From: a bacterium
GTDB lineage: Bacteria; Orphanbacterota; Orphanbacteria; Orphanbacterales; Orphanbacteraceae
Length of the DNA: 64,000 nt
Assembly (NCBI GenBank): GCA_025782575.1
Contig: JALGYY010000017.1
Span: 547,892 to 611,891 of the forward strand
Direction of reading: 5' to 3'
Every line of letters begins with the position of its first letter. Position 1 is the first letter of the stretch. Made by a program: the position numbers and the translations under genes. Below the pieces are notes generated by a model. That model was not told the DNA's origin, searched no databases, and saw only the letters and a program-made list of their open reading frames with translations. Below, piece after piece: positions 1 to 64,000 of the stretch.

Positions 1-573
1 CCCCTCGTCAAGATTTGTAATCAAAGTACCAGTAGCTACGAGGAGTACAGTCGAAATTGTGACATTCGACCAAGACATTTCTTGTCTAACTAGCATAATT
101 AGAACCAAGAACAGTGGGAAGAGATTTGTTAGGGTCATTGTCTGAGAAATGGAGATGTAGTATAGGGCGTAAACGGACAGAACGAAGTTTCCGACAGTCG
201 CGAATAGAAGTACTATTCCGTGAGGGGAGGATAGATGCAATGCTGAAGCCGTAGTTGCAGGCTCCTTCTTTTCAAACATCCGAACGACAAAGGAACCGAG
301 AAAAAGAAAAATGGTGGCCGATCCCAAGATTACAGCGTTGATGGCCCACACAGAGTGATTGGGAGTAGTTAGACCAATTGAAAAGAAACCAAGACTCCAG
401 AGGAAAGCGCATACTATTGCAAGCCCAGCCCCAGTTAGATTCTCAGCCTTTGATCTGCTTGGCGCTGAGCGGCTGCTCTCCCTTTTCAGGAGCCATTGGC
501 GGAATTGCTTATAGCGCTCATAGAAGAACCACACCAATGGTAACACGCCGAGCCATTGGATCCATCCAGGCAT
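1..573 (-). CDS. EamA/DMT-family permease, N-terminal part (cut by window edge)
   Basis: The minus strand is open from an ATG at 573 to base 1 (191 codons) with no stop, so the gene continues outside the window. A strong ribosome binding site (GGGAGGTG) lies just upstream of the ATG. The translation begins MPGWIQWLGVLPLVWFFYER and has a basic linker followed by several hydrophobic segments (for example AIVCAFLWSLGFFSIGL and IVLLFATVGNFVLSVYALYY). The phrase YALYYISISQTMTLTNLFPL is the alternation seen in drug/metabolite transporter (EamA) permeases near a repeat boundary. The likely role is inner-membrane export or exchange of a small metabolite; the substrate cannot be inferred. It lies in the AT-rich island and shares orientation with the next two small genes. 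Confidence 0.7.
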   Translation of the reverse strand, partial: MPGWIQWLGVLPLVWFFYERYKQFRQWLLKRESSRSAPSRSKAENLTGAGLAIVCAFLWSLGFFSIGLTTPNHSVWAINAVILGSATIFLFLGSFVVRMFEKKEPATTASALHLSSPHGIVLLFATVGNFVLSVYALYYISISQTMTLTNLFPLFLVLIMLVRQEMSWSNVTISTVLLVATGTLITNLDEG

Positions 574-927
574 TGCACCTCCCAGTCAACCAATAGGCTG
601 TGCCATCTCCCACGCAATTCGAACTGGACTAGTCGCACGAATAATTGGGTCGAACTCATGCCAATTTGAACAGAAGGCCTCCTGTTAGTCAAGATCAAAC
701 CGTTAGGTTTCAAGAGAGTGTGGCCCGCAGCCTTTGTCCACGGTAGACGCTTGCACTGACTCTCCACACCGTCGGGCATGACGGCGGCTCAATACCGAGA
801 TTGAGGCATATTCTCAGGAGTTGATATTCAACGCTGCTACGTAGTAATCGGATCGAGCGGAAAGTATCACCGCCAAAGCCACTATGCTGCTTTTCGAATG
901 TGTTTGTGAAATTGGGGGATAACCCGT
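574..927. other. Non-coding gap in the island
   Basis: About 350 bases between the permease start and the end of the small ribbon-helix-helix gene. Open frames here (for example 486-779 on the minus strand) overlap the permease out of frame and lack protein-like composition. I looked for integron attC-type core sites because all three flanking small genes share orientation. A single ACCTAAC-like heptamer is present on the minus strand, but I found no properly spaced partner. Nothing else was recognised. Confidence 0.5.
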
Positions 928-1056
928 CTAGGGTAGGTGCTTTCGTAGAATCCTTCTCACGATCTCAGCCTGAGGAGCTCCAGTTTTCTTTGATTCTCTC
1001 TCGAGCTTCTTCGCAAGTGCCAGATCCAGTCTAAAAGTTTTTTCTACAAATGCCAT
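928..1056 (-). CDS. Small ribbon-helix-helix DNA-binding protein (42 aa)
   Basis: A short frame from ATG at 1056 to TAG at 928, encoding MAFVEKTFRLDLALAKKLER and then a helix-turn-helix-like run ending EIVRRILRKHLP. The layout is the ribbon-helix-helix (MetJ/Arc/CopG) minimum: a short beta strand (EKTFRL), helix A (ALAKKLERESKKTG), a turn, and helix B (AEIVRRILRKHL). Such proteins bind DNA as dimers and are often antitoxins or plasmid/island copy regulators. No toxin-like frame is adjacent on either side, so it is either an orphan regulator or half of a decayed toxin-antitoxin pair. An in-frame stop just upstream fixes this ATG as the first possible start. Confidence 0.6.
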   Translation of the reverse strand: MAFVEKTFRLDLALAKKLERESKKTGAPQAEIVRRILRKHLP

Positions 1057-1242
1057 GAAACATCACCATGTATCTACGGGCGATGATGGTAGATAAGAGT
1101 TTCGGATGGCTCGCTGAGAGCTATGTCAAGAATCACGCCCGGAAAGAAAATTTATGTTCCCCATGTTCCACCATCCTTAGCAAATTTCATTTTGTCGCCT
1201 TGAGGGAGATCCCCCTCATCCCCCTCATAGCCTTTTCTCCAA

Positions 1243-1605
1243 TTACTCTCGCGGAAACATTGCGACTACGTTGTCCTCGAACACAGGGCCAGAATTGTAG
1301 TAGCCGGGGTCTACGACAGACACCATTCTTACTGTCCCGTCAGCTGCCTGGAACCAGAGAAAGTGAATATCCGGGCTACCCCACTTCATACTAACCGTAA
1401 CCAGATTACCCCAAGATCCAGGAAGGGAGATCTCTTGAAATTCAGTCATGTTCCGTTTTGTGGGCACAAGGGCCTTCGCTTCCACGAAACCGGTACTCTG
1501 ACCAGCTCCCCGATCAACAAGAAATCCGTTGCCGGCTAGCGCGCCACCAACGGCGCTCACTAGTATCAAAACTGACACGAGGAGGAGAGAACGAGAGAGA
1601 TTCAT
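1243..1605 (-). CDS. Small secreted hypothetical protein (120 aa)
   Basis: The start is ATG at 1605 with a good ribosome binding site (GGGAGA about 7 bases upstream). The first 25 residues form a clear signal peptide (hydrophobic LLLVSVLILVSAVGGALA, small residues before the cut). The mature part is about 95 residues with alternating hydrophobics and WGSPDIHFLWFQAADG, suggesting a compact beta-rich extracytoplasmic domain. I do not recognise the family. It has no cysteines, lipobox or membrane anchor, so it is predicted to be released to the periplasm or outside. It runs in the same direction as the two genes to its left and divergently from the recombinase. Confidence 0.6.
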   Translation of the reverse strand: MNLSRSLLLVSVLILVSAVGGALAGNGFLVDRGAGQSTGFVEAKALVPTKRNMTEFQEISLPGSWGNLVTVSMKWGSPDIHFLWFQAADGTVRMVSVVDPGYYNSGPVFEDNVVAMFPRE

Positions 1606-1989
1606 TGTATTTCTCCCATCTGGTTAACAGTTGCTGAGCAATAAGGCTGCGATCGGTCACACTAGGTACTTCTAAACTACAGAAATACTTATATAGAAGT
1701 ATTACTTTACAGCTTTGGACATACAGAGCAAATCAGTTGTCGTCGGTGATTGAACTGAATCACACCTCACAGCGTCGTCGAATGGAAGTTGCGATGTGGC
1801 ACTCCCGCATTGTGATTCCTGCCCACAAGCGTGACATGAACCCTGCTATCCAGGAGAAGGCTTAAGAAGGCCATTCTCTTGAGAATTGACACGGCTTGGG
1901 CTAGCTGAGCTGCCCAAAATTGCCACAAATCTAAGCGCGGTGTCACCGCACTACACAATTCGACCACATATTTAAACTTTACGATCAGA
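1606..1989. other. Divergent intergenic region with inverted repeats
   Basis: About 380 bases separate the secreted-protein gene (minus) from the recombinase gene (plus). Two short perfect inverted repeats are visible: AATACTT-6 nt-AAGTATT at 1684-1703 and ATTCTC-TT-GAGAAT at 1873-1886. The second abuts a consensus -35-like TTGACA at 1886-1891, but no convincing -10 sits 16-18 bases downstream of it. These could be regulator or recombinase arm sites for the divergent promoters. No gene is supported here. Confidence 0.4.
1684..1703. repeat. Perfect 7-bp inverted repeat, possible operator
   Basis: AATACTT and AAGTATT arms are separated by ATATAG. The site lies about 80 bases upstream of the secreted-protein gene and about 290 upstream of the recombinase. 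It is AT-rich and has no T-tract for termination, so a protein-binding site fits better than a terminator. The local ribbon-helix-helix protein is an obvious but unproven candidate ligand. Confidence 0.35.
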
Positions 1990-3129
1990 ATGGAGACTGG
2001 ATACATAGATATCGCAAACACGAAACATATGTTTCAGCGAGCTAGAGCTCGATTCATGGCAGATCAAAATGTGAGTGAGAGAAATAAAGAGATTGTTGGG
2101 AAATTTCTGCGTGATGCAGCGCTTGGTAAGACGATCAGAGGGCGGGCCAGGACGAAGATTGGATCCTCTAGACTGACAAACTACATAAGCCATCTCTATC
2201 ACTTGATGGGATACCTCGACAAAGATCTAGATGCTGTTACTCAGGAAGACATGGAGAAGTTCGTCGAAGCGATTGAGAACGATGAAATCCGTTCCCGCTC
2301 ACGAAGGGTAATGGGAAATCAGATTGATGTGAGTGGAGAGCCGTTGAGCTCTCGGTACAAGGTTGATGTGAAGGTCACAGTGAAGAAATTTTACAAGTGG
2401 TTATTAGGCGATTGCCGGCAATATCCTCCGCTGGTTGAGTGGATTGATACATTTTCAGAACCAAAAGATGTTCCAGCCCTCTCCGAAATGGAAGTTGATC
2501 GTCTTGTGAGCTTGGCCCGCACACCTGAACAGCGTGCGATCATTCAAGTTCTTTTTGATGGAGGGCTTCGAATAGGCGAACTCCTGAATGTCCGGCTGCA
2601 TCATGTCACTCGCAGGAGTCTTGAAGTATCTGGTGTGACTCGTCATTGCTTTGTGATTTGGATTCCATTCTCGAAGACCCTTCGAAGGGCAGTGGCTCTT
2701 CCGATGAGTAGCACCTCAAAGTGGATTCATCTTTGGCTCGAGTATCATCCGGCCAATCCGAGGATTGCAGATGATGGACGTATTGAAGCAGAGGAATCTC
2801 AAGCGCCGTTGTTTCCTGTCCCCGCGTCATATGTGAGAAGCTTTCTTGGAAAGCTCGGCCGTACGGCAATCAAGAAGAGAGTTTATCCCCATCTCCTGAG
2901 ACACAGCTCCGCCACATATTGGGCCAATAAGTTGCCGTACTTCAAATTCTGTAAACGTTTTGGTTGGACGATGACGAGCAAGATGCCCCAACGGTATATC
3001 GACAGGCAGGGTGTTGACGAACTCAGCGTGATTGAACTTCACCTAAAGGATGAAGGCAATAAGCTACACCAGGAGAAGGAAGCACTCCTTAGAGAACTCG
3101 CTTTGCTTCGCGCTGGAAAGAGGGCTTGA
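1990..3129 (+). CDS. Tyrosine recombinase/integrase of the island
   Basis: 379-residue site-specific recombinase. The N-terminal half (about 25-150) fits a SAM-like core-binding domain. The catalytic half contains the expected residues: Arg194 (GGLRIGEL), the beta-hairpin Lys229 (PFSKTLRR), the HLLRH box with His301 and Arg304, Trp326 in the sixth position (FGWTMTSKMP) and the nucleophile Tyr336 (QRYIDR). The all-present set argues that it is active. The W-TSKMP-RY-R spacing resembles recombinases common in archaea and candidate phyla rather than IntI or XerC/D. The C-terminal tail (about 345-379) is a charged coiled coil. There is no clear ribosome binding site before the ATG, so an internal start is possible. 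It probably mobilised the surrounding island. Confidence 0.9.
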   Translation: METGYIDIANTKHMFQRARARFMADQNVSERNKEIVGKFLRDAALGKTIRGRARTKIGSSRLTNYISHLYHLMGYLDKDLDAVTQEDMEKFVEAIENDEIRSRSRRVMGNQIDVSGEPLSSRYKVDVKVTVKKFYKWLLGDCRQYPPLVEWIDTFSEPKDVPALSEMEVDRLVSLARTPEQRAIIQVLFDGGLRIGELLNVRLHHVTRRSLEVSGVTRHCFVIWIPFSKTLRRAVALPMSSTSKWIHLWLEYHPANPRIADDGRIEAEESQAPLFPVPASYVRSFLGKLGRTAIKKRVYPHLLRHSSATYWANKLPYFKFCKRFGWTMTSKMPQRYIDRQGVDELSVIELHLKDEGNKLHQEKEALLRELALLRAGKRA

Positions 3130-3512
3130 GATTCCTATTAATCGGGAGGATGCTCGTTTCAGTGCGATCTGCAGGTTGGGTTCCCTTCCAAGCTACGGGT
3201 TTCCGGAGACGCCGTCGCCGCCGCCTGAAAATCTGTGTAGCTCATTCCGGAAAAGAGGGAAATACTCAGACAAATAATCGCTTACCTTCGAAGCTGGAGT
3301 GTCTAATCTGGAACAGTCTACTTGACGGGAAGGCTTACGGCCAGAGTGATAGTCAGCCTCAAGAGACAGTATCTGGTTGAGATTGCAAAGCCTATGTGAT
3401 TTGATGCTCTGGTTAGTCGTGCTGGTATGTAATTCTCAGCCCAGAGGGCCTACGGTGAAAAACGTTTGCACCAAGTACATATTGTGGCTTTAGGCCATAG
3501 GGACAATCTGTC
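3130..3512. other. Gap between recombinase and restriction-modification gene
   Basis: About 380 bases without a supportable gene. The two overlapping short plus-strand frames (3050-3277, 3126-3380) read mainly through the recombinase tail and an arginine-rich run and do not look like protein. No hairpin with a T-tract was seen. The restriction-modification promoter presumably lies here, but I cannot point to its hexamers. Confidence 0.4.
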
Positions 3513-6500
3513 GTGCCTCCCCATCAACTAAACCTATCATTTGGCTCTGTATTAAATAGCAATCTACTCTCAAATCACTGGTTAGATCATAGGCTACAAC
3601 TTGAGCCGGAATGGTTTGAGACGCGAGATAATGCACGTCAGGTACTTCAAGCTGTTGAAGACTTGTGGCTGAAACAGGAGTCTCGAGTATCTCTGTATGG
3701 AGATGAGCAGGGATTAGAAGTAGCATTTATTCAACCAATACTGCAATTACTCGGCTGGCATTTCAAGTACCAGACTTTTCTTGATCGGCGAGAGCCTGAC
3801 TACGCTCTCTTTGCAAGTGACGATGATCTGGGTTCAGCACTCGCTGCCGGCCGCAAATCACCAAACTTCTGGAAGCCTGCGATTATCGTTGCAGATGCAA
3901 AAGCCTGGAGTATTAGTCTTGACCGGCCTCGAAAAGTCAAGAGCAAGCGAGAATACCCGCCTCAACAAATCGAGTGGTACCTTGATCGGAGTAGGTGTGA
4001 TTTCGGAATGCTCACGAATGGTAGGTTGTGGAGGCTAGTGCCTCGTGAGCGAGAACCCTTTCAGCCTCGATTTCAGACGTATCTGCAGTTTGATCTCGGC
4101 AGTTTTCTAGAGGAGTGGACCAACCGCGATTCTGGCCCATTCACTGACAGCGACCGTCTTCTAGATGAGTTTCAGACCTTCTTCCTGTTATTTGGACAGC
4201 GCGGCTTCGTAGAGACTGACGGACGTCTGCCCATGATAGAAAGAGCCGTAAAGGGCAGCTCCGAATATCGGCTTGGTGTTAGCGACAAGCTAAAGGAGCG
4301 TGCGTTCGAAGCCCTTAGGCTGACAATCGAAGGCTTCTTGCGATTCCCCGGCAATAGCCTTGATTCAGGAACTGACCTAGAAGAGTGCAGGCGACACGCA
4401 TTCATTCTTTTGTACAGGCTCCTGTTTATTCTCTATGCGGAAGACAGGCAACTCCTGCCTTACAGACTAAATTCTCTGTATACGGAAAACCGGTCCCTCG
4501 GTCGTTTTAGAGATGATGTAGCTTGGTATCTAGATCGCACAAATGATGACGATGAAACCGGTCGCTCTACGGCCGAGCATTATGAGCACCTTCTCGCATT
4601 ATTCGATCTAGTTGATCGCGGGCATAAGAGATATGACGTGCCAGCGTATAATGGGGGCTTGTTCGACAATCACGACAATCCGTTCCTTGAAGAGAAACGT
4701 ATCTCGAACTGGCACATTGCACGGGTCATTGACAAGCTGGGTCGAACCTACGAAGAGGAAAGTCCCGAAGCAGGACTCGTCCGAGTGGATTTCCGAGATT
4801 TGACAATTCAACACCTAGGAGCAATCTACGAGGGGCTCCTCGAACTTCACCCCAAGGTCGCAACACGCCGCATGTCGGTGGTCAAAAGACGTATCAGAGG
4901 AAGGCTAGTGGAAAAGGTAATCCCTTTTGACTCACTGCCGCCGAAGGGGTTTCAAGCAACAGACCTCCAGTATTCGAAGGGTGATATATATCTCGAGACA
5001 CACAAAGGGGAGCGAAGAGCATCCGGTAGTTATTATACGCCAGACCACATTGTGAACCACATAGTTGAACAAACCCTTGGTCCGATCTGCAAGAAAATCT
5101 CTGATGATCTGATGGCGGAGATTGATGCGTTGGAGACTGGGAATGGGGGGGGGAGTGGATGCTCCAAGTTGTCTGCGCTCGAGTCCTCATATCCTGATCG
5201 TGTCCTTCAATTGCGAGTACTCGACCCGGCAATGGGCTCTGGTCACTTTCTGATTGGCGCCTGCCAGTATCTCGCTGAAGAAATCAGCACTCACCCCTGC
5301 TCGTCTGTTGACGGGCTATCTGCCACGGATGATGCCGAAACCACGTTGACGTACTGGAAGCGATTGGTCGTGGAGCGATGTCTCTTCGGTGTTGACATAA
5401 ACCCATTGGCAGTAGAGCTAGCAAAGCTTGCACTTTGGTTGGAAACAGTATCCATCAGCCAACCACTCACGTTTCTGGATCATCACCTACGAGTCGGGAA
5501 TTCACTGATTGGTGGCGCGACAAACAAGCTCGGTGTTCTACCCAACGAGGCTCCCCTTTTTGCTGACAAATTCGAGCAGCAGGTTGCCAACAAAGTCTCA
5601 ATTATCACTTCTCCACTAGTTGAGATAGAAGCGATCCCATCTGACACGGCCAAGGATCTAAAGGAAAAACGATCCTTGCTCACAAAACTCGACCGCTCAA
5701 GGAGACCGTTCATTCAGGTTGCCGACCTCTGGTGCTCATATTTCTCGTCCTCTCCAGCAAGCAGGATAACATCTGCCCAATACCAGGATGCGGTCAGGCT
5801 CATCGATAAGCCTACAAAGTTCAAACGGCTTGCTGAATCCGATTGGTTTCGCAATCACTTGCCCTCCCCGGGGCGATGGGACAGTCAATTCTTCCATTGG
5901 GAGTTTGAATTCCCCGAGGTATTCTTAGCCCCGCGTCCTGGAGACATGCGAGTCGGATTTAATGCGATTATCGGCAACCCGCCCTACGATGTCCTGTCGG
6001 AAAAGGAAACTGGCCATAATCTGACCGCTCTGATAAGTTTTGTGGACTACGAGCAGGCCTACAAACCTTCCAAGTATGGGAAAAACAACCTATATAAACT
6101 TTTTCTCTGTCAGGCAAATCGTCTTATTGCAGAAGGTGGGCGACTTGGGTTCATAGTGCCGATGTCTCTACTTGGAGACAAGCAAGCTGTCGGGCTTCGG
6201 AAGATGCTCGCCGACAGGGGAACGTTTGATGCAATTGAGACCTTCCCACAAAAGGACAACCCTAAGAAGCGAGTGTTCCCTGACGCTAAGCTGTCTACGA
6301 CCATAGTTTTCTATACTCATGGCAAGAGTAGCGGATCAGAGAGAAAGGTTTTTCGTGCGAGACGCCACCCCGCACAATTCATTATGGAAGAATCGCCCGG
6401 GCTCTCTCTCAGCGCTCGCGACATGTTTCTCTATGACCCAGAGAACCTAACTATTGTTGCTTGCCACCAGGCCAGTTGGGACATGGCCATAGAGATGATG

Positions 6501-7325
6501 GATTCTGGACGACTTTGCCGCCTCGCCGATTGCTGTGTCTCTCATCAAGGCGAAGTAAATGAAACAACTGACAGAGGCAAAGGCTTTATCTCTGACGACC
6601 CAAGAGCTGGGCCGCAAGTACTGCGCGGTTCAAATGTTTCCATGTACTTACTCCGCGCAGCCTCACAGGGAGAGCCACTGTTCCTGCTGAAGGAGCTTTT
6701 TCTCAGCATGAAAAGCCGAGGGGCAAGGGTTCAGCACACGCGAGAGCTAAGGCTTGGTTATCAGCGAAGCGCCCCGCAGAATACCTTTCGCAGAATAATC
6801 TCCGCATTGATCCCACCTGACAAGTTTTGCTTTGATACAATAAGCTATATCCCCAAATCTGAATCCAGATTGCCACTGTATTTCCTCCTTGGGTTGCTTA
6901 ACTGTAAGCTAATAGATTGGTACTTTAGACTTGGTAGTTCGAACTCGAAGGTCAATGACTACCAGTTTAAGAATCTCCCTTGCCCGATCTTTAGGAAGAC
7001 CCAGACAGAGCGGGAAACAAGACTCGCGGATCGTATATCCGTCGTTTTGGGAAGTGGCAACACGAAGAAAGCAAGGGATCTTCTCTTCCCTGAAATAGGA
7101 AAGACTCCATATAGTCCGATTATTGCGAACGTCATCGCCCAGACTGCCAAGCTCATTGAGAAATCTGAGAGGATTCGTGGGGCGGTAACACGCGCGGATA
7201 GATCACGGCTTGGGCAGGATTCGCAGCACTTCCAGGATTTTCTTGACGATACTTTTTTTCTACTAGCGGGCCTCTCGGAGACAGAATCGGAGGTTCTTGA
7301 GAGGCATTTGGGGGCCATGCTCTAG
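3513..7325 (+). CDS. Type IIG-like restriction-modification enzyme (nuclease + N6-adenine methyltransferase + specificity region)
   Basis: 1270 residues, the size of fused Eco57I/type IIL enzymes. Starts at GTG 3513 behind AGGGAC; the N-terminal NHWLDHRLQLEPEW fits the usual opening of this family. Residues about 60-170 look like a PD-(D/E)xK nuclease: Glu69, Asp96 (EPDYALF), and Asp128-Ala-Lys130 (VADAKAW). A helical connector leads to the gamma-class methyltransferase: GSYYTP (505-510), SAM motif DPAMGSG (571-577), and the catalytic NPPY tetrad (822-825), which indicates N6-adenine methylation. The C-terminal third ends in a target-recognition-like segment (LLNCKLIDWYFRLGSSNSKV, then FKNLPCP). 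Such enzymes cut and methylate alone. The unusual companion is the DAC-like gene 78 bases downstream. A BREX PglX was considered, but no other brx gene is present and a nuclease motif is. Confidence 0.88.
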   Translation: MPPHQLNLSFGSVLNSNLLSNHWLDHRLQLEPEWFETRDNARQVLQAVEDLWLKQESRVSLYGDEQGLEVAFIQPILQLLGWHFKYQTFLDRREPDYALFASDDDLGSALAAGRKSPNFWKPAIIVADAKAWSISLDRPRKVKSKREYPPQQIEWYLDRSRCDFGMLTNGRLWRLVPREREPFQPRFQTYLQFDLGSFLEEWTNRDSGPFTDSDRLLDEFQTFFLLFGQRGFVETDGRLPMIERAVKGSSEYRLGVSDKLKERAFEALRLTIEGFLRFPGNSLDSGTDLEECRRHAFILLYRLLFILYAEDRQLLPYRLNSLYTENRSLGRFRDDVAWYLDRTNDDDETGRSTAEHYEHLLALFDLVDRGHKRYDVPAYNGGLFDNHDNPFLEEKRISNWHIARVIDKLGRTYEEESPEAGLVRVDFRDLTIQHLGAIYEGLLELHPKVATRRMSVVKRRIRGRLVEKVIPFDSLPPKGFQATDLQYSKGDIYLETHKGERRASGSYYTPDHIVNHIVEQTLGPICKKISDDLMAEIDALETGNGGGSGCSKLSALESSYPDRVLQLRVLDPAMGSGHFLIGACQYLAEEISTHPCSSVDGLSATDDAETTLTYWKRLVVERCLFGVDINPLAVELAKLALWLETVSISQPLTFLDHHLRVGNSLIGGATNKLGVLPNEAPLFADKFEQQVANKVSIITSPLVEIEAIPSDTAKDLKEKRSLLTKLDRSRRPFIQVADLWCSYFSSSPASRITSAQYQDAVRLIDKPTKFKRLAESDWFRNHLPSPGRWDSQFFHWEFEFPEVFLAPRPGDMRVGFNAIIGNPPYDVLSEKETGHNLTALISFVDYEQAYKPSKYGKNNLYKLFLCQANRLIAEGGRLGFIVPMSLLGDKQAVGLRKMLADRGTFDAIETFPQKDNPKKRVFPDAKLSTTIVFYTHGKSSGSERKVFRARRHPAQFIMEESPGLSLSARDMFLYDPENLTIVACHQASWDMAIEMMDSGRLCRLADCCVSHQGEVNETTDRGKGFISDDPRAGPQVLRGSNVSMYLLRAASQGEPLFLLKELFLSMKSRGARVQHTRELRLGYQRSAPQNTFRRIISALIPPDKFCFDTISYIPKSESRLPLYFLLGLLNCKLIDWYFRLGSSNSKVNDYQFKNLPCPIFRKTQTERETRLADRISVVLGSGNTKKARDLLFPEIGKTPYSPIIANVIAQTAKLIEKSERIRGAVTRADRSRLGQDSQHFQDFLDDTFFLLAGLSETESEVLERHLGAML

Positions 7326-7403
7326 TACTGATGCGGATCTTCACCCCCTGCCTGGTGGCAAGGCGGAGAAAGTAGGCTGGGCTTGTTGGGAAAAGAGGAT
7401 TAA

Positions 7404-8582
7404 GTGGAAGAAGATCAATTCCGGCAAGTCATTGGCAGTTCGCTTGTTCCTATGCTAGGTGCAACAGTGGGAGGCAACAGCCTGACCAACCAGATATCGG
7501 GGCGAAGAGTCTCATATATTGATCCATCCCGCATTTCGGTCCGCCCCGAACCCAACACGCAATACAAAATTATTCTTGAGAGGAGTCAAAAATTCTCCAA
7601 GACCGAAAAACGCCTGGCAGGGGAGTTCATGCTGGAACTTGCAAGGATTTCGCGGTCCTCCAATGTTCACTTTAATGAGTTGCTAAAGAATCTACCACGG
7701 CGGGTTATTGCGCAGCATCTTAGTGGGGGTCAGGTCCTATTGTCAACCTTGGAGATGCTTGAAGGCTGGGCGGCGAGGACATATGAGGGGCAGCGGATCA
7801 CGGCCGCCATTGGGATTCGTAGGGATAGTAGTAATGGAAGTGTCAGTCTTGACGAGTTCTCTAGGGCTGAGTTCGCTCCCGTGGTTACAAATGGCTTCGA
7901 CACCATCTTAGTACTTGGATCAAACGGCCGGATAGATTCCATTCAACAACTGGATGATGCTTCAGAAGCTGGCTTTGGACCATACCGGTTGGCCCAAATC
8001 GCCTCATGGACTGCCACGACAGGGCGTTGCTGTGCTGTGCTAAATCGGCATGGTGAAATCCTTTTGTTCCACGGCGGGGATTTGCGATTTGCCAAGCGAG
8101 CGGGCTCCTGGTTGCACTACACTCATGAAGTGGTTGTGCGCCGAATGTCGCCACCGAATAGGACAGATCTACGCCGTGCTCTGTATGACAGTTTTTTGGA
8201 CGTGTCATTCGCACGTACTGGAGGTTGTATTGGCGTATTATTGTCGAATTCCAGGATCAGTAATTATGCAAGCGCCTCAGATCGTCTTGGCATTGGCGCG
8301 ACCGTGAAAAGCCGCCTCTTCGACGAAGCGATCGGAGCCAATTTCCAAACCCTCGACAGACGATTTAGGCAGGAACTTCTTGCTCTCGATGGGGCCATGA
8401 TTCTTGATCACAGAGGAGGCGTCCTGGCCGTTGGAGCGATCGTAGAGATCCAGGCCGGAAGTGCTGGTGGTGGACGATTGGCCGCAGCTCAAAGACTCAG
8501 CGAAGGAGGTCTTGGAATCAAAATATCTGAGGATGGAGGTATCAAGGGATTTCGAGATCGTTCGGAAGTATTTGTCGTTTAG
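7404..8582 (+). CDS. DisA/diadenylate-cyclase-fold protein with degenerate active site, partner of the RM enzyme
   Basis: 392 residues from GTG 7404 (ribosome site AAAGAGG). The C-terminal ~135 residues resemble the DAC fold of DisA/CdaA: an entry helix ALYDSFLDVSFARTGGCIGV (260-279), the DGA motif at 329-331 (LALDGAMILDHRGGVLAVGA), and a region matching TRHRAA...SE...VSEETG but reading GGGRLAAAQRLSE (355-367), then KISEDGGI (373-380). In active cyclases the second motif is T-R-H-R; here only the last Arg (358) survives, so cyclic-di-AMP synthesis is doubtful. A nucleotide-sensing role, as proposed for DAC-derived sensor domains in conflict systems, is the alternative. Residues 1-250 look like a second mixed alpha/beta domain I cannot name. 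The tandem layout suggests co-transcription with the RM gene. Confidence 0.6.
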   Translation: MEEDQFRQVIGSSLVPMLGATVGGNSLTNQISGRRVSYIDPSRISVRPEPNTQYKIILERSQKFSKTEKRLAGEFMLELARISRSSNVHFNELLKNLPRRVIAQHLSGGQVLLSTLEMLEGWAARTYEGQRITAAIGIRRDSSNGSVSLDEFSRAEFAPVVTNGFDTILVLGSNGRIDSIQQLDDASEAGFGPYRLAQIASWTATTGRCCAVLNRHGEILLFHGGDLRFAKRAGSWLHYTHEVVVRRMSPPNRTDLRRALYDSFLDVSFARTGGCIGVLLSNSRISNYASASDRLGIGATVKSRLFDEAIGANFQTLDRRFRQELLALDGAMILDHRGGVLAVGAIVEIQAGSAGGGRLAAAQRLSEGGLGIKISEDGGIKGFRDRSEVFVV

Positions 8583-8650
8583 CATTCCCTAATCTTGTCG
8601 TCCGTGAGATTGACGCGAAAACGCGTTTCCACCATTTCTCCAAAACCGAG

Positions 8651-8690
8651 GATAGCTCGGGATAACTCCAGATAATTCGGGATCACTCCA
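8651..8690. repeat. Two-copy 20-bp direct tandem repeat
   Basis: Copies at 8651-8670 and 8671-8690 share 17 of 20 bases; the common core is GATA..TCGGGAT.ACTCCA. Adjacent directly repeated motifs near an element end are compatible with recombinase arm-type sites. They could equally be an iteron-like remnant or chance duplication. Confidence 0.5.
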
Positions 8691-8768
8691 GACAACAGCC
8701 AACTCATTGCCTCTCAAACTCCTACAAACATAAGACCCGCGCCATCAACCGGTTACAGAATCAACATC

Positions 8769-8797
8769 CTAGGTCCGAATCCCTGCGCCTCTCACCG
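8769..8797 (+). other. tRNA 3'-end-like sequence (possible old attachment-site remnant)
   Basis: The stretch contains GGTCCGAATCC, close to a tRNA T-arm (GGTTCGAATCC), followed by a seven-base acceptor-like CGCCTCT and CACCG. Only the inner and outer T-stem pairs can form, and no matching 5' tRNA half precedes it on this strand, so it is not a functional tRNA. Its acceptor does not match the tRNA-Ser 5' half at 9079-9119. It may be a decayed attachment site from another insertion. Confidence 0.25.
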
Positions 8798-8980
8798 ATA
8801 TTTCGCAAGGGGGCAGAGAGCCACCTTCCCTATTATCATCTCCTTTTCTCGTTGATCAAGAATCTGAGGACCGGCTTTTTGCTGGCTGGCTCTCGTGCTC
8901 AAGCTTCACTTGCTACGGTTTTGCTACGGAAACAAACCGAAAACTACTCCCGCTCCTGTAACAAACCGAACCAAAAAGAA

Positions 8981-9011
8981 TCGCCCCAACAGGGGTAACT
9001 CATTGGGGCGA
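8981..9011 (-). terminator. Rho-independent terminator-like hairpin
   Basis: Nine-base arms TCGCCCCAA and TTGGGGCGA are perfectly complementary with a 13-base loop. On the minus strand the stem is followed by TTCTTTTT, the arrangement of an intrinsic terminator. It lies downstream of the tRNA-Ser promoter on the minus strand, so it would end transcripts entering the island from that promoter. It has a weaker match as a plus-strand terminator for the DAC-like gene. Confidence 0.55.
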
Positions 9012-9078
9012 AACCTAATACATTGAAAAACAACCACATCGGTGGATAGCGACTAACTTAAGTAAATAAGCTATCAGG

Positions 9079-9119
9079 ATTTTCAAGACCGCCGCCTTAA
9101 ACCACTCGGCCATCCCTCC
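9079..9119 (-). pseudogene. tRNA-Ser(UGA) 5' half, interrupted at the anticodon arm
   Basis: Reading leftwards from 9119, the sequence matches a class II tRNA-Ser: acceptor GGAGGGA, TG, D-arm GCCGAGTGGTTTAAGGC, then GCGGT-CTTGAAA-A with a UGA anticodon. Complementarity to the 5' anticodon stem is lost after about position 39-40, and no variable arm, T-arm or TCCCTCC acceptor follows within the next 100 bases. The break falls where tyrosine recombinases often cross over in tRNA genes, so this is best read as the host side of the island junction. The 3' half would lie outside the window if the element is intact. Confidence 0.75.
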
Positions 9120-9121
9120 GT

Positions 9122-9160
9122 GGATGGTTAAGCTACTCGGTGGCAGGCGGTTCGGTCAAC
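9122..9160 (-). promoter_or_regulatory. tRNA-Ser promoter (copy 1 of a duplicated promoter)
   Basis: On the minus strand, -35 TTGACC (9154-9159) and -10 TAGCTT (9130-9135) are separated by 18 bases, and transcription would begin within a few bases of the tRNA 5' end at 9119. A related 39-base segment, 34 of 39 identical, occurs in the same orientation at 14511-14549. Confidence 0.65.
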
Positions 9161-9197
9161 CACAAGTTGGGCCGAAGTGATTTTCCATCAAGCTTTT

Positions 9198-12100
9198 TCA
9201 CCTCACGAGCACCACTCTCTTCGTCTCCGAGAATACTCCGGCGTCCATCTTCAGGAAGTAGATCCCCGAGGCGAGACGATCCAGGCTGGAAGCGCTGAGA
9301 CTTCGCACATGCGTTCCGGGTCCGGCAGAACCGCTCATGAGTGTCGCCACCCGTCGCCCGCCTATGTTGTAGAGTTCGACAGACACGTCACCACCTGAAC
9401 GTGGCACATCGAATGCGATTTCGATCCCGCGACTGACTCTTATCGGCGCCGGTCCAATGATGCGAAGCGCAAAACGGGCGGGGTACGAACCTGAAGCGGT
9501 TGCTGAAACAATCTGGCTGATCGCTTCGACAGAACCGTCAGGCAGGGTCACCTCGATCCTGTACCAATACTCGATTTCGGGAATCACACCCTCGTCGATC
9601 CACGAAAATGTATGGGGATGGGAAGGAGCATTGTTAGAAATCAAATCAGGATTCACCTGATCGAACTGTCCCGATTCAACAGCTCTCAAGATATTGAACC
9701 CGACATACTCATCGCTTGAGCTGACAATCCATCGGACCTCGATCTGTTCTTTTCCTGCTATGGCGTTCAGACCCTGTAAACCACTCACGGCCGTTGAAAA
9801 CGTGTCGCCCACACTGATACCATTAACAATCAGATAATCCTCGACTTCGCCGAATAGCGCACCCCCCTTCTCTTCGTTGTTGGCGCGATTTGTTTCATCG
9901 GCCTCTTTGACACCGAGGTCCAGCGTCTCTGACTCATCTTCCCCGTACGCGAGCCGGAACCGCATGCTGAACCGAGGGGATATCTGCGGAGGTGCCTGGA
10001 CGGAATAGTTGATCGTCTCTGTCTCCTTGCCGAACGAATCGGTGAACGATTCGCTATCCTCATGCACGCCGTTCCCATTCTCATCATCGAATGTTTCACC
10101 GAGGGTATAGAATCCATCCGGCCCCCAGTTGACCGGATTCCGAACATCGTCAATGATTTTCTCTGCCGGTTCCCAGATGCTGTTCCCATTCCAATCCGCC
10201 CAGCCGGACAAGAACAACCGGTGATCGAATCCCGGTCCGCCTTCTCCATACCGCGGCATGAGATCCCCCTCATCCTCCGGGTCGCTGACCGACGATTCGT
10301 CATCACCCGGCTCAATGATGAATCCTCCATACGCGCCGATAGAGGCAGTTGCTGTCACTTCGATGTCTATCGTAGACCCCGCAGTAATCGGTGGAATGTA
10401 GACACCGTTGTCTTTGCGGTCCGTCTGCTCGGGGAAGAGATTGGGATCCCCATCGGCGTCTGATCCGGGCGGGTTTCGATCATTCGCGTCAATCTCCCTG
10501 GTTGCACCCCCTTGTGTATCATCGTCACTGCCGAGCCACTCCTTCGTAGCCAGAAGATGGCGCGCCCCATCGTTCGCTAAGCACGTAGGGTAGGTGTTCG
10601 GGAGAGGGGCTATCCCATCACTACAGGAAGCGTCAGCCGCATCGCCAAAATCCGTACCAATCAGATAGTCCTCCACCTCGCCGTAACGCGCCGCCCCATA
10701 CATGTATCCACGCTTCTGCCCGAAGGTCTGAATATCGTTTGGAGCTACATTCTCTTTACGAAGCGAACGGAGCGACCGGAAATGAGGGCGGGGATCATTT
10801 CTTCCCACATTCTCCCCATAGTCGAGGCGTGCACGAGCCCATAGCTTTCCCTTCCCAACTGTACCGACCGGAATTGCGCTCTCGAATTCTGCACTGTTGC
10901 CATCCAGGCCGCTGAATAACTGGACTGTTGTTGCCCCACCCTCTCCCGGATCCACAATTTCCCAGAAGGTCACACCGTCGCCCCTGGGGTTTATCTGAAG
11001 ACCGTCGATCACATGCTCCTTGTTCTCTTCTTTCCAGACTCCGTCCGTATCCCAGTCGATCCATAGATTTACCCAGAGTGATTTGTCCTTGTCAGCGGCG
11101 TAACGCCTGTTTTCCACGTCAAAGACACCGATTGAAAACTGCACTTTGCCCGGAGTTCCCGTCTTGTATGTAAGCGGAAAGAGAACGAAACCATCATCCC
11201 TGCCGTCACGGTTATGAAACTTGCCTGGTACGCGATTGGTCTTTCCGTCCACATCGACCCGGGCATCCCCCCCGCTCGTTTCATGCTCGGCGTTATGTTC
11301 CGCCGTTACCGATTCCAGATTCCCCTTGTTCAGACGACCGAACCACTCGAGAGCACTGTTCTGATGGCGAGCTCCGTTCTCGCTCAGTTTTGTCGGTCCG
11401 ATATCTGCATCACCATAGTCAGGCACGACAACTTGATAGACAAAGTCGTCAAATGTAACACCCGATACCTTCCCCGTTCGCATCTCCGCGGTTGTTAGTA
11501 CCAGATTGAAGAACGGCTTGTGTTTTTCCCCGGGAGCCCCGCGCACTTTGAGGCTGAGTGTCCGTGGCTTGCCATTCTTGTAGATATCCTTTCGTTCGAT
11601 GGAGAATGTTGTCATGTACTGGCCCCGATTGTCAACGCGAGTTCCGACAGCCACAATGCCGAGCGTCGGGTCCTCCTCGACAATCTTCTTGTCTGTATCA
11701 TCGATTGAGCCGTCCGACTTGTTGTGCACACCTCGCTCGATTCGATTGCTTGAGCGGACCCCTTTATAGGTGGAAACCTCGACTCCCGTCGGGAGGTTAT
11801 CCCCCGAATCGGAAAGCTTCACTCCATCGACGTAAACATCAGCGAGTTTCTCGCTGGTGGCGATTTCGAAACCGTACCACTTCGTATTTGAATCGGTGAT
11901 AATCTTGAGGCTCTTGAACGTAGCGTCATCTCCCGTGGCAGGCCGGCCGTGCTGGGCGGAGAGCCCGCCATTGGCAACTGAGAGTATCGCCTTCCATACG
12001 TGGATACGGCCGTAACCGAAACGATCGTCCGGACCGTCGCCCGCATTGTTGTTCAAACGAGGTGCATTGGGGGAGGAGGTCCCCAGATCATCGGCAGTCC

Positions 12101-14249
12101 CCTTGATCCACTCAACCACCTGGAGACGGCGTTTCCGAAGGGCGTCCCCGGCAGCGGGAACACCGCGCAGCCACTCGTCGAGATAGATCAACTCGCCAGC
12201 CAGGCCGGCTACCTGAGGGGCAGCCCAGGAACTCCCCCCGCCCGTGGCTCGCATCTTGCCCCCCCGCTTTACTACGGTCATACGCAACCCACCATTGGCA
12301 CAGACCGCAATCCTCTCTCCCTTGGAGGATTTGTCCCAAACCTGTTCGGGCCCGAGCGGTCCGTCGCCCGAGGCATAATAGTCGGGGATATCGGTAGCCG
12401 CGACGTTCATCAAAAGGGGGTAAACAGGGGTGACCGCCCCTCGCTTGTCCGTGAGCGCCTGAGGTTCTTGTTCCCCGGACAGAAAACTAGGGGAGTTGCC
12501 GCCCGCCAGAATAAGGATCTGGCCCTGCTCCATCAGTTTCTTGAATCGGGGAACATAGTCCTTTGACTCATCTTTTGCGGTCGTATGATCGACATGCTTA
12601 CCAAAAGTTGACGATATGTTGATCACCTTGATCTTCTTGTGACGGGTGATCATATCCCGCAAGGCTTCCATGTAACTCTTCTGTCCCCTTGATTTGTAGG
12701 GAATAACTCTCAAATTCGGCCCCGTCCCAAGAATCTGCGCTCCATTGCCCGCAGCGAGGAGAGCAACATTGGTTCCATGAGCCCTCTTCTTTTTCTCGTC
12801 TTTCAGGTCCTCGATCGGCTTTCTGTCCTCATTCTTCTTTGGAGGACCTTTGGTTATCTTCCCCCCCCTCGCCTCGATTCCGTGAAAGGAATGCCCGTCA
12901 CCGTCCGTCGAACCGAGACGACTGAGAGGGAGATCGTTTAAGGTTCTGTTTTCCGCTGCGGTCGCCTTGCCGTTACCAAATCCCGCATCGAGAATGGCCA
13001 GTATCGGAATGGTCGGTTCCACTTCCCCGGCGTGCGTGACGTTTGTAATGATGTAATCTCTAAGTCGGTGACCGGCAAATGTCTGATAAAAGAAGTGGCG
13101 CCAGATGAGATCAAGCTCATCAACATGAACACTGCCCGACACGGTTCCATCATGGTCAAAGCCCCCTTTGTCGCTGTCAAATCCGTCGTTGGTCGTACCC
13201 AGGCCATATCTCGGGTACGCTCCGCCGGAGATCAGACGTTGAGGCAACTTCTCCGTTGTCGTTGCATTATTCTCCGCCAGGTGTGATACCGATGCGTAGG
13301 TCACCGCCGGATCCGCCTCCAGAATGGGCGAAAGCAGAACCGGCGTCTCCGGCCTCCGGTATGTGTCGGTAATGACGGAAAGCAAAGGAGGGGAGAGAGT
13401 AAGATCCTGAAAGTAACCGACCGGCACGAGCTGGCTGGTCTCGAGCAGCTGCTGAACCACCGCTTCAGAAGTGAGTGTGTCGAAACCAATCTCAAGGAAG
13501 CTCAGGTCATAGAGGAGTCCACCAGCGGGGTCGACTACGGTCGATGTGTCATCCGGATTGAACTCGCCTCCCAGCCCGATAGTGGTTGCATCGTAGTTCA
13601 CCATGGTCCCGGAGAACGAAATGCTGTCGTTCACGATTCCCACAAGAGTGTTCACACTGAGGGGAGCTGAGATCGAGGCGGTCGCCGACGGCGGGAGTCC
13701 GGATAAGACAAAGCTTCCCGAGAGGTCGGCAGCCGACAAAGCGCCGCTGGACGTCAGAAAGACCTGAAAAGTATTGATCGAGGGGATCGCACCGTCGAGT
13801 GTGATTGTGATCTGTGGCAAAAGAGTCCTGATCACTGAATAATCGAGTGGCTGAATTCCCGCGTTCCCGACCACTTCCATGGAGTTCACATAGCCGGGAT
13901 CCGCAGTGACCGTGAGAATCGGACCTATGACGCTTCCAAGCGAATCCACTGTTAGTTCCACTGCACCGGTCACCGCCCCTACCGGCACCAGGGCGACGAT
14001 GACATTGTGCGATGTCGGGCGAAGGAGCTCGCAAGGTTGTCCGCCGACAGAGACCAGGTTTTTCGTGGGCGTGACCGAAAATCCGCTCCCTTCAATAACA
14101 AAGGGCATGCCGGGCCCGGCCGAAAGTGGGGTGACCTGGTTGATAATTGGCGCTGCGGCTACGTTGGAAGCAAGATGGCACGAAATCAATGCCAAAGCAA
14201 TCAAGATTGCGGATGTAGTACGCGGCACATAGCATTGAAACGATTGCAC
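9198..14249 (-). CDS. Giant secreted subtilisin-like protease with IPT, GEVED and FlgD/T9SS-like C-terminal domains
   Basis: 1683 residues from GTG 14249 behind GAGGAGG. Signal peptide about 1-33. An IPT/TIG-type Ig domain follows (about 34-115; VTPLSAGPGMPFVIEGSGF). The S8 catalytic set is visible: Asp421 (AILDAGFG), His491 (HGTNVALLAAGNG), Asn585 (LAGGNS) and Ser674 in GGSSWAAPQVAG. Downstream are repeated beta modules with GEVEDY signatures (ARYGEVEDYLIG and LFGEVEDYLIV) and Asp-rich loops suggesting calcium (DWDTDGVW, DWNGNSIWEP), then a fibronectin-like segment. The C-terminal ~80 residues (VELYNIGGRRVATLMSG ... LASGIYFLKMD) form a FlgD/T9SS-like sorting sandwich. It is likely exported and surface-bound or released; substrate unknown. 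It lies between the two copies of the tRNA-type promoter. Confidence 0.85.
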   Translation of the reverse strand: MQSFQCYVPRTTSAILIALALISCHLASNVAAAPIINQVTPLSAGPGMPFVIEGSGFSVTPTKNLVSVGGQPCELLRPTSHNVIVALVPVGAVTGAVELTVDSLGSVIGPILTVTADPGYVNSMEVVGNAGIQPLDYSVIRTLLPQITITLDGAIPSINTFQVFLTSSGALSAADLSGSFVLSGLPPSATASISAPLSVNTLVGIVNDSISFSGTMVNYDATTIGLGGEFNPDDTSTVVDPAGGLLYDLSFLEIGFDTLTSEAVVQQLLETSQLVPVGYFQDLTLSPPLLSVITDTYRRPETPVLLSPILEADPAVTYASVSHLAENNATTTEKLPQRLISGGAYPRYGLGTTNDGFDSDKGGFDHDGTVSGSVHVDELDLIWRHFFYQTFAGHRLRDYIITNVTHAGEVEPTIPILAILDAGFGNGKATAAENRTLNDLPLSRLGSTDGDGHSFHGIEARGGKITKGPPKKNEDRKPIEDLKDEKKKRAHGTNVALLAAGNGAQILGTGPNLRVIPYKSRGQKSYMEALRDMITRHKKIKVINISSTFGKHVDHTTAKDESKDYVPRFKKLMEQGQILILAGGNSPSFLSGEQEPQALTDKRGAVTPVYPLLMNVAATDIPDYYASGDGPLGPEQVWDKSSKGERIAVCANGGLRMTVVKRGGKMRATGGGSSWAAPQVAGLAGELIYLDEWLRGVPAAGDALRKRRLQVVEWIKGTADDLGTSSPNAPRLNNNAGDGPDDRFGYGRIHVWKAILSVANGGLSAQHGRPATGDDATFKSLKIITDSNTKWYGFEIATSEKLADVYVDGVKLSDSGDNLPTGVEVSTYKGVRSSNRIERGVHNKSDGSIDDTDKKIVEEDPTLGIVAVGTRVDNRGQYMTTFSIERKDIYKNGKPRTLSLKVRGAPGEKHKPFFNLVLTTAEMRTGKVSGVTFDDFVYQVVVPDYGDADIGPTKLSENGARHQNSALEWFGRLNKGNLESVTAEHNAEHETSGGDARVDVDGKTNRVPGKFHNRDGRDDGFVLFPLTYKTGTPGKVQFSIGVFDVENRRYAADKDKSLWVNLWIDWDTDGVWKEENKEHVIDGLQINPRGDGVTFWEIVDPGEGGATTVQLFSGLDGNSAEFESAIPVGTVGKGKLWARARLDYGENVGRNDPRPHFRSLRSLRKENVAPNDIQTFGQKRGYMYGAARYGEVEDYLIGTDFGDAADASCSDGIAPLPNTYPTCLANDGARHLLATKEWLGSDDDTQGGATREIDANDRNPPGSDADGDPNLFPEQTDRKDNGVYIPPITAGSTIDIEVTATASIGAYGGFIIEPGDDESSVSDPEDEGDLMPRYGEGGPGFDHRLFLSGWADWNGNSIWEPAEKIIDDVRNPVNWGPDGFYTLGETFDDENGNGVHEDSESFTDSFGKETETINYSVQAPPQISPRFSMRFRLAYGEDESETLDLGVKEADETNRANNEEKGGALFGEVEDYLIVNGISVGDTFSTAVSGLQGLNAIAGKEQIEVRWIVSSSDEYVGFNILRAVESGQFDQVNPDLISNNAPSHPHTFSWIDEGVIPEIEYWYRIEVTLPDGSVEAISQIVSATASGSYPARFALRIIGPAPIRVSRGIEIAFDVPRSGGDVSVELYNIGGRRVATLMSGSAGPGTHVRSLSASSLDRLASGIYFLKMDAGVFSETKRVVLVR

Positions 14250-14433
14250 TACGCCTCCTCTGAATAAGGACGACGGATTGTACGAACATTTCCGGGGACA
14301 GTAAATCTATCTCGCGCAGGGAAGATCCTACCACATTCTTCTTTATGTATCTACATAATAGCGCTAGTGATCTGACTCTGAATTTTTGGCGCTTGCGTTG
14401 AGCAATACTCTAGGTGGCTATTTGTCAGATCTA

Positions 14434-14505
14434 TCAACGGCTCGCTTCAAACTGCCGAAACAGCTCGTCAAACAATTCCGGTACAATCGCCATCCGTTCC
14501 GGCGC
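14434..14505 (-). pseudogene. Relic of an aminotransferase 3' end
   Basis: Translating the minus strand gives PERMAIVPELFDELFRQFEA followed by SR and a stop. The functional aminotransferase at 30028-31338 ends PDRMAIVPELFTELFKQFER then GR and a stop. The match covers only the last ~24 codons and ends abruptly where a tRNA-type promoter copy begins. No upstream aminotransferase coding remains. It is a truncated paralogue or a copy left by a rearrangement. The sequence is well diverged at third positions, so the event is not recent. Confidence 0.7.
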
Positions 14506-14510
14506 TCCTC

Positions 14511-14549
14511 GGATAGTTAAGCTACTCGGTGACAGGCGGTTGTGTCAAT
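14511..14549 (-). promoter_or_regulatory. Duplicate of the tRNA-Ser promoter, with consensus -35
   Basis: TTGACA (14543-14548) and TAGCTT (14519-14524) are 18 bases apart on the minus strand, matching 34 of 39 bases of the tRNA-Ser promoter at 9122-9160. No tRNA follows; transcription would start near 14512 and enter the aminotransferase relic, then the leader of the giant protease gene at 14249. It may therefore now serve that gene. The about 185 bases between relic and protease gene (14250-14433) show nothing else. Confidence 0.55.
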
Positions 14550-14667
14550 CTTATTGAACCCACATTCATACATGAACTGTTTTCTGGCACGGAGTTTCCT
14601 GGATGGCCTGTCCTGCCGGCCGGAAAGCTTCCTGACTGCGCTACCTGTCCCGGCACCCGATTCTTGG

Positions 14668-14673
14668 TATAAT
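14668..14673 (+). promoter_or_regulatory. Consensus -10 element for the GT2 gene
   Basis: TATAAT, preceded by TTCTTGG, lies about 40 bases before the ATG at 14713. No good -35 is visible 16-18 bases upstream (CTGTCC is the best), so the promoter may depend on an activator or on an unknown sigma preference. Expected start of transcription is near 14680. Confidence 0.4.
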
Positions 14674-14712
14674 GAACAGGCCGAAAGAATCCCGCAACCA
14701 GCCGGAGCACAC

Positions 14713-15525
14713 ATGAAAACGGACAAATCAGACGTCACGGCCGTCGTTCCGACGATGGGCGAGAAGACCCTTCAGCAAAGCATCGACAGCCTTGAGGGAC
14801 AGTCTGTCAAACCGGCGGACATCGTCGTCGTCCGAAATGTCTCCCCGTTTGTCGAAGCAATGAACCGTGGAGTCAGCCAGGTCAATACGCCGTTCCTGAT
14901 TCAGTGCGATGCCGATATGATACTCGATCCGGATTGTATCGAGACATTGCGGAAGCACATGGATGATGCTACCGGCGTCGCAATCGGTTACCTCGATGAC
15001 AGATTGCTCGGGGTAATCCAGGCTGTGAAAATGTACCGGACCGAGTGCCTGATGAAAGTCCCGTTCGAGGACAGCGTGACATCCGATTCAGATCGCATCA
15101 TGGGCATGAGAAAGGAAGGGATCGAAATCGCCTTCGCGCGCAGGGGGCAATCATTCAACGGGCACGATCCCGACGTGCTTGGCTGTCACCGGCCGAATTA
15201 CGACGATCCCGTCTATACATACGGTAAATTCAATGTTATGGGTTCGGCCGTACGTAATCGGAATTCCTGGGCGGAATTCGAGGGAGTTCTGGAAGCGCTG
15301 AAGAAGAGTGCCCATCCGATGGCGAACCTGGCGCTCACCTCCTTCTGTCATGGTGTTTTCGAAGAGAGAAAGGAATGCGGCCACAAGCCCTATGAAGAGA
15401 CGTCCGATTATAGATTCATCAACGAATTTTCCAAGCAGACCAATTCATTGAACCGGATTTTCGCGATCACGAAGCTCCCCGGGTTCGATCCCGCAAGCGA
15501 ACTCGCCAGGCTTTACTCGAAGTAG
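14713..15525 (+). CDS. GT2-type glycosyltransferase (GT-A fold)
   Basis: 270 residues from ATG 14713 (GGAG upstream); the frame is open further upstream, but that extension would overlap the -10 element and is not protein-like. The start MKTDKSDVTAVVPTMGEKTL is the nucleotide-binding strand of family 2 enzymes. FLIQCDADMILDPDCIETLR (about residues 59-78) supplies the DxD metal motif. The C-terminal part is mixed alpha/beta, without a membrane segment, so a cytoplasmic transferase acting on a nucleotide sugar is expected. The acceptor is unknown. It is followed after 7 bases by the propeller-like gene, implying co-transcription, and sits at the head of the polysaccharide neighbourhood. Confidence 0.75.
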   Translation: MKTDKSDVTAVVPTMGEKTLQQSIDSLEGQSVKPADIVVVRNVSPFVEAMNRGVSQVNTPFLIQCDADMILDPDCIETLRKHMDDATGVAIGYLDDRLLGVIQAVKMYRTECLMKVPFEDSVTSDSDRIMGMRKEGIEIAFARRGQSFNGHDPDVLGCHRPNYDDPVYTYGKFNVMGSAVRNRNSWAEFEGVLEALKKSAHPMANLALTSFCHGVFEERKECGHKPYEETSDYRFINEFSKQTNSLNRIFAITKLPGFDPASELARLYSK

Positions 15526-15532
15526 CCCGGAC

Positions 15533-16834
15533 GTGAATCCCCCCAAAGCACGGCTCATCAGTTTCGAGGACATCATGCCGGAGGGCGCGCTTCTAAACGA
15601 GTGCGCAGGAGGCCTCGGTATCGACCACCGGCAACGGATCTATTTCGCCGCCCAGAACCACTGCAAACCGAATGACACCGCCATCTTTCGATTCGATACA
15701 CGGTCCGGTTCGAAGGAGTTTCTCGGTACATTGCGAGGGATCACCGCGGAGGAGGGAAATCTCGGCCCCGTTGAGCATTGGCCGCGGGAGGAGTCGATCG
15801 CGAAGATTCACGTTCCGTTCATCGAGCACGCCGGGAAGATGTACTTCGCCTCCCACGATTTCACGGATATTTACCAGTCGTATGGTGACACGATCGATGA
15901 CCTCGGAAACCACCGGGGCGCCCATATTTATGCTCTTGACCTCACGACGGACGTTTTTGCGGATATCAGCAAGGAGAATGAAGGTGGTGTTGCAATTCCC
16001 CATCAGTCAATTGTCGCCATGGACGTTCTCGAGGAAGATAACAAGCTTGCCTGTCTGACTTTCCCATACGGCGATGTTTTGGTACACGACCCTGCCACAG
16101 GAACGACTGAGGCCCATGAGGGATCTCCCGAATTCCGCGAGGATCGGACCGTGAACGTCGCTCGCAAGATCATCGCCCGGAATGGCAAGGTGTTTTTCTC
16201 CTACGACAAGCGGGAGTTCAGACAGCGAGAGCTTGACGTAGCAACGGGAGAATTCACTGAGACAAGAAAGCCGAACGTGCTTCGGAACGGGTTTGTCGCA
16301 GGCACTGCATCGACGCGGGATCGCTCGACTGTTTACCTTGTCGATCTGACCGGCAATCTCTACGCCTTTCGAGCAGAGGATGAATACCTCGAGGACCTCG
16401 GCCCACTGCTCCCGGAAGATGATCTGGTGCAGGGCCGATCCGTCACGACTGTACACGGGTTGATCCTCTCCCGCGACGAATCGAAAATCTACACAATGCC
16501 GTCGTTGATCGCGACCCAATCCAGGTTCGCCCGTTCCGCCATGCGATTGCTTACGAAGATTTCGCCCCGCCTGAAAGAAGTACTGAAGGTCCTCCGCTTG
16601 CGATTCCGTCAGTCGCTCTCAGCGCAAACAGATGGGAGGAGCAACGCAGGCACGCGCCTCTACCAATATGAAATCGGAACGGGGAATAGAACACTAGTCG
16701 CCCGGTTCCCCTCAATTCTGGAAGGCGCGTGGGTAACCGGCACCGGGGTGATCGATGACCGGGGGCGTCTCTACTTCTGCTATCACACTCGTATGGCGAA
16801 CAGCGCTCGGTTGATTCAGATCTCCGGACTCTGA
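15533..16834 (+). CDS. Beta-propeller-like protein co-transcribed with GT2
   Basis: 433 residues, starting at GTG 15533, 7 bases after the glycosyltransferase stop. The chain repeats four-strand blades of the type found in SMP-30/YncE-like propellers: GGLGIDHRQRIYFAAQNH, then IFRFDTRSGSKEFLGTL, GKMYFASHDF, YALDLTTDVFADIS, VLVHDPATGTTEAH, GKVFFSYDKREF, TVYLVDLTGNLYAF and a closing GVIDDRGRLYFCYH. No signal peptide or membrane segment is visible, so it appears cytoplasmic, or exported by an unseen route. Enzymatic function is unknown; tight linkage to the transferase suggests a role with the same glycan. A basic segment at about 335-370 (RFARSAMRLLTKISPRLKEV) interrupts the blades. Confidence 0.6.
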   Translation: MNPPKARLISFEDIMPEGALLNECAGGLGIDHRQRIYFAAQNHCKPNDTAIFRFDTRSGSKEFLGTLRGITAEEGNLGPVEHWPREESIAKIHVPFIEHAGKMYFASHDFTDIYQSYGDTIDDLGNHRGAHIYALDLTTDVFADISKENEGGVAIPHQSIVAMDVLEEDNKLACLTFPYGDVLVHDPATGTTEAHEGSPEFREDRTVNVARKIIARNGKVFFSYDKREFRQRELDVATGEFTETRKPNVLRNGFVAGTASTRDRSTVYLVDLTGNLYAFRAEDEYLEDLGPLLPEDDLVQGRSVTTVHGLILSRDESKIYTMPSLIATQSRFARSAMRLLTKISPRLKEVLKVLRLRFRQSLSAQTDGRSNAGTRLYQYEIGTGNRTLVARFPSILEGAWVTGTGVIDDRGRLYFCYHTRMANSARLIQISGL

Positions 16835-16846
16835 TCCCCGCTCGCC

Positions 16847-19096
16847 CTAAGCACGTTTCGACGGAATATCATCTTCATCTTCATAGAGCGCCTGCCTTAG
16901 ATACCCCGTCGACCGGATCGCGATCTGCTCTTTTATCTCTTCATCCGTCAGTCCATGTTTGGCAAAGATTTTCTTGAGTTCCCGAACCTGTGTGTTTAAA
17001 GGGACGTGGGTCGTGAGGCGGTAATGAGTCAAGTGCTCACGATAATGGTAAAGGCGCTCAGGGACAGCCCGGAAAATGCGTCCCGCCTCCGCCATCCTCC
17101 AGGGAAAGTCGTAATCGTCAGCACCATGCGGCCCGAGCGCCTCGTCCATCCCACCGATTGCAAGCGCCCGCTCGACCTTCCAGCAGTGAAGATGCTTGAC
17201 TGGACCGTGACTCTTGAAGTCCTCGAGGTCGAACGACCGGCGCGCCTCGTGCAGTTCCCCGACTTGCTTGCCGTTCTCGTCGATGTGGACGCGTGATGAA
17301 TGAAAGTAGTCGACTTCCGGATACTCACCCGCCCGCCGGTCGAGTGTCTCGATTGCGATCGGATCGAGCAGGTCGTCACAGTGGAGAGCACAGACATACG
17401 GAGTCTTCGCTGCTTTCATTCCGGTGTTCAGCGCACCGGTCACCATGGGCGACCGGCTCTCGATCACGCGCACTCTCATGTCACCACGATCGCGCAATTT
17501 GCTGAGAAGATCGAGCGTCCCCGGCTCCTCGCTGTGGTCGTCGATTACGATCAGATTCCAGAGAGGCGAAGTCTGGGCGAAGACCGAAGACAGCGCCTCC
17601 CGAAATAACGACGGGCTTGCGTCCCGGCACGGCATCAGGACTGTAATGCGCGTTTCAGCCGCCGCTGCCCGCCCAATCGCCGGAACAGTCAAGGGGATGA
17701 CCGGCTCACCAGCGCGTGCCGTCCGTTCGATCAGGGCGAGTTGCATCCTCTTCAAAATGGTCATCGTGGTATCGGCCCGCCCTTCTCTCTCATCCCTCTC
17801 CTCGCGGACGAAGTTATCCGCGAGTGGCGTCCATGCGATCTCCCGGCGGGCTTGGTACGGCTCGCCATCAAATAGAAAATCGCCCCGATCCAGCAAAGCG
17901 AATACATCGGGATTACCGGTCCGACAGAGAACGGATCTCCATCCTTTCCTGTAGTAGTCCACATCGACCTGAAACGCAGCGCTTGCCAGAAGAAGGTAGA
18001 GACGAACACCGGAGCCCCGCTTCGGAAGACCGTCTCGATGAATCCGGTACAACTCCCGCATCTTGTTCAGACTCGGGAGATTTTTCGAATCGACATCGAG
18101 TAGGAGTGCATGCTCGTCAAGATCGAAATAGATCCCGGTGACTAGATGCGCGCCCCGATAGGTTCGTCCCCACCTTTCCTTGATCCATTTGATCAAACTG
18201 CCCAGGTGATCCCGCTCCGCATTTCCAATCTCCAATTCGCTAGGGGGGCAATCGATGACCGGTGGCCTAGGCGTCAGTGATCGCCCGACCGCCAGGTCAT
18301 CGAGGGAGTCGAAAAAGCTCTCCACCCGACGGAGAAGAAAATTCTTCGTCTCTTCCTGGATTCCCGCAACATCCCGGCGAAACCTATGCTGCTCGGCCCA
18401 GAGGAGAGTGTCGATGAATTTCGTTTCCCGATCCGATAGAAAGCGCCGCGAGAGTAAGAGCGCCTCCTTCCTGTCGTACGTGAGGATGTTGTGGAGCAAG
18501 GCAATTTCCATCTTGAGAGTTTCGGCAACGGTCTTGAAGCAGATGCTGTTTCGGGAGACGATCTCATCCCGGTACTCGTTTGGCTGTACCTGGCGCCACG
18601 CAAATATGGTCCACCAGATTCTCGCTTCACGAAAAAGCCCGTCAGACATTTCCTCGATCGAACGTTTCGGCAGTTCCGACATGTAATCGCGGCCATATAG
18701 AAGTTTCCAAGTCGCCTTGCCTTCCATGAAACGATACTGGCGACGGCTCTTCTCATAGAGCCGGTGAAAAGTACTGATGTCGTACACCTCGAGAAAGTGA
18801 TCGAGTATGGTCGTCCACTTGCCGAGTCGCTTGTATTCGCCTTGCAGCGCGTGACTGTCTTCCGGGGTGATGTTTTCGACGAACAGAGCGAAATCGAGAT
18901 CGCTAATGAGAGGGAGCACGCTTCCCGAGCCGGCTCCCCTCCTCAGGTAGGCCGACTTGACGGACGAGTACCTGCGGAACATGCGCACCACGATCTGAAC
19001 TACAAGCGAGTAGTAAGCCCTGTATACATAGAGGAATGGCGGAACGGAGGTCGCCAGGACGACTATTCTAAGCATCCGTTTGATAATCATCAGCAC
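16847..19096 (-). CDS. Fusion protein: nucleotidyltransferase-like domain + GT2 glycosyltransferase
   Basis: 749 residues. A short hydrophobic N-terminal stretch (about 8-37) may tether it to the membrane. Residues 44-75 (SVKSAYLRRGAGSGSVLPLI then SDLDFALFVEN) carry the GS...DxD signature of the polymerase-beta-like nucleotidyltransferase fold (Ser58, Asp66, Asp68), followed by ~400 helical residues typical of the rest of such proteins. Residues about 482-700 are a family 2 glycosyltransferase: ITVLMPCRDASPSLFREALS, VIDD at 517-520 and the HCDD metal site (572-575). The end is charged. Fusing a nucleotidyl transfer fold to a glycosyltransferase is unusual. The gene overlaps the flippase gene by 7 bases and is translated after it. 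Confidence 0.75.
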   Translation of the reverse strand: MLMIIKRMLRIVVLATSVPPFLYVYRAYYSLVVQIVVRMFRRYSSVKSAYLRRGAGSGSVLPLISDLDFALFVENITPEDSHALQGEYKRLGKWTTILDHFLEVYDISTFHRLYEKSRRQYRFMEGKATWKLLYGRDYMSELPKRSIEEMSDGLFREARIWWTIFAWRQVQPNEYRDEIVSRNSICFKTVAETLKMEIALLHNILTYDRKEALLLSRRFLSDRETKFIDTLLWAEQHRFRRDVAGIQEETKNFLLRRVESFFDSLDDLAVGRSLTPRPPVIDCPPSELEIGNAERDHLGSLIKWIKERWGRTYRGAHLVTGIYFDLDEHALLLDVDSKNLPSLNKMRELYRIHRDGLPKRGSGVRLYLLLASAAFQVDVDYYRKGWRSVLCRTGNPDVFALLDRGDFLFDGEPYQARREIAWTPLADNFVREERDEREGRADTTMTILKRMQLALIERTARAGEPVIPLTVPAIGRAAAAETRITVLMPCRDASPSLFREALSSVFAQTSPLWNLIVIDDHSEEPGTLDLLSKLRDRGDMRVRVIESRSPMVTGALNTGMKAAKTPYVCALHCDDLLDPIAIETLDRRAGEYPEVDYFHSSRVHIDENGKQVGELHEARRSFDLEDFKSHGPVKHLHCWKVERALAIGGMDEALGPHGADDYDFPWRMAEAGRIFRAVPERLYHYREHLTHYRLTTHVPLNTQVRELKKIFAKHGLTDEEIKEQIAIRSTGYLRQALYEDEDDIPSKRA

Positions 19097-20346
19097 GTAG
19101 GGGTCGGCTTTTTCGCCATCCCGGCCCGCAACTGACGGAAGTTGAACCAGAACAGGTTAATTGAGAGGAACGTGTGGGATACCAGTGTAGTCCACGCCGC
19201 CCCCACCGGTCCCCATCTCGGAATAACGAATGCATTCAGCGCAATATTGAACGCAACCGCCAAGGCGGAAGCTCGAAGAGAAGTCTTCTCGTGCCCGGTC
19301 GCATTGGCGAAGAGGATCCCGACGAGCGACGTGAAGAGGACGGGTACGCAGTAATACAGAACGATCAGCACGGGAACCGATTCGACGTAGCGTGGTCCGA
19401 AAACGAAGGGAATGATCCACTTCGCGGTGAGCGCGACGATGATGGCGAGGACGACGCCGATCCCCGCCGTCAAGCCGACCAGACGAAGAAAGAGGTCGCG
19501 AATCCGATCTCGATCGCCGCCTGAAACCAGCCTTGTGATGACCGGCAAGTAGATCGTGTAGACGGGGCGGATCAGGAATCGAGAGGCCTCCAGGAACTTG
19601 AACGCCGTTTCGTAAGTCGCCACTGCGACAAAAGTGTGCATGTAGCCGAGCATGAGCGTGTCCGCGCTGAAGTGAATGAATCCGAGGATCCCCACACCGA
19701 AAAAGCTGAGCGAGATCGGCAGGAATCTCCTGATAGCCGCCCCGTCCCACCGGAGACGGATCGGGCCGATCAGCTGGCGGGAGAGGAATAAAGCGATCCC
19801 GAGGAGGCATACGTTCGCAATGATGTAGCACCAGAGAATGCTGCGGATCGTCATTTCCTCCCGGACGGCGAGAAATACCAGGGCGACCAGCACCAGTTTG
19901 GTCACAGTGCCGGCGGTCACATTGAATGAAATCCGCTGGTAACCGACGAAGACCGCGCCGAAACTCAGATAGATCTGCTCGAGGATCGTGTACACGGACG
20001 TAAGAAGCAGAATGCTGGAGAGTTCAGGTTTCGTCTGCAGAACAATCAGATTAAGGAGGAGAAATCCGGCGCCGATCATCGGCAGCTGGAAGGAGATCAC
20101 CTCAGAGAAGAGGCGCGTACCCTCCCGATGCTCTGTGGCGATCTGCCGGGTGAGGTATCCGCCTATGCCGAGTTCGGTCAAAAGCCCCGTCAGGCTGCAA
20201 AGCGACGCGGCGAGAAAAAACTGCCCCATCTCCTCCCGTGCGAGGTAGCGAGTCAGCATCATCAGGACGGCATAGCCGACCAATTTATACAGAAACTGAG
20301 ACCCTGTGAACAAGATCAAGTCCGTACGGATTTTTCTTCTGTCCAT
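19090..20346 (-). CDS. Wzx-type polysaccharide flippase (MATE/MOP superfamily)
   Basis: 418 residues with about 12 hydrophobic segments. N-terminal ILFTGSQFLYKLVGYAVLMM and LTRYLAREEMGQFFLAASLC match the first helices of the polysaccharide-biosynthesis (RfbX/Wzx) family, whose members move lipid-linked oligosaccharides across the inner membrane. The C-terminal repeat (AFNIALNAFVIPRWGPVGAA) is also characteristic. The downstream fusion glycosyltransferase overlaps by 7 bases, so both are expressed together and probably build the same surface glycan. No Wzy polymerase or Wzz is in the window. Confidence 0.85.
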   Translation of the reverse strand: MDRRKIRTDLILFTGSQFLYKLVGYAVLMMLTRYLAREEMGQFFLAASLCSLTGLLTELGIGGYLTRQIATEHREGTRLFSEVISFQLPMIGAGFLLLNLIVLQTKPELSSILLLTSVYTILEQIYLSFGAVFVGYQRISFNVTAGTVTKLVLVALVFLAVREEMTIRSILWCYIIANVCLLGIALFLSRQLIGPIRLRWDGAAIRRFLPISLSFFGVGILGFIHFSADTLMLGYMHTFVAVATYETAFKFLEASRFLIRPVYTIYLPVITRLVSGGDRDRIRDLFLRLVGLTAGIGVVLAIIVALTAKWIIPFVFGPRYVESVPVLIVLYYCVPVLFTSLVGILFANATGHEKTSLRASALAVAFNIALNAFVIPRWGPVGAAWTTLVSHTFLSINLFWFNFRQLRAGMAKKPTPTC

Positions 20347-20615
20347 CCTGGGGCCTGCTGTTCCTGTTCAAGGGCAGGGTCGAATACCACGCTTGCTTCC
20401 AGATAATTCTATCAGAGAACTTCAGGTAACATATTACTCGTTGCCGATCGGGTTTCCCGTCGGCACACCGCGTGGCGCAGCCCTTGCCCTCCAATCCCGT
20501 TGCTCCTACAATGAGCTCTTCACTCGCCGGTGGCCCGGCCGCTGGTTGATAAACCCGGATGGCCGCGTCAAGGGCATCCGAGGCGCAGGCCAGGAACGAC
20601 CACGAGAGTGCATGA

Positions 20616-21992
20616 ATGATGAGACTGTCCGCGCTAATCAAGCTTCCGATCGTGGCCGGCCTGCTTGCGATTGTCGGATGCGGCGTCGAAAGCAGTAATC
20701 AGCCGAACCTGCTGATCATCACCTTGGACACGACACGCGCCGACCACCTCGGATGTTACGGTTACTTTCGCAATACCTCGCCTACAATCGACGCGATCGC
20801 CCGTGAGTCGATCCTGTTCGAGCGCTGCTACTCCCCGATCGCGACAACACTGCCCGCCCACACCTCGCTCCTTACAGGGATCTATCCCCTTGAGCACGGC
20901 ATCACTGCCAATCCCCAGGACGGCGGGCTGCCGTTCGTCCCGACGGAAAACCTGCGCTCCTATGCCGGTATGCTGTTAGAGGCGGGCTACCGGACGGGCG
21001 CGTTCGTCAGTGCCCTTCCCCTGGCGGACAAATCGGGAATCTCTTCCGGCTTCGAGACGTTCGACCAGCCGGAGGCCGCGCGGCGCAGGGGGGTGGATAC
21101 CAACCGGGCCGCATTCCGCTGGCTTGACCGCCTTGACGACCGCCCCTTTCTCCTCTGGGTGCACTACTTCGATCCCCACGGGCCGACCGGTTATCCGGCA
21201 CCGCCCGACACAGCGTTCGTTACCGACGAGGATCTCGAGACTCTTCTGGAAGCGCGCGCAGTACGCCGCAAGAAGACCGTCCGGAAGACGGGCAAGGTCG
21301 TCGACACTCGCGAGATGACCGACTGGTACGACTCCCAGATCCATACAATGGATAGTCAGATCGGGCTGCTGCTCGACAAGGTCAGTTCAGTCGCCCCGGC
21401 AGAGGAGACGATCGTGGTGATCGTCGGGGACCACGGGGAGGGGCTCGGCCAGCACAACGTCCTCCATCACGAGCGGATCTGGGTCGAGCAGGTGCACGTC
21501 CCCCTCATCATTCGCGCCCCCGGTCACGAGGCGCAGCGTATTCAGGAGACGGTTTCCATTATCGATATTCTGCCCACGGTCCTCGCCCTCAATCCCGCGT
21601 TGCCTGCAGGCACCTTTCATAAGCAGGCGCGGGGCAGGGACGCATTGTCGCCTGCCCGCGTCTCGCGCTCGGTGTTCAGCCAGGAGAGCATGCGGGAAGT
21701 CGAGGGGAGGGACTGGTCTACCTACTCATTGACCACTGACAAGTGGAAGTACGTCTATCGCACGTCGGGCGTGGAGATGCTCTACCACCTCAAGGATGAT
21801 CCCTTCGAGCTGGCGGATCTTGCGGAAAATCGACGGGACGTCACCGCGCGTTTTCGAGCGGAGCTCGACTCACTGGTTCGAAGCCAGAAAACGCGCGCGT
21901 CGTTCTACCGGAAGGGCGGGGAAAGCGTTCCGGCGATCCGGCTCTCTCCGGATGAAGAAGCGAGCATGCGTGCGCTCGGATACGTAGATTGA
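20616..21992 (+). CDS. Sulfatase-family lipoprotein, Thr in place of the formylglycine Cys (copy 1)
   Basis: 458 residues; lipoprotein signal with Cys22 (LLAIVGCG). The alkaline-phosphatase/sulfatase fold is shown by LLIITLDTTRADHLGCYGY (metal Asp38), the nucleophile region ATTLPAHTSLLTG (76-88), FLLWVHYFDPHG, and VVIVGDHGEGLGQH with the distal metal Asp/His. The canonical C/S-x-P-S-R motif is here T78-L-P-A-H, so the formylglycine route is impossible. Thr as nucleophile, as in related phosphatases and phosphoethanolamine transferases, is the likely chemistry. The substrate could be a sulfated or phosphorylated glycan at the outer membrane or periplasm. It is followed after 34 bases by a near full-length paralogue, forming a tandem pair. 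Confidence 0.85.
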   Translation: MMRLSALIKLPIVAGLLAIVGCGVESSNQPNLLIITLDTTRADHLGCYGYFRNTSPTIDAIARESILFERCYSPIATTLPAHTSLLTGIYPLEHGITANPQDGGLPFVPTENLRSYAGMLLEAGYRTGAFVSALPLADKSGISSGFETFDQPEAARRRGVDTNRAAFRWLDRLDDRPFLLWVHYFDPHGPTGYPAPPDTAFVTDEDLETLLEARAVRRKKTVRKTGKVVDTREMTDWYDSQIHTMDSQIGLLLDKVSSVAPAEETIVVIVGDHGEGLGQHNVLHHERIWVEQVHVPLIIRAPGHEAQRIQETVSIIDILPTVLALNPALPAGTFHKQARGRDALSPARVSRSVFSQESMREVEGRDWSTYSLTTDKWKYVYRTSGVEMLYHLKDDPFELADLAENRRDVTARFRAELDSLVRSQKTRASFYRKGGESVPAIRLSPDEEASMRALGYVD

Positions 21993-22026
21993 GCCATACG
22001 GATGGCGCACAGGATGAAAGGACCGA

Positions 22027-23403
22027 ATGAAGAGATACGCCGGGCTTCGCGCGATACTTCTCTGCTCCGTACTCTTCGCCATCGGCGGCTGCGGCTCGAA
22101 GAAGTCGGTGATGCCGAACCTGCTTCTCGTCACGCTTGACACGACGCGCGCGGATCATCTCGGGTGCTATGGCTATTTCCGCAACACCTCGCCCACGATT
22201 GACGCGCTCGCCGATCAAGCCGTCTTGCTCGAAAAGTGCTACGCCCCCATCGCCACGACACTCCCCTCCCACACTTCGCTCCTCACCGGTGTCTATCCGC
22301 TGGAGCACGGTATCACTGCCAACCTGGCGGGGGGCGGGATTCCCGTTCTCCCGTCGGCGAACCTGCACTCCTACACGATGGTTCTGCGGGAGACCGGTTA
22401 CCGAACGGCAGCATTCGTCAGCGCTTTGCCGTTGCGGACAGAGACGGGGATATCCAGAGGGTTCGAAGTCTTCGAGGAGCCGGTGACCAAGCGGCGGAGT
22501 GCGAAGGAGACGAACAAAGGCGCACTTGAATGGCTCGCCTCGATGGACGAGCGCCCCTTTTTCCTCTGGGTACATTATTTCGATCCCCATGGCCGCCGGA
22601 ACCTGGAGGTCCCCGCAGACACGGTATTCTTTGCAGACGAATCCATGGAGGCCTTCCTCGAACCACGCGCGGTTCCACTGAAACTGTTCGCCACGACAAC
22701 GGGCGACAGCGTGAACACGCGTGAATTGATCGACTGGTACGACGGCCAGATCAGGACGATGGACGGACAGGTCGGCGTTCTGTTCGACGCAATCCGTTCG
22801 ATGGGTTTGTGGGAATCCACCGTTGTCCTCGTCGTCGGTGACCACGGGGAGGGACTCGGGCAGCACAGAGTACTCCACCACGAACGGATCTGGGGGGAGC
22901 AACTGCACGTTCCCGTGATCCTGCGGGTACCGGGGCAGGAGCCGCGGAGGATCGGTGAAACGGTCTCTCTCATCGACGTGCTTCCCACGCTGCTCGCCCT
23001 CGAGCCCTCCCTGCCGAGGGGCGCGTTTCTCGAGCAGGCCCGGGGACGTGACGTCCTTAATGGCAGCGATCCGCTGCCCGTATTCGGCCAGGAGAGCGAC
23101 AGAACAGTGGCGCGCGAGCGTGACCACTCGACATACTCCCTCACAACGGACGAGTGGAGGTATATATACCGGACCTTGGGCAATGAAATGCTCTATGACT
23201 TGAAAGAGGATCCTTTCGAGATCGTGAATCTCGCTCCCGAGAGGGAAGAGCTGACGAAGCGGTTCCGCGCGGAACTCGAATCGCTGATTCGCGACCAGAT
23301 GGAGAAGGCGCGCTTCTACCGTTCCGGAGAGGACAGCTCGCAGACGATCGAACTCTCTCCGGAGGACGAAGCCTCGATGCGCGCGCTCGGATACGTCGAT
23401 TGA
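22027..23403 (+). CDS. Sulfatase-family lipoprotein, tandem paralogue (copy 2)
   Basis: Also 458 residues, with collinear motifs: lipobox Cys22 (FAIGGCG), LLLVTLDTTRADHLGCYGYF, the nucleophile site at 78-82 reading TLPSH, WVHYFDPHG, and VVGDHGEGLGQH. Both copies end DEEASMRALGYVD or DEASMRALGYVD, as many sulfatases of this subgroup do. Divergence is spread along the chain, with a variable loop near 185-215, which suggests substrate divergence after an old duplication. Here the motif keeps Ser81 (PSH), unlike Ala81 in copy 1. Its stop is 2 bases from the convergent stop of the next gene, so no terminator fits between them. Confidence 0.85.
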   Translation: MKRYAGLRAILLCSVLFAIGGCGSKKSVMPNLLLVTLDTTRADHLGCYGYFRNTSPTIDALADQAVLLEKCYAPIATTLPSHTSLLTGVYPLEHGITANLAGGGIPVLPSANLHSYTMVLRETGYRTAAFVSALPLRTETGISRGFEVFEEPVTKRRSAKETNKGALEWLASMDERPFFLWVHYFDPHGRRNLEVPADTVFFADESMEAFLEPRAVPLKLFATTTGDSVNTRELIDWYDGQIRTMDGQVGVLFDAIRSMGLWESTVVLVVGDHGEGLGQHRVLHHERIWGEQLHVPVILRVPGQEPRRIGETVSLIDVLPTLLALEPSLPRGAFLEQARGRDVLNGSDPLPVFGQESDRTVARERDHSTYSLTTDEWRYIYRTLGNEMLYDLKEDPFEIVNLAPEREELTKRFRAELESLIRDQMEKARFYRSGEDSSQTIELSPEDEASMRALGYVD

Positions 23404-23405
23404 TT

Positions 23406-25433
23406 CTACTTTTGATCCCGAACCCAGACGAGATAGGAAGACGCCTGTGGAACCGGACGGAATCCTCGTTCTTCCAGTAGCAGCTCAAAATCAGATCGGC
23501 GGCGGATCCCGGCATCGCCGACGACGATCGTAATCGACGGATCGGAAAGAATATTCCGCCAGATTCGATTTTGGAAATCCAGTTTTCCGTCAAGGTACCC
23601 AAGAGCATGTCGCCGCTCCTGCACGCCTCCTTCGCGAACGAAGGGCGCCTGTTCGAGTGACGGGCTTAGGAAATTTCTTCGGACGGCGTACATACGCGGG
23701 GAATTGCGCAGCGTGGCAACGTAGCCGGCGACTTCCGCCGGCGCCGCGATCGTAACGTCCGGTCCGAAGAAGCTTCCTATTTCCTCCGCCAGGATCCGCG
23801 CCTCATGCGGTACCTGGAGCGCGGGGAAGTGAATATCCTTCACCCAGTTCTTCTTCGAAGCGATGTGGTTTTGCTGGAGGAAAAAATAGCCCGTCGCCGC
23901 ACCGGCAAGGACGATCCCCATCGCGATGCGCGCGCTACGGGATCTCATCCGCGTCCACACGAGGACCACCCCTCCCAGTGCGAGACCGAACGGAACCAGC
24001 CAGAAGATCCTCCAGTAGACGAGCGGCGTCGTCACGAAGCGGATCAGGGGTTCAGCGAACCAGGGGTGGGAGAAAATCCCGAATACGACAATCGCTGAGA
24101 GGGCGGAGAGCGCACGGATCTTTCGCTGGGGGGCCGCGAAACATGCGAGGAGAGTCACGCAGTACCAGAATCGTTGGAGTGATGGGAAGCCGAATACAAA
24201 ACGGGCCGCGTCCTTCATTGTCTGATTCACGTCGACGGGCAGGGCCAGAAACCCGCCGGAATTCCCACCCTGCTCGACCAGCGTGAAGATACCGGCGGCA
24301 ACCGGGTAAAGCGCTAACAGCGGGACTAACGCGACGGTCTTCCACCGGCCGGAACCAGCGATGATTCCGGCGAGGATCGCGATCCCGAGCGCCGTAGGCG
24401 AGATCCAGACCCCGACAGCCGTCATTCCGATCGCGCAAATCTGAAGGCCGAAGAGCCTCAGGGCGTCGGCGATGCGGGGGTGCGCGCCGAAGCGGAGCCC
24501 GTACGCGAATGTCAGCGGAATAATCGCATGAGCGAGAACGCTTTTTCCTTCCCACGAGCGGACGAAAGCGAAATCGGCGTTCGCCCGAGGACCGGTCACG
24601 TCGGTCAAGAGATAGAAGATGCATAAGATGAAAATCCAGAGATCGTAACGCGGAGCGGTAACTTGCGACAGTCGGGCGTAAGCGAGCACCATGAGCGCGG
24701 CGAAGCACGGTGCCAGGATCCAGGAGGCGACCTCCATCGGCTCCCACCCGGTGATCCAGGTGAGAAGACCCGCGAAGTCCTGCACTGCAACGAAAGGCCA
24801 GAGGGCGTAAGGGTACTGAACGCCCGGCTGGCGATAGACCGTCCAGAAATCGGGAAGCGCCGCCCACGCGTCGTTGGCGAGAACCGCTGCACGTGCGTAG
24901 TATCCCGCGTCATCACCGATGGGACGCACAAGAAAAAGCGGGAGAAGCGCACCGATGATCACGGCGGCGGACAGAACGGACCACCGGAGAACCGGCCGGT
25001 CGCCGGGCGGCTCCGCAAACCCGCCGGGAGACAGCCCGCTACCGGATTCAAGGCGGATCAATACGAGCGCAAATGCGCCGAGTACCAGGGCGAGTGTGCT
25101 TCTCAGCCATGGTATCTCCGTCACCGTGACGACAGCGAGGACCGCGGCGATGACGAGGAGAATGGCAAGCGGCGGCATCGTAGACCCGCCACCCGCCGTG
25201 ACGCCGGAGTCGCCTTCGAAGTCGCCCTTCCCTCTTTTCGCGATGCGCAGCACGATGACGGTGCCGGCGACGAGCAGCACAGCCCAGATCGCGGTGGCGG
25301 CGGCGAGGCTGCCGCGGAGGGAATACGTAATGTTTGCGGCAACGGTCCAGAGGGAAAACGTGAGGACCCAGGCGTCCGTAAGAAGAACGGTCCAACGTAC
25401 ATCCGGAGCCTGTTTCCTGCGGTGCAATTCCAT
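23406..25433 (-). CDS. Polytopic membrane protein, GT-C-like (possible DUF6077 type)
   Basis: 675 residues with about 12-14 hydrophobic segments spread over residues 15-510 and a soluble tail of about 150 residues. After the fourth helix there is an extracytoplasmic loop with DDAGYYARAAVLANDAWAAL, and a later loop contains WEGKSVLAHAIIPLTFAYGL. An acidic DD after the first extracytoplasmic helices and a C-terminal soluble domain are features of GT-C lipid-linked-sugar glycosyltransferases. The overall pattern also recalls DUF6077 proteins, whose role is unknown to me. It sits beside the sulfatases and flippase, so a role in envelope glycan assembly is plausible. A TATAAT (minus strand, 25443-25448) lies only ~10 bases before the ATG, suggesting a very short leader. 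Confidence 0.6.
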   Translation of the reverse strand: MELHRRKQAPDVRWTVLLTDAWVLTFSLWTVAANITYSLRGSLAAATAIWAVLLVAGTVIVLRIAKRGKGDFEGDSGVTAGGGSTMPPLAILLVIAAVLAVVTVTEIPWLRSTLALVLGAFALVLIRLESGSGLSPGGFAEPPGDRPVLRWSVLSAAVIIGALLPLFLVRPIGDDAGYYARAAVLANDAWAALPDFWTVYRQPGVQYPYALWPFVAVQDFAGLLTWITGWEPMEVASWILAPCFAALMVLAYARLSQVTAPRYDLWIFILCIFYLLTDVTGPRANADFAFVRSWEGKSVLAHAIIPLTFAYGLRFGAHPRIADALRLFGLQICAIGMTAVGVWISPTALGIAILAGIIAGSGRWKTVALVPLLALYPVAAGIFTLVEQGGNSGGFLALPVDVNQTMKDAARFVFGFPSLQRFWYCVTLLACFAAPQRKIRALSALSAIVVFGIFSHPWFAEPLIRFVTTPLVYWRIFWLVPFGLALGGVVLVWTRMRSRSARIAMGIVLAGAATGYFFLQQNHIASKKNWVKDIHFPALQVPHEARILAEEIGSFFGPDVTIAAPAEVAGYVATLRNSPRMYAVRRNFLSPSLEQAPFVREGGVQERRHALGYLDGKLDFQNRIWRNILSDPSITIVVGDAGIRRRSDFELLLEERGFRPVPQASSYLVWVRDQK

Positions 25434-25570
25434 GGTCCGCTGATTATAAACAGTTTCGAGAAGCGACGATAGGCAAGAAGCGCCCGGAATGGGGCCGATT
25501 CTGCGCCGGATGAACTCTATTGCCTCTAAGCGAACAGCTTCGTTCGCGCGATCTATGCTAAAATGTTTGG

Positions 25571-28015
25571 ATGGAGTGCCAGCTAACTATTTTCCGGCGT
25601 TCTCTCCTGCAACTGATGTCGGGAAAGGGAAATTGCATCCGGATCGCCGTCCTTTTTATCCTGCTCCTCTCTTCTCCGGCTATCGCCCACCATCCGCACG
25701 ACATCATCGAGGCGTTTGCCGTTTCACCTGATTTCGTTAATGATCGGACGATTTTCATATCCTCCCCGGGATCATTGAACCTCTTTATCGTGAGCCGTGA
25801 CGCCGGCCTGACATGGAACAGTTCCCGGTCGGGTATGCGCGGTCCAAGAGCCCGGGACATCGCACTTACGACGGATTGGAAATCCTCCGGAATCGCCTAT
25901 GTCGCGTTGGGCAAATCGGGGTTGGGAAAGACGAGTAGTTACGGCAAAAGATGGCAACATGTGGAGTGCGACGGTCCTTCCTTCAATTTGGTCATTCCGC
26001 TGGACGGGAGTGAGCTGAAGCGGGAAGTGATCGCGGCAACGTACCAGCGCCTATTCAGGGTAAATACAAACACGGGCAAACGGCGGAAATTACTGTACAT
26101 CAATAGTATACAAAGCAGCATCCTCGCGATTGCGGTCTCCCCGCGGACCTCAAACGGAAGGTCCATGGCGGTATCCACAACCGACTCCCTCTTGATGATC
26201 AGTTACGACAACGGCCGGACCTGGACTGAGCGCACCATGGAATCCGCTGTTCATGATATCTCTTTCTCACCATCCTTTGACGATGACGGGACAATCTGGC
26301 TGGCGACCCATGGAAGCGGCGTACTCGTTTCGACCGACCGAGGTGAGTCGTTTCGTTCGTTATCCGTCGGGTTGGATGACCCGGACGTCAACAGCGTGGT
26401 CGCCGCTCTCTCATATCCCGAGCCTGCACACTTAGTCGCGGCCACCCGCGACAGCGGTCTCTACATTTCTGAAGACGGCGGCGACTCCTGGGAGCTGACG
26501 ACCCTTGAAGTCACCAAGACATGGCAAACAAACAATCACTACACTCGTGCTCGCTTCTCACCGGGGTATCCTGCGGATTCCACAATATTCTGTGGCACGT
26601 TCGAGGGATTTTTCATTACGGAGAACGGTGGAAGATCCTGGCGTGAGTGCAATATCACGCCCACTCGCATGGGGCGCAGGTCAACCTTTTCTCCCGGGTT
26701 CGAATCGGACAGCACAGTTTTCGCATCGGGTTACGGCGAACAGATGCTGCGCACGACAGACGGGGCAAGGACCTGGGAGTTTCTGAATACCGACTTCTAT
26801 GGCTACGGATGTTACCGGGTAGCCGTTTCGCCGACGTTTCCCGAGGACGGGATCGTGATCGCGGGAATGGGAAGAGGGGTGCGTAGGACGACCGATGCCG
26901 GTAAGACCTGGGAAATCATTCCCTTCGATCACCGTGTGAAGAGCGAGATCGAAATCGCGGCAACTCCTACGTATGCGATCGAGTTCTCGCCCTCCTTCGC
27001 GATGGATCGAACGGTATATGCGGCATGCAACAGAGGCGAATTCTTTCGATCAATCGATGCCGGCAAGACCTGGACCTATCTAGGGCGCCCGGCCGAACGG
27101 ATCCGCAGGATCGTTGCCGCATCAGGGTCCAATAACTGGGGAATTCTCTACGCAGCAGGTTCGGGAATCTATCATTCGAGTGACAAGGGATCGACCTTTT
27201 CGGGGCCGCTCACCGATTACACTTTGTACAAGACGGCGCTCGCTATCGCACCAGATTTCAATAGCTCGAAAGAACTCCTGGGGATCTTCGGCGGTGAGGG
27301 CCTGTTGAAATCGAGCGACGGCGGAGAGACTTGGAAGCCCTGCGGGAGCAGTCTTGAGGGGTACTCCCCCTACGCGATCGTATATTCCCCGGACTACGGC
27401 TCCGATGGATTGGTTTTCGTTACCACTACGGGCGGCGGGATTTTCCGATCCAACAACGGCGGCGAGACTTGGTCCGGCATCGGGAGGGCGCGAGGTTCAT
27501 TGTCGACAGTTTTCAGCCTTAGTCTCTCCCCCACTTTCACGAGAGATGGAACGATGCTGGCGGGCACTTACGAAGGCTATTGGTTGTCCACAGATAGCGG
27601 CTCAACCTGGAAACTGACGACAAAGTCCGAGGTATACGACGAGGCTCGCGATCCCTGGGAGTTTATCGGCGAAGGCTGGCAGAGGTTTCGAATCGAAGGA
27701 TCCATCAATTACTGGGTAGAGAGATCCCGTACTGTGAGTGATGCGACGCGAATTACTTTCGCTGGAGACGGCTTCCGTCTGTACGGCGCGACCGGGCCTG
27801 AATTCGGGGAGGCCGAAATCCTGCTGGACGGATCGCGGATTGATCTGGTCGACTGCTACGCGTCAGAGTTGCATTCGAAGAAGATCCTAATCGAGCGAAC
27901 CGGGCTTCCGCGGTCCCCTCACACACTCGAGGTGCGCGTGACCGGGGGCAGAAATCCCGCGGCGGAAGACGCGTTCGTCGGGATCGATGGTGTCGAGATC
28001 CTGCTCGGGCGCTAG
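25571..28015 (+). CDS. Secreted BNR/Asp-box beta-propeller protein
   Basis: 814 residues; a signal peptide ends around AIA-HHPHD. The body holds at least ten Asp-box hairpins of the S-x-D-x-G-x-T-W type (SRDAGLTWNS, SYDNGRTWTE, SEDGGDSWEL, TTDAGKTWEI, SIDAGKTWTY, SSDGGETWKP, SNNGGETWSG, STDSGSTWKL), the repeat of sialidases, sortilin-like and Ycf48-like propellers. Recurrent VSPxF...DGTI spacers mark each blade. The C-terminal ~150 residues (from about 690) form a different, lectin-like beta domain (LYGATGPEFGEAEILLDGSR). No sialidase Arg triad is evident, so this is probably a binding or structural propeller. The ATG at 25616 gives a more normal signal peptide than the upstream ATG used here; neither has a ribosome site. 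Confidence 0.75.
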   Translation: MECQLTIFRRSLLQLMSGKGNCIRIAVLFILLLSSPAIAHHPHDIIEAFAVSPDFVNDRTIFISSPGSLNLFIVSRDAGLTWNSSRSGMRGPRARDIALTTDWKSSGIAYVALGKSGLGKTSSYGKRWQHVECDGPSFNLVIPLDGSELKREVIAATYQRLFRVNTNTGKRRKLLYINSIQSSILAIAVSPRTSNGRSMAVSTTDSLLMISYDNGRTWTERTMESAVHDISFSPSFDDDGTIWLATHGSGVLVSTDRGESFRSLSVGLDDPDVNSVVAALSYPEPAHLVAATRDSGLYISEDGGDSWELTTLEVTKTWQTNNHYTRARFSPGYPADSTIFCGTFEGFFITENGGRSWRECNITPTRMGRRSTFSPGFESDSTVFASGYGEQMLRTTDGARTWEFLNTDFYGYGCYRVAVSPTFPEDGIVIAGMGRGVRRTTDAGKTWEIIPFDHRVKSEIEIAATPTYAIEFSPSFAMDRTVYAACNRGEFFRSIDAGKTWTYLGRPAERIRRIVAASGSNNWGILYAAGSGIYHSSDKGSTFSGPLTDYTLYKTALAIAPDFNSSKELLGIFGGEGLLKSSDGGETWKPCGSSLEGYSPYAIVYSPDYGSDGLVFVTTTGGGIFRSNNGGETWSGIGRARGSLSTVFSLSLSPTFTRDGTMLAGTYEGYWLSTDSGSTWKLTTKSEVYDEARDPWEFIGEGWQRFRIEGSINYWVERSRTVSDATRITFAGDGFRLYGATGPEFGEAEILLDGSRIDLVDCYASELHSKKILIERTGLPRSPHTLEVRVTGGRNPAAEDAFVGIDGVEILLGR

Positions 28016-28183
28016 GCAATTTCGACTCGATTCATCGACTCAATCGGTGGTGTCGAACGCGATGTTAATCTGGTCGCCATGCCGGTTGGAAGAACTGCCT
28101 CCAAACGGTAAGAGGGGGAGCGACTTCCTCCCCCCCGCTTCTGGTCGGATTGAATTCATTGAGGTACACCTGTCAAGCGACAC
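28016..28183. other. Convergent intergenic region with GC-rich hairpin
   Basis: Contains the inverted repeat GGGGGAG-7 nt-CTCCCCC at 28114-28134 between two convergent genes. No T-tract follows on either strand, so it is only a candidate bidirectional terminator. Nothing else is seen. Confidence 0.4.
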
Positions 28184-29008
28184 CTAACCGCTAAGCCAGA
28201 ATACAAGCATTACCAACCCGGTAACCACCATTCCTCCGCCTGCAATACGGCCTCCGAAATCGCCAAGAGGAAGCACCTTTTCAAGCAGGACGAACAGTGT
28301 AATCCCTGCAATCCAGAGCAGGCTCATCACGCCACCGAAAAACAGCAGGCCCATAAGAATCCAGCAGCAGCCAATGCAGTAGATTCCGTGTTCGAGACCC
28401 ATTCGAAACGCCCCCAAAATCCCGGGCTTCCAATTTTGCGATATGAAATGTGCCGGGGCCCGGCAGTGTTGCAGGCAGGAATCTTTCCAGGGGGTAAATT
28501 GGAACAGGCCGGCTCCAATCAGAAGCGCCGCCCCCAACCAGGGGCTGTTCGACACCATCATCGGAGACAAGAGCGCGGCCTCATCCAGACCCCATTGGGC
28601 TAGGGTCGCCGCCACACTGAAAATTCCCCACATGACAATGTAGCCGGAAACGAATGCCGAGGTCGGCGCGACCGGCGTTCCCTGCTTGGCTGCTTTGCGT
28701 GCAACAGCGGCATAAACCAGCGCCATCGGAATCGCGGTAGGTACCATCATGCCGGTCATCATGATGATCCACATCAACAGCATCGCGACAAAGTAGGAGG
28801 TGGTCCACTCCATCACCTGCATCATGTGCCCTGCGGCCATCAAGTTATCCATGTCGATGGCCATGTCGACCAGATAGACCCACGATAGAAGCGTCACCAG
28901 CGCCAAGACAGACAGAATGATGACGCGATCCTTGAGCGGCAGGGATCGGATAAGTGCTTTACTCTCAGAATCGGCTGCGTTTGCGGGCGAGAGCGTTCGG
29001 GATTTCAA
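28184..29008 (-). CDS. DUF2182 integral membrane protein (predicted metal-binding)
   Basis: 274 residues from TTG 29008, the base directly after the stop of the upstream gene. Six or seven hydrophobic helices. The DUF2182 hallmarks are present: a methionine-rich helix AMLLMWIIMMTGMMVPTAIP, FQFTPWKDSCLQHCR (Cys and His in a loop) and FRMGLEHGIYCIGCCWILMG. The Met/Cys/His-rich lining suggests binding or transport of a soft metal such as copper, but the biochemical role of the family is not settled. The partner is the DUF1326 gene immediately upstream; the two families often occur together. The pair is probably one transcript. Confidence 0.85.
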   Translation of the reverse strand: MKSRTLSPANAADSESKALIRSLPLKDRVIILSVLALVTLLSWVYLVDMAIDMDNLMAAGHMMQVMEWTTSYFVAMLLMWIIMMTGMMVPTAIPMALVYAAVARKAAKQGTPVAPTSAFVSGYIVMWGIFSVAATLAQWGLDEAALLSPMMVSNSPWLGAALLIGAGLFQFTPWKDSCLQHCRAPAHFISQNWKPGILGAFRMGLEHGIYCIGCCWILMGLLFFGGVMSLLWIAGITLFVLLEKVLPLGDFGGRIAGGGMVVTGLVMLVFWLSG

Positions 29009-29644
29009 TTAACGAATCACTCCGCTCTGGTTCATGTGCAGAATATTGAACTGACCGTAGGTGCTGTCGAGATCAAGCTCAAGACCCGGTACGACAGACT
29101 TCGTCTTTCCAGACCCCATTTCGGCAAAGGTGTACTCGAACCCCTCCGGCAAATTGATTCGCGCCCGTGACGCCTTACCCGAGAATGGATCGATAATAGG
29201 AGTACCGACAGAGTTTACAACTCCCTCAATGACAAGCTTGCCCTGTCGTGCCTCAATGTCGATAGATAGGTCAATGGGTACATATTGCGTTTCCATTACA
29301 TCTGACATTGTGCTGTTGTAGACAAAGAAATGCGTGGAGCCGGGCTCAGTCGCTTCGCCGTGGAGGATTTTGCGGAGCGCCTCGCGCTGGTCAGCATCTG
29401 CGTTCTCATCGATGAAAGCCTGCTGTCTTCCGTTTCCTTCTGCAATTTCTCCCGGCCATTTCAGAAGCATGGCCCATTTCAGGCCATCCAGTCTCGTGTC
29501 GTTGAAATAGCCCTCCTCGATTATCCCGCTAACCGACGCTTCGCAAGTTCCATATGTGCTTCGGGAGGCAAACTGGCAGGGACAGCCGAAGGCGCAGTTG
29601 CAATTCCCGAACTCCCTGCCTCGAATCATCCATTTGTCAGACAT
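29009..29644 (-). CDS. DUF1326 cysteine-rich protein
   Basis: 211 residues. The chosen start is ATG 29644 (MSDKWMIRGREFGNCNCAFG) because GAAAAGGAA lies 6 bases upstream; the longer frame to 29749 adds residues of unlike composition. The family signature CNCAFGCPCQF near residue 14 has four closely spaced cysteines suited to a metal. The rest is a compact alpha/beta domain with FNDTRLDGLKWAMLLKWPGE and the terminal YTFAEMGSGKTKSVVPGLEL characteristic of DUF1326. There is no signal peptide, so it appears cytoplasmic. Together with the DUF2182 membrane protein it may sense or hand over a metal, which is inference. Confidence 0.8.
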   Translation of the reverse strand: MSDKWMIRGREFGNCNCAFGCPCQFASRSTYGTCEASVSGIIEEGYFNDTRLDGLKWAMLLKWPGEIAEGNGRQQAFIDENADADQREALRKILHGEATEPGSTHFFVYNSTMSDVMETQYVPIDLSIDIEARQGKLVIEGVVNSVGTPIIDPFSGKASRARINLPEGFEYTFAEMGSGKTKSVVPGLELDLDSTYGQFNILHMNQSGVIR

Positions 29645-30027
29645 GCAGTGTTCCTTTTCGTTGATTGTACCGGGTTTATCCAAGAACGATACTGCCATGC
29701 ACGCCTGGCGCAGGGCGACGTTTCTCAGCCGTGTTTCCGATGATAGCACTTCTGTTCATGGCTGTCACATTCGAGGGTAAAGCCATAGACTGCTCGACCA
29801 AGAACTCGAAGAAATCATAGACGTTTCGGTTGTAATGAAGTGATGCGAATGCGATCGGCGACTCAAGCAGGGCGACGTCGGCGGGCTGCATCACCGAACG
29901 GCGCAAATCACCGATTCGATGACACGGATCCGGTTACCGGTCAGAAGCAGAATAGGCGAGGGACATTTGCACAACTCTTCCGCGTGAGCCCGTTCAAGAA
30001 AACAGAGCTCGTCGGTCGTCGCGTATT
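29645..30027. other. Intergenic region with one doubtful minus-strand ORF
   Basis: About 380 bases. A 76-codon minus-strand frame (TTG 29906 to 29676) contains SPIAFASLHYNRNVYDFFEF, which looks more protein-like than chance. It has no ribosome site, begins right after a stop, and overlaps the DUF1326 leader. It may be a remnant of a gene, but I cannot assign it. No hairpin terminator or promoter was recognised. Confidence 0.35.
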
Positions 30028-31338
30028 CTAGCGTCCCCTCTCAAATTGCTTGAAGAGTTCGGTGAAGAGCTCCGGCACGATCGCCATTCGATCAGGTGGC
30101 TCGACGTAGGCGATTCTCATCTGGGTTCGGCCCGGATTGGACTCACCTTCCGGCGTGCTGTAGAAGCCGGCCATCGGAGCGGTAAGCAGCGTGAGCTTCT
30201 TCCCGTTCATTACGACTGCCCCCTCTGTGGCGCTATAGAGAACGAAGTCCATTGCGTCGAAGCCGGGCTTGGCGACGTTTCTGACATCAATGACGGAGTA
30301 GATCGCCGCGTCAGGGCTGGAGACAATCACGCCGGGCAATCGTTCCAGCAGATCGTTTCTGAAAGAGATGAGCATATTGGCGTAGTAGTCCCGTTGCTTC
30401 TTGTACCATCCTCGCAAATCGTCATGTTTCTCGTGGGCGAGGGCGGCGAAGATCCACTGAGCGATGGCGGGCGCGCATAGATTCGCCGTGTATTCCGCGA
30501 CACCCTGTTTGTGAAACTCGGGGTTATCGGTAACAATCGCACCGACCCGCAATCCGCACGCGTTCCACACCTTGCTCGCCGTCTCGATACCGATACGGCG
30601 CCCTGTTATGCCGGGCACATCCTCTTCCGTGATCCCCCAGATACTGGATGCCGGGGCGCCGGTATACTGAAGCTCCCGATATGCTTCATCACTGACCATC
30701 CACATGTTGTGCTTCACACAGAGTTTCGCCAGCACGACGAGAGATTCCTGGTCGTAGAACTGCCCCGTCGGATTGTCGAACGGGATGACCACGAGAGCGG
30801 CCGGCTTGTGCTTTTCTATCGTCTTCTCGATCGTATCCATCGGAGGAAGGGAGAATCTACCGTCCTCGCCAAGGGTTCGGCAGACAGAGACCGTCGTACG
30901 GCCGAGTCTCCTGGCGAATGCCTGGTAGTTGGTGTACGCGGCATCGATCAGGAGGAGCGGCCCTTCTGGTCCTCCCGCCGGGCCGATCGTTCCGAGTTCC
31001 ACGATCTCCATGGCGCTGCTGCCGCCGTCAGTCATTTGAACGTACAGGCCTTCGGTGGAAAAACCGCTGCTTGCAAGTATGTTAAGAACCGCTTCACGCG
31101 CCTCGGGCGATCCGACGGTAAGGGTGTACCGTACGATTCCGTCCTTGAACGGGCTCCTTTTCTCGCCGATCCGCCTCATTCGTTCGATCATCGCCGGATG
31201 CATCGGCAGGGATACGTTACCGATGGCGACATTCACGTCTTCCGTGCCGTCATTCCGGTCGAGGAACTTGAGCTGGGCGGCGCGAATCGGGGAAGGTTTG
31301 CGGCTCTTGAAATGTTCACTCAGTATGGGCTGCGCCAT
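30028..31338 (-). CDS. PLP-dependent aminotransferase, class I/II
   Basis: 436 residues from ATG 31338, chosen over TTG 31344 because AGGAG is then 9 bases upstream. Fold type I features are clear: VRYTLTVGSPEAREAVLNIL near residue 68, an Asp-rich substrate strand LLLIDAAYTNYQAF, the N/P pair VIPFDNPTGQFYD, the DEAYRELQY strand with the PLP-binding Asp, and the Schiff-base lysine in IGIETASKVWNACGLRVGAI. The C-terminal small domain ends RMAIVPELFTELFKQFERGR. Substrate cannot be told; it could supply an amino-sugar or amino-acid precursor. A diverged fragment of a relative's 3' end lies at 14434-14505. Confidence 0.85.
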   Translation of the reverse strand: MAQPILSEHFKSRKPSPIRAAQLKFLDRNDGTEDVNVAIGNVSLPMHPAMIERMRRIGEKRSPFKDGIVRYTLTVGSPEAREAVLNILASSGFSTEGLYVQMTDGGSSAMEIVELGTIGPAGGPEGPLLLIDAAYTNYQAFARRLGRTTVSVCRTLGEDGRFSLPPMDTIEKTIEKHKPAALVVIPFDNPTGQFYDQESLVVLAKLCVKHNMWMVSDEAYRELQYTGAPASSIWGITEEDVPGITGRRIGIETASKVWNACGLRVGAIVTDNPEFHKQGVAEYTANLCAPAIAQWIFAALAHEKHDDLRGWYKKQRDYYANMLISFRNDLLERLPGVIVSSPDAAIYSVIDVRNVAKPGFDAMDFVLYSATEGAVVMNGKKLTLLTAPMAGFYSTPEGESNPGRTQMRIAYVEPPDRMAIVPELFTELFKQFERGR

Positions 31339-31496
31339 TTCCAAAATCTCCTACGCACGTATTTCCGTGCATGAACCGGCTAGAATACGACGTGGGAGTC
31401 GTTCTCCGCCGCGCTACGATTCAGACGAAACTCCACGCCCACAGTATACGATTCCTGCCCGCGCGCGCCAATGGCCCGGCGAGCGATATTTCCGGT

Positions 31497-32906
31497 TTAA
31501 AACTGAAAATAGATGAACGGCCGGACGTCGGAGGCGATCAGTGTACAGATCACCCCGACTACAACACCAATCCCGGTGACGAAGATCGGCCTGGGTAGAC
31601 GGTACCAAATCGCGATCGCGCCCCGGCGATAGGCGACCCAATGAGCAAGGGCGAGAATCGCCACTAGAAACAGTGCTTCAGGATTGAGGCGATTCGTGCC
31701 CGGTCCATCAAGGAAAACGTATGCCTTGGCGACGACAAAAGCGGACTTCCAGTCGGAGGAACGGAAAAAAATCCACGTAAGACCCACCCAGTAATAGGTC
31801 ATCGCCATTCCAAGCAGGGCCGGAATAGGTGAGCGACGCGCCCCCCGCTCCAGCGCGGCTCGCCACTCTCTGTGAACAACGAGGGCGAAGCCGTGAAGGC
31901 CGCCCCAGATCACGAATCGCCACGCCGCGCCGTGCCAGAGCCCGCCGAGAAGCATGGTGAGCATCAGATTGCGGTAGCGAAACAGCGTCGCCCCCCGGCC
32001 ACCTCCCAAAGGGATATAGAGATAATCCCGAAGCCATGTGGATAGACTGATATGCCAGCGCCGCCAGAATTCCTGAATACTCCCGGAGAAGTAGGGAAAA
32101 GCGAAGTTGTCGCACAGGGTGTACCCCAGAAACCCGGCAGTGGCGATCGCCATATCGGAGTAGCCGGAAAAGTCGCAGTAGATCTGAACCGAGTAGAGCA
32201 TCACACCGATCCAGGCGCTTAACGCATCATATGATTGTGGGTTAGAGAAATAGGTGTCTACAATTCCTGAGATGTTATCCGACACACACGCTTTTTTGAA
32301 AAAGCCCGACAGAAAGAGAAGAACATACGGCCTGAAGAGAATGTCGGATCTCTTCCTGAGAATCACCAACTGAGGAAGAAAATCCCGAGCCCTTACGATC
32401 GGCCCCGCGACCAGCTGCGGGAAGAAGCCGACAAAGAGGGCGAGATCAAGGAAATCATGAGTCGGTGTCAATCGCCCTCGATAGACATCGATCGTGTAAC
32501 TCATGGTTTGAAACGTGTAGAAGCTGATTCCCACAGGCAGAATGATACGAAGAATGGACGGATCCGCCTGAATCCCCATGGTGTTCAGCACCGCCACACC
32601 TGAATCGACAAAGAAGTTGAAATACTTGAATACGCCGAGCAGCCCCAAATTACAGAAGAGACTCATAAAGAGTAGATGGCGGCGGCGATCGGGCTCGTCC
32701 GGATGGGAGGCGATCCGGACGCCGGCGAAGTAGTCGACCACTGTCGATGCGAGAATGAGCGAGAGGAAGCGCCAGTCCCATGCCCCATAGAACACGTAGC
32801 TACAGGCGAGCAACCAGACCTTTCTGGCCCTGTTCCTCCGAAGAGACCAGTGGACGCCCAGTACGATCGCAAAGAAAACAAGAAAGCGAAGTTCGGTGAA
32901 AATCAT
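31497..32906 (-). CDS. MBOAT-family O-acyltransferase (AlgI-like)
   Basis: 469 residues and about 11 membrane segments. The opening (LRFLVFFAIVLGVHWSLRRN) and FLSLILASTVVDYFAGVRI are typical of AlgI/DltB relatives. The reaction-defining histidines are visible: His325 in MLLGGLWHGAAW and His285 in EFWRRWHISLSTWLRDYLYI. These enzymes pass acetyl groups from the cytoplasm to an extracytoplasmic polysaccharide. The start codon overlaps the stop of the SGNH-like gene by 4 bases (ATGA), which is the usual pairing: channel and acyl transfer here, extracytoplasmic O-acetylation by the partner. The target glycan is presumably the one made by the nearby GT and flippase genes. Confidence 0.9.
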   Translation of the reverse strand: MIFTELRFLVFFAIVLGVHWSLRRNRARKVWLLACSYVFYGAWDWRFLSLILASTVVDYFAGVRIASHPDEPDRRRHLLFMSLFCNLGLLGVFKYFNFFVDSGVAVLNTMGIQADPSILRIILPVGISFYTFQTMSYTIDVYRGRLTPTHDFLDLALFVGFFPQLVAGPIVRARDFLPQLVILRKRSDILFRPYVLLFLSGFFKKACVSDNISGIVDTYFSNPQSYDALSAWIGVMLYSVQIYCDFSGYSDMAIATAGFLGYTLCDNFAFPYFSGSIQEFWRRWHISLSTWLRDYLYIPLGGGRGATLFRYRNLMLTMLLGGLWHGAAWRFVIWGGLHGFALVVHREWRAALERGARRSPIPALLGMAMTYYWVGLTWIFFRSSDWKSAFVVAKAYVFLDGPGTNRLNPEALFLVAILALAHWVAYRRGAIAIWYRLPRPIFVTGIGVVVGVICTLIASDVRPFIYFQF

Positions 32907-34471
32907 TGATCGCTCTCTTCTGTTGCGATGATCAGGCTGAGTCTATCCGCCAGGATCTTTGTGTACTCAATCGCCCCATCTTGATTCAAGTGCCCCTGGT
33001 CGAAACGCAGTTCGGCGCGGAACAAGTGGGGATAATCGGTCCTGTTGTCGATGGCGATGAAGTGCTCAATCACACCGGTGGAATCGGCGGCGGCCAGATC
33101 TTCCCGGGATTGGTTTATCGGATGGGAAAGAAAGACAGGGACCGCGCCGTGATCTCTCACCATGGATGAGAGATCTTGGAGGACCTCTGCAAACAGCTCA
33201 TAAGCGGGCGGCGGGGTCCGTCCTGGCGGCCCAGGATTCGGACCGGCCACCTGCTCTCCCTCTCTTCCCTCCAGGAAACGAGCGTGGCGCTCGCGAAGTA
33301 CCTCCAGAGATTTCCCCACTGCAGTTTTCATATCGTCATCCACAGAAAGGAACCCCCTGCTATGGCCCTGTCCCTCGAGCCTGCGAATACGATACCGGGT
33401 TGCTTTAGGATCCATGCGGGCGCGGATCCATGTACTTCCGCGAGAAAAGGAGAGCCTCCCTCGCAGGTAGGGGACGAAGCGTTTCGCAAATGCCCGAGCT
33501 CGGTCTCCCATCGCCCGAGACTGATTGGTCAGGTAGTATTGGAACGCGCGACGCATGGCTCGGTTGTCGTGGTAATCGGCGAGGCGCGCCGATTTCAGAT
33601 TCGCGGAGCGGACATCCCAGCCCGGCCGCTCGAGACTGATCACGATCCACTTCAGGTAATGGTCCAGGTCGGCTTTGAGAATCCTCTCCAGAATTCGCGG
33701 CATCTCGAATACTCGGGCACCTTGGACCCCAAAATTGTAAGAACGCGTTTCCTGCCCCTTTTCGGCCATGATTGAGTCTAGGACTACGGGAACGATGTGC
33801 CGGTAGGTTCGACTGGAACCGATGAAGGCGACGTTCGGTGGAGTTTCACCCGGAGGAGTAAATGTGGCCAGTTTCCAGTCGAACAGTGCCTCGATGCTCG
33901 TCGGGACGGCGACTCCTATCAATCGAGCTGTGCCGAGAAGTCCGAATAGGAACAGGCCGGCGAATCCGCACACGCGGCCGGTCCGCAAAAGAAAGGGAAT
34001 GAGACGGCCCGTCCTTCCGCTGCTCACGGCCAGAATCAGTATGGGCACGAGGGACAGCGAGACTAATAATCCGGGAATCCAGCCTGGCAGGATGATCGGG
34101 GTACGGATCTCGTACTGTCGACTGTTTTCGAGGGGATTCGTGCCATCGCTGGAAGAGAAGAGCACGAACCGTCTCAGACAACGGAAATGACCGTAACCTG
34201 CTGCTCGAACCTGATCCCTGCTGCTGGAGGAATCCCCGATCAGAACGCCGTCTTCGAGAAGTTCGACAGTGGCGGATCGCCGCAAGGGAGGTTCAATCCG
34301 GCCCGAATTGAGGAATCCTCCCAGACTCTCGATTGACTCGATCCGCTGTTTTGTCGTCAGGAAGGGATCGAAATCCTGGACTACAGCAACCAATGCCAGA
34401 AATGCAAACAGTAGCGATGCGGTGATAAGCACCGTTGCATTTAAAGCGGCTCTCTTCATCTGCCTGGTCAT
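32903..34471 (-). CDS. SGNH/AlgX-like membrane-anchored protein, partner of MBOAT
   Basis: About 522 residues from ATG 34471; an upstream TTG (34519) has no ribosome site. An N-terminal helix (NATVLITASLLFAFLALVAV) and two more helices before residue 200 anchor it. The extracytoplasmic domain opens with NVAFIGSSRTYRHI, resembling block I (GDS-like, here GSS) of SGNH hydrolases, and closes with LRFDQGHLNQDGAIEYTKIL, the DxxH of block V. The gene also contains a proline-rich linker (AGPNPGPPGRTPPPAYEL). Catalytic Ser/Asp/His are therefore plausible. With the MBOAT gene 4 bases overlapping, an O-acetyl transfer step on a surface polymer is expected. Confidence 0.7.
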   Translation of the reverse strand: MTRQMKRAALNATVLITASLLFAFLALVAVVQDFDPFLTTKQRIESIESLGGFLNSGRIEPPLRRSATVELLEDGVLIGDSSSSRDQVRAAGYGHFRCLRRFVLFSSSDGTNPLENSRQYEIRTPIILPGWIPGLLVSLSLVPILILAVSSGRTGRLIPFLLRTGRVCGFAGLFLFGLLGTARLIGVAVPTSIEALFDWKLATFTPPGETPPNVAFIGSSRTYRHIVPVVLDSIMAEKGQETRSYNFGVQGARVFEMPRILERILKADLDHYLKWIVISLERPGWDVRSANLKSARLADYHDNRAMRRAFQYYLTNQSRAMGDRARAFAKRFVPYLRGRLSFSRGSTWIRARMDPKATRYRIRRLEGQGHSRGFLSVDDDMKTAVGKSLEVLRERHARFLEGREGEQVAGPNPGPPGRTPPPAYELFAEVLQDLSSMVRDHGAVPVFLSHPINQSREDLAAADSTGVIEHFIAIDNRTDYPHLFRAELRFDQGHLNQDGAIEYTKILADRLSLIIATEESDQ

Positions 34472-34553
34472 CCCCCTATTTTTGGAATATTGGATGGCAG
34501 GGAGTATAGACCATTTCAAATGCCGGTACCCGAACCTTGTCGCTCTCCTGTTC

Positions 34554-35771
34554 CTAGTCCAGCTTCAAATCGATTTGCAGGGCTTCCCCATCCCGATTAA
34601 CGATCACGGTCAGTGGAGATCCCTTAAGAGCGCTGATTCTTTCGCCCCTGCTCATTCCTTCCACCGGTACCCCGTTGATCGTATTGATCCGATCGCCCAT
34701 TTCCAGGCCACATTCTTCAGCCGGCGATCCTGGATCCACTCCGGCCACTTGAATCGGGCTCCCATCGATACCGTGCATGCGAATGCCGTATCTCTTATTG
34801 CCCCCCATATTCTTGACAATCCTCATCGGTCCGGAACCGTCGGAAGAGACCGTAACTCCCGGCGGCCGATCGAGCCGGAGCCTTCTGCCGGCAGGATCAA
34901 TAGTGAGCACAAGCTGACTGAGGATCTCATTCCCGATATTCCCCACCGGAATTCCGTCAATGAATCCGAGCTGGGGGCCTTCGAATTTCAATCGTCCGAT
35001 CGAAGCGGTTCCCGAGAGTGTGGCACTATAGATATCAAACTTGGCGTCCACGGTCTGTCCCTGCCCCACGATCACCAGTTCTGTCTTGAGATCGAGATAT
35101 CCAGCCGTTTCCAGGGGGAGCGTGAAACTGGATGGCGCGCCGGTGTCGATGTGGAGCGCGATTTCCCGCCCGTTGAAATCGACCGGTATTTCCAGGACCT
35201 CGCTCTCATACCCGAAGATTGTCTCGCCGTCTGCCGGAGGCAGCGACCCGGGATAAGCGTTGATCAGATTGCCTGGATAGTCGATTACCAGACGGTAACC
35301 GTCGAAGAACCGGTAACTCAAGACTCCCACGGGAACGTCGCTCCCAGGGAACATGGACGCGAGGTCAAGGACGTAGAGATCCTGGTCTTCCCTGCGTATC
35401 CCCTCGAATACGATTTCATCAGCTGAGACGATCGAGGAGGTATTTGACCCGTCACCCATCGGACTCGTCACCATCCTGCTCCCTACCACAGGGAGATTGA
35501 GGGCGGCCGCCAGCGTGCTGTCAATTACTGAGACGGAGGCACCTGTATCGAGAATAAAGGTGCGGGGTCCCGTTCCATTGATCGAGATAGAAACGACCGG
35601 CCGGCCTCCGTAATCCCTCATGGCCACGGAGACCTGCGGCTCTTCCTCTGCCGCAAGCGCTTCTCGCGGCATGCCCCCTTTCTGGACCACACAGGCGGTC
35701 AGAAGGAGGAGGCCGAGTGAGAGAGTGGCTGGAAGCCACCTGGTAAGGGCCGTTCCGTTCAGAGTGTTCAT
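34554..35771 (-). CDS. Lipoprotein with two retropepsin-like aspartyl protease domains and a PDZ domain
   Basis: 405 residues with a lipobox (LLLLTAC, Cys27). Two DTG motifs occur in one chain: Asp75 (TFILDTGASVSVID) and Asp209 (LHIDTGAPSSFTLP), each followed by strands and a hydrophobic-Gly motif, as if two retropepsin-like halves were fused, so the pair could form one pepsin-like active site intramolecularly. A PDZ domain follows (about 325-400; VAGVDPGSPAEECGLEMGDR, then INTINGVPVEGM), giving substrate binding in the periplasm. Function is not known to me; regulated proteolysis of envelope proteins is an inference. It is divergent from the PadR gene, with a perfect palindrome in the 107-base gap. 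Confidence 0.8.
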   Translation of the reverse strand: MNTLNGTALTRWLPATLSLGLLLLTACVVQKGGMPREALAAEEEPQVSVAMRDYGGRPVVSISINGTGPRTFILDTGASVSVIDSTLAAALNLPVVGSRMVTSPMGDGSNTSSIVSADEIVFEGIRREDQDLYVLDLASMFPGSDVPVGVLSYRFFDGYRLVIDYPGNLINAYPGSLPPADGETIFGYESEVLEIPVDFNGREIALHIDTGAPSSFTLPLETAGYLDLKTELVIVGQGQTVDAKFDIYSATLSGTASIGRLKFEGPQLGFIDGIPVGNIGNEILSQLVLTIDPAGRRLRLDRPPGVTVSSDGSGPMRIVKNMGGNKRYGIRMHGIDGSPIQVAGVDPGSPAEECGLEMGDRINTINGVPVEGMSRGERISALKGSPLTVIVNRDGEALQIDLKLD

Positions 35772-35814
35772 TTCATCCTCCCCTGTTTTCTGTAGACGAT
35801 TTCATGGCGTCAAG

Positions 35815-35837
35815 CTATATTACGAATCGTAATATAG
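35815..35837. promoter_or_regulatory. Perfect 23-bp palindromic operator between PadR and the aspartyl protease gene
   Basis: Arms CTATATTACGA and TCGTAATATAG are exact reverse complements around a central A, with no mismatches. It lies 43 bases upstream of the protease start and 41 upstream of the PadR start, where it would overlap promoter elements of both genes; a possible -10 for padR (TACTAT) is at 35848-35853. Position, symmetry and AT-rich content fit a PadR dimer operator, giving autoregulation and control of the divergent lipoprotein. Confidence 0.75.
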
Positions 35838-35878
35838 TCAAGTTTCATACTATTTCATCCTGAGGAGAGGGACCGTTC

Positions 35879-36415
35879 ATGGCCGATCTAAGTGAATTGG
35901 AAGCGTGCGTACTGGGACTTGTCTGGAGTGAGGCGCCGTGCACGCCCTATCGGGTGCACTCCATGTTCCAGTCATCCCCATCCCCCCATTGGAGCGGGAG
36001 TGCGGGGGCGATCTACCCGGTCTTTCGAAAACTGGAGTCGAATGATCTGATCATCTCAGAGTCCCGATTGCAGGGCCGTCGGAAGAGCCAGGTTTTCAAA
36101 GTGACTCAGGAGGGGAAGCGAGCACTCAAGAGCTGGCTCGGCCCGCCGGTACCCGATTGGGTGACAAGCATTCCTGTCGATCCCCTTCGCACGCGGCTCC
36201 GATTTCTTGGCGCTCTGCCGCCCGGCAAACGGGATCGATTCCTGATGGACGTGCAGGATCAGCTCACATGTAAGCTGGAAGAGCTTCAGCAGGATTGCAG
36301 GAGACTGAAGAAGCACGATGATCCGTACCCCCACGCCATGGCCCGCGGGGCGGTCCATCTGACCCGCGCGCGGCTTCGATGGATCGTTGAAATTGTTCGA
36401 GCGGGATTCGATTGA
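35879..36415 (+). CDS. PadR-family transcriptional regulator
   Basis: 178 residues. The N-terminal winged helix (LEACVLGLVWSEAPCTPYRV, then a wing ending RRKSQVFKVTQEGKRALKSW) is the PadR type, in which an N-terminal helix and the recognition helix (GAIYPVFRKLESNDLI) contact an inverted repeat. The C-terminal half (90-178) is helical and rich in charged residues, as in the dimerising subgroup with a long tail. A good ribosome site (GAGGAGAGGG) precedes the ATG. Convergent with the ABC permease gene. Likely targets are its own promoter, the divergent protease lipoprotein, and perhaps the ABC operon, since PadR often controls ABC exporters. Confidence 0.88.
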   Translation: MADLSELEACVLGLVWSEAPCTPYRVHSMFQSSPSPHWSGSAGAIYPVFRKLESNDLIISESRLQGRRKSQVFKVTQEGKRALKSWLGPPVPDWVTSIPVDPLRTRLRFLGALPPGKRDRFLMDVQDQLTCKLEELQQDCRRLKKHDDPYPHAMARGAVHLTRARLRWIVEIVRAGFD

Positions 36416-36431
36416 CTAGCAGCAGGTACTG

Positions 36432-37892
36432 TCAGTTACTCCGAAGCGCTACGACCGGGTCGACTCGCGCGGCCCGTGCGGCCGGAATGACGCCGGAGAG
36501 CAGGCTCACACCGAGGCCGATCATGACAGCCAGCAGAATGAGCCAGAGTGGTGTGGCGAATACATCGATAGGCGGCACACCCTGCTTTTCCATTACAATC
36601 TTCAGAATGATGGATGCAACCCGTGAAACGATCCAACCGAGAAGAATGCCGAACAGGGCGCCGAGCAGGCCGATAATGGATGACTCAATCAGGAAGATCG
36701 TCCGGATCGTCTCCTCATCAGCACCGAGCGACTTGAGCACGCCGATCTCCCCCCGCCTCTCCGAGATCGACATGAACATTGTGTTGACGATGCCGAGAGC
36801 AGCCGTCACAAGAGCGACCAGCCCCACAACGGCGAGACCGAGCTCCAGAATGAGGTAGCTTCGACGGATCTCTTCGAACTGGCGGGCGTAGCTGAACACT
36901 TCGAATCCCATCGCCTCGATCGAGTCACCGATCTCGTCATGGTTCGCCCGGGATCCGAGATCGAGAGTGACCCGGGGAAACTCGCCGTCTCCGCCACCCT
37001 CTCCTACAAACAGCCGACCGCTCTGCAGCGCCGCATAGAGCTCCGCCGGATCGGTGCCGATGGTCCCGGCGCTCATCCGGCGGGCCACTTCGGCGGGCAC
37101 CAGAATCGGCGCGGTCCGGAGGCTCCTGCTCCCCGCTCCCCGCACAACGCCGCAAACGATGAGCGTCTCACGCTCGACCCTCCCCCCCTCCAGAAAACCC
37201 TCGAGAAAACGCCGGGCCACCCCTCCGAGAGTGCCTGTCATGATCCGTCTTCGATAGTCAGCCGTCCCGAGCGATTCCGGCACCACACGAGACAACGCTT
37301 CCCCGAGCTCCCCACTCTCGTCACTCAGAACATGAAACAGCGCTCGTTCAACATCCGGCTTTCGAACAGCCAGAACGATCCGCTCGCCGATTACGGAATC
37401 GGCGACCTCCGTGCCGGTCATCTCCAGAAAGCTCTCCTCCACGATCGCCTCTCGGTCCTCGTCTCCATCAAAAAGTCTACCTGCAAGAACACGCGAGAAT
37501 AGCTTCGTCCTTGCCGCGGCGACCGGAAGCGCCTGTGCTCTCGTCTCCAGAAGAGTATCGCCGAACATCGCATCGACGGAAAAATCGTCGAAGGGATAGG
37601 CCACGTTCACGCCTGACAGAGAGGCGAAACGGTCGACGGCGTTCATGTCGAGCGTGGGAATCTTCGATTCGCCATCATCCTCGCTCGATTTTCCGGGATA
37701 GACCTGCATCGTATTGAAGAGGCCGAGCTCCTGGTATTCGTTCGAGATATAACCATGGCTGCCTGCCGCGAATGAAAGCATGGCCACAAACGCCCCGATC
37801 GCGATGACCACACCTGTAATGGTGAGGATGGCGCGGAGTTTCATGCGCCAGAGATTCCCGGTGGCCAGCACGATGCCGTCACGCAGTGTCAT
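36432..37892 (-). CDS. MacB/FtsX-type ABC transporter permease
   Basis: 486 residues from ATG 37892 (MTLRDGIVLATGNLWRMKLR). Membrane topology is that of MacB: one helix (AILTITGVVIAIGAFVAMLS), a large extracytoplasmic domain (about 45-355) and three C-terminal helices including SLLSGVIPAARAARVDPVVA, with the conserved cytoplasmic loop NTMFMSISERRGEIGVLKSL. The extracytoplasmic domain is large, as in periplasmic-effector MacB proteins. It starts 14 bases inside the ATPase gene, so the two are translationally coupled. Substrate is unknown; it may export a lipoprotein-like or peptide ligand or drive mechanotransmission. Confidence 0.87.
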   Translation of the reverse strand: MTLRDGIVLATGNLWRMKLRAILTITGVVIAIGAFVAMLSFAAGSHGYISNEYQELGLFNTMQVYPGKSSEDDGESKIPTLDMNAVDRFASLSGVNVAYPFDDFSVDAMFGDTLLETRAQALPVAAARTKLFSRVLAGRLFDGDEDREAIVEESFLEMTGTEVADSVIGERIVLAVRKPDVERALFHVLSDESGELGEALSRVVPESLGTADYRRRIMTGTLGGVARRFLEGFLEGGRVERETLIVCGVVRGAGSRSLRTAPILVPAEVARRMSAGTIGTDPAELYAALQSGRLFVGEGGGDGEFPRVTLDLGSRANHDEIGDSIEAMGFEVFSYARQFEEIRRSYLILELGLAVVGLVALVTAALGIVNTMFMSISERRGEIGVLKSLGADEETIRTIFLIESSIIGLLGALFGILLGWIVSRVASIILKIVMEKQGVPPIDVFATPLWLILLAVMIGLGVSLLSGVIPAARAARVDPVVALRSN

Positions 37893-38592
37893 GACGGACC
37901 CTCGGCGAATCGTTCTCGCTGACCAGGCGACCATAGTCCATGGTCACCGTGCGATCGCTGCACTTGGCAGCGAATTCCGAGTCATGAGTAACGAGGACGA
38001 TTGTCAATCCTCTGGCATGACTCTCCATAAGAATACGGGCGATCTGCTCGCTGTTCTTCCGATCGAGATTGCCCGTCGGCTCGTCTGCGAACAGCACCTC
38101 CGGTTCTTTGACAAGCGCACGTGCAACGGCGACACGCTGCTGCTCGCCACCTGAGAGAGCGGCCGGCCGGTGGTCCACACGATCACTGAGGCCGAGCCTA
38201 TCGAGAGTCTCCAACGCACGCTCCCGCCGTTCGGTCGGACCGACGTCGCTGAAATAGAGAGCAAGTTCTACATTCTGTAGAGCGGTCTGATGACTGATCA
38301 GGTGAAACGACTGAAAAACCATTCCAACCAGGCGGGCCCTGTACCGGGCGAGTTCACGCGGCTCGAGTTCACCCAGCATGACACCATCCACCTCGATCGT
38401 TCCTGAGCTGGGTGTATCGAGGCCGGCGAGGAGATTGAGCAGGGTCGATTTGCCCGAACCCGATGCGCCGACGATCGAGAGAAACTCCCCTCTCGCTATA
38501 TGGAGGTTCAAATCCCGCACAGCGTGGACCCTGTTCGGTCCATGATCATAGGAGCGATTGAGATTCGAGGCGGAGAGCCAGCTCCTGGACAT
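37879..38592 (-). CDS. ABC transporter ATP-binding protein (MacB/LolD-like)
   Basis: 237 residues. Walker A GASGSGKS, Q-loop VFQSFHLIS, signature LSGGEQQRVAVARALV, Walker B VLFADEPTGNLD and the H-loop LVTHDSEFA are all intact. The LSGGE-QQR signature and D-loop SGTIEVDG are typical of LolD/MacB subfamily proteins that pair with FtsX-like permeases. It is the first gene of its operon; the 14-base overlap with the permease implies equal production of the two. Promoter elements in the 151-base gap to the divergent gene were not securely recognised. Confidence 0.92.
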   Translation of the reverse strand: MSRSWLSASNLNRSYDHGPNRVHAVRDLNLHIARGEFLSIVGASGSGKSTLLNLLAGLDTPSSGTIEVDGVMLGELEPRELARYRARLVGMVFQSFHLISHQTALQNVELALYFSDVGPTERRERALETLDRLGLSDRVDHRPAALSGGEQQRVAVARALVKEPEVLFADEPTGNLDRKNSEQIARILMESHARGLTIVLVTHDSEFAAKCSDRTVTMDYGRLVSENDSPRVRHDTA

Positions 38593-38743
38593 GCCTCACT
38601 CTCCTCGTCACGGGGTAGGTGCAGCAACTCCGACCCAGTATAGGTGGGAAGGAGAAGCGAGGCAACTGCCCCGGCAGAACTTGCGGGATAGGCGTCTCAT
38701 TCGGTATCTTTGATGGGCAACTCCCCTGGGGAAAGATGTACTG

Positions 38744-39223
38744 ATGACCAGAACAAACCACCTGATTGTGAGAGCCGCACTGCTCCTCCTGTTAATCGCA
38801 CCTGCTCCTCTCCCTGCGGAGACGGTCGAAGTTCTTCCCCATGAACCGGGGCCGCGGTTTCGTATTCCGGAGCATTTCAGAGGCTCGTTGCTCGGCCCGA
38901 TTACCGCCCCGCCACCCCTTCCCCACGCTGAGACCCTCTCATTTCTGAACTACTCTCCCACGCTTCATCTGGACGAGATCTATGGGCCTCGCCGTGTAGA
39001 ACTCTCACGCTATCAGTGCGCCCTCAAAGGTGCCGGGCTCGCCGCCAACGCGGGGTGGATTCTCGGTTGTCTCGCCAACCAGACCGATCTGTGGGAACGG
39101 AAGACTTCGTGGTACCTTGTAGGAGCAGCCGCAGCTACCGGTGCTCTCCTCGGAGGCACTCTCGGTGCGGATAACGCCAGTTGGAATATCGGCATCGATT
39201 GGGATCCGGATCCCCAGCACTAG
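38744..39223 (+). CDS. Small periplasmic hypothetical protein upstream of typA
   Basis: 159 residues with a signal peptide (AALLLLLIAPAPLPAE). The ribosome site GGGGAAAG is well spaced. A proline-rich segment (PITAPPPLPHAETL) follows, and a Gly/Ala-rich hydrophobic helix (WYLVGAAAATGALLGGTLG) near residue 125 could insert in a membrane. I do not recognise the family. It ends 13 bases before the typA start, so the two may be co-transcribed. Confidence 0.6.
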   Translation: MTRTNHLIVRAALLLLLIAPAPLPAETVEVLPHEPGPRFRIPEHFRGSLLGPITAPPPLPHAETLSFLNYSPTLHLDEIYGPRRVELSRYQCALKGAGLAANAGWILGCLANQTDLWERKTSWYLVGAAAATGALLGGTLGADNASWNIGIDWDPDPQH

Positions 39224-39236
39224 TCAGGAAGGCCGC

Positions 39237-41069
39237 ATGCCCCATCAAAATCGAAGAAAAGACGTACGCAATGTCGCAATTATCGCTCATGTCGATCACG
39301 GTAAGACGACCCTCGTAGATGCGCTTCTCAAACTGACCGGCGCTTATGAGTTTCGGGAAGGGGAGTCCGCCATCATGGACTCCAACCCTCTCGAGAAAGA
39401 GAGGGGCATCACAATCTTTTCGAAGAATGCCTCGCTCCTCTGGCGGGATACCTGCATCAACATTATCGATACGCCGGGACACGCCGACTTCGGCAGCGAA
39501 GTGGAGCGGATCCTCAAAATGGTGGACGGTGTGCTTCTGCTTGTCGACGCATTTGAAGGCCCCATGCCTCAAACCAAGTTCGTCCTGAAGAAATCTCTCG
39601 AACTCCATTTGAAGCCGATCGTGGTAATCAACAAGATCGACCGGCCGAACGTGAGACCGGACGAAGTGGCGGACATGACGTTCGATCTCTTCTGCGAACT
39701 GAACGCCACTGATGAGCAGCTCGATTTCCCCATTGTGTATGCGTCTGCGAAAGAGGGTTACGCGCGGCGGGAACTGGACGACTCGGACGAGGACATGTCG
39801 CCACTGCTCGACGTCATTCTCCATCGGGTTCTCCCCCCTGTCGCGGATGTCGACGCTCCATTCCAGATGCTCGTCACCATGCTCGATTACGACAGCTATG
39901 TCGGGCGAATCGCCGTCGGTCGGATTTTTCACGGGCGAGTAAGACCCAAGGACACAGTCGTGCTCGTCATGCGGGACGGCATTCACAAGCGCTCCCGTGT
40001 GACCAAGATCCTGAAGTACGTCGGGCTTGTTCCGACCGAAGTAGAAGAGGCGCTTGCCGGCGACATCATCTCGCTCGCCGGGATCGAGGAAGTGTCTGTG
40101 GGCTCGACGGTCGCCTCACCTGACAATCCGGAGCTCCTGCCGATGGTGAAGATTGACGAGCCGACGATTTCAATGGAGTTCTCCCACAATACAAGCCCCC
40201 GGGCGGGTATGGATGGCGGACGCTTTCTGACTTCCCGGCACATCAAGGAACGGCTCGAGCATGAGGCGATGATCAATGTCGGCGTGCGCGTGGAAAAAAC
40301 GGAGTCCATCAACCGCTTCAAGGTATCGGGGCGTGGCGAGCTCCATCTTTCGATCCTGATCGAGACGATGCGCCGCGAAGGATACGAGATGGAGGTTTCC
40401 AGGCCCGAAGTGATTCTGAAGACCGTCGATGACCAGATATTCGAGCCGATCGAAGAGGTAGTGATCGAAGTTGATCCCGATTATCAGGGCGGCGTAATGG
40501 AGGCGATCGGCGAACGAAAGGGCGAGATCGCCAATATCACTATGAGTTCGGTCGGTACGGTCAAGCTCGAGTTCCTGATTCCGTCTCGCGCCCTCATCGG
40601 ATTTCGAAGCGAGCTGCTCATGATGACCCGGGGAACCGCCATCATGTACCAGAACTTCCACGAATACATGAAATATAAAGGCGCCCTGCCCAAGCGGCGA
40701 ACCGGCGTCATGGTATCGATGACAGGGGCCCGTGCGGTGGGCTACGCTCTCTGGAATCTCCAGCCACGGGGTGAGATCTTCCTCCATCCGGGAACTGATC
40801 TCTATGAAGGGATGATCATCGGGGTTAATAACAAGGGGACTGACCTCGTGGTAAACGCCACAAAAGGGAAGCAACTCACCAATATCCGGGCTTCCGGAAC
40901 CGACGAGGCGATTCAGCTCACTCCCCCGCGGGAGATGACGCTCGAGTTTGCCCTCGAGTTTATTGCAGACGACGAATTGGTGGAGGTAACGCCCAAGAAC
41001 ATCCGGATCCGCAAGCGACTGCTCACTGAGAACGAAAGAAAGAGGGCGGCGAAAAAAGTGCCCGGATAA
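39237..41069 (+). CDS. typA: GTP-binding translation factor TypA/BipA
   Basis: 610 residues from ATG 39237 (AGGAAGG upstream), near the family norm of about 605. G1 IIAHVDHGKTTL, the effector region ERGITIF, G3 DTPGHADF, G4 NKIDRP and a G5-like YASAKEG are complete. Downstream come the EF-Tu-like beta barrel (MLVTMLDYDSYVGRIAVGRI), two EF-G-like domains and the TypA-specific C-terminal part (MTRGTAIMYQNFHEYMKY and ISEMTLEFALEFIADDE-type region). It binds the ribosome and assists 50S assembly and stress growth. The in-frame start further upstream (39141) would run back through the previous gene and was rejected. Confidence 0.95.
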   Translation: MPHQNRRKDVRNVAIIAHVDHGKTTLVDALLKLTGAYEFREGESAIMDSNPLEKERGITIFSKNASLLWRDTCINIIDTPGHADFGSEVERILKMVDGVLLLVDAFEGPMPQTKFVLKKSLELHLKPIVVINKIDRPNVRPDEVADMTFDLFCELNATDEQLDFPIVYASAKEGYARRELDDSDEDMSPLLDVILHRVLPPVADVDAPFQMLVTMLDYDSYVGRIAVGRIFHGRVRPKDTVVLVMRDGIHKRSRVTKILKYVGLVPTEVEEALAGDIISLAGIEEVSVGSTVASPDNPELLPMVKIDEPTISMEFSHNTSPRAGMDGGRFLTSRHIKERLEHEAMINVGVRVEKTESINRFKVSGRGELHLSILIETMRREGYEMEVSRPEVILKTVDDQIFEPIEEVVIEVDPDYQGGVMEAIGERKGEIANITMSSVGTVKLEFLIPSRALIGFRSELLMMTRGTAIMYQNFHEYMKYKGALPKRRTGVMVSMTGARAVGYALWNLQPRGEIFLHPGTDLYEGMIIGVNNKGTDLVVNATKGKQLTNIRASGTDEAIQLTPPREMTLEFALEFIADDELVEVTPKNIRIRKRLLTENERKRAAKKVPG

Positions 41070-41099
41070 GCGCGGTGGGAACTTTGTTCGATAGACCGA

Positions 41100-41807
41100 T
41101 CACGTAAGCAGCGCTTTCACCACCGTGAGCGTTTCTTTGAGTATCCCCCGACTATCATCGAAGAGATCGGCGATCTGGTAAGAGATCAGAAAGAACGCGG
41201 GGTAATAAATTCCAGGTCTTTTCTCCGCCCAGGCAACAAAAATCTCCGGTATTGCAGATCGTTGAATGAGACTAACCCCGGCCCAGGCGATCACTACACC
41301 GACCAGGATCCCAACAAGAATGTCCGAGGGATAGTGAAGCCCGAGATAGATCCTCGGCAGCAGGACGAATATTCCTGAATAGAGGAAAGTGGCCACTCCT
41401 ACCCTTTTTGATATCAGAAACAGACCGGTGGAGAGAGCGGCGAACAGGATGGCGTGGTCGCTTGGGAATGAGCTGAGTTCTTCCAGTAGGCCTGTCCTTA
41501 CACCGTACGGCGCAAGAAATCCCAAGCTTTCATTATTAAGGGGGCGAAGCCGAAAAGGAAGCAAAGTGGCCAGAACCCTGCCGACCGTTAACGCCCCGAC
41601 AGATGCGAAGAAGACAGAAATGACCTTCTTCCGCCTCCCTATCGTATCTGAATCGCTCCGGAACCACATCCACCAGAGAAGAGTCATCACGATGCCACCT
41701 TTCAGCAGTGTACAGCCGGAGAAGAAGAATATGAAGCGGTCCAGCGTCCAGGATAGCTGGGCAAACTGGTTCAGGAATGACACGATGGATTGATCCATTG
41801 GGTTCAT
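41100..41807 (-). CDS. PAP2-family lipid phosphatase
   Basis: 235 residues, five or six membrane segments. The three PAP2 blocks are present: PFRLRPLNNES (KxxxxxxRP-like, with Arg in place of Lys), SSFPSDHAILFAAL (PSxH), and LLPRIYLGLHYPSDILVG (SRxxxxxHxxxD-like, with PRIYLGLH). They line an extracytoplasmic phosphatase site acting on lipid phosphates such as undecaprenyl diphosphate or phosphatidate. Convergent with typA, with 30 bases between the stops. The 5' side faces a long divergent region with hairpins. Confidence 0.85.
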   Translation of the reverse strand: MNPMDQSIVSFLNQFAQLSWTLDRFIFFFSGCTLLKGGIVMTLLWWMWFRSDSDTIGRRKKVISVFFASVGALTVGRVLATLLPFRLRPLNNESLGFLAPYGVRTGLLEELSSFPSDHAILFAALSTGLFLISKRVGVATFLYSGIFVLLPRIYLGLHYPSDILVGILVGVVIAWAGVSLIQRSAIPEIFVAWAEKRPGIYYPAFFLISYQIADLFDDSRGILKETLTVVKALLT

Positions 41808-42092
41808 GCGACGGGGCTCCCTGGGGTGATTTCCCGGCTACGCCGCATATCATAGGATAAACCTGCAAGCGGCCCGCCTGTCGAAGTTTCGACTGAATGG
41901 ACGATTCGCTCCAGTTTGTGTGCTCCGTAAGGATCGGTCTCGATTGCTCAGATTTTGATTTCCCTTGCAAATCCGGGGGCCCTGCGGTACCCTCAAGTCA
42001 CGGAATCCCATCCGTTTGCCGCTCTTGAGGAAACCAGTTTGACCATCGGTGGGCCCTCGACAAGCGAGAGCCTCCGAGAGTTATTGCTTAAA

Positions 42093-42110
42093 GCCGATTT
42101 TCGAATCGGC
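42093..42110 (+). other. UUCG tetraloop hairpin in the leader region
   Basis: GCCGATT, loop TTCG, AATCGGC: a perfect seven-pair stem closed by a UUCG loop, a very stable RNA shape. It has no T-tract after it on either strand, so it is not a simple terminator. The G-C/A-T order closing the loop is T-A, so it is not the extra-stable C(UUCG)G form. Confidence 0.5.
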
Positions 42111-42206
42111 TGAGGGGTGCCCGTATCTTCGGGACCTCCTGCGATAGATAGCGAACTGCAGACTGGGAAGCACCGCCATAGGAACATGTTGGGACATCAC
42201 GATTCC

Positions 42207-42230
42207 GGTTTCGCAAGTCCATGCGAAACC
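42207..42230 (+). other. Perfect nine-pair hairpin in the leader region
   Basis: GGTTTCGCA, loop AGTCCA, TGCGAAACC. The stem is fully complementary and lies about 190 bases before the secreted protein start codon. With the UUCG hairpin 100 bases upstream it suggests a structured leader or a small RNA. No terminator tract follows. Confidence 0.5.
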
Positions 42231-42422
42231 AAGTCTGATAGCACCTCCCCCGCTGTCCAGTCGGCACTCCAAGCTAAGACATCGATGCTGACGAAACACA
42301 ACATGGAGGGAGCCGAAGAACCAAGGATTTCACAGTGAACGAGCTTGCCGCGGCGGCGCTCCGCATTAACCTGGCGCCGGGGAAAGTAGGACTAAACAAA
42401 ACAATCTGGAGGGCAGGAAAAA

Positions 42423-45107
42423 ATGAGATTTGCAAGAGGATTCGCCGCAGCAGCGGCCGCCGTCATGCTGGTTCTCCTGGCTGGCAGTCTGCAACCCGCA
42501 CAAGCGCTGGACAGTCTCAGCGTCGGTTTTATTCGTTATTATGACGACGGGACCCATGGAACTCTCGACCTGAGTGACGGAAACACCTGGGTACTCTCTT
42601 TCGATGACTTGGATTTCAATTCCTATTCAGGAACGTTTGAAATTGTCTACGGGGATCGGGGCTCAGGATCGGGCTGGGAATCCTTTCTGATCAAGATTGT
42701 CACGCACTCTTCGGGGGCGGGCGGCCACCTGATCGAAGCCTACGATGAAGACGGGACCACCCTCATGACTTCCCACGCCCTCGCTGCCGGCGAAGGCTCG
42801 ACTCCATTCGATCTCCGCCTGGTACTGAGCCAGAATGTGGATAATTCGTGGCATATCGCCCCATTTTACAGGTTGAGCGCAGGGACCTGGACTTCGTTCT
42901 CGGGCGGACCGTTCGATGGGGCCAATCAGTTCGATCTCAACTTCACCCACCTGACCATGCAGTTCGGCGCAGCCGGCACAGGCACGGCTTTCTTCGAGCC
43001 CGCGACCGCCCAGGCGGGTAATATTCTATCGAGCCCCAGTCCGCAGAATCTCACATTCGCCGGGCCGACCCAGACGGTTGACTTCGAATATGTCGGCGGC
43101 GGCTCCGGCCTCGTCTACGGTTACTCCGTGAAATTCACCTGGGATGGTGCGGTAGCGACGACCGCCCCCGTACTCGTCGCTGAGGGCCCCCTCCTCTCCG
43201 ATCAGGGGACGACGCTCTTCTTCGCCGACTCAACCGGTCCGAACGAGATCACGGTAGACGCCGTTCTTCTAGGCGCTCAGCCCGGAGTGAGCGGCCCCGC
43301 CAGCATGTTCACCGTCGACTTTACCGGAATCGCGTGCGATACGAGCGTGATCGACGTAACCATCGTCAGCGTTGTCGACAAGGATAACCAGGGCCTCACC
43401 GGCTTCTCCGAAGCGGATGGCTTGCTCCTGTCGGACATCACGATTCCCATCTTCTCGGTTAACGGCCCGTTTCCGGAAGGTGAGTGCTGGAACACAACTC
43501 CCATCCTCGACGTTTCTGCGATCGATGTGTGCAGCGATCTCGATCTCGCACAGTTTCGAGTGGATGGCGGCGGCTGGCTGACAGATGCGGGACTCTTCGC
43601 CGCCTTTGTCGGTAATTCATTCAGCAACCCGACCTGGTCGTTCCCTCTGTTCGCGTTAGTGGGCGAAGGCGCCCACGTTATCAACTTCCGCTGCTTCGAC
43701 GATTTCGGAAACGTGAGCACGGTGCCGAGCTGGAGCTTCATCAAAGATACGATCAATCCCCCAGCGGCGACTGTGTTTGACGCAACTGCGGGGAACGGCA
43801 AGGTTCATCTTGCCTGGACCAATCCGCTGACCGATTTCGATCATGTCGAAGTTGTCCGCAAACCCTGGAGCGCCGGCGCGCCGTTCGGCTATCCCGAATA
43901 CGTGCAGCCTGCAGACGGCTACCCGGCTACCGGTATTGACGGGACCATCATCTACAGCGGCACGGCGGAGACGTTCGAAGACACGCTTACAGCGCGGTCC
44001 ATCTACTACTACCGCTCATACACCTATGATTGCGCCGGTAACCTTACGGGGGGATTCGCGCCGACAACCGCGATTCCCGCCCAGTTCGGACAGGGTGATC
44101 GCGCCACCAACTACTGGCTCGGCGACGTGACTTCGAGCGGCGGTGGGTACGACGGTGAAGTCGATTTCTTCGACTTGAACGCGCTCAGCGCGGGCTACCG
44201 CAAGTACAGCCCCAGCTCCCCCCCGATCGCTCCTGACGATGAGCTCGATGTCGGCCCGACCGACAACGCGAGCCGACTCGGGCTACCGGTTCCGGATGAC
44301 GACATCGATTTTCCGGATCTTGTTATCTTCGCCATGAACTACACTGTGGTCGCGCCGTCAGGCAAAGCGCTCCCGATCGCCGCGCTCGACAATCCGGGCG
44401 AGGCTGGTCAGCCGACATTGGTTCTTGAACGACGGGATAACGCAGAAGAGTCCGATCTCATCGAAGTCGAACTCTCCCTGCAAGAGCACGTCGATCAGGT
44501 AAAGGCTGCCAGCGTCGTTCTCAGCTATGACAAGAAGTCGCTCGATTGGATCGAAACGCGATCCGGCTCCGGATTGGCCGATCCCGAAGCACAGGTCTTC
44601 CTGCAGAGCGGTGAAATGGAACAGGGCAAGGTCTGGATTGATCTCGCCGTCCTCGGCCGGGATCGTGTGCTTCACGGCTCCGGTGAACTGGCTACGCTCG
44701 TCTTCCGCGTCAAGAACGACAGAGATCTCGACATTACGTTCGAGTCGGCGGATCTCCGGGACGCCGAGAATACGGCGCTGAATGCTTCAACCAGCGACCT
44801 CGCCCTCAGCGGCAACTCGACTGTGCCCGGCATCACCCGCCTTGTCGGCGCCCGGCCGAATCCATTTAATCCGACCACTTCGATTCGCTACGAACTGAAG
44901 TCGCGAACTGACGTCAGAATTCAGATTTACGACGTGCAGGGGCGGCTTGTGAATACGCTCGTGAGTGAATCGAAGGATGCTGGATCGTACGAGGCCACAT
45001 GGAACGGCGTAGACAGCAATGGGAAAGCTGTGGGCAGCGGCTCTTACTTCGTGCGGATGCGGAGTGGAGGCTATGAATCCACTAACAAAATCCTTATGCT
45101 GAGGTAG
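42423..45107 (+). CDS. Secreted protein with dockerin-like, cohesin-like and FlgD/T9SS-like domains
   Basis: 894 residues; signal peptide ends near QAL (about 29). Strong ribosome site GGAGGG. Residues 30-330 form Ig/jelly-roll-like sandwiches, followed by a fibronectin-like part with a VEVVRKPW strand near 480. Around 580-650 there are two Ca-binding loops and helices of dockerin type (GDVTSSGGGYDGEVDFFDLN and PDDDIDFPDLVIFAMNY). Residues about 670-790 resemble a cohesin sandwich (ASVVLSYDKKSLDWIETRSG ... GELATLVFRVKND). The last ~75 residues (RIQIYDVQGRLVNTLVSESK ... GSGSYFVRMRSG) are the FlgD/T9SS-like tail. It is probably a surface adhesin or assembly protein; enzyme residues were not seen. 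Confidence 0.8.
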   Translation: MRFARGFAAAAAAVMLVLLAGSLQPAQALDSLSVGFIRYYDDGTHGTLDLSDGNTWVLSFDDLDFNSYSGTFEIVYGDRGSGSGWESFLIKIVTHSSGAGGHLIEAYDEDGTTLMTSHALAAGEGSTPFDLRLVLSQNVDNSWHIAPFYRLSAGTWTSFSGGPFDGANQFDLNFTHLTMQFGAAGTGTAFFEPATAQAGNILSSPSPQNLTFAGPTQTVDFEYVGGGSGLVYGYSVKFTWDGAVATTAPVLVAEGPLLSDQGTTLFFADSTGPNEITVDAVLLGAQPGVSGPASMFTVDFTGIACDTSVIDVTIVSVVDKDNQGLTGFSEADGLLLSDITIPIFSVNGPFPEGECWNTTPILDVSAIDVCSDLDLAQFRVDGGGWLTDAGLFAAFVGNSFSNPTWSFPLFALVGEGAHVINFRCFDDFGNVSTVPSWSFIKDTINPPAATVFDATAGNGKVHLAWTNPLTDFDHVEVVRKPWSAGAPFGYPEYVQPADGYPATGIDGTIIYSGTAETFEDTLTARSIYYYRSYTYDCAGNLTGGFAPTTAIPAQFGQGDRATNYWLGDVTSSGGGYDGEVDFFDLNALSAGYRKYSPSSPPIAPDDELDVGPTDNASRLGLPVPDDDIDFPDLVIFAMNYTVVAPSGKALPIAALDNPGEAGQPTLVLERRDNAEESDLIEVELSLQEHVDQVKAASVVLSYDKKSLDWIETRSGSGLADPEAQVFLQSGEMEQGKVWIDLAVLGRDRVLHGSGELATLVFRVKNDRDLDITFESADLRDAENTALNASTSDLALSGNSTVPGITRLVGARPNPFNPTTSIRYELKSRTDVRIQIYDVQGRLVNTLVSESKDAGSYEATWNGVDSNGKAVGSGSYFVRMRSGGYESTNKILMLR

Positions 45108-45125
45108 CTTGATCCTTCCGTTGGA

Positions 45126-45153
45126 AACCGGGGGGGGGCGCCCCCCCTCGGTT
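45126..45153 (+). terminator. GC-rich hairpin between the two secreted-protein genes
   Basis: AACCG followed by a run of G, the complementary run of C, and CGGTT give a near-perfect stem with a CG turn, followed by CTCTCTTTCC. The tail is only moderately T-rich, so it may attenuate rather than fully stop read-through to the cohesin gene 33 bases downstream. Confidence 0.6.
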
Positions 45154-45185
45154 CTCTCTTTCCACTACCCGAGAAAGGGGCGCTC

Positions 45186-46001
45186 GTGAAGTCGTTGATC
45201 CGGAAGGCCTGCTGCATTGGATTCGTTCTTCTAGGACTCAGCGTTGCCGGTACCGCTGTCGCGGCCGGTCCGACTATTTCGCTCCAACCCGCTACAACAG
45301 ACGTGGGCGTCGGCGTAGAGTTCGACCTTTCTCTCATGATCGACGCGGCCGTAGATACATTCTCCAACTTCCAGATCGTCATCGAGTTCGATCCCTCAAT
45401 CATTCAGTTCGTGGATGCGTTCGAAGGCTCGCTCTATACGAGCGCCGGACACCAGACCTTTTTCGACGCCATGGAAGAATCGCTGGGCACATGGGAGGTA
45501 TTCGAAGTGATCTTCCCGTCCACCTCGTTCATCCTGGCTCCGGGCGAGATGGTGATTCTTCGATTCCTGACACTCGCGGAAGGCACAACGCCGATCGACT
45601 TTCTCTCAGGCTCCGTAATGGACATCGCCAGGAACCCGCTGGATTCCCTCTCGATGGTCGGAGCGATTGTGAACGTTACCGATCCGGTGGGAATCGGCTT
45701 CCCCGATGAGAACTCCGATCGCTGGGAACTGGGCAGACCCTATCCCAACCCGTCGCCGGGGATCAGTGTTGTCCGCCTGGCCAGGCCGCGCACACCCGGC
45801 GGGGAGAGACACCGACTCGCCGTATACGACATACGAGGGCGAGTCGTCCGCGTACTGGAGAGCGGCGGCACCGATTCAGGTAGCGAGATTCTCTGGGATG
45901 GTCGCGATACCGGTGGTGCGAATGTCTCTTCAGGGATCTACTTCTTCAAGCTGGAGACAAGGAACAGGTCGATCAGCCGGAAGCTGATTCTAGTTCGCTA
46001 G
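45186..46001 (+). CDS. Small secreted cohesin-domain protein with FlgD/T9SS-like tail
   Basis: 271 residues from GTG 45186 behind AAAGGGG. Signal peptide about 1-27 (GFVLLGLSVAGTAVAAG). A single cohesin-type sandwich covers about 30-160: TISLQPATTDVGVGVEFDLS, FQIVIEFDPSIIQFVDAFEG and MVILRFLTLAEGTTPIDF. The C-terminal ~90 residues (RHRLAVYDIRGRVVRVLESG ... SSGIYFFKLETR) are the FlgD/T9SS-like sandwich. In cellulosome systems cohesins hold dockerins; the dockerin-bearing gene just upstream makes this a candidate scaffold-partner pair, although most cohesin-like domains in this group of bacteria have no proven partner. Convergent with the hybrid kinase; the two coding regions overlap by 12 bases. 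Confidence 0.8.
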   Translation: MKSLIRKACCIGFVLLGLSVAGTAVAAGPTISLQPATTDVGVGVEFDLSLMIDAAVDTFSNFQIVIEFDPSIIQFVDAFEGSLYTSAGHQTFFDAMEESLGTWEVFEVIFPSTSFILAPGEMVILRFLTLAEGTTPIDFLSGSVMDIARNPLDSLSMVGAIVNVTDPVGIGFPDENSDRWELGRPYPNPSPGISVVRLARPRTPGGERHRLAVYDIRGRVVRVLESGGTDSGSEILWDGRDTGGANVSSGIYFFKLETRNRSISRKLILVR

Positions 46002-47951
46002 TCCGAGCCGGTTCGGCGTCTCGTCGAGCATTTTACCCACCATCGCCAGGAGCTGATCCATCGGGAAGGGTTTCAGCAGCAGGCTGACGTCCTGGAGGTT
46101 TGCGGTCGATTCATCCGTTACCGGGTAGCCGCTGATCAGAATGGCAGGCAGCCTCCCGCCGCTCTTTTGAATCTCACGAAGACACGCGGGACCGGAAAGC
46201 TTCGGCATGTCTACGTCCATGATGATCAGCCTGATTTTGCCGGCGTTCTGGCGATACGAATCGAGTGCCTCCGCCCCGTCCGATACCAGGGCCACTTCAT
46301 AGCCAGCCCTTTGAAGAGCGCCCGAAAGGACGGTCCCCACATCGGCGTTATCTTCGGCTACAAGAATCAGCTCCCCCTGTCCCGTCCGGACGGGGGGCGG
46401 CACCAGATCTTTCCGCGCGTTCTTCGGCGGGGCGCAGAGTGGGAGCGACAGCGTAACGGATGTCCCCTTCCCCTCCTCCGAGTCAATCTCGATCCGCCCC
46501 TGATGGGCCTGGACGATGCCATGGGCGACAGCGAGTCCGAGCCCTGTCCCCTTTTCCCTGGTCTTGGTCGTATAGAACGGCTCGAACGCACGATCCCGGA
46601 TTTCCTCGGCCATACCTGATCCGTCATCGGTAATTCGGAGGAGGGCGCGCCCTTCGATCGGTGGTGGATCGCCCTGCTTCGTCTCCCCCCCCGATGCCGG
46701 CTCCGCACTCACGGCGACCCGCAGCGTCCCCCCGTTCGGCATGGCATCGCGGGCGTTGATTACGAGATTCATCAGTACCTGAGAAAGCTGGCTTTCGTCC
46801 GCTCTGACCCAGAGGCCCCGGCAGGGTGGTCCGACGACACTCACCTCGATCGATCTCGGCAGCACTCGTTCCAGTACTCGGCATGAGTCTTCTACGAATT
46901 CACAGAAGTTCATCGCCTGGAGATCAGGATCGCTCTTTCGACTGAACGTAAGAAGCGCCCGCGTGATGTCAGTCGCCAGGGCGGACGCTTCAATGATCCC
47001 CTTCACATCCTGCGCCGCAGGATGATCATCGGGAAGTTCGAGGGCGGCGACCTGGGCGTGGCCGAGAATCGCCGTGATCACATTGTTGAACTCGTGAGCA
47101 ACACCGGCGGCGAGTGTCCCGATCGCCTCCAGCTTCTGCGCATGCAGCAACTGCGCTTCGCTGCTATTAAGCGCTTCCTCGACTCGTCTCTTGTCAGTTA
47201 GATCACGGAGAGCCGTGATTCGGGCCTCTTCCCCTTTGTAAATGATCGGCCTTCCGCACACTTCGGCGGGAAAAGTCGAGCCGTCGAGCCGAAGCCCCTT
47301 CGTCTCGTAGGGATCGAGGTAACCTGAAATCATCCGCTCCATGACCAATTTTCGGTATTCCGGCGCGACCAAGTCCTGCACCGATTTCCCCCGAATCTCC
47401 TCAGGTTTGAGCCCGAAACTGGCCGCAAACGATTCATCCGCCTCAACAAGGATCCCCTTGCGGCTGATCGCGATCCCGTCGAATCCGACGCTCACCAGCT
47501 CACGGAATCGATGTTCACTCTCTTGGAGCTCCTGCTCGGTCTTCAGCCGCTCGGTGATATCGCGGGAGACGGCGAGAAAAAGAATTCCTTCACCCGTTTC
47601 ATGCTCAGGCAGAATACGGCTTGTCGTTTCCGCCCATAAGTACTCACCGTTCGCTTTTCGAATGCGATGCTTGATCTGGACGAACGGGATGGACCTCTCG
47701 ATCAGTTTTTCACCGGCACCATAGAGCAACGGCAAATCATCGGGATGGATAAGATCCTTGAACATGTTCTTATCGACCAGATCATCGGGACGATAACCGA
47801 GGCGCGCTTCCACAGCGGGAGAAATGTAGCGAATGGTCCCGTCCGGCGTGTGACACGTGATGACATCCACGACGTTTTGAGCGAGGTGGCGGTAATTGAT
47901 CTCGGCGTGCTTGCCTGGATCCCTCCCAGCATCAATTTCTTCCCCGGACAT
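45990..47951 (-). CDS. PAS-PAS hybrid sensor histidine kinase with receiver domain
   Basis: 653 residues from ATG 47951, which shares its A with the upstream TGA stop; a longer frame to 48245 runs antiparallel through the preceding gene. PAS1 (about 20-135; NYRHLAQNVVDVITCHTPDG), PAS2 (about 145-255), then HisKA with the phospho-acceptor His286 (GTLAAGVAHEFNNVITAILG), an HATPase with N box NLVINARDAMPNGG and G boxes GSGMAEEI and GTGLGLAVAHGI, and a C-terminal receiver (ELILVAEDNADVGTVLSGAL, phosphorylated Asp in IIMDVDMPKLSG). No membrane segment, so it senses a cytoplasmic cue. It closes a seven-gene minus-strand run starting at 55221. Confidence 0.9.
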   Translation of the reverse strand: MSGEEIDAGRDPGKHAEINYRHLAQNVVDVITCHTPDGTIRYISPAVEARLGYRPDDLVDKNMFKDLIHPDDLPLLYGAGEKLIERSIPFVQIKHRIRKANGEYLWAETTSRILPEHETGEGILFLAVSRDITERLKTEQELQESEHRFRELVSVGFDGIAISRKGILVEADESFAASFGLKPEEIRGKSVQDLVAPEYRKLVMERMISGYLDPYETKGLRLDGSTFPAEVCGRPIIYKGEEARITALRDLTDKRRVEEALNSSEAQLLHAQKLEAIGTLAAGVAHEFNNVITAILGHAQVAALELPDDHPAAQDVKGIIEASALATDITRALLTFSRKSDPDLQAMNFCEFVEDSCRVLERVLPRSIEVSVVGPPCRGLWVRADESQLSQVLMNLVINARDAMPNGGTLRVAVSAEPASGGETKQGDPPPIEGRALLRITDDGSGMAEEIRDRAFEPFYTTKTREKGTGLGLAVAHGIVQAHQGRIEIDSEEGKGTSVTLSLPLCAPPKNARKDLVPPPVRTGQGELILVAEDNADVGTVLSGALQRAGYEVALVSDGAEALDSYRQNAGKIRLIIMDVDMPKLSGPACLREIQKSGGRLPAILISGYPVTDESTANLQDVSLLLKPFPMDQLLAMVGKMLDETPNRLGLAN

Positions 47952-49294
47952 CAATCCCTCCGAGCGACCAGTTTCGAATGTTCCCGACCGACCTTGACGG
48001 CAATCACGATCCAGACACCTACAAGCACCAGATTGGCGAGGGCAAACTGGGTCGTGCCGAACGACAGCATGGCGGTACCAACCCAGACGAGAGCAGCGGA
48101 AAGGAGATCGCCTACCCGCACGAAGAAAGTATCGATCGCCTGTTTCGCTTTGTATTTCTGTTCCCGGGTGGTCGGGAGAAAGAGAACGTTTCGCACCGTG
48201 TTCTGCAGGGAATAATCGGTGGAATTCTCGGCGGTCTTCGCCCAACGGACCACGCTCAGCAAAGGGTAGAAAGCGAGCAGTAGATATCCACCGAGAGCGA
48301 TGACCGGAAGAATGAGCAGGGCGATCCGGACACCGAGGTACTTCAGAATGCGGGATACCAGAAAAAGTTGTGTCAGCACACCGACAACGTTAACGATTGA
48401 AAAGAAATCGGAGTAGAACTTGCCGATATACTGCCCCACATCGAGGCCGCCCGATTGGCCTGCGGCGACCAGATCCTCAGCTGTTCGGGTAACCACGCGG
48501 CCGAGAATATACTCTCCGGTAGTATTCACCCAGTTGAGGATCAGCATGAGCAGGGCGATCAGAAGCAGGTAACGGTTTTTCATGACGAGCTGGAACGCGC
48601 CACCGTCCCCCATCGGCTCCTCATCGGGGGGAGCGAGCAGCGAATCAGAGCCCGCCTCCGGGCGGGGTTTCTTACTCTCGCGGGCGTCGATCATGTTTGT
48701 CAGAACGAGTGTGAGCATCAGTATGGCCGACGCCAGGAGCAACAGCTGCTCCACCCCCAGCGGTCCGATCAAACGCCCCGCAATCACGCTTCCCGATACA
48801 GCGCCGATCGATGCACCGAAGGCGACGATTGCAAAGAGCCGTTTCCCCTGTTCGGGTGTATAGATATCATTCGCAAACGACCAGAACTGAGCGATGACCA
48901 TCAGATTGAAGATTCCTACCCAAAGAAAAAAGTAGACCCCGAGATAGGGGACGTCGAGCCGGGCAAGCAGATAGAATCCGACCATACAGACGGCGAAGAA
49001 GACGGTCACCACGTTGATCAACTGGCGTCGCGGCATCTTTGAGGCGAGGGAAGCGTAGAGCGGAACAGCAAGCAACAGTAAAAGCGCCTGCCCGGCTGAC
49101 GTATAGCTCTTCAGTTCCGCCCCGCCTCCGGCGAGAATCAAGGCCTCCCGCACCGGCTTGACGATATAGTACGTGGTCAGCAGCAGATAGACGTTCAGCG
49201 CAAGAAGGATTGCGGTCAAACCCTCGCCCGCCTTTATCTCGGCGAAGAGACCGAGCAGCCCTTCCAGTTTTCCCTTTTTCTTCGAGGCTTCCAT
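47951..49294 (-). CDS. ATP/ADP-translocase-like (NTT) MFS carrier
   Basis: 447 residues, about 12 membrane helices. The opening LTAILLALNVYLLLTTYYIV and KPVREALILAGGGAELKSYT is the marked motif of the NTP/NDP exchanger (Npt/Tlc) family, including the K-P-x-R-E/D-x-L segment. FSFANDIYTPEQGKRLFAIV and the C-terminal LFLPTTREQKYKAKQAIDTF also fit. True members exchange ATP and ADP or take up nucleotides in intracellular bacteria; free-living relatives have no settled substrate. Ribosome site AAGGAG; 17 bases after the channel gene, 1-base overlap with the kinase. In this operon a role near nucleotide signalling is possible but speculative. Confidence 0.8.
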   Translation of the reverse strand: MEASKKKGKLEGLLGLFAEIKAGEGLTAILLALNVYLLLTTYYIVKPVREALILAGGGAELKSYTSAGQALLLLLAVPLYASLASKMPRRQLINVVTVFFAVCMVGFYLLARLDVPYLGVYFFLWVGIFNLMVIAQFWSFANDIYTPEQGKRLFAIVAFGASIGAVSGSVIAGRLIGPLGVEQLLLLASAILMLTLVLTNMIDARESKKPRPEAGSDSLLAPPDEEPMGDGGAFQLVMKNRYLLLIALLMLILNWVNTTGEYILGRVVTRTAEDLVAAGQSGGLDVGQYIGKFYSDFFSIVNVVGVLTQLFLVSRILKYLGVRIALLILPVIALGGYLLLAFYPLLSVVRWAKTAENSTDYSLQNTVRNVLFLPTTREQKYKAKQAIDTFFVRVGDLLSAALVWVGTAMLSFGTTQFALANLVLVGVWIVIAVKVGREHSKLVARRD

Positions 49295-49311
49295 TCACTC
49301 TCCTTCAGTGA

Positions 49312-50928
49312 TCAAGATGGCCGGCCGACGAGTTTTCGTCCCCATAACGCAAGACTCTTGAGACGCTCGAGAATACGACTCGAATCGCAACTATCCACTC
49401 GTTCTTTCTCCGGCAGGGAATCGATCTTGGCGAGAAACTCCTCGTTTTCCTTGTTCCGATCCGCAACTAGAGATGCGATCTCTTCCATCACCTCCTCGTG
49501 ATCGGCAAGGAGCCCGGCAAACGCACTCATCGGGATCTCGAGAAGTTCGGTCTCTTCCCTGATCCGCCCGGTCGCCGTTCGCGGCATGCCGGTAAAGAGG
49601 GACATCTCTCCGAAGAGGTCTCCTTGATTCGCCTTGAACTCAAAGAGATGGGTTCCACCTCTTTCACGATACTCGATCTCGCCGTGAATCGAGCCGCGGG
49701 CGATCAGATAACACTGTTCGCCCACGTCTTTCTGCCTGCAGAGCGTCTCGCCCTTTGCGTATCGGACAAATCGGCACCGGCCGGCGAGTTCAGACATCGC
49801 TTCCGTGTCAAGCAGCGGCACGGGATCACCTCCACCCGTATCCTGCTTGACCAGAAATCGGCTGGACGAAAGAAGTTCGGTCATACGGTCGAGTTCCCTG
49901 TCCGACGGAGGAAGCCGCCGCTGGTTGTACACCACCGCCATGAAATCGTTCAGCAGTTCGTCGCTCATGGGGAACGGAATCTCAATACCACGGCGCTTGA
50001 ACTTGTACCAGATAAGCCGACCCACATCCCCTTCGACACGATTCCGTCTCCAATAGTTCCGGGACCAGAAAAAGAGTGTGTAATTGATTCCGAAGTCAAG
50101 GTATCCGGTGAGATGGGCTACAGGGGGCGGCTTGTCGAGCGTCTGTGATGATTCCCGGGCGGCGTCTTCGAGGGCGGCGATCACATCGCCCGGCGCATCG
50201 GAATAACTCGCCCCGACTTCAATCCGATGGCGATGGATATGCTCAGGCTTGCTGTAGTTGGTGATCCGCTCCGACGCCAGAAGGGTATTGGGGACATGCA
50301 CATAGTCGTCGTCTCTCGTACGGATAATGGTCTCCCGCCAGTTCGTACGAACCACTATGCCTTCGCGGTCGCCGATGCCGATAAGATTCCCCACTTCCAC
50401 CGTGCGAACAAGGCCGAGTGAAACTCCTGACAGCAGATTCCCGAGTACACCCTGCAGAGCAAGGCCGATCACCATGGTGAGAATGGCGGATGTCGCAAGA
50501 AGAGGGGTGATGTCGATTCCGAGCACGAGCTTCAGCACACCAAAAACGGCAACGAGATAGAAAATCCAGACGAAGGACCGGCGAAGTAAAGGAGGGACGG
50601 AGACGGTCTCTTTACGGCGTGCCTGAAGGGAATCGACCAGCCAGTCGCCGATTCGAATGAAGAGAACGGCAGACCAGAAAACGTACCAGGCAACTATCTG
50701 GACTGAGGCAGGGCCTTCGGAATCGATGCCCCATGGCGCCTTCAGAATCGTGGCAAGAAACGTGAGGCCGAGAACGGCGCCGGGAAATGAAACAGCGTGC
50801 AGCAATCGACCGACAGATTTAACTGCAAGATGAATCAGGAGCGAAAGAAGGAGAATGATACCGAATCGAATCGCCACTTCGTACGGAGGGAGTGCCTGTT
50901 GCAGAACATCGGTCATCTGCGGTTCCAA
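49312..50928 (-). CDS. MscS-type mechanosensitive channel with C-terminal cyclic-nucleotide-binding domain
   Basis: 538 residues from TTG 50928, chosen because AAGGAGG is 6 bases upstream. Four or five N-terminal helices, then the MscS pore and beta domain: LLATSAILTMVIGLALQGVL, GNLLSGVSLGLVRTVEVGNL and the signature WRETIIRTRDDDYVHVPNTL. A cyclic-nucleotide-binding domain fills about 385-505 (VRYAKGETLCRQKDVGEQCY; phosphate cassette LFGEMSLFTGMPRTATGR with intact FGE...RTA). Bacterial cNMP-gated MscS proteins respond mainly to cAMP and little to tension. Here the adenylate cyclase gene is two genes upstream in the same run, so local cAMP gating is a strong inference. The C-terminal ~35 residues are coiled. 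Confidence 0.9.
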   Translation of the reverse strand: MEPQMTDVLQQALPPYEVAIRFGIILLLSLLIHLAVKSVGRLLHAVSFPGAVLGLTFLATILKAPWGIDSEGPASVQIVAWYVFWSAVLFIRIGDWLVDSLQARRKETVSVPPLLRRSFVWIFYLVAVFGVLKLVLGIDITPLLATSAILTMVIGLALQGVLGNLLSGVSLGLVRTVEVGNLIGIGDREGIVVRTNWRETIIRTRDDDYVHVPNTLLASERITNYSKPEHIHRHRIEVGASYSDAPGDVIAALEDAARESSQTLDKPPPVAHLTGYLDFGINYTLFFWSRNYWRRNRVEGDVGRLIWYKFKRRGIEIPFPMSDELLNDFMAVVYNQRRLPPSDRELDRMTELLSSSRFLVKQDTGGGDPVPLLDTEAMSELAGRCRFVRYAKGETLCRQKDVGEQCYLIARGSIHGEIEYRERGGTHLFEFKANQGDLFGEMSLFTGMPRTATGRIREETELLEIPMSAFAGLLADHEEVMEEIASLVADRNKENEEFLAKIDSLPEKERVDSCDSSRILERLKSLALWGRKLVGRPS

Positions 50929-50955
50929 GCCTGACCTCCTTCACGATCAATCGGT

Positions 50956-51831
50956 TCAGCCGGATCCGAGAGGAATCGCCATCCCTTCCTGGGCAAGGTC
51001 GATCGACAGTCCGGCCGGCTTCAGACTCCGGGCTTCAGCCAGCAACTCCTCCAACGCACGATCATCCCTCTCAGGATTGTGATGCATGAGGATGAGATGC
51101 TTCGCGCCCGCCTGGTCCGCCAACCGTACCCCTTCCCGCCAGGTGCTGTGTCCCCAACCCTGGTGTGATCGATACTCTCCGAGCGAGTACTGCGAATCAT
51201 ACAGGATGTGACGCACTTCGCGGCAGAAGGATGGGAGCGCTACGTCGATCTTTTCATCCCCATGTTCATGATCAAAAATGAGTGCTGCGGAAGATTCGGG
51301 CCCGTCAATGCGAAAGCCGGTGGAACTGCCTGGATGATTGAGGCGGTAATTAGAGACCTGGTAGCGGCCGAACGTGTCCGTTTCTTCGAGCGGCACCAGC
51401 CGGATTTCGGCGCCTAGATCGTTCCACGCCACAGGCCAGACCGGAGGGGCGAAGTACGCTGCAAGCGCGGCACGGCCAGATTCCAGAATGTCCGGGGCCA
51501 GATGAATTGTCATGCGGAACTGATCGTCATAGATCGGTCCGAATGCAGGAAGCCCGGCAATGTGATCGTGATGAAGATGGGTCAGGAAGAGATCAATTTG
51601 TCGCGGAAGTGATCGGTCCGCCGTGAGCCGGCGCCCGGCGTTGATCAGACCGGTGCCGGCATCGAAGAGCAGAGTCGTTGTTTCCAATCGCAACGCAAGA
51701 GAGGTCGTGTTGCCACCATACCTGCTGAAACGGGAATCGGGCATCGGACAACTCCCCCGTGCGCCCAGAACGATCAGGTCTCCCTCTTTCCAGTCGATCA
51801 CTTGCTCGTCATCTCCCATACACCGTCCCAT
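50956..51831 (-). CDS. Metallo-beta-lactamase-fold hydrolase
   Basis: 291 residues. LIVLGARGSCPMPDSRFSRY at the N-terminus and the metal motif FLTHLHHDHIAGLP (HxHxDH) are typical of the RNase Z/PDE-like branch of the MBL fold; further ligands are in LNHPGSSTGFRI and FDHEHGDEKID, and the terminal AKHLILMHHNPERDD supplies the last His. There is no signal peptide, so it acts in the cytoplasm. Located between the cyclase (overlap 34 bases) and the cNMP-gated channel (27 bases), it could be the phosphodiesterase that ends the signal; that is inference. The ATG at 51819 is an alternative start. Confidence 0.8.
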   Translation of the reverse strand: MGRCMGDDEQVIDWKEGDLIVLGARGSCPMPDSRFSRYGGNTTSLALRLETTTLLFDAGTGLINAGRRLTADRSLPRQIDLFLTHLHHDHIAGLPAFGPIYDDQFRMTIHLAPDILESGRAALAAYFAPPVWPVAWNDLGAEIRLVPLEETDTFGRYQVSNYRLNHPGSSTGFRIDGPESSAALIFDHEHGDEKIDVALPSFCREVRHILYDSQYSLGEYRSHQGWGHSTWREGVRLADQAGAKHLILMHHNPERDDRALEELLAEARSLKPAGLSIDLAQEGMAIPLGSG

Positions 51832-53816
51832 CCATCCGTAGTTACCGCGCTCCCGAGTTCATCGCAACGATCTCGATAGGCTCCGGCGACCGGATCTTCC
51901 GGTATGGAAGCAAATCGCTCGCCTGCCCGCAGGAGATCGCCCTGATAATAGAGCGCCAGTCCTTCTGCAAACGTCCCCTCCACCGACGACAGCCAGGGAA
52001 AGAGAGCCGACCCCCCTCGGAGAGCGGTCGGTTGGAACACCCGGGTCGGTTCGGCGCGGCCGACCACACGGACCTGGCCGATTTCCCGGGCGTTGACTGC
52101 GGCCTCACCCGCCTTCCAGGTCGCCTCGGAAACGACGATCGGGCTTCGAAAAACTTTGCCGAGTCCTTCCAGGCGCGAGGCCAGATTGGCGGCATCCCCG
52201 ATCACCGTGTAATCAAACCGATCGCGTGATCCCATGTTTCCGACTATCACCTGGCCGGTATGCACGCCGATCCGGGCTGAAAGGGGCGCCCCTGCCGATT
52301 TCGCCAGCTCCGGATTGATCTCGGTGAGCTTCAGCTGGCATCTGACCGCCGCACGAAGCGCACGCTCCGCATGATTCGGTTGATCGATCGGCGCGTTCCA
52401 GAACGCGATAATCGCATCCCCCTCGTATTTGTCTACCGTTCCCCCTTCGCTCTGAATGACATCGGTCATTTCTGTCAGGTATCGGTTCAGAAGGGCGGTC
52501 AGCTCCTCCGGCTCGAGACGCTCCGAAAGCGACGTAAATGAGGCGACATCGGAGAAGAAGATGGAGAGTTCTTTCCGCTCCCCTCCCAGCTTGAGTCGTG
52601 AAGGATCCTGTACGATTTCCTCGATTACCTGCGGACTGAGATAATGGCGGAACGCGTGCTTCAGGAAACGGCGCTGTCGCCCTTCCGTAGCGTACTCCAT
52701 TGTCTGCACGGAGACGAACGCGAGCAGTATGGCGAAAAGGGGCGAAACGAAAGGTACCCAGAAACCGATACGATACGCGACTACAGCTCCGATAATCAGT
52801 AGTGCACCAAAAACAGGGAGAAGAACCGCCCCCTTCCAGGCACTCCGAATACGACCCAGTAAAAAGGCGAGCAGAATGGCAGGCCCGAGCGAACGCAGGA
52901 ACGTGATCCAGAGCGGAGCGATCCGGATGAAGCGCCGAGTGAGGAGGTTCTGCATGGTGGTGGCATGAACTTCGGCGCCGGGGTAGACCGAGCTGAATGG
53001 AGTCGGCCTGAGATCCAGCAGGCCGGGAGCGCTCATTCCGAGAAAAACAACGCGGCCCGCGAGCCTCTCAGGTGGGAGGGCGATCTCCTCTCCCGTCCCC
53101 TGGCGCACATACGATTGAATCGCCGCCGCCATCGAGTAGGAAGGGATCGTTCCCGCCGGCCCCATATAATCGATCACAAAGCGGCCCTGTTTATCGAGCG
53201 GTACAGGCGCGCCACCGAGGGAAAAAGCCCGATCCCCCCCCACCGCCCGATCCACGCTGACGCCGAGCACGTCGCGAAGAACCGCGAAAGGGAGGGTAAG
53301 CGTGCCGGTCTCCCCCGCGGGATCGATCGTTCGAAAAATGCCGTCATCATCCGGTTGGAATCCGGCGTTGCCGATCGCCCGCGCTGACTGAGCCAGCACT
53401 TCAATCGGGTGGGCACTCCCCGTTTCTGCGAGTACTACATCCCCACCGGCGGCGATCACCCCTGCCAGCTCGGCATCGTCTTCCACACCGTAAACCGAGT
53501 GCTCGGTGAACAGGATATCGAACACGATCGCCTGAGCCCCCGCCAGACGGCAATACTCGATCACCGGTGCGTAGAGCGACCGTGGCCAGGGCCATGGAAG
53601 CCCTTCCTGTTCTTCCATGAAATCAAGACTGTTCTGATCGATCAGCAGCAGGGCGACATCATCAGTCGTTCGAGAAGAGTCGCCGAAGTGACGAAGCCTC
53701 CAGTCCCAGCTCTTCCACTCAAGAGAGTCGAAAAAGCCGGCCAGGCCGATGATAGCGGCGATCAGTCCCGATGCGAACCCGATCGCCAGACGCGCGCGTG
53801 ATCGCTTCGATCCCAT
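51798..53816 (-). CDS. CHASE2-domain class III adenylate cyclase
   Basis: 672 residues. One N-terminal helix (about 10-28), an extracytoplasmic CHASE2 sensor (30-295; WDWRLRHFGDSSRTTDDVAL, FDILFTEHSVYG), three helices (about 300-372), then the cyclase domain (415-600). Metal-binding Asp423 (FFSDVASFTSLSE) and Asp467 (KYEGDAIIAFW), adenine-specifying Lys463 and the transition-state pair in YTVIGDAANLASRLE are all present, so it should make cAMP. The last ~70 residues may bind a partner. It follows the protease gene by 2 bases and overlaps the MBL gene by 34, placing signal production, possible breakdown and an effector channel in one transcript. Confidence 0.9.
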   Translation of the reverse strand: MGSKRSRARLAIGFASGLIAAIIGLAGFFDSLEWKSWDWRLRHFGDSSRTTDDVALLLIDQNSLDFMEEQEGLPWPWPRSLYAPVIEYCRLAGAQAIVFDILFTEHSVYGVEDDAELAGVIAAGGDVVLAETGSAHPIEVLAQSARAIGNAGFQPDDDGIFRTIDPAGETGTLTLPFAVLRDVLGVSVDRAVGGDRAFSLGGAPVPLDKQGRFVIDYMGPAGTIPSYSMAAAIQSYVRQGTGEEIALPPERLAGRVVFLGMSAPGLLDLRPTPFSSVYPGAEVHATTMQNLLTRRFIRIAPLWITFLRSLGPAILLAFLLGRIRSAWKGAVLLPVFGALLIIGAVVAYRIGFWVPFVSPLFAILLAFVSVQTMEYATEGRQRRFLKHAFRHYLSPQVIEEIVQDPSRLKLGGERKELSIFFSDVASFTSLSERLEPEELTALLNRYLTEMTDVIQSEGGTVDKYEGDAIIAFWNAPIDQPNHAERALRAAVRCQLKLTEINPELAKSAGAPLSARIGVHTGQVIVGNMGSRDRFDYTVIGDAANLASRLEGLGKVFRSPIVVSEATWKAGEAAVNAREIGQVRVVGRAEPTRVFQPTALRGGSALFPWLSSVEGTFAEGLALYYQGDLLRAGERFASIPEDPVAGAYRDRCDELGSAVTTDGWDGVWEMTSK

Positions 53817-53818
53817 TG

Positions 53819-54736
53819 CTAAAGCGATGCCATCGCTTGTTCGAATCGGGCTTTTCGCGGTGCCGGGTCGGTACCGGATCCGGAATGCTCCGTTACGGCA
53901 CGGGCGACCGCCTTCTTCCGCGCACCGGCACCAGGGTGGGTTTTCAGCATGCCGAGCTTCCGTGATCCCGAGTTACTTTGTTCGAGCTGATCAAGAAAGC
54001 GGGAGAGCCCGTCCGCCTGATAACCGATTCCAGTTGCGAAAGCTACCGCCACCCGATCGGCGTCCTCTTCCTGCGACCGGCTGTAGCCCTTTTCGATCAG
54101 TGTACGAACGATGTCACCGACAGCTCCATCGAACGCGTCCGTCACTTTCAGCAGCTCTTCTTTGTTCCACGCAGTCCCCGCCTCTTTTCCGAGAACTGAA
54201 AACGCGTCGATCAGCCTGCTCTTCTTGATCGCGCCAAGACCGTGCTTCTTCGCCACGTGCCCCACCTCGTGGGCAAGCACGGCCGCAAGCGATTCTTCGT
54301 CCGGAACCTGAGCCAGCATGCCGCGCGTAACGAAGATGAAGCCGCCGGGCGTAGCAAAAGCGTTCACATCATCCACATCGAGCACGGCAAAATGATAGCC
54401 GTTATAGATCTCGGGCCGGCTGGATGCAATCGCCACCGAACGCCCCACCCGGTTCACATACTTCGTAAGACTCTTGTTCTCGTAAAGCTCATACCTGGAT
54501 AGGATGGTCGCCGCTACCGCGCGGCCGATGTAGTACTCCTCTTCTTCCGTAAGCTCTTCGAATCTCTTTCGAAACGCCTCCTCCGATCGATCGATGGCAC
54601 CCTTCTGCTCTTCCGTTATGAGCCCTTTATCGGCGGCAATGCTTGTACCGATTTTAGTAATCGCCCCGGTACAGCCGGCGACCAGTAGAATCCCGGCAAG
54701 GGCGAGGAATGACAAAGCCAGCATCCGCTTCTTCAT
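53819..54736 (-). CDS. M48-family metalloprotease lipoprotein
   Basis: 305 residues with a lipobox (LLVAGC, Cys22). The zinc motif HEVGH (LAAVLAHEVGHVAKKHGLG) and the third-ligand region SRSQEEDADRVAVAFATG are intact, and NAFATPGGFIFVTRGMLAQV is the typical M48 strand. Such periplasmic proteases (relatives of BepA and LoiP) degrade or check misassembled envelope proteins. Its start overlaps the SH3 gene stop by 4 bases (ATGA). The linked SH3 domain and the CHASE2 cyclase suggest an envelope-stress function, which is inference. Confidence 0.88.
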   Translation of the reverse strand: MKKRMLALSFLALAGILLVAGCTGAITKIGTSIAADKGLITEEQKGAIDRSEEAFRKRFEELTEEEEYYIGRAVAATILSRYELYENKSLTKYVNRVGRSVAIASSRPEIYNGYHFAVLDVDDVNAFATPGGFIFVTRGMLAQVPDEESLAAVLAHEVGHVAKKHGLGAIKKSRLIDAFSVLGKEAGTAWNKEELLKVTDAFDGAVGDIVRTLIEKGYSRSQEEDADRVAVAFATGIGYQADGLSRFLDQLEQSNSGSRKLGMLKTHPGAGARKKAVARAVTEHSGSGTDPAPRKARFEQAMASL

Positions 54737-55221
54737 GATCCCCTCCCCCAGTCGGCGAGCCTGCCCTCTTTCAGGAACTGAATGACCTCATCATCGGAGA
54801 CGGTGATCCGGCTCACCCGGTCGACGCCTTCGAAGTCGAGGCTCCTGTTCGCTTTTTTGTATTCCCCTTCCACCTGCTCATTGAATCCCTTGCCGGCAAG
54901 CGCGATCTCATCTGATGAGGCGCCTGCGGCCGCGATCTTCGATCCGGTGCCCAGCGTCACTTTGCGGGACGTCACCGCTGATTCGTGAACCCAGCCGGTT
55001 TTACCGGACGGACTCTTCACCCGGATCCAGTCGCCCGACCGGGAGACTTCGCTCAGCTTCGCCCCCGCCGTGAGAGTTTCGACCGACGGTGCCCAGAATT
55101 TGGCATCTTTCCTCATTCTCGTGCTGCTCACCTGCACGGTGAGCGCCGAAGCGGCCCAGGCACCGGCAAAGAGCGCCAGAATCACCGCCGCCGTTCCCAC
55201 AGATCGAATCCAATGTTTCAA
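54733..55221 (-). CDS. SH3-domain periplasmic protein, first gene of the signalling operon
   Basis: 162 residues from TTG 55221, chosen because GGAGGAG stands 5 bases upstream; a longer ATG start at 55278 would precede the ribosome site. Signal or anchor helix VGTAAVILALFAGAWAASAL (about 7-26). A bacterial SH3 domain spans about 28-85 (LTVQVSSTRMRKDAKFWAPS, VETLTAGAKLSEVSRSGDWI, then SGKTGWVHESAVTSR). The C-terminal ~75 residues (GKGFNEQVEGEYKKANRSLD) match the conserved tail often found in SH3 proteins encoded next to M48 proteases. Peptidoglycan or protein binding is the expected role. Confidence 0.8.
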   Translation of the reverse strand: MKHWIRSVGTAAVILALFAGAWAASALTVQVSSTRMRKDAKFWAPSVETLTAGAKLSEVSRSGDWIRVKSPSGKTGWVHESAVTSRKVTLGTGSKIAAAGASSDEIALAGKGFNEQVEGEYKKANRSLDFEGVDRVSRITVSDDEVIQFLKEGRLADWGRGS

Positions 55222-55354
55222 AACGACTCCTCCCTCGAGTACCGCCGCGGGATTGCCCCGCAGGCTGATCGATTGCATGAGGACCGTACTATAGGGAGAA
55301 TGAAATGGGAATGACGGAACCGGGGAGAGATAGTGATGCGATGCAGGTGTGGAA

Positions 55355-57046
<1,692 letters not shown>

Positions 57047-57496
57047 TCAGAACCTCTCGCAGGCGATCCTGCCGCATCCCACATAGCGAGGCAAACCAAC
57101 CGAGCCAGATCGGGGCACTGTCAATGATCCAAAGCAGGGGATCGGAACGCTGAGCCTGAACGATCGTCGCCAGGGAAAGCCCATCATCGGCGAGGGCCGC
57201 CACGATCAATGACGCGCCTATCGGGAACGCCGCCCCGAAAAGCAGTCCATAGATTGTGTAGTTCGTCCGCTCAGATTGGAACAAGATGACACTCCCGGGT
57301 CTCAAGGAACCACACCAATAGGATGTCCGTATATACCCTATGATCGGTATAAATCGCTCTGTTCTGAAGGCTGGGGAGAGGAGGGGAAATCTGGACGGAC
57401 TCCAGCGGGGAAGCCCCTGAACGAAGGGCCAGGCCTGCAAAAATCGCTGGCCTGACCCTTGTCAATTCGATGAAATTGTTGCTGTTCCCGGCTGAT

Positions 57497-57694
57497 TCAG
57501 CCGATCGTGCAGCTCATATCCTGGCCGCAACACATGGGCGACTTGATCTTGCCATGGCCGTCCGGGCAAGTGGATATATGGACCGTCGAACCGTCGTCCT
57601 TGGTGAGGGTCGAGTGCTCCAGTTCCTTGCCGCACTGTCCGCAGGTCATGGTTCCGACGCTCATCCCGCATTTCTCACATGTATAAGCCGCCAT
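57497..57694 (-). CDS. Small zinc-ribbon protein (65 aa)
   Basis: MAAYTCEKCGMSVGTMTCGQ, then CGKELEHSTLTKDDG, a histidine segment and CPDGHGKIKSPMCCGQDMSC. Paired CxxC motifs suit one or two zinc knuckles. No membrane segment; cytoplasmic. Such short ribbon proteins occur as scaffolds or in metal-homeostasis clusters, and the metal-efflux operon starts 200 bases away divergently, but function is unknown. It is clearly coding by the regular Cys spacing, although its ribosome site is weak (GAAAGAAG). Confidence 0.65.
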   Translation of the reverse strand: MAAYTCEKCGMSVGTMTCGQCGKELEHSTLTKDDGSTVHISTCPDGHGKIKSPMCCGQDMSCTIG

Positions 57695-57903
57695 CTTCTT
57701 TCGTCGCCCCTTTCGAACGCTGAGTGGCTATGATTGCAATGCTCCATCCGCCTCTAAAGGTGTTCGATTCGGGGTCGGGCGTCAAGGTGAATGGTCGGGA
57801 AGTGTCCGCTTGGTGCCGATACGATCATTCTGGAACCGGTTGTCGGCCCCGGGGTGATACGCGGGTTGCCCTCTTCGACGGCCTGAGCTATTCTTTAGGG
57901 ACC

Positions 57904-58242
57904 ATGAAACGAGTACTGCTCACATCACTTGCCATCTGGGTGCTTCTTCTCGGCCCCGGATTATGTATGTCCGGTACCCTCGAGCACCTCTGTATTGACT
58001 GCTCGGAGGGCATTTCTTGTGAGCACGAAGAGGACTGCATAGCGGACCCTTGTGTGGAAAACATGCAACGGCCTGATACAACCGCGAGCAGTAGCGGTCC
58101 CGCCACGATTGCAGCTGTCGTCCCCGGCTGCGTCACATCTGATCCGAATCTACCGGGGACCACGCTTACTGAGGGGGCATCACTGCTCGCTTACCGCATG
58201 AATCTGCCCCGTCCCGAAAGCGACCTTCCGCTCCTGATCTGA
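57904..58242 (+). CDS. Cys-rich secreted small protein, head of the metal-efflux operon
   Basis: 112 residues from ATG 57904 (AGGGACC upstream); the open frame extends upstream to 57724 but that part is not protein-like and lacks a ribosome site. Signal peptide MKRVLLTSLAIWVLLLGPGL. A compact cysteine group follows (LEHLCIDCSEGISCEHEEDC then IADPCVENM), with nearby His and acidic residues. Proteins of this kind often stand in front of CusCBA/CzcCBA systems, where they may bind metal ions in the periplasm. It precedes the outer-membrane channel gene by 124 bases. Confidence 0.6.
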   Translation: MKRVLLTSLAIWVLLLGPGLCMSGTLEHLCIDCSEGISCEHEEDCIADPCVENMQRPDTTASSSGPATIAAVVPGCVTSDPNLPGTTLTEGASLLAYRMNLPRPESDLPLLI

Positions 58243-58366
58243 ATCCCGTTCTAACTATCTCCACATAACTGACTTCGACCGAGCGCCTACGCTGCGGTGA
58301 GATGAACAGCCTGATTTGGCCGACCGCGCCCAGAGCAGGCGAAACGAGAACGGGAATCGCATTGCC

Positions 58367-59746
58367 ATGAACAATACCCGCATGGGGACACTCCCCCTCC
58401 TGATGACTCTTGTAATGGTCGGCCCCGCGCCGGCGACACAGCTCAGCACTGCTGAACCGAGACCACTCGGCAGAGACCTTCCGAACGCCAGCCTACCCCG
58501 GGCCGACGAATCTACAGTGCTCAGGGAGTTTGTAGAACCGGCCGGAAACCTGTCTCTCCGGGAGGCGCTCGTGGCCGCCCTCACGAACAGCCCTGAACTT
58601 GCCACCTTCTCCTGGAAAGTACGGGCGAAAGAAGCGGAGGCCATTCAGGCCGGCCTCCGGCCTAACGTGGAGCTGATACTTGAACTTGAGAATTTCGGCG
58701 GAAAAGGCGACTTGGATGGGCTAGGTGGTTCGGAAACAACAATTGCACTCTCACAGCTGATCGAACTCGGGGGGAAGCGAGGGAAGCGACTGGCGACCGC
58801 CGAGTATGATAGAGAACTTGCCGCCTGGGACTACGAGGTGGCGCGAATTGACGTACTTACCAAGACCACAAAGTCCTTTCTCGAAGTACTCCATGCACAA
58901 GAAGAGGTTGCTTTGGCTGAAGAGCTGGTTCAGATAGCCGAAGAGGTGCTGGCGTCCGTTTCTCGCCGCGTGAAGGCGGGCTCTACCTCACCCGTCGAGG
59001 AGTCTCGGGCGCGTGTCGAGCTTGAGACCAGTCGGATCGACAGGGAGCAGGCAGACCGTCGCCTCGCGGCCGTAAGAAGAGAACTTTCCGCTGCGTGGGG
59101 GGAATCGACGCCGGCCTTCTCAGAAGCGCTTGGCAATCTGGAAGAGATCGCCTCCCCCCCTTCACTAAAAGCCCTGAAAGGTCGAATCGAGCAAAACCCG
59201 GATCTTGCGCGGTGGGCTTCCGAGCTGGACTACCGGCGCGCCGCACTTGACCTTGAACGCTCCCGCGGTCTCCCTGACCTCTCGATCGGTGCGGGTGTGC
59301 GGTATTTGAACGAGATCGACGGCAGTGCATTCATCATTGAATTCGGACTGCCATTGCCGATCTTTGACCGGAACCAGGGTGCCTCGTTAGCGGCCGAGAT
59401 GAGAGTCAGGCAGGTCGATGAAGAGCGTCGCGCTACAGCCGTTCGCCTTCAGACCCGGCTCGCGATTTCACATGGGGCGCTTCTCGCTGCGAGGTCAGAA
59501 ATTTACGCCCTTCGTGACCGCGCTCTTCCCGAGGCGGAGACCGCCTTTCGATCCGCACAGGAGGCCTATTTTCGGGGCTCCATGCGTTTTACCGATGTAC
59601 TCGATACGGAGCGCCTCCTCTTCGAGTTGAGGAGCAGATACTTCTCCACACTGGCACGCTACCACAGCACTGTTGCCGACCTTGAACGGCTCATCGGCGA
59701 GCCCCTTCAGATTTCTGATAGAAACCCCGGGAGACACTACCAATGA
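58367..59746 (+). CDS. TolC-family outer-membrane factor (CusC/CzcC-like)
   Basis: 459 residues from ATG 58367; the upstream TTG 58316 gives an unlikely N-terminus. Signal peptide about 1-24. Two homologous OEP repeats: NLSLREALVAALTNSPELAT opens the first, and GVRYLNEIDGSAFIIEFGLP is the start of the second beta segment. Long helices rich in Ala/Glu/Arg (LEVLHAQEEVALAEELVQIA) form the periplasmic tunnel. It provides the exit duct of the tripartite pump. Overlaps the adaptor gene by 4 bases (ATGA), so translation is coupled. Confidence 0.9.
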   Translation: MNNTRMGTLPLLMTLVMVGPAPATQLSTAEPRPLGRDLPNASLPRADESTVLREFVEPAGNLSLREALVAALTNSPELATFSWKVRAKEAEAIQAGLRPNVELILELENFGGKGDLDGLGGSETTIALSQLIELGGKRGKRLATAEYDRELAAWDYEVARIDVLTKTTKSFLEVLHAQEEVALAEELVQIAEEVLASVSRRVKAGSTSPVEESRARVELETSRIDREQADRRLAAVRRELSAAWGESTPAFSEALGNLEEIASPPSLKALKGRIEQNPDLARWASELDYRRAALDLERSRGLPDLSIGAGVRYLNEIDGSAFIIEFGLPLPIFDRNQGASLAAEMRVRQVDEERRATAVRLQTRLAISHGALLAARSEIYALRDRALPEAETAFRSAQEAYFRGSMRFTDVLDTERLLFELRSRYFSTLARYHSTVADLERLIGEPLQISDRNPGRHYQ

Positions 59747-60723
59747 CACGTCAATTCGCTCTCGCACTCATACTGGTTTTGTCAGGCGGCTTCGTCGCGA
59801 CAGCCACAGCACAAGACGAGCATGCCGGCCACAATGATGAAGAGCATACGAACGAAGCGGAACACGGTGATCATGGCGATCAGGACGAGCACGACGACCA
59901 CGGGCTCGTCCAGCTCTCCCTGGCCGAACTCGACGAGTTTGGCATCAGGATCGCAGTCGCCGGCAGGGGAGTCATCGAGAACTATCTTGAACTCCCCGGA
60001 GAGGTTCAGGCGAACAATGACCGCCTGGCCCATATCGTGCCCCGTTACTCGGGGATTGTGACCGAGGTTCGTGCCAACATCGGCGACTACGTTCAAGAGG
60101 GACAAGTCCTCGCCGTCATCGAAAGTGACGTGAGCCTGGCTCCATTCGAAGTCAAGACGCTGATCTCGGGCACTGTCATCGGCAAACACATCACTCTGGG
60201 CGAAGCCGCCTCCCGCGAGCGCGACACTTTTGTCATCGCCGATCTTTCGAGCGTCTGGATCGACCTCACGGTGTACCAACGAGACCTCGGTCGAGTGAAG
60301 GTCGGGCTCGAGACACAGGTCTACATCGGTCACGATCTTGCTTATGACGCCGGTAAACTCAGCTACGTAGCACCGATCGTCGACGAGCACACGCGCACCG
60401 CCACCGCGCGCCTGGTCATCCCCAACAAGAACAATCTGTGGCGGCCCGGTGTGTTCGTAACCGCCAAAGTGCTCGTCGAGAAAATCGAAGTACCGCTCGT
60501 CGTGCCACGCACCGCTCTTCACACCATCGAAGCGGAAGCAGTCGTATTTCTCCAAACTGAGAGAGGATTCTTGCCGCAGCCCGTCACCCTCGGGCGGCAG
60601 GGCGACACCCATATCGAAATCCTATCAGGGTTGTCCGCTGGTGATCACTACGTCAGCGAGGGAGGCTTCACACTCAAAGCTGAGTTCGGGAAAGAAGCCT
60701 TCGGCGACGGGCATGGACACTAA
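59743..60723 (+). CDS. RND efflux periplasmic adaptor (CusB/CzcB-like)
   Basis: 326 residues; signal peptide about 1-24 (LALILVLSGGFVATATAQDE). A striking His/Asp/Glu-rich run follows (DEHAGHNDEEHTNEAEHGDH and onward to about 56), a probable divalent-metal chelating region. The membrane-fusion protein core is marked by ELPGEVQANNDRLAHIVPRY, GDYVQEGQVLAVIESD (lipoyl half), DLTVYQRDLGRVKVGLETQV and the C-terminal VVPRTALHTIEAEAVVFLQT. It ends in GDGHGH. It joins the RND pump to the TolC-like duct. The His-rich N-terminus argues for a metal rather than a drug substrate. Confidence 0.9.
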   Translation: MTRQFALALILVLSGGFVATATAQDEHAGHNDEEHTNEAEHGDHGDQDEHDDHGLVQLSLAELDEFGIRIAVAGRGVIENYLELPGEVQANNDRLAHIVPRYSGIVTEVRANIGDYVQEGQVLAVIESDVSLAPFEVKTLISGTVIGKHITLGEAASRERDTFVIADLSSVWIDLTVYQRDLGRVKVGLETQVYIGHDLAYDAGKLSYVAPIVDEHTRTATARLVIPNKNNLWRPGVFVTAKVLVEKIEVPLVVPRTALHTIEAEAVVFLQTERGFLPQPVTLGRQGDTHIEILSGLSAGDHYVSEGGFTLKAEFGKEAFGDGHGH

Positions 60724-60734
60724 GGGAGACCACG

Positions 60735-63700
60735 ATGATCGAACGCATTATCCAATTCGGGATGAAGAACCGACTCATGGTGGCGGTATTCGCACTGCTC
60801 ATCATGGGGGCCGGTTACTACACGTACAACAATCTCCCGGTAGACGCCTTTCCGGACGTCTCACCGAACCTAGTCCAGATCTTCACCCTCACCGAAGGGC
60901 TCGCGCCCGAGGAAATCGAGAAATTCGTCACCTACCCGGTCGAAGTAGCGATGACCGGTCTTCCGGGGGTAGAAAAAGTACGCTCCGTGTCGAATTTCGG
61001 GCTTTCTGTGGTGAATGTCTATTTCGAAGATGGGATGGACATCTATTTTGCTAGACAACTCGTCGGGGAGAGACTTCAAGAGGCGAGGGAGCAGATCCCG
61101 GAAGGATTCGGCGAGCCTGAAATGGGACCCATCTCGACCGGAATGGGTCTCGTGCTCTTCTACTACCTGGACGACACGACCGGCGAGTATTCGCTCGAGG
61201 AGCTTCGCACGATCCAGGACTGGCTGGTCAAGTTTCACCTGCAGACTGTCCCCGGAGTCACCGAGGTTCTAGGGATCGGCGGTTACGAGAAGCAATTCCA
61301 GGTCGTTATCCACCCCGAAGAGCTTCAGCGTTTCGATCTGACCCTCGGTGAGGTTATCGACCGGATCCACGACAATAATCTGAACGTGGGCGCGCAGTTC
61401 ATCGAGAAAAATGCCGAGGAGTTTGTCGTCCGCTCGGTCGGGCTCGCCACCGACATGGAAGATCTTAGGTCGATTGTTGTAAAGACCGAGGCTGGACGCC
61501 CCGTGTTTCTGCGTGACATTGCTGATGTCCAGATCGGTGGAGCCATCCGCCGGGGCGTTCAAACCCGAAACGGTACCGGCGAAGTGGTTGCCGGCATGGT
61601 CATCAAGCTTTTCGGATCCAACTCTTCCACCGTCATCGCCCGGGTCGAAGAGCGTCTGGCCGAGATCAACGAGATCCTCCCCGACGGCATCCGCATTGTT
61701 CCTTACTACGAGCAGAAGAGCCTCGTTCAGGCTGCTGTAAGCACCGTTACCAGTGCTCTCGTCCAAGGTATCGCGCTCGTTTCGCTTGTCCTTCTCATAT
61801 TCATGGGTGGTCTCAGGCCGAGTCTTGTTGTTGCAATCTCCATTCCGTTTTCCGTTCTCTTCGCGTTTCTTCTCATGGGGCGGTTCGGCATATCGGCCAA
61901 TCTCATGTCACTGGGAGGACTTGCGATTGCCATCGGGATGATGGTTGACGGCACGATCGTCATGGTCGAGAACATCGACCGCATGCTCCGGTCGGCGCCG
62001 CCGGAGGAGTCTAAACTCCACGTCATCGCCCGCGCATGCCACCAGGTCGGCCGACCGATCGTGTTTGCAATCTCGATTATCATTATCGTGTTCCTGCCGC
62101 TCTTTACGTTGCAAGGGGTAGAAGGAAAGACATTCCGGCCGTTGGCCTACACCGTGTCATTTGCCATGCTGGGATCGCTCATATTTGCGCTTGCTTTTGC
62201 TCCCATGCTGGGAAGCCTCTTCATGCGCCGCCCGAAACCGGGCAGCAGTAGCGAAGCACCGGTTGTGCGCTGGCTTCTCAAGCCCTATCGTCCGCTCGTC
62301 AGTTTCTTTGTTCGAAAACGATGGGTCGCCGTTGTCATCGCCGCCGGCCTTCTGGGCATCGGCGCACTTATTTTTCCACGTCTCGGATCTGAATTTACTC
62401 CGAAACTCAAAGAAGGGACCATAGTCGTTCGCCTCACCATGGCTCCCTCCATCTCACTTACCGAAAGCACTCGCCTAACGCTGATTGTCGAGAGGCGCCT
62501 GCTCAAGATCACCGAAGTGCGAGAAGTGGTCACCCGTATCGGGCGCGGCGAAGTCGGCGCGCACGCCGACCCTATCAACAGCGCCGAGATTTACGTGCTA
62601 CTCCATCCTCAGTCCGAATGGCGCAGCGCAGAAACGCAGGATGACATCGAAGACATCATCCGCGAGGAACTCGGTAGTACGCCGGGCATTCTCGCGAATC
62701 TCACCCAGCCGATCGAGATGACCATCGATGAGCTGCTGGAGGGAGTCCGGGCCGAACTCGCCATCAAGATCTTCGGGGAGGATCTGGACGTCCTGAAAAC
62801 ACAGGCCGATAAAGTCGCCGCAGTGGTTCGAGGGGTTCGAGGTGCGGCCGATATTCAGGTGGACCAGGTGAGCGGCGCGCCACAGCTTCTTGTGCGCATC
62901 GACCGGCAGGCGATCGCACGCTACGGCATTAATGTCGCCGATGTCCAGGAGGTTGTCCACGCCGCGGTCGGCGGAGAAGTAGCTGGCCAAATCTTTGAGG
63001 GTGTCCGCCGGTTCGACATCCTCGTCCGTTACGAACCGCGCGCCCGGGAGACAGCAGACGCCATCCGCCAGGTGCTGATCAACGGGCCGGACGGGCTGAA
63101 AGTACCACTCGATGAACTCGCCACAATCGAAGAGATTGTCGGGCCCCGGCAGATCACCCGCGAAGACAATCAGCGTTTCATTTCGATCCAGTGCAACGTG
63201 GTGGACCGTGACATAGGGACTTTCGTTGAAGAGGCGCAGAAGGCGATCGATGAAAACGTCGAATTACCGGCGGGATACCTCGTGACCTGGGGCGGTCAGT
63301 TCCGTTTGCAGCAGGAAGCGAACAAGCGACTCTCTCTCGTAGTACCCATCACACTGCTCGCCGTCTTTCTGCTTCTTTTTAGTAGTTTTCAGTCACTGAA
63401 GAACGCCCTTCTCATCCTGCTGAACATTCCTTTAGCCCTTGTGGGAGGGGTGGCCGCTCTCTGGCTCTCCGGGCAGAACCTGTCGGTGCCCGCTTCTGTC
63501 GGTTTTATTGCACTTTTCGGAATCGCGCTCGAAAACGGAATGGTGCTCGTTACCTATCTGAACGAACTTCTTCGCCGCGGGATATCGCTCGACGAGGCCT
63601 CGGTCCAGGGGGCGTGTCTGCGGCTTCGGCCTGTACTGATGACCGCCCTTACGACTGCGCTCGGTCTGATCCCCCTGCTCCTGGCGTCCGGCTCGGGAAG

Positions 63701-63833
63701 TGAAGTCCAGCGCCCGCTCGCCACAGTTGTTGTCGGCGGACTTGTGACGTCGACGGTGCTCACACTCTTAGTTATTCCGGCTCTTTACAAATGGTTTGCA
63801 GCGCTACCACAGAGTGGTGGGGATAATGTATAG
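60735..63833 (+). CDS. Heavy-metal RND efflux pump (CusA/CzcA-like)
   Basis: 1032 residues, the normal HME-RND size, with 12 membrane helices in two halves. The start MIERIIQFGMKNRLMVAVFA, the VDAFPDVSPNLVQIFT segment and the long docking domains are typical. The TM4 region reads LGGLAIAIGMMVDGTIVMVE, keeping the second Asp and Glu of the CzcA relay but with no acidic residue at the first (DFG) position. That matches CusA better and hints at Cu(I)/Ag(I), though this is not decisive. GSEFTPKLKEGTIVVRL and ISLDEASVQGACLRLRPVLM are other family blocks. Preceded by the adaptor with 11 bases between. Followed by a P-II-like gene. Confidence 0.92.
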   Translation: MIERIIQFGMKNRLMVAVFALLIMGAGYYTYNNLPVDAFPDVSPNLVQIFTLTEGLAPEEIEKFVTYPVEVAMTGLPGVEKVRSVSNFGLSVVNVYFEDGMDIYFARQLVGERLQEAREQIPEGFGEPEMGPISTGMGLVLFYYLDDTTGEYSLEELRTIQDWLVKFHLQTVPGVTEVLGIGGYEKQFQVVIHPEELQRFDLTLGEVIDRIHDNNLNVGAQFIEKNAEEFVVRSVGLATDMEDLRSIVVKTEAGRPVFLRDIADVQIGGAIRRGVQTRNGTGEVVAGMVIKLFGSNSSTVIARVEERLAEINEILPDGIRIVPYYEQKSLVQAAVSTVTSALVQGIALVSLVLLIFMGGLRPSLVVAISIPFSVLFAFLLMGRFGISANLMSLGGLAIAIGMMVDGTIVMVENIDRMLRSAPPEESKLHVIARACHQVGRPIVFAISIIIIVFLPLFTLQGVEGKTFRPLAYTVSFAMLGSLIFALAFAPMLGSLFMRRPKPGSSSEAPVVRWLLKPYRPLVSFFVRKRWVAVVIAAGLLGIGALIFPRLGSEFTPKLKEGTIVVRLTMAPSISLTESTRLTLIVERRLLKITEVREVVTRIGRGEVGAHADPINSAEIYVLLHPQSEWRSAETQDDIEDIIREELGSTPGILANLTQPIEMTIDELLEGVRAELAIKIFGEDLDVLKTQADKVAAVVRGVRGAADIQVDQVSGAPQLLVRIDRQAIARYGINVADVQEVVHAAVGGEVAGQIFEGVRRFDILVRYEPRARETADAIRQVLINGPDGLKVPLDELATIEEIVGPRQITREDNQRFISIQCNVVDRDIGTFVEEAQKAIDENVELPAGYLVTWGGQFRLQQEANKRLSLVVPITLLAVFLLLFSSFQSLKNALLILLNIPLALVGGVAALWLSGQNLSVPASVGFIALFGIALENGMVLVTYLNELLRRGISLDEASVQGACLRLRPVLMTALTTALGLIPLLLASGSGSEVQRPLATVVVGGLVTSTVLTLLVIPALYKWFAALPQSGGDNV

Positions 63834-63974
63834 AGAAGAACCATTGAGCCCGACCGGTGGAATCCGGCAAGAGCGACGAACTCATACTAGCCTTGCGGTT
63901 CGTTTCGCGTTGTACTATGGATCAGTCTACGCAGCGAACACAAGTAAACCACTCTTCGTTTCAGGAGACAAATC

Positions 63975-64000
63975 ATGAAGCTAATACAAGCCTATATCCA
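63975..64000 (+). CDS. P-II-like signalling protein, N-terminus only (cut by window edge)
   Basis: Only 26 bases are inside the window: ATG 63975 with AGGAGA upstream and the beginning MKLIQAYI, which resembles the first strand of P-II family proteins (MKxIxAxI). P-II-like genes often close HME-RND efflux operons, which supports the guess, but eight residues are not proof. The 141 bases between the pump and this start show no other feature. Confidence 0.45.

Follow-up and report, generated by a model that had tools for sequence, protein, structure and literature searches.

Restriction-modification is generally viewed as self-contained, without control by a small-molecule signal. Type IIG enzymes of the Eco57I kind, such as a homologue from Campylobacter jejuni (L105), carry a PD-(D/E)xK nuclease and an N6-methyltransferase in the same single chain. 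In type I (hsd) operons an additional gene can be inserted between hsdS and hsdR, the position known from PrrC/RloC-like genes, in which the insert is an anticodon nuclease. Catalysis by diadenylate cyclases (DAC) requires a head-to-head pair (PMC8573169), and the change of RHR to AAA in DacA of M. tuberculosis abolished both ATP binding and c-di-AMP synthesis (PMC3328451). DefensePredictor validated DS-2, which consists of a phospholipase, a CD-NTase and, as its third gene, a DAC protein, in phage defence; protection depends on the predicted catalytic residues of this third gene, and 15 of 30 homologues of this DAC adjoin CBASS (PMC13092281). An earlier bioinformatic link of dac genes with CBASS was made by Galperin 2023, as cited in PMC13092281.

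The window, by which we mean the whole stretch of 64,000 nucleotides that was analysed, encodes on its forward strand an intact single-chain Eco57I/type IIG-like restriction-modification enzyme of 1270 aa (3513-7325; Pfam Eco57I, E=7.5e-26; no internal stop). Both this ORF and the one behind it (7404-8582) start with GTG. The nuclease core E65...D96...DAK130...Q152 (3705-3968) has PD at residues 95-96 and D128-A-K130, and the residues E65, E69, P95, D96, K130 and Q152 are unchanged across five distant homologues (haloarchaeal, Bradyrhizobium, Campylobacter), so the nuclease motif is real. The SAM-binding motif DPAMGSG (residues 571-577; 5223-5243) lies within a PF02384 match, and the amino-methyltransferase motif NPPY (residues 822-825; 5976-5987) within a PF07669 match to residues 623-911, while a TaqI_C specificity domain is matched weakly (Pfam, E=0.014). 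With an N-terminal PD-(D/E)xK nuclease and an N6 methyltransferase in one chain, the protein has the architecture of a type IIG (Eco57I) enzyme. The earlier note had located both ORFs, the motifs D96, DAK130, DPAMGSG and NPPY and the 78-base gap between the genes correctly.

The best PADLOC model for the enzyme was DrmMI (5e-103), and REase_MTase_IIG reached 3e-50. We considered class 1 DISARM and rejected it: drmA, drmB, drmC and drmD are absent beside 3513-7325, and the DrmMI match does not discriminate, because REase_MTase_IIG models match the enzyme as well. Since no other DISARM gene is present, it is best named a solitary type IIG-like enzyme. The Eco57I-kind homologues that we examined, including that of C. 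jejuni, had no DAC-like neighbour, whereas the enzyme in the window has one. The C. jejuni homologue is on a "plasmid" record (pCJ41K-01) which carries ftsA, pta-ackA, flgH and ispG and looks like a chromosomal fragment.

This neighbour (7404-8582, forward strand) is a protein of 392 aa. Pfam DAC (PF02457) stayed below threshold on its sequence alone (E=0.003, 17.6 bits against a cut-off of 27) and at E<=1 matched 14 of 59 relatives, with a best value of 3.4e-6. An AlphaFold2 model, built with an alignment of 53 sequences, had pLDDT 94.4 and pTM 0.91, and all 50 of the 50 PDB matches listed by Foldseek were CdaA/DacA/DisA/CdaM/DacM-type chains (probability 1.00), which agrees with the DAC fold that had been proposed from the sequence. 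As modelled, the DAC fold of the C-terminal half (residues 249-392; 8148-8579) is firm; this half resembled CdaA/DisA in Foldseek and gave a profile match to canonical CdaA (E=3.5e-4). Other searches gave nothing of use: phmmer against PDB with the single sequence returned mainly artificial beta-trefoils, which were put down to chance similarity of Gly-rich sequence; BID, which came up at E=0.15 in a profile search of PDB, was also dismissed; and the protein had no match in a BFVD fold search.

The N-terminal half (residues about 109-248; 7728-8147) is also DAC-like, with conserved Y127-E128-G129, P193 and W236 and without DGA or RHR. Residues 1-252 modelled alone had pLDDT 91.8, and the top 7 structure matches of this model were all DAC (CdaM/DacM/CdaA; probability 1.00, E 3.5e-4, TM about 0.5), with nothing else close. 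The order of helices and strands agrees closely between the two halves in the models; an internal duplication was undetectable when the N and C halves were compared by sequence profile. From these models the protein looks like a tandem DAC, with two DAC folds per chain. It shares the C-half fold, DGA and S-x-[DE] with canonical CdaA, DisA and CdaM, but differs from them in the two DAC-like halves, in the sub-cut-off Pfam match and in the absence of the RHR triad, and it has neither the TM part of CdaA nor the HhH part of DisA.

Conservation was counted in 85 aligned family sequences from many phyla. In the DGA motif (residues 329-331; 8388-8396), D329 and G330 were found in 85/85 and A331 in 82/85. 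The sequence GGGR (residues 355-358; 8466-8477) stands at the place of the RHR loop, with G356 and R358 in 84/85 and G357 in 81/85, and S-E-D (residues 375-377; 8526-8534) is the counterpart of canonical S-E-E, with S375 and D377 each in 84/85. Canonical cyclases, including the host's own CdaA, have DGA, GTRHRAA and SEE. Of the two catalytic motifs of diadenylate cyclases, DGA and RHR, this family keeps DGA and has G-G-R-L-A in place of RHR. Profile alignment put GGR-LA over GTR-HR, with R358 on the first Arg of G-T-R-H-R (the register is uncertain); by this alignment one Arg of RHR may be kept in the family, while its His and one Arg are gone family-wide in whichever register applies. Decay of the single gene in the window is excluded by the family-wide conservation of G-G-R. 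The word "degenerate", which the earlier note had used, is thus misleading, since the replaced loop is a conserved signature of 85 relatives; the described replacement of T-R-H-R by G-G-G-R is right in the place of GGGR and in the altered site, and has to be corrected in that the profile places R358 on the first Arg and not on the last.

A genome scan with the single 392-aa sequence gave no match, and relatives emerged with an alignment of five members. Plasmid and genome scans then gave relatives in Proteobacteria, Verrucomicrobia, Planctomycetes, Bacteroidetes, Firmicutes, Cyanobacteria and others. Scans of viral contigs found no relative, the sole "phage" match (MT837587) being an unverified fecal scaffold. 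Genes at the relatives' loci were identified by Pfam or PADLOC where these are cited, and otherwise by sequence inspection and clustering.

Five of 45 non-clostridial relatives lie inside other restriction operons, of type I or type III, with a spacing of -4 to +32 bp. Two have the order hsdS-DAC-hsdR with a 4-bp overlap with hsdS (L019, L026), one has hsdM-hsdS-DAC-(AlbA_2 gene)-hsdR (L014), one has the DAC gene between two hsdM-like genes (L013), and one is a type III operon of the order mod-DAC-res (N6/N4 methylase, DAC, ResIII) with a 4-bp overlap (L016). As with PrrC/RloC-like insertions, L014, L019 and L026 have an extra gene inside a type I operon, but here the insert is DAC-like. At L014:11266-12900 an AlbA_2/HATPase_c_4 gene shares the place between hsdS and hsdR with the DAC-like gene, and at L019:11271-14696 HsdR is divided between two ORFs of 649 and 439 aa and is either broken or mis-assembled. 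In another member (L077:2507-4342) a Schlafen AlbA_2 domain is fused at the N terminus (E=2.9e-7), which hints, within a single chain, at effector partners. The link with restriction therefore stands in a broad sense, with these five relatives and the window; the recurrence with type IIG enzymes, on which the earlier note had made its proposal depend, does not, because tblastn (E<=1e-3), run on the family's remaining fetched loci with flanks of up to 10 kb, found no relative of the window's Eco57I enzyme.

Ten of the 45 non-clostridial relatives adjoin CBASS (L002, L009, L018, L021, L023, L024, L025, L027, L030, L031). In L024 and L025 a single strand carries Cap15-patatin-CD-NTase-DAC, and 30-31 bp separate the CD-NTase and DAC genes; at most other CBASS-linked loci the DAC gene is set apart from the CBASS genes by strand. 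This link and the second DAC-like domain were both missing from the earlier note. Patatin and CD-NTase neighbours are present beside several relatives and absent in the window, where the neighbouring genes that we inspected included no CD-NTase or Cap effector. In a PADLOC comparison at equal sample size, genes within 2.5 kb matched models of type I methylase/nuclease, E1-E2 and oligonucleotide cyclase in 4 members each, and beyond 5.5 kb the top families matched 1 member each, a near/far control that is coarse, with random samples and only top families listed. Explaining the 6 restriction rows took 6 changes on the tree, and the 10 CBASS rows likewise took 6; hsd-linked and CBASS-linked members were intermixed within one clade. 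On this tree, restriction and CBASS contexts arose repeatedly.

In DS-2, as at some loci of this family, patatin/CD-NTase CBASS genes are accompanied by a further gene for a DAC-type protein. L018, L024, L025 and L027 carry homologues of the first two DS-2 genes with an adjoining family member, and L023 carries homologues of all three DS-2 genes together with a family member. A family member used as query found nothing in E. coli DNA; a DS-2-like locus was found there through its CBASS genes (L087), which we take to be DS-2 by annotation and gene order. Its third protein has 581 aa, the Pfam N-terminal domains DACNG and DACNH, and the motif DGT...GSRYNS, in which RHR is likewise absent, whereas our family has DGA/GGR and a DAC-like N half. 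In strain 361 this operon is directly followed by a second CBASS operon, of the DncV type (L087:5929-13715). The model DS2_3_antiphage (NF053872) matched 27 of 59 family members weakly (best E 1.5e-4) and did not match the window protein, and at E<=1 (Pfam) neither DACNG nor DACNH appeared for the window protein or in the matches listed for its relatives. DS-2 as described is not linked with restriction enzymes (PMC13092281), and, compared with the CBASS-associated DAC families of Galperin 2023 as far as these are described in the paper that cites them, a location within hsd and type III operons is an additional point. The general idea of DAC genes beside CBASS is thus already known, and the earlier proposal of an undescribed defence system has to be narrowed: there were earlier reports of a DAC beside CBASS, and DS-2, whose DAC is a distant relative, had been validated (PMC13092281), and what is added here is a distinct, divergent family, its apparent tandem architecture in the models and its embedding in restriction operons.

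The fold, the conserved residues and the repeated placement in unrelated defence operons were established in this analysis, and the family is probably a divergent, defence-associated component of bacterial immunity that is portable and serves in signalling or sensing. Our leading reading, still a tentative one, is that the 392-aa protein would act as a nucleotide-binding switch for a co-encoded effector. The N-terminal DAC copy seems to be without catalytic motifs, and the C-terminal copy appears to keep D329 and D377 (acidic/metal-type), one Arg and a serine. The C-terminal pocket would bind a nucleotide whose level or form would shift upon infection; because the host genome encodes a separate canonical CdaA, c-di-AMP is probably available as ligand. 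The protein would then license or regulate, perhaps by direct action, the adjoining effector, which would be the type IIG enzyme in the window and HsdR/HsdM, type III Res or CBASS in relatives.

It is possible, though doubtful, that the protein is instead an altered but active cyclase, which would make a nucleotide messenger (c-di-AMP through dimers of C halves, or an unusual product from the differing halves) that activates or modulates its neighbour. The near-invariance of D329, R358, S375 and D377 goes beyond the needs of a mere scaffold, and the tandem chain could supply the head-to-head pair needed for DAC catalysis (PMC8573169). But the N half has no equivalent of DGA or RHR, which leaves one apparently complete site per chain. 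In addition, restriction enzymes of types I, III and IIG are not known to us to contain a dinucleotide receptor, which also speaks against a messenger. An ordinary cyclase is disfavoured because the whole family has lost the His and one Arg of RHR, and the RHR to AAA change kills ATP binding and activity of DacA (PMC3328451). Loss of RHR does not prove loss of function, since the DS-2-type third protein has no RHR and DS-2 defence still needs the predicted catalytic residues (PMC13092281).

The preferred switch reading supposes that the pair in the window works as one system, and the two genes may be independent, as their adjacency is a single Eco57I case with a 78-bp gap. The spacer (7326-7403) has a likely ribosome-binding site, AGAGGA, at 7394-7399, and no promoter- or terminator-like site was found in it on the forward strand. 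The pair is flanked upstream by a tyrosine recombinase (1990-3129, forward strand; Pfam Phage_integrase, E=8.7e-8), which is missing from six related genomes, and downstream by a large secreted protein, and GC is 48-52% over the first 10 kb of the window versus mostly 55-60% further on. The recombinase and the low GC indicate that the segment was probably acquired or is mobile. The secreted protein (9198-14249, opposite strand) has 1683 aa and, by eye, is subtilisin-like with a C-terminal sorting-type tail. A region that begins upstream of the window and overlaps its start (L096; contig C2, 530000-549900) has genes which, by eye, resemble a TcmP/Gp37-Gp68-type pair, a gene for a HerA-like ATPase and one for a RadC-like protein, and this gene content suggests a larger acquired island. 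That the DAC-like gene stands alone, in defence or regulation, and merely shares such a segment with a solitary type IIG enzyme is, in our judgement, rather unlikely. Such a view fits the acquired segment, the lack of a second Eco57I-linked case among the fetched loci, the often solitary state of Eco57I homologues and the relatives which stand alone or by other defence-type genes (directly after a SLATT_5 2TM effector gene at L011:9082-9837, directly after a DUF6414 gene at L007:3682-4716, and next to HicA at L020). However, the two genes share a strand across a short gap with no terminator found in it, and the embedding of relatives in other restriction operons, three times with 4-bp overlaps, is hard to explain for a passenger.

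Thirty-nine clostridial relatives (clostridial loci, L039-L085) are at conserved chromosomal positions and appear to be inherited vertically. Most of them are downstream of an apparent rnc-smc-ftsY (RNase III/SMC/FtsY) order and a sporulation-type sigma factor, these names being inferred from sequence, size and gene order, and the neighbourhoods suggest a non-defence role. Because many members (the 39 clostridial loci, Hymenobacter and others) have no recognised defence neighbours, the family has other roles too. That it is by origin a chromosomal checkpoint protein for DNA or cell state, like DisA, and was recruited to defence in some lineages only, would suit these positions by RNase III/SMC/FtsY-like genes but is very improbable, as the restriction- and CBASS-linked members, the window protein included, form the more diverse and taxonomically scattered part of the tree.

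A DAC-like gene which recurs in operons of types I and III, its frame overlapping or almost touching those of its neighbours, is paired with a type IIG enzyme here and stands beside CBASS elsewhere, would connect both worlds. A possible origin of some DAC-associated "probable sensor domains" is suggested by the N half, which has the look of a second, degenerate cyclase fold. We regard it as an attractive but quite doubtful generalisation that the single-chain tandem DAC, a head-to-head pair in one polypeptide, is a portable module which joins a nucleotide signal to several restriction-modification types and to CBASS, so that some restriction may be under second-messenger control.
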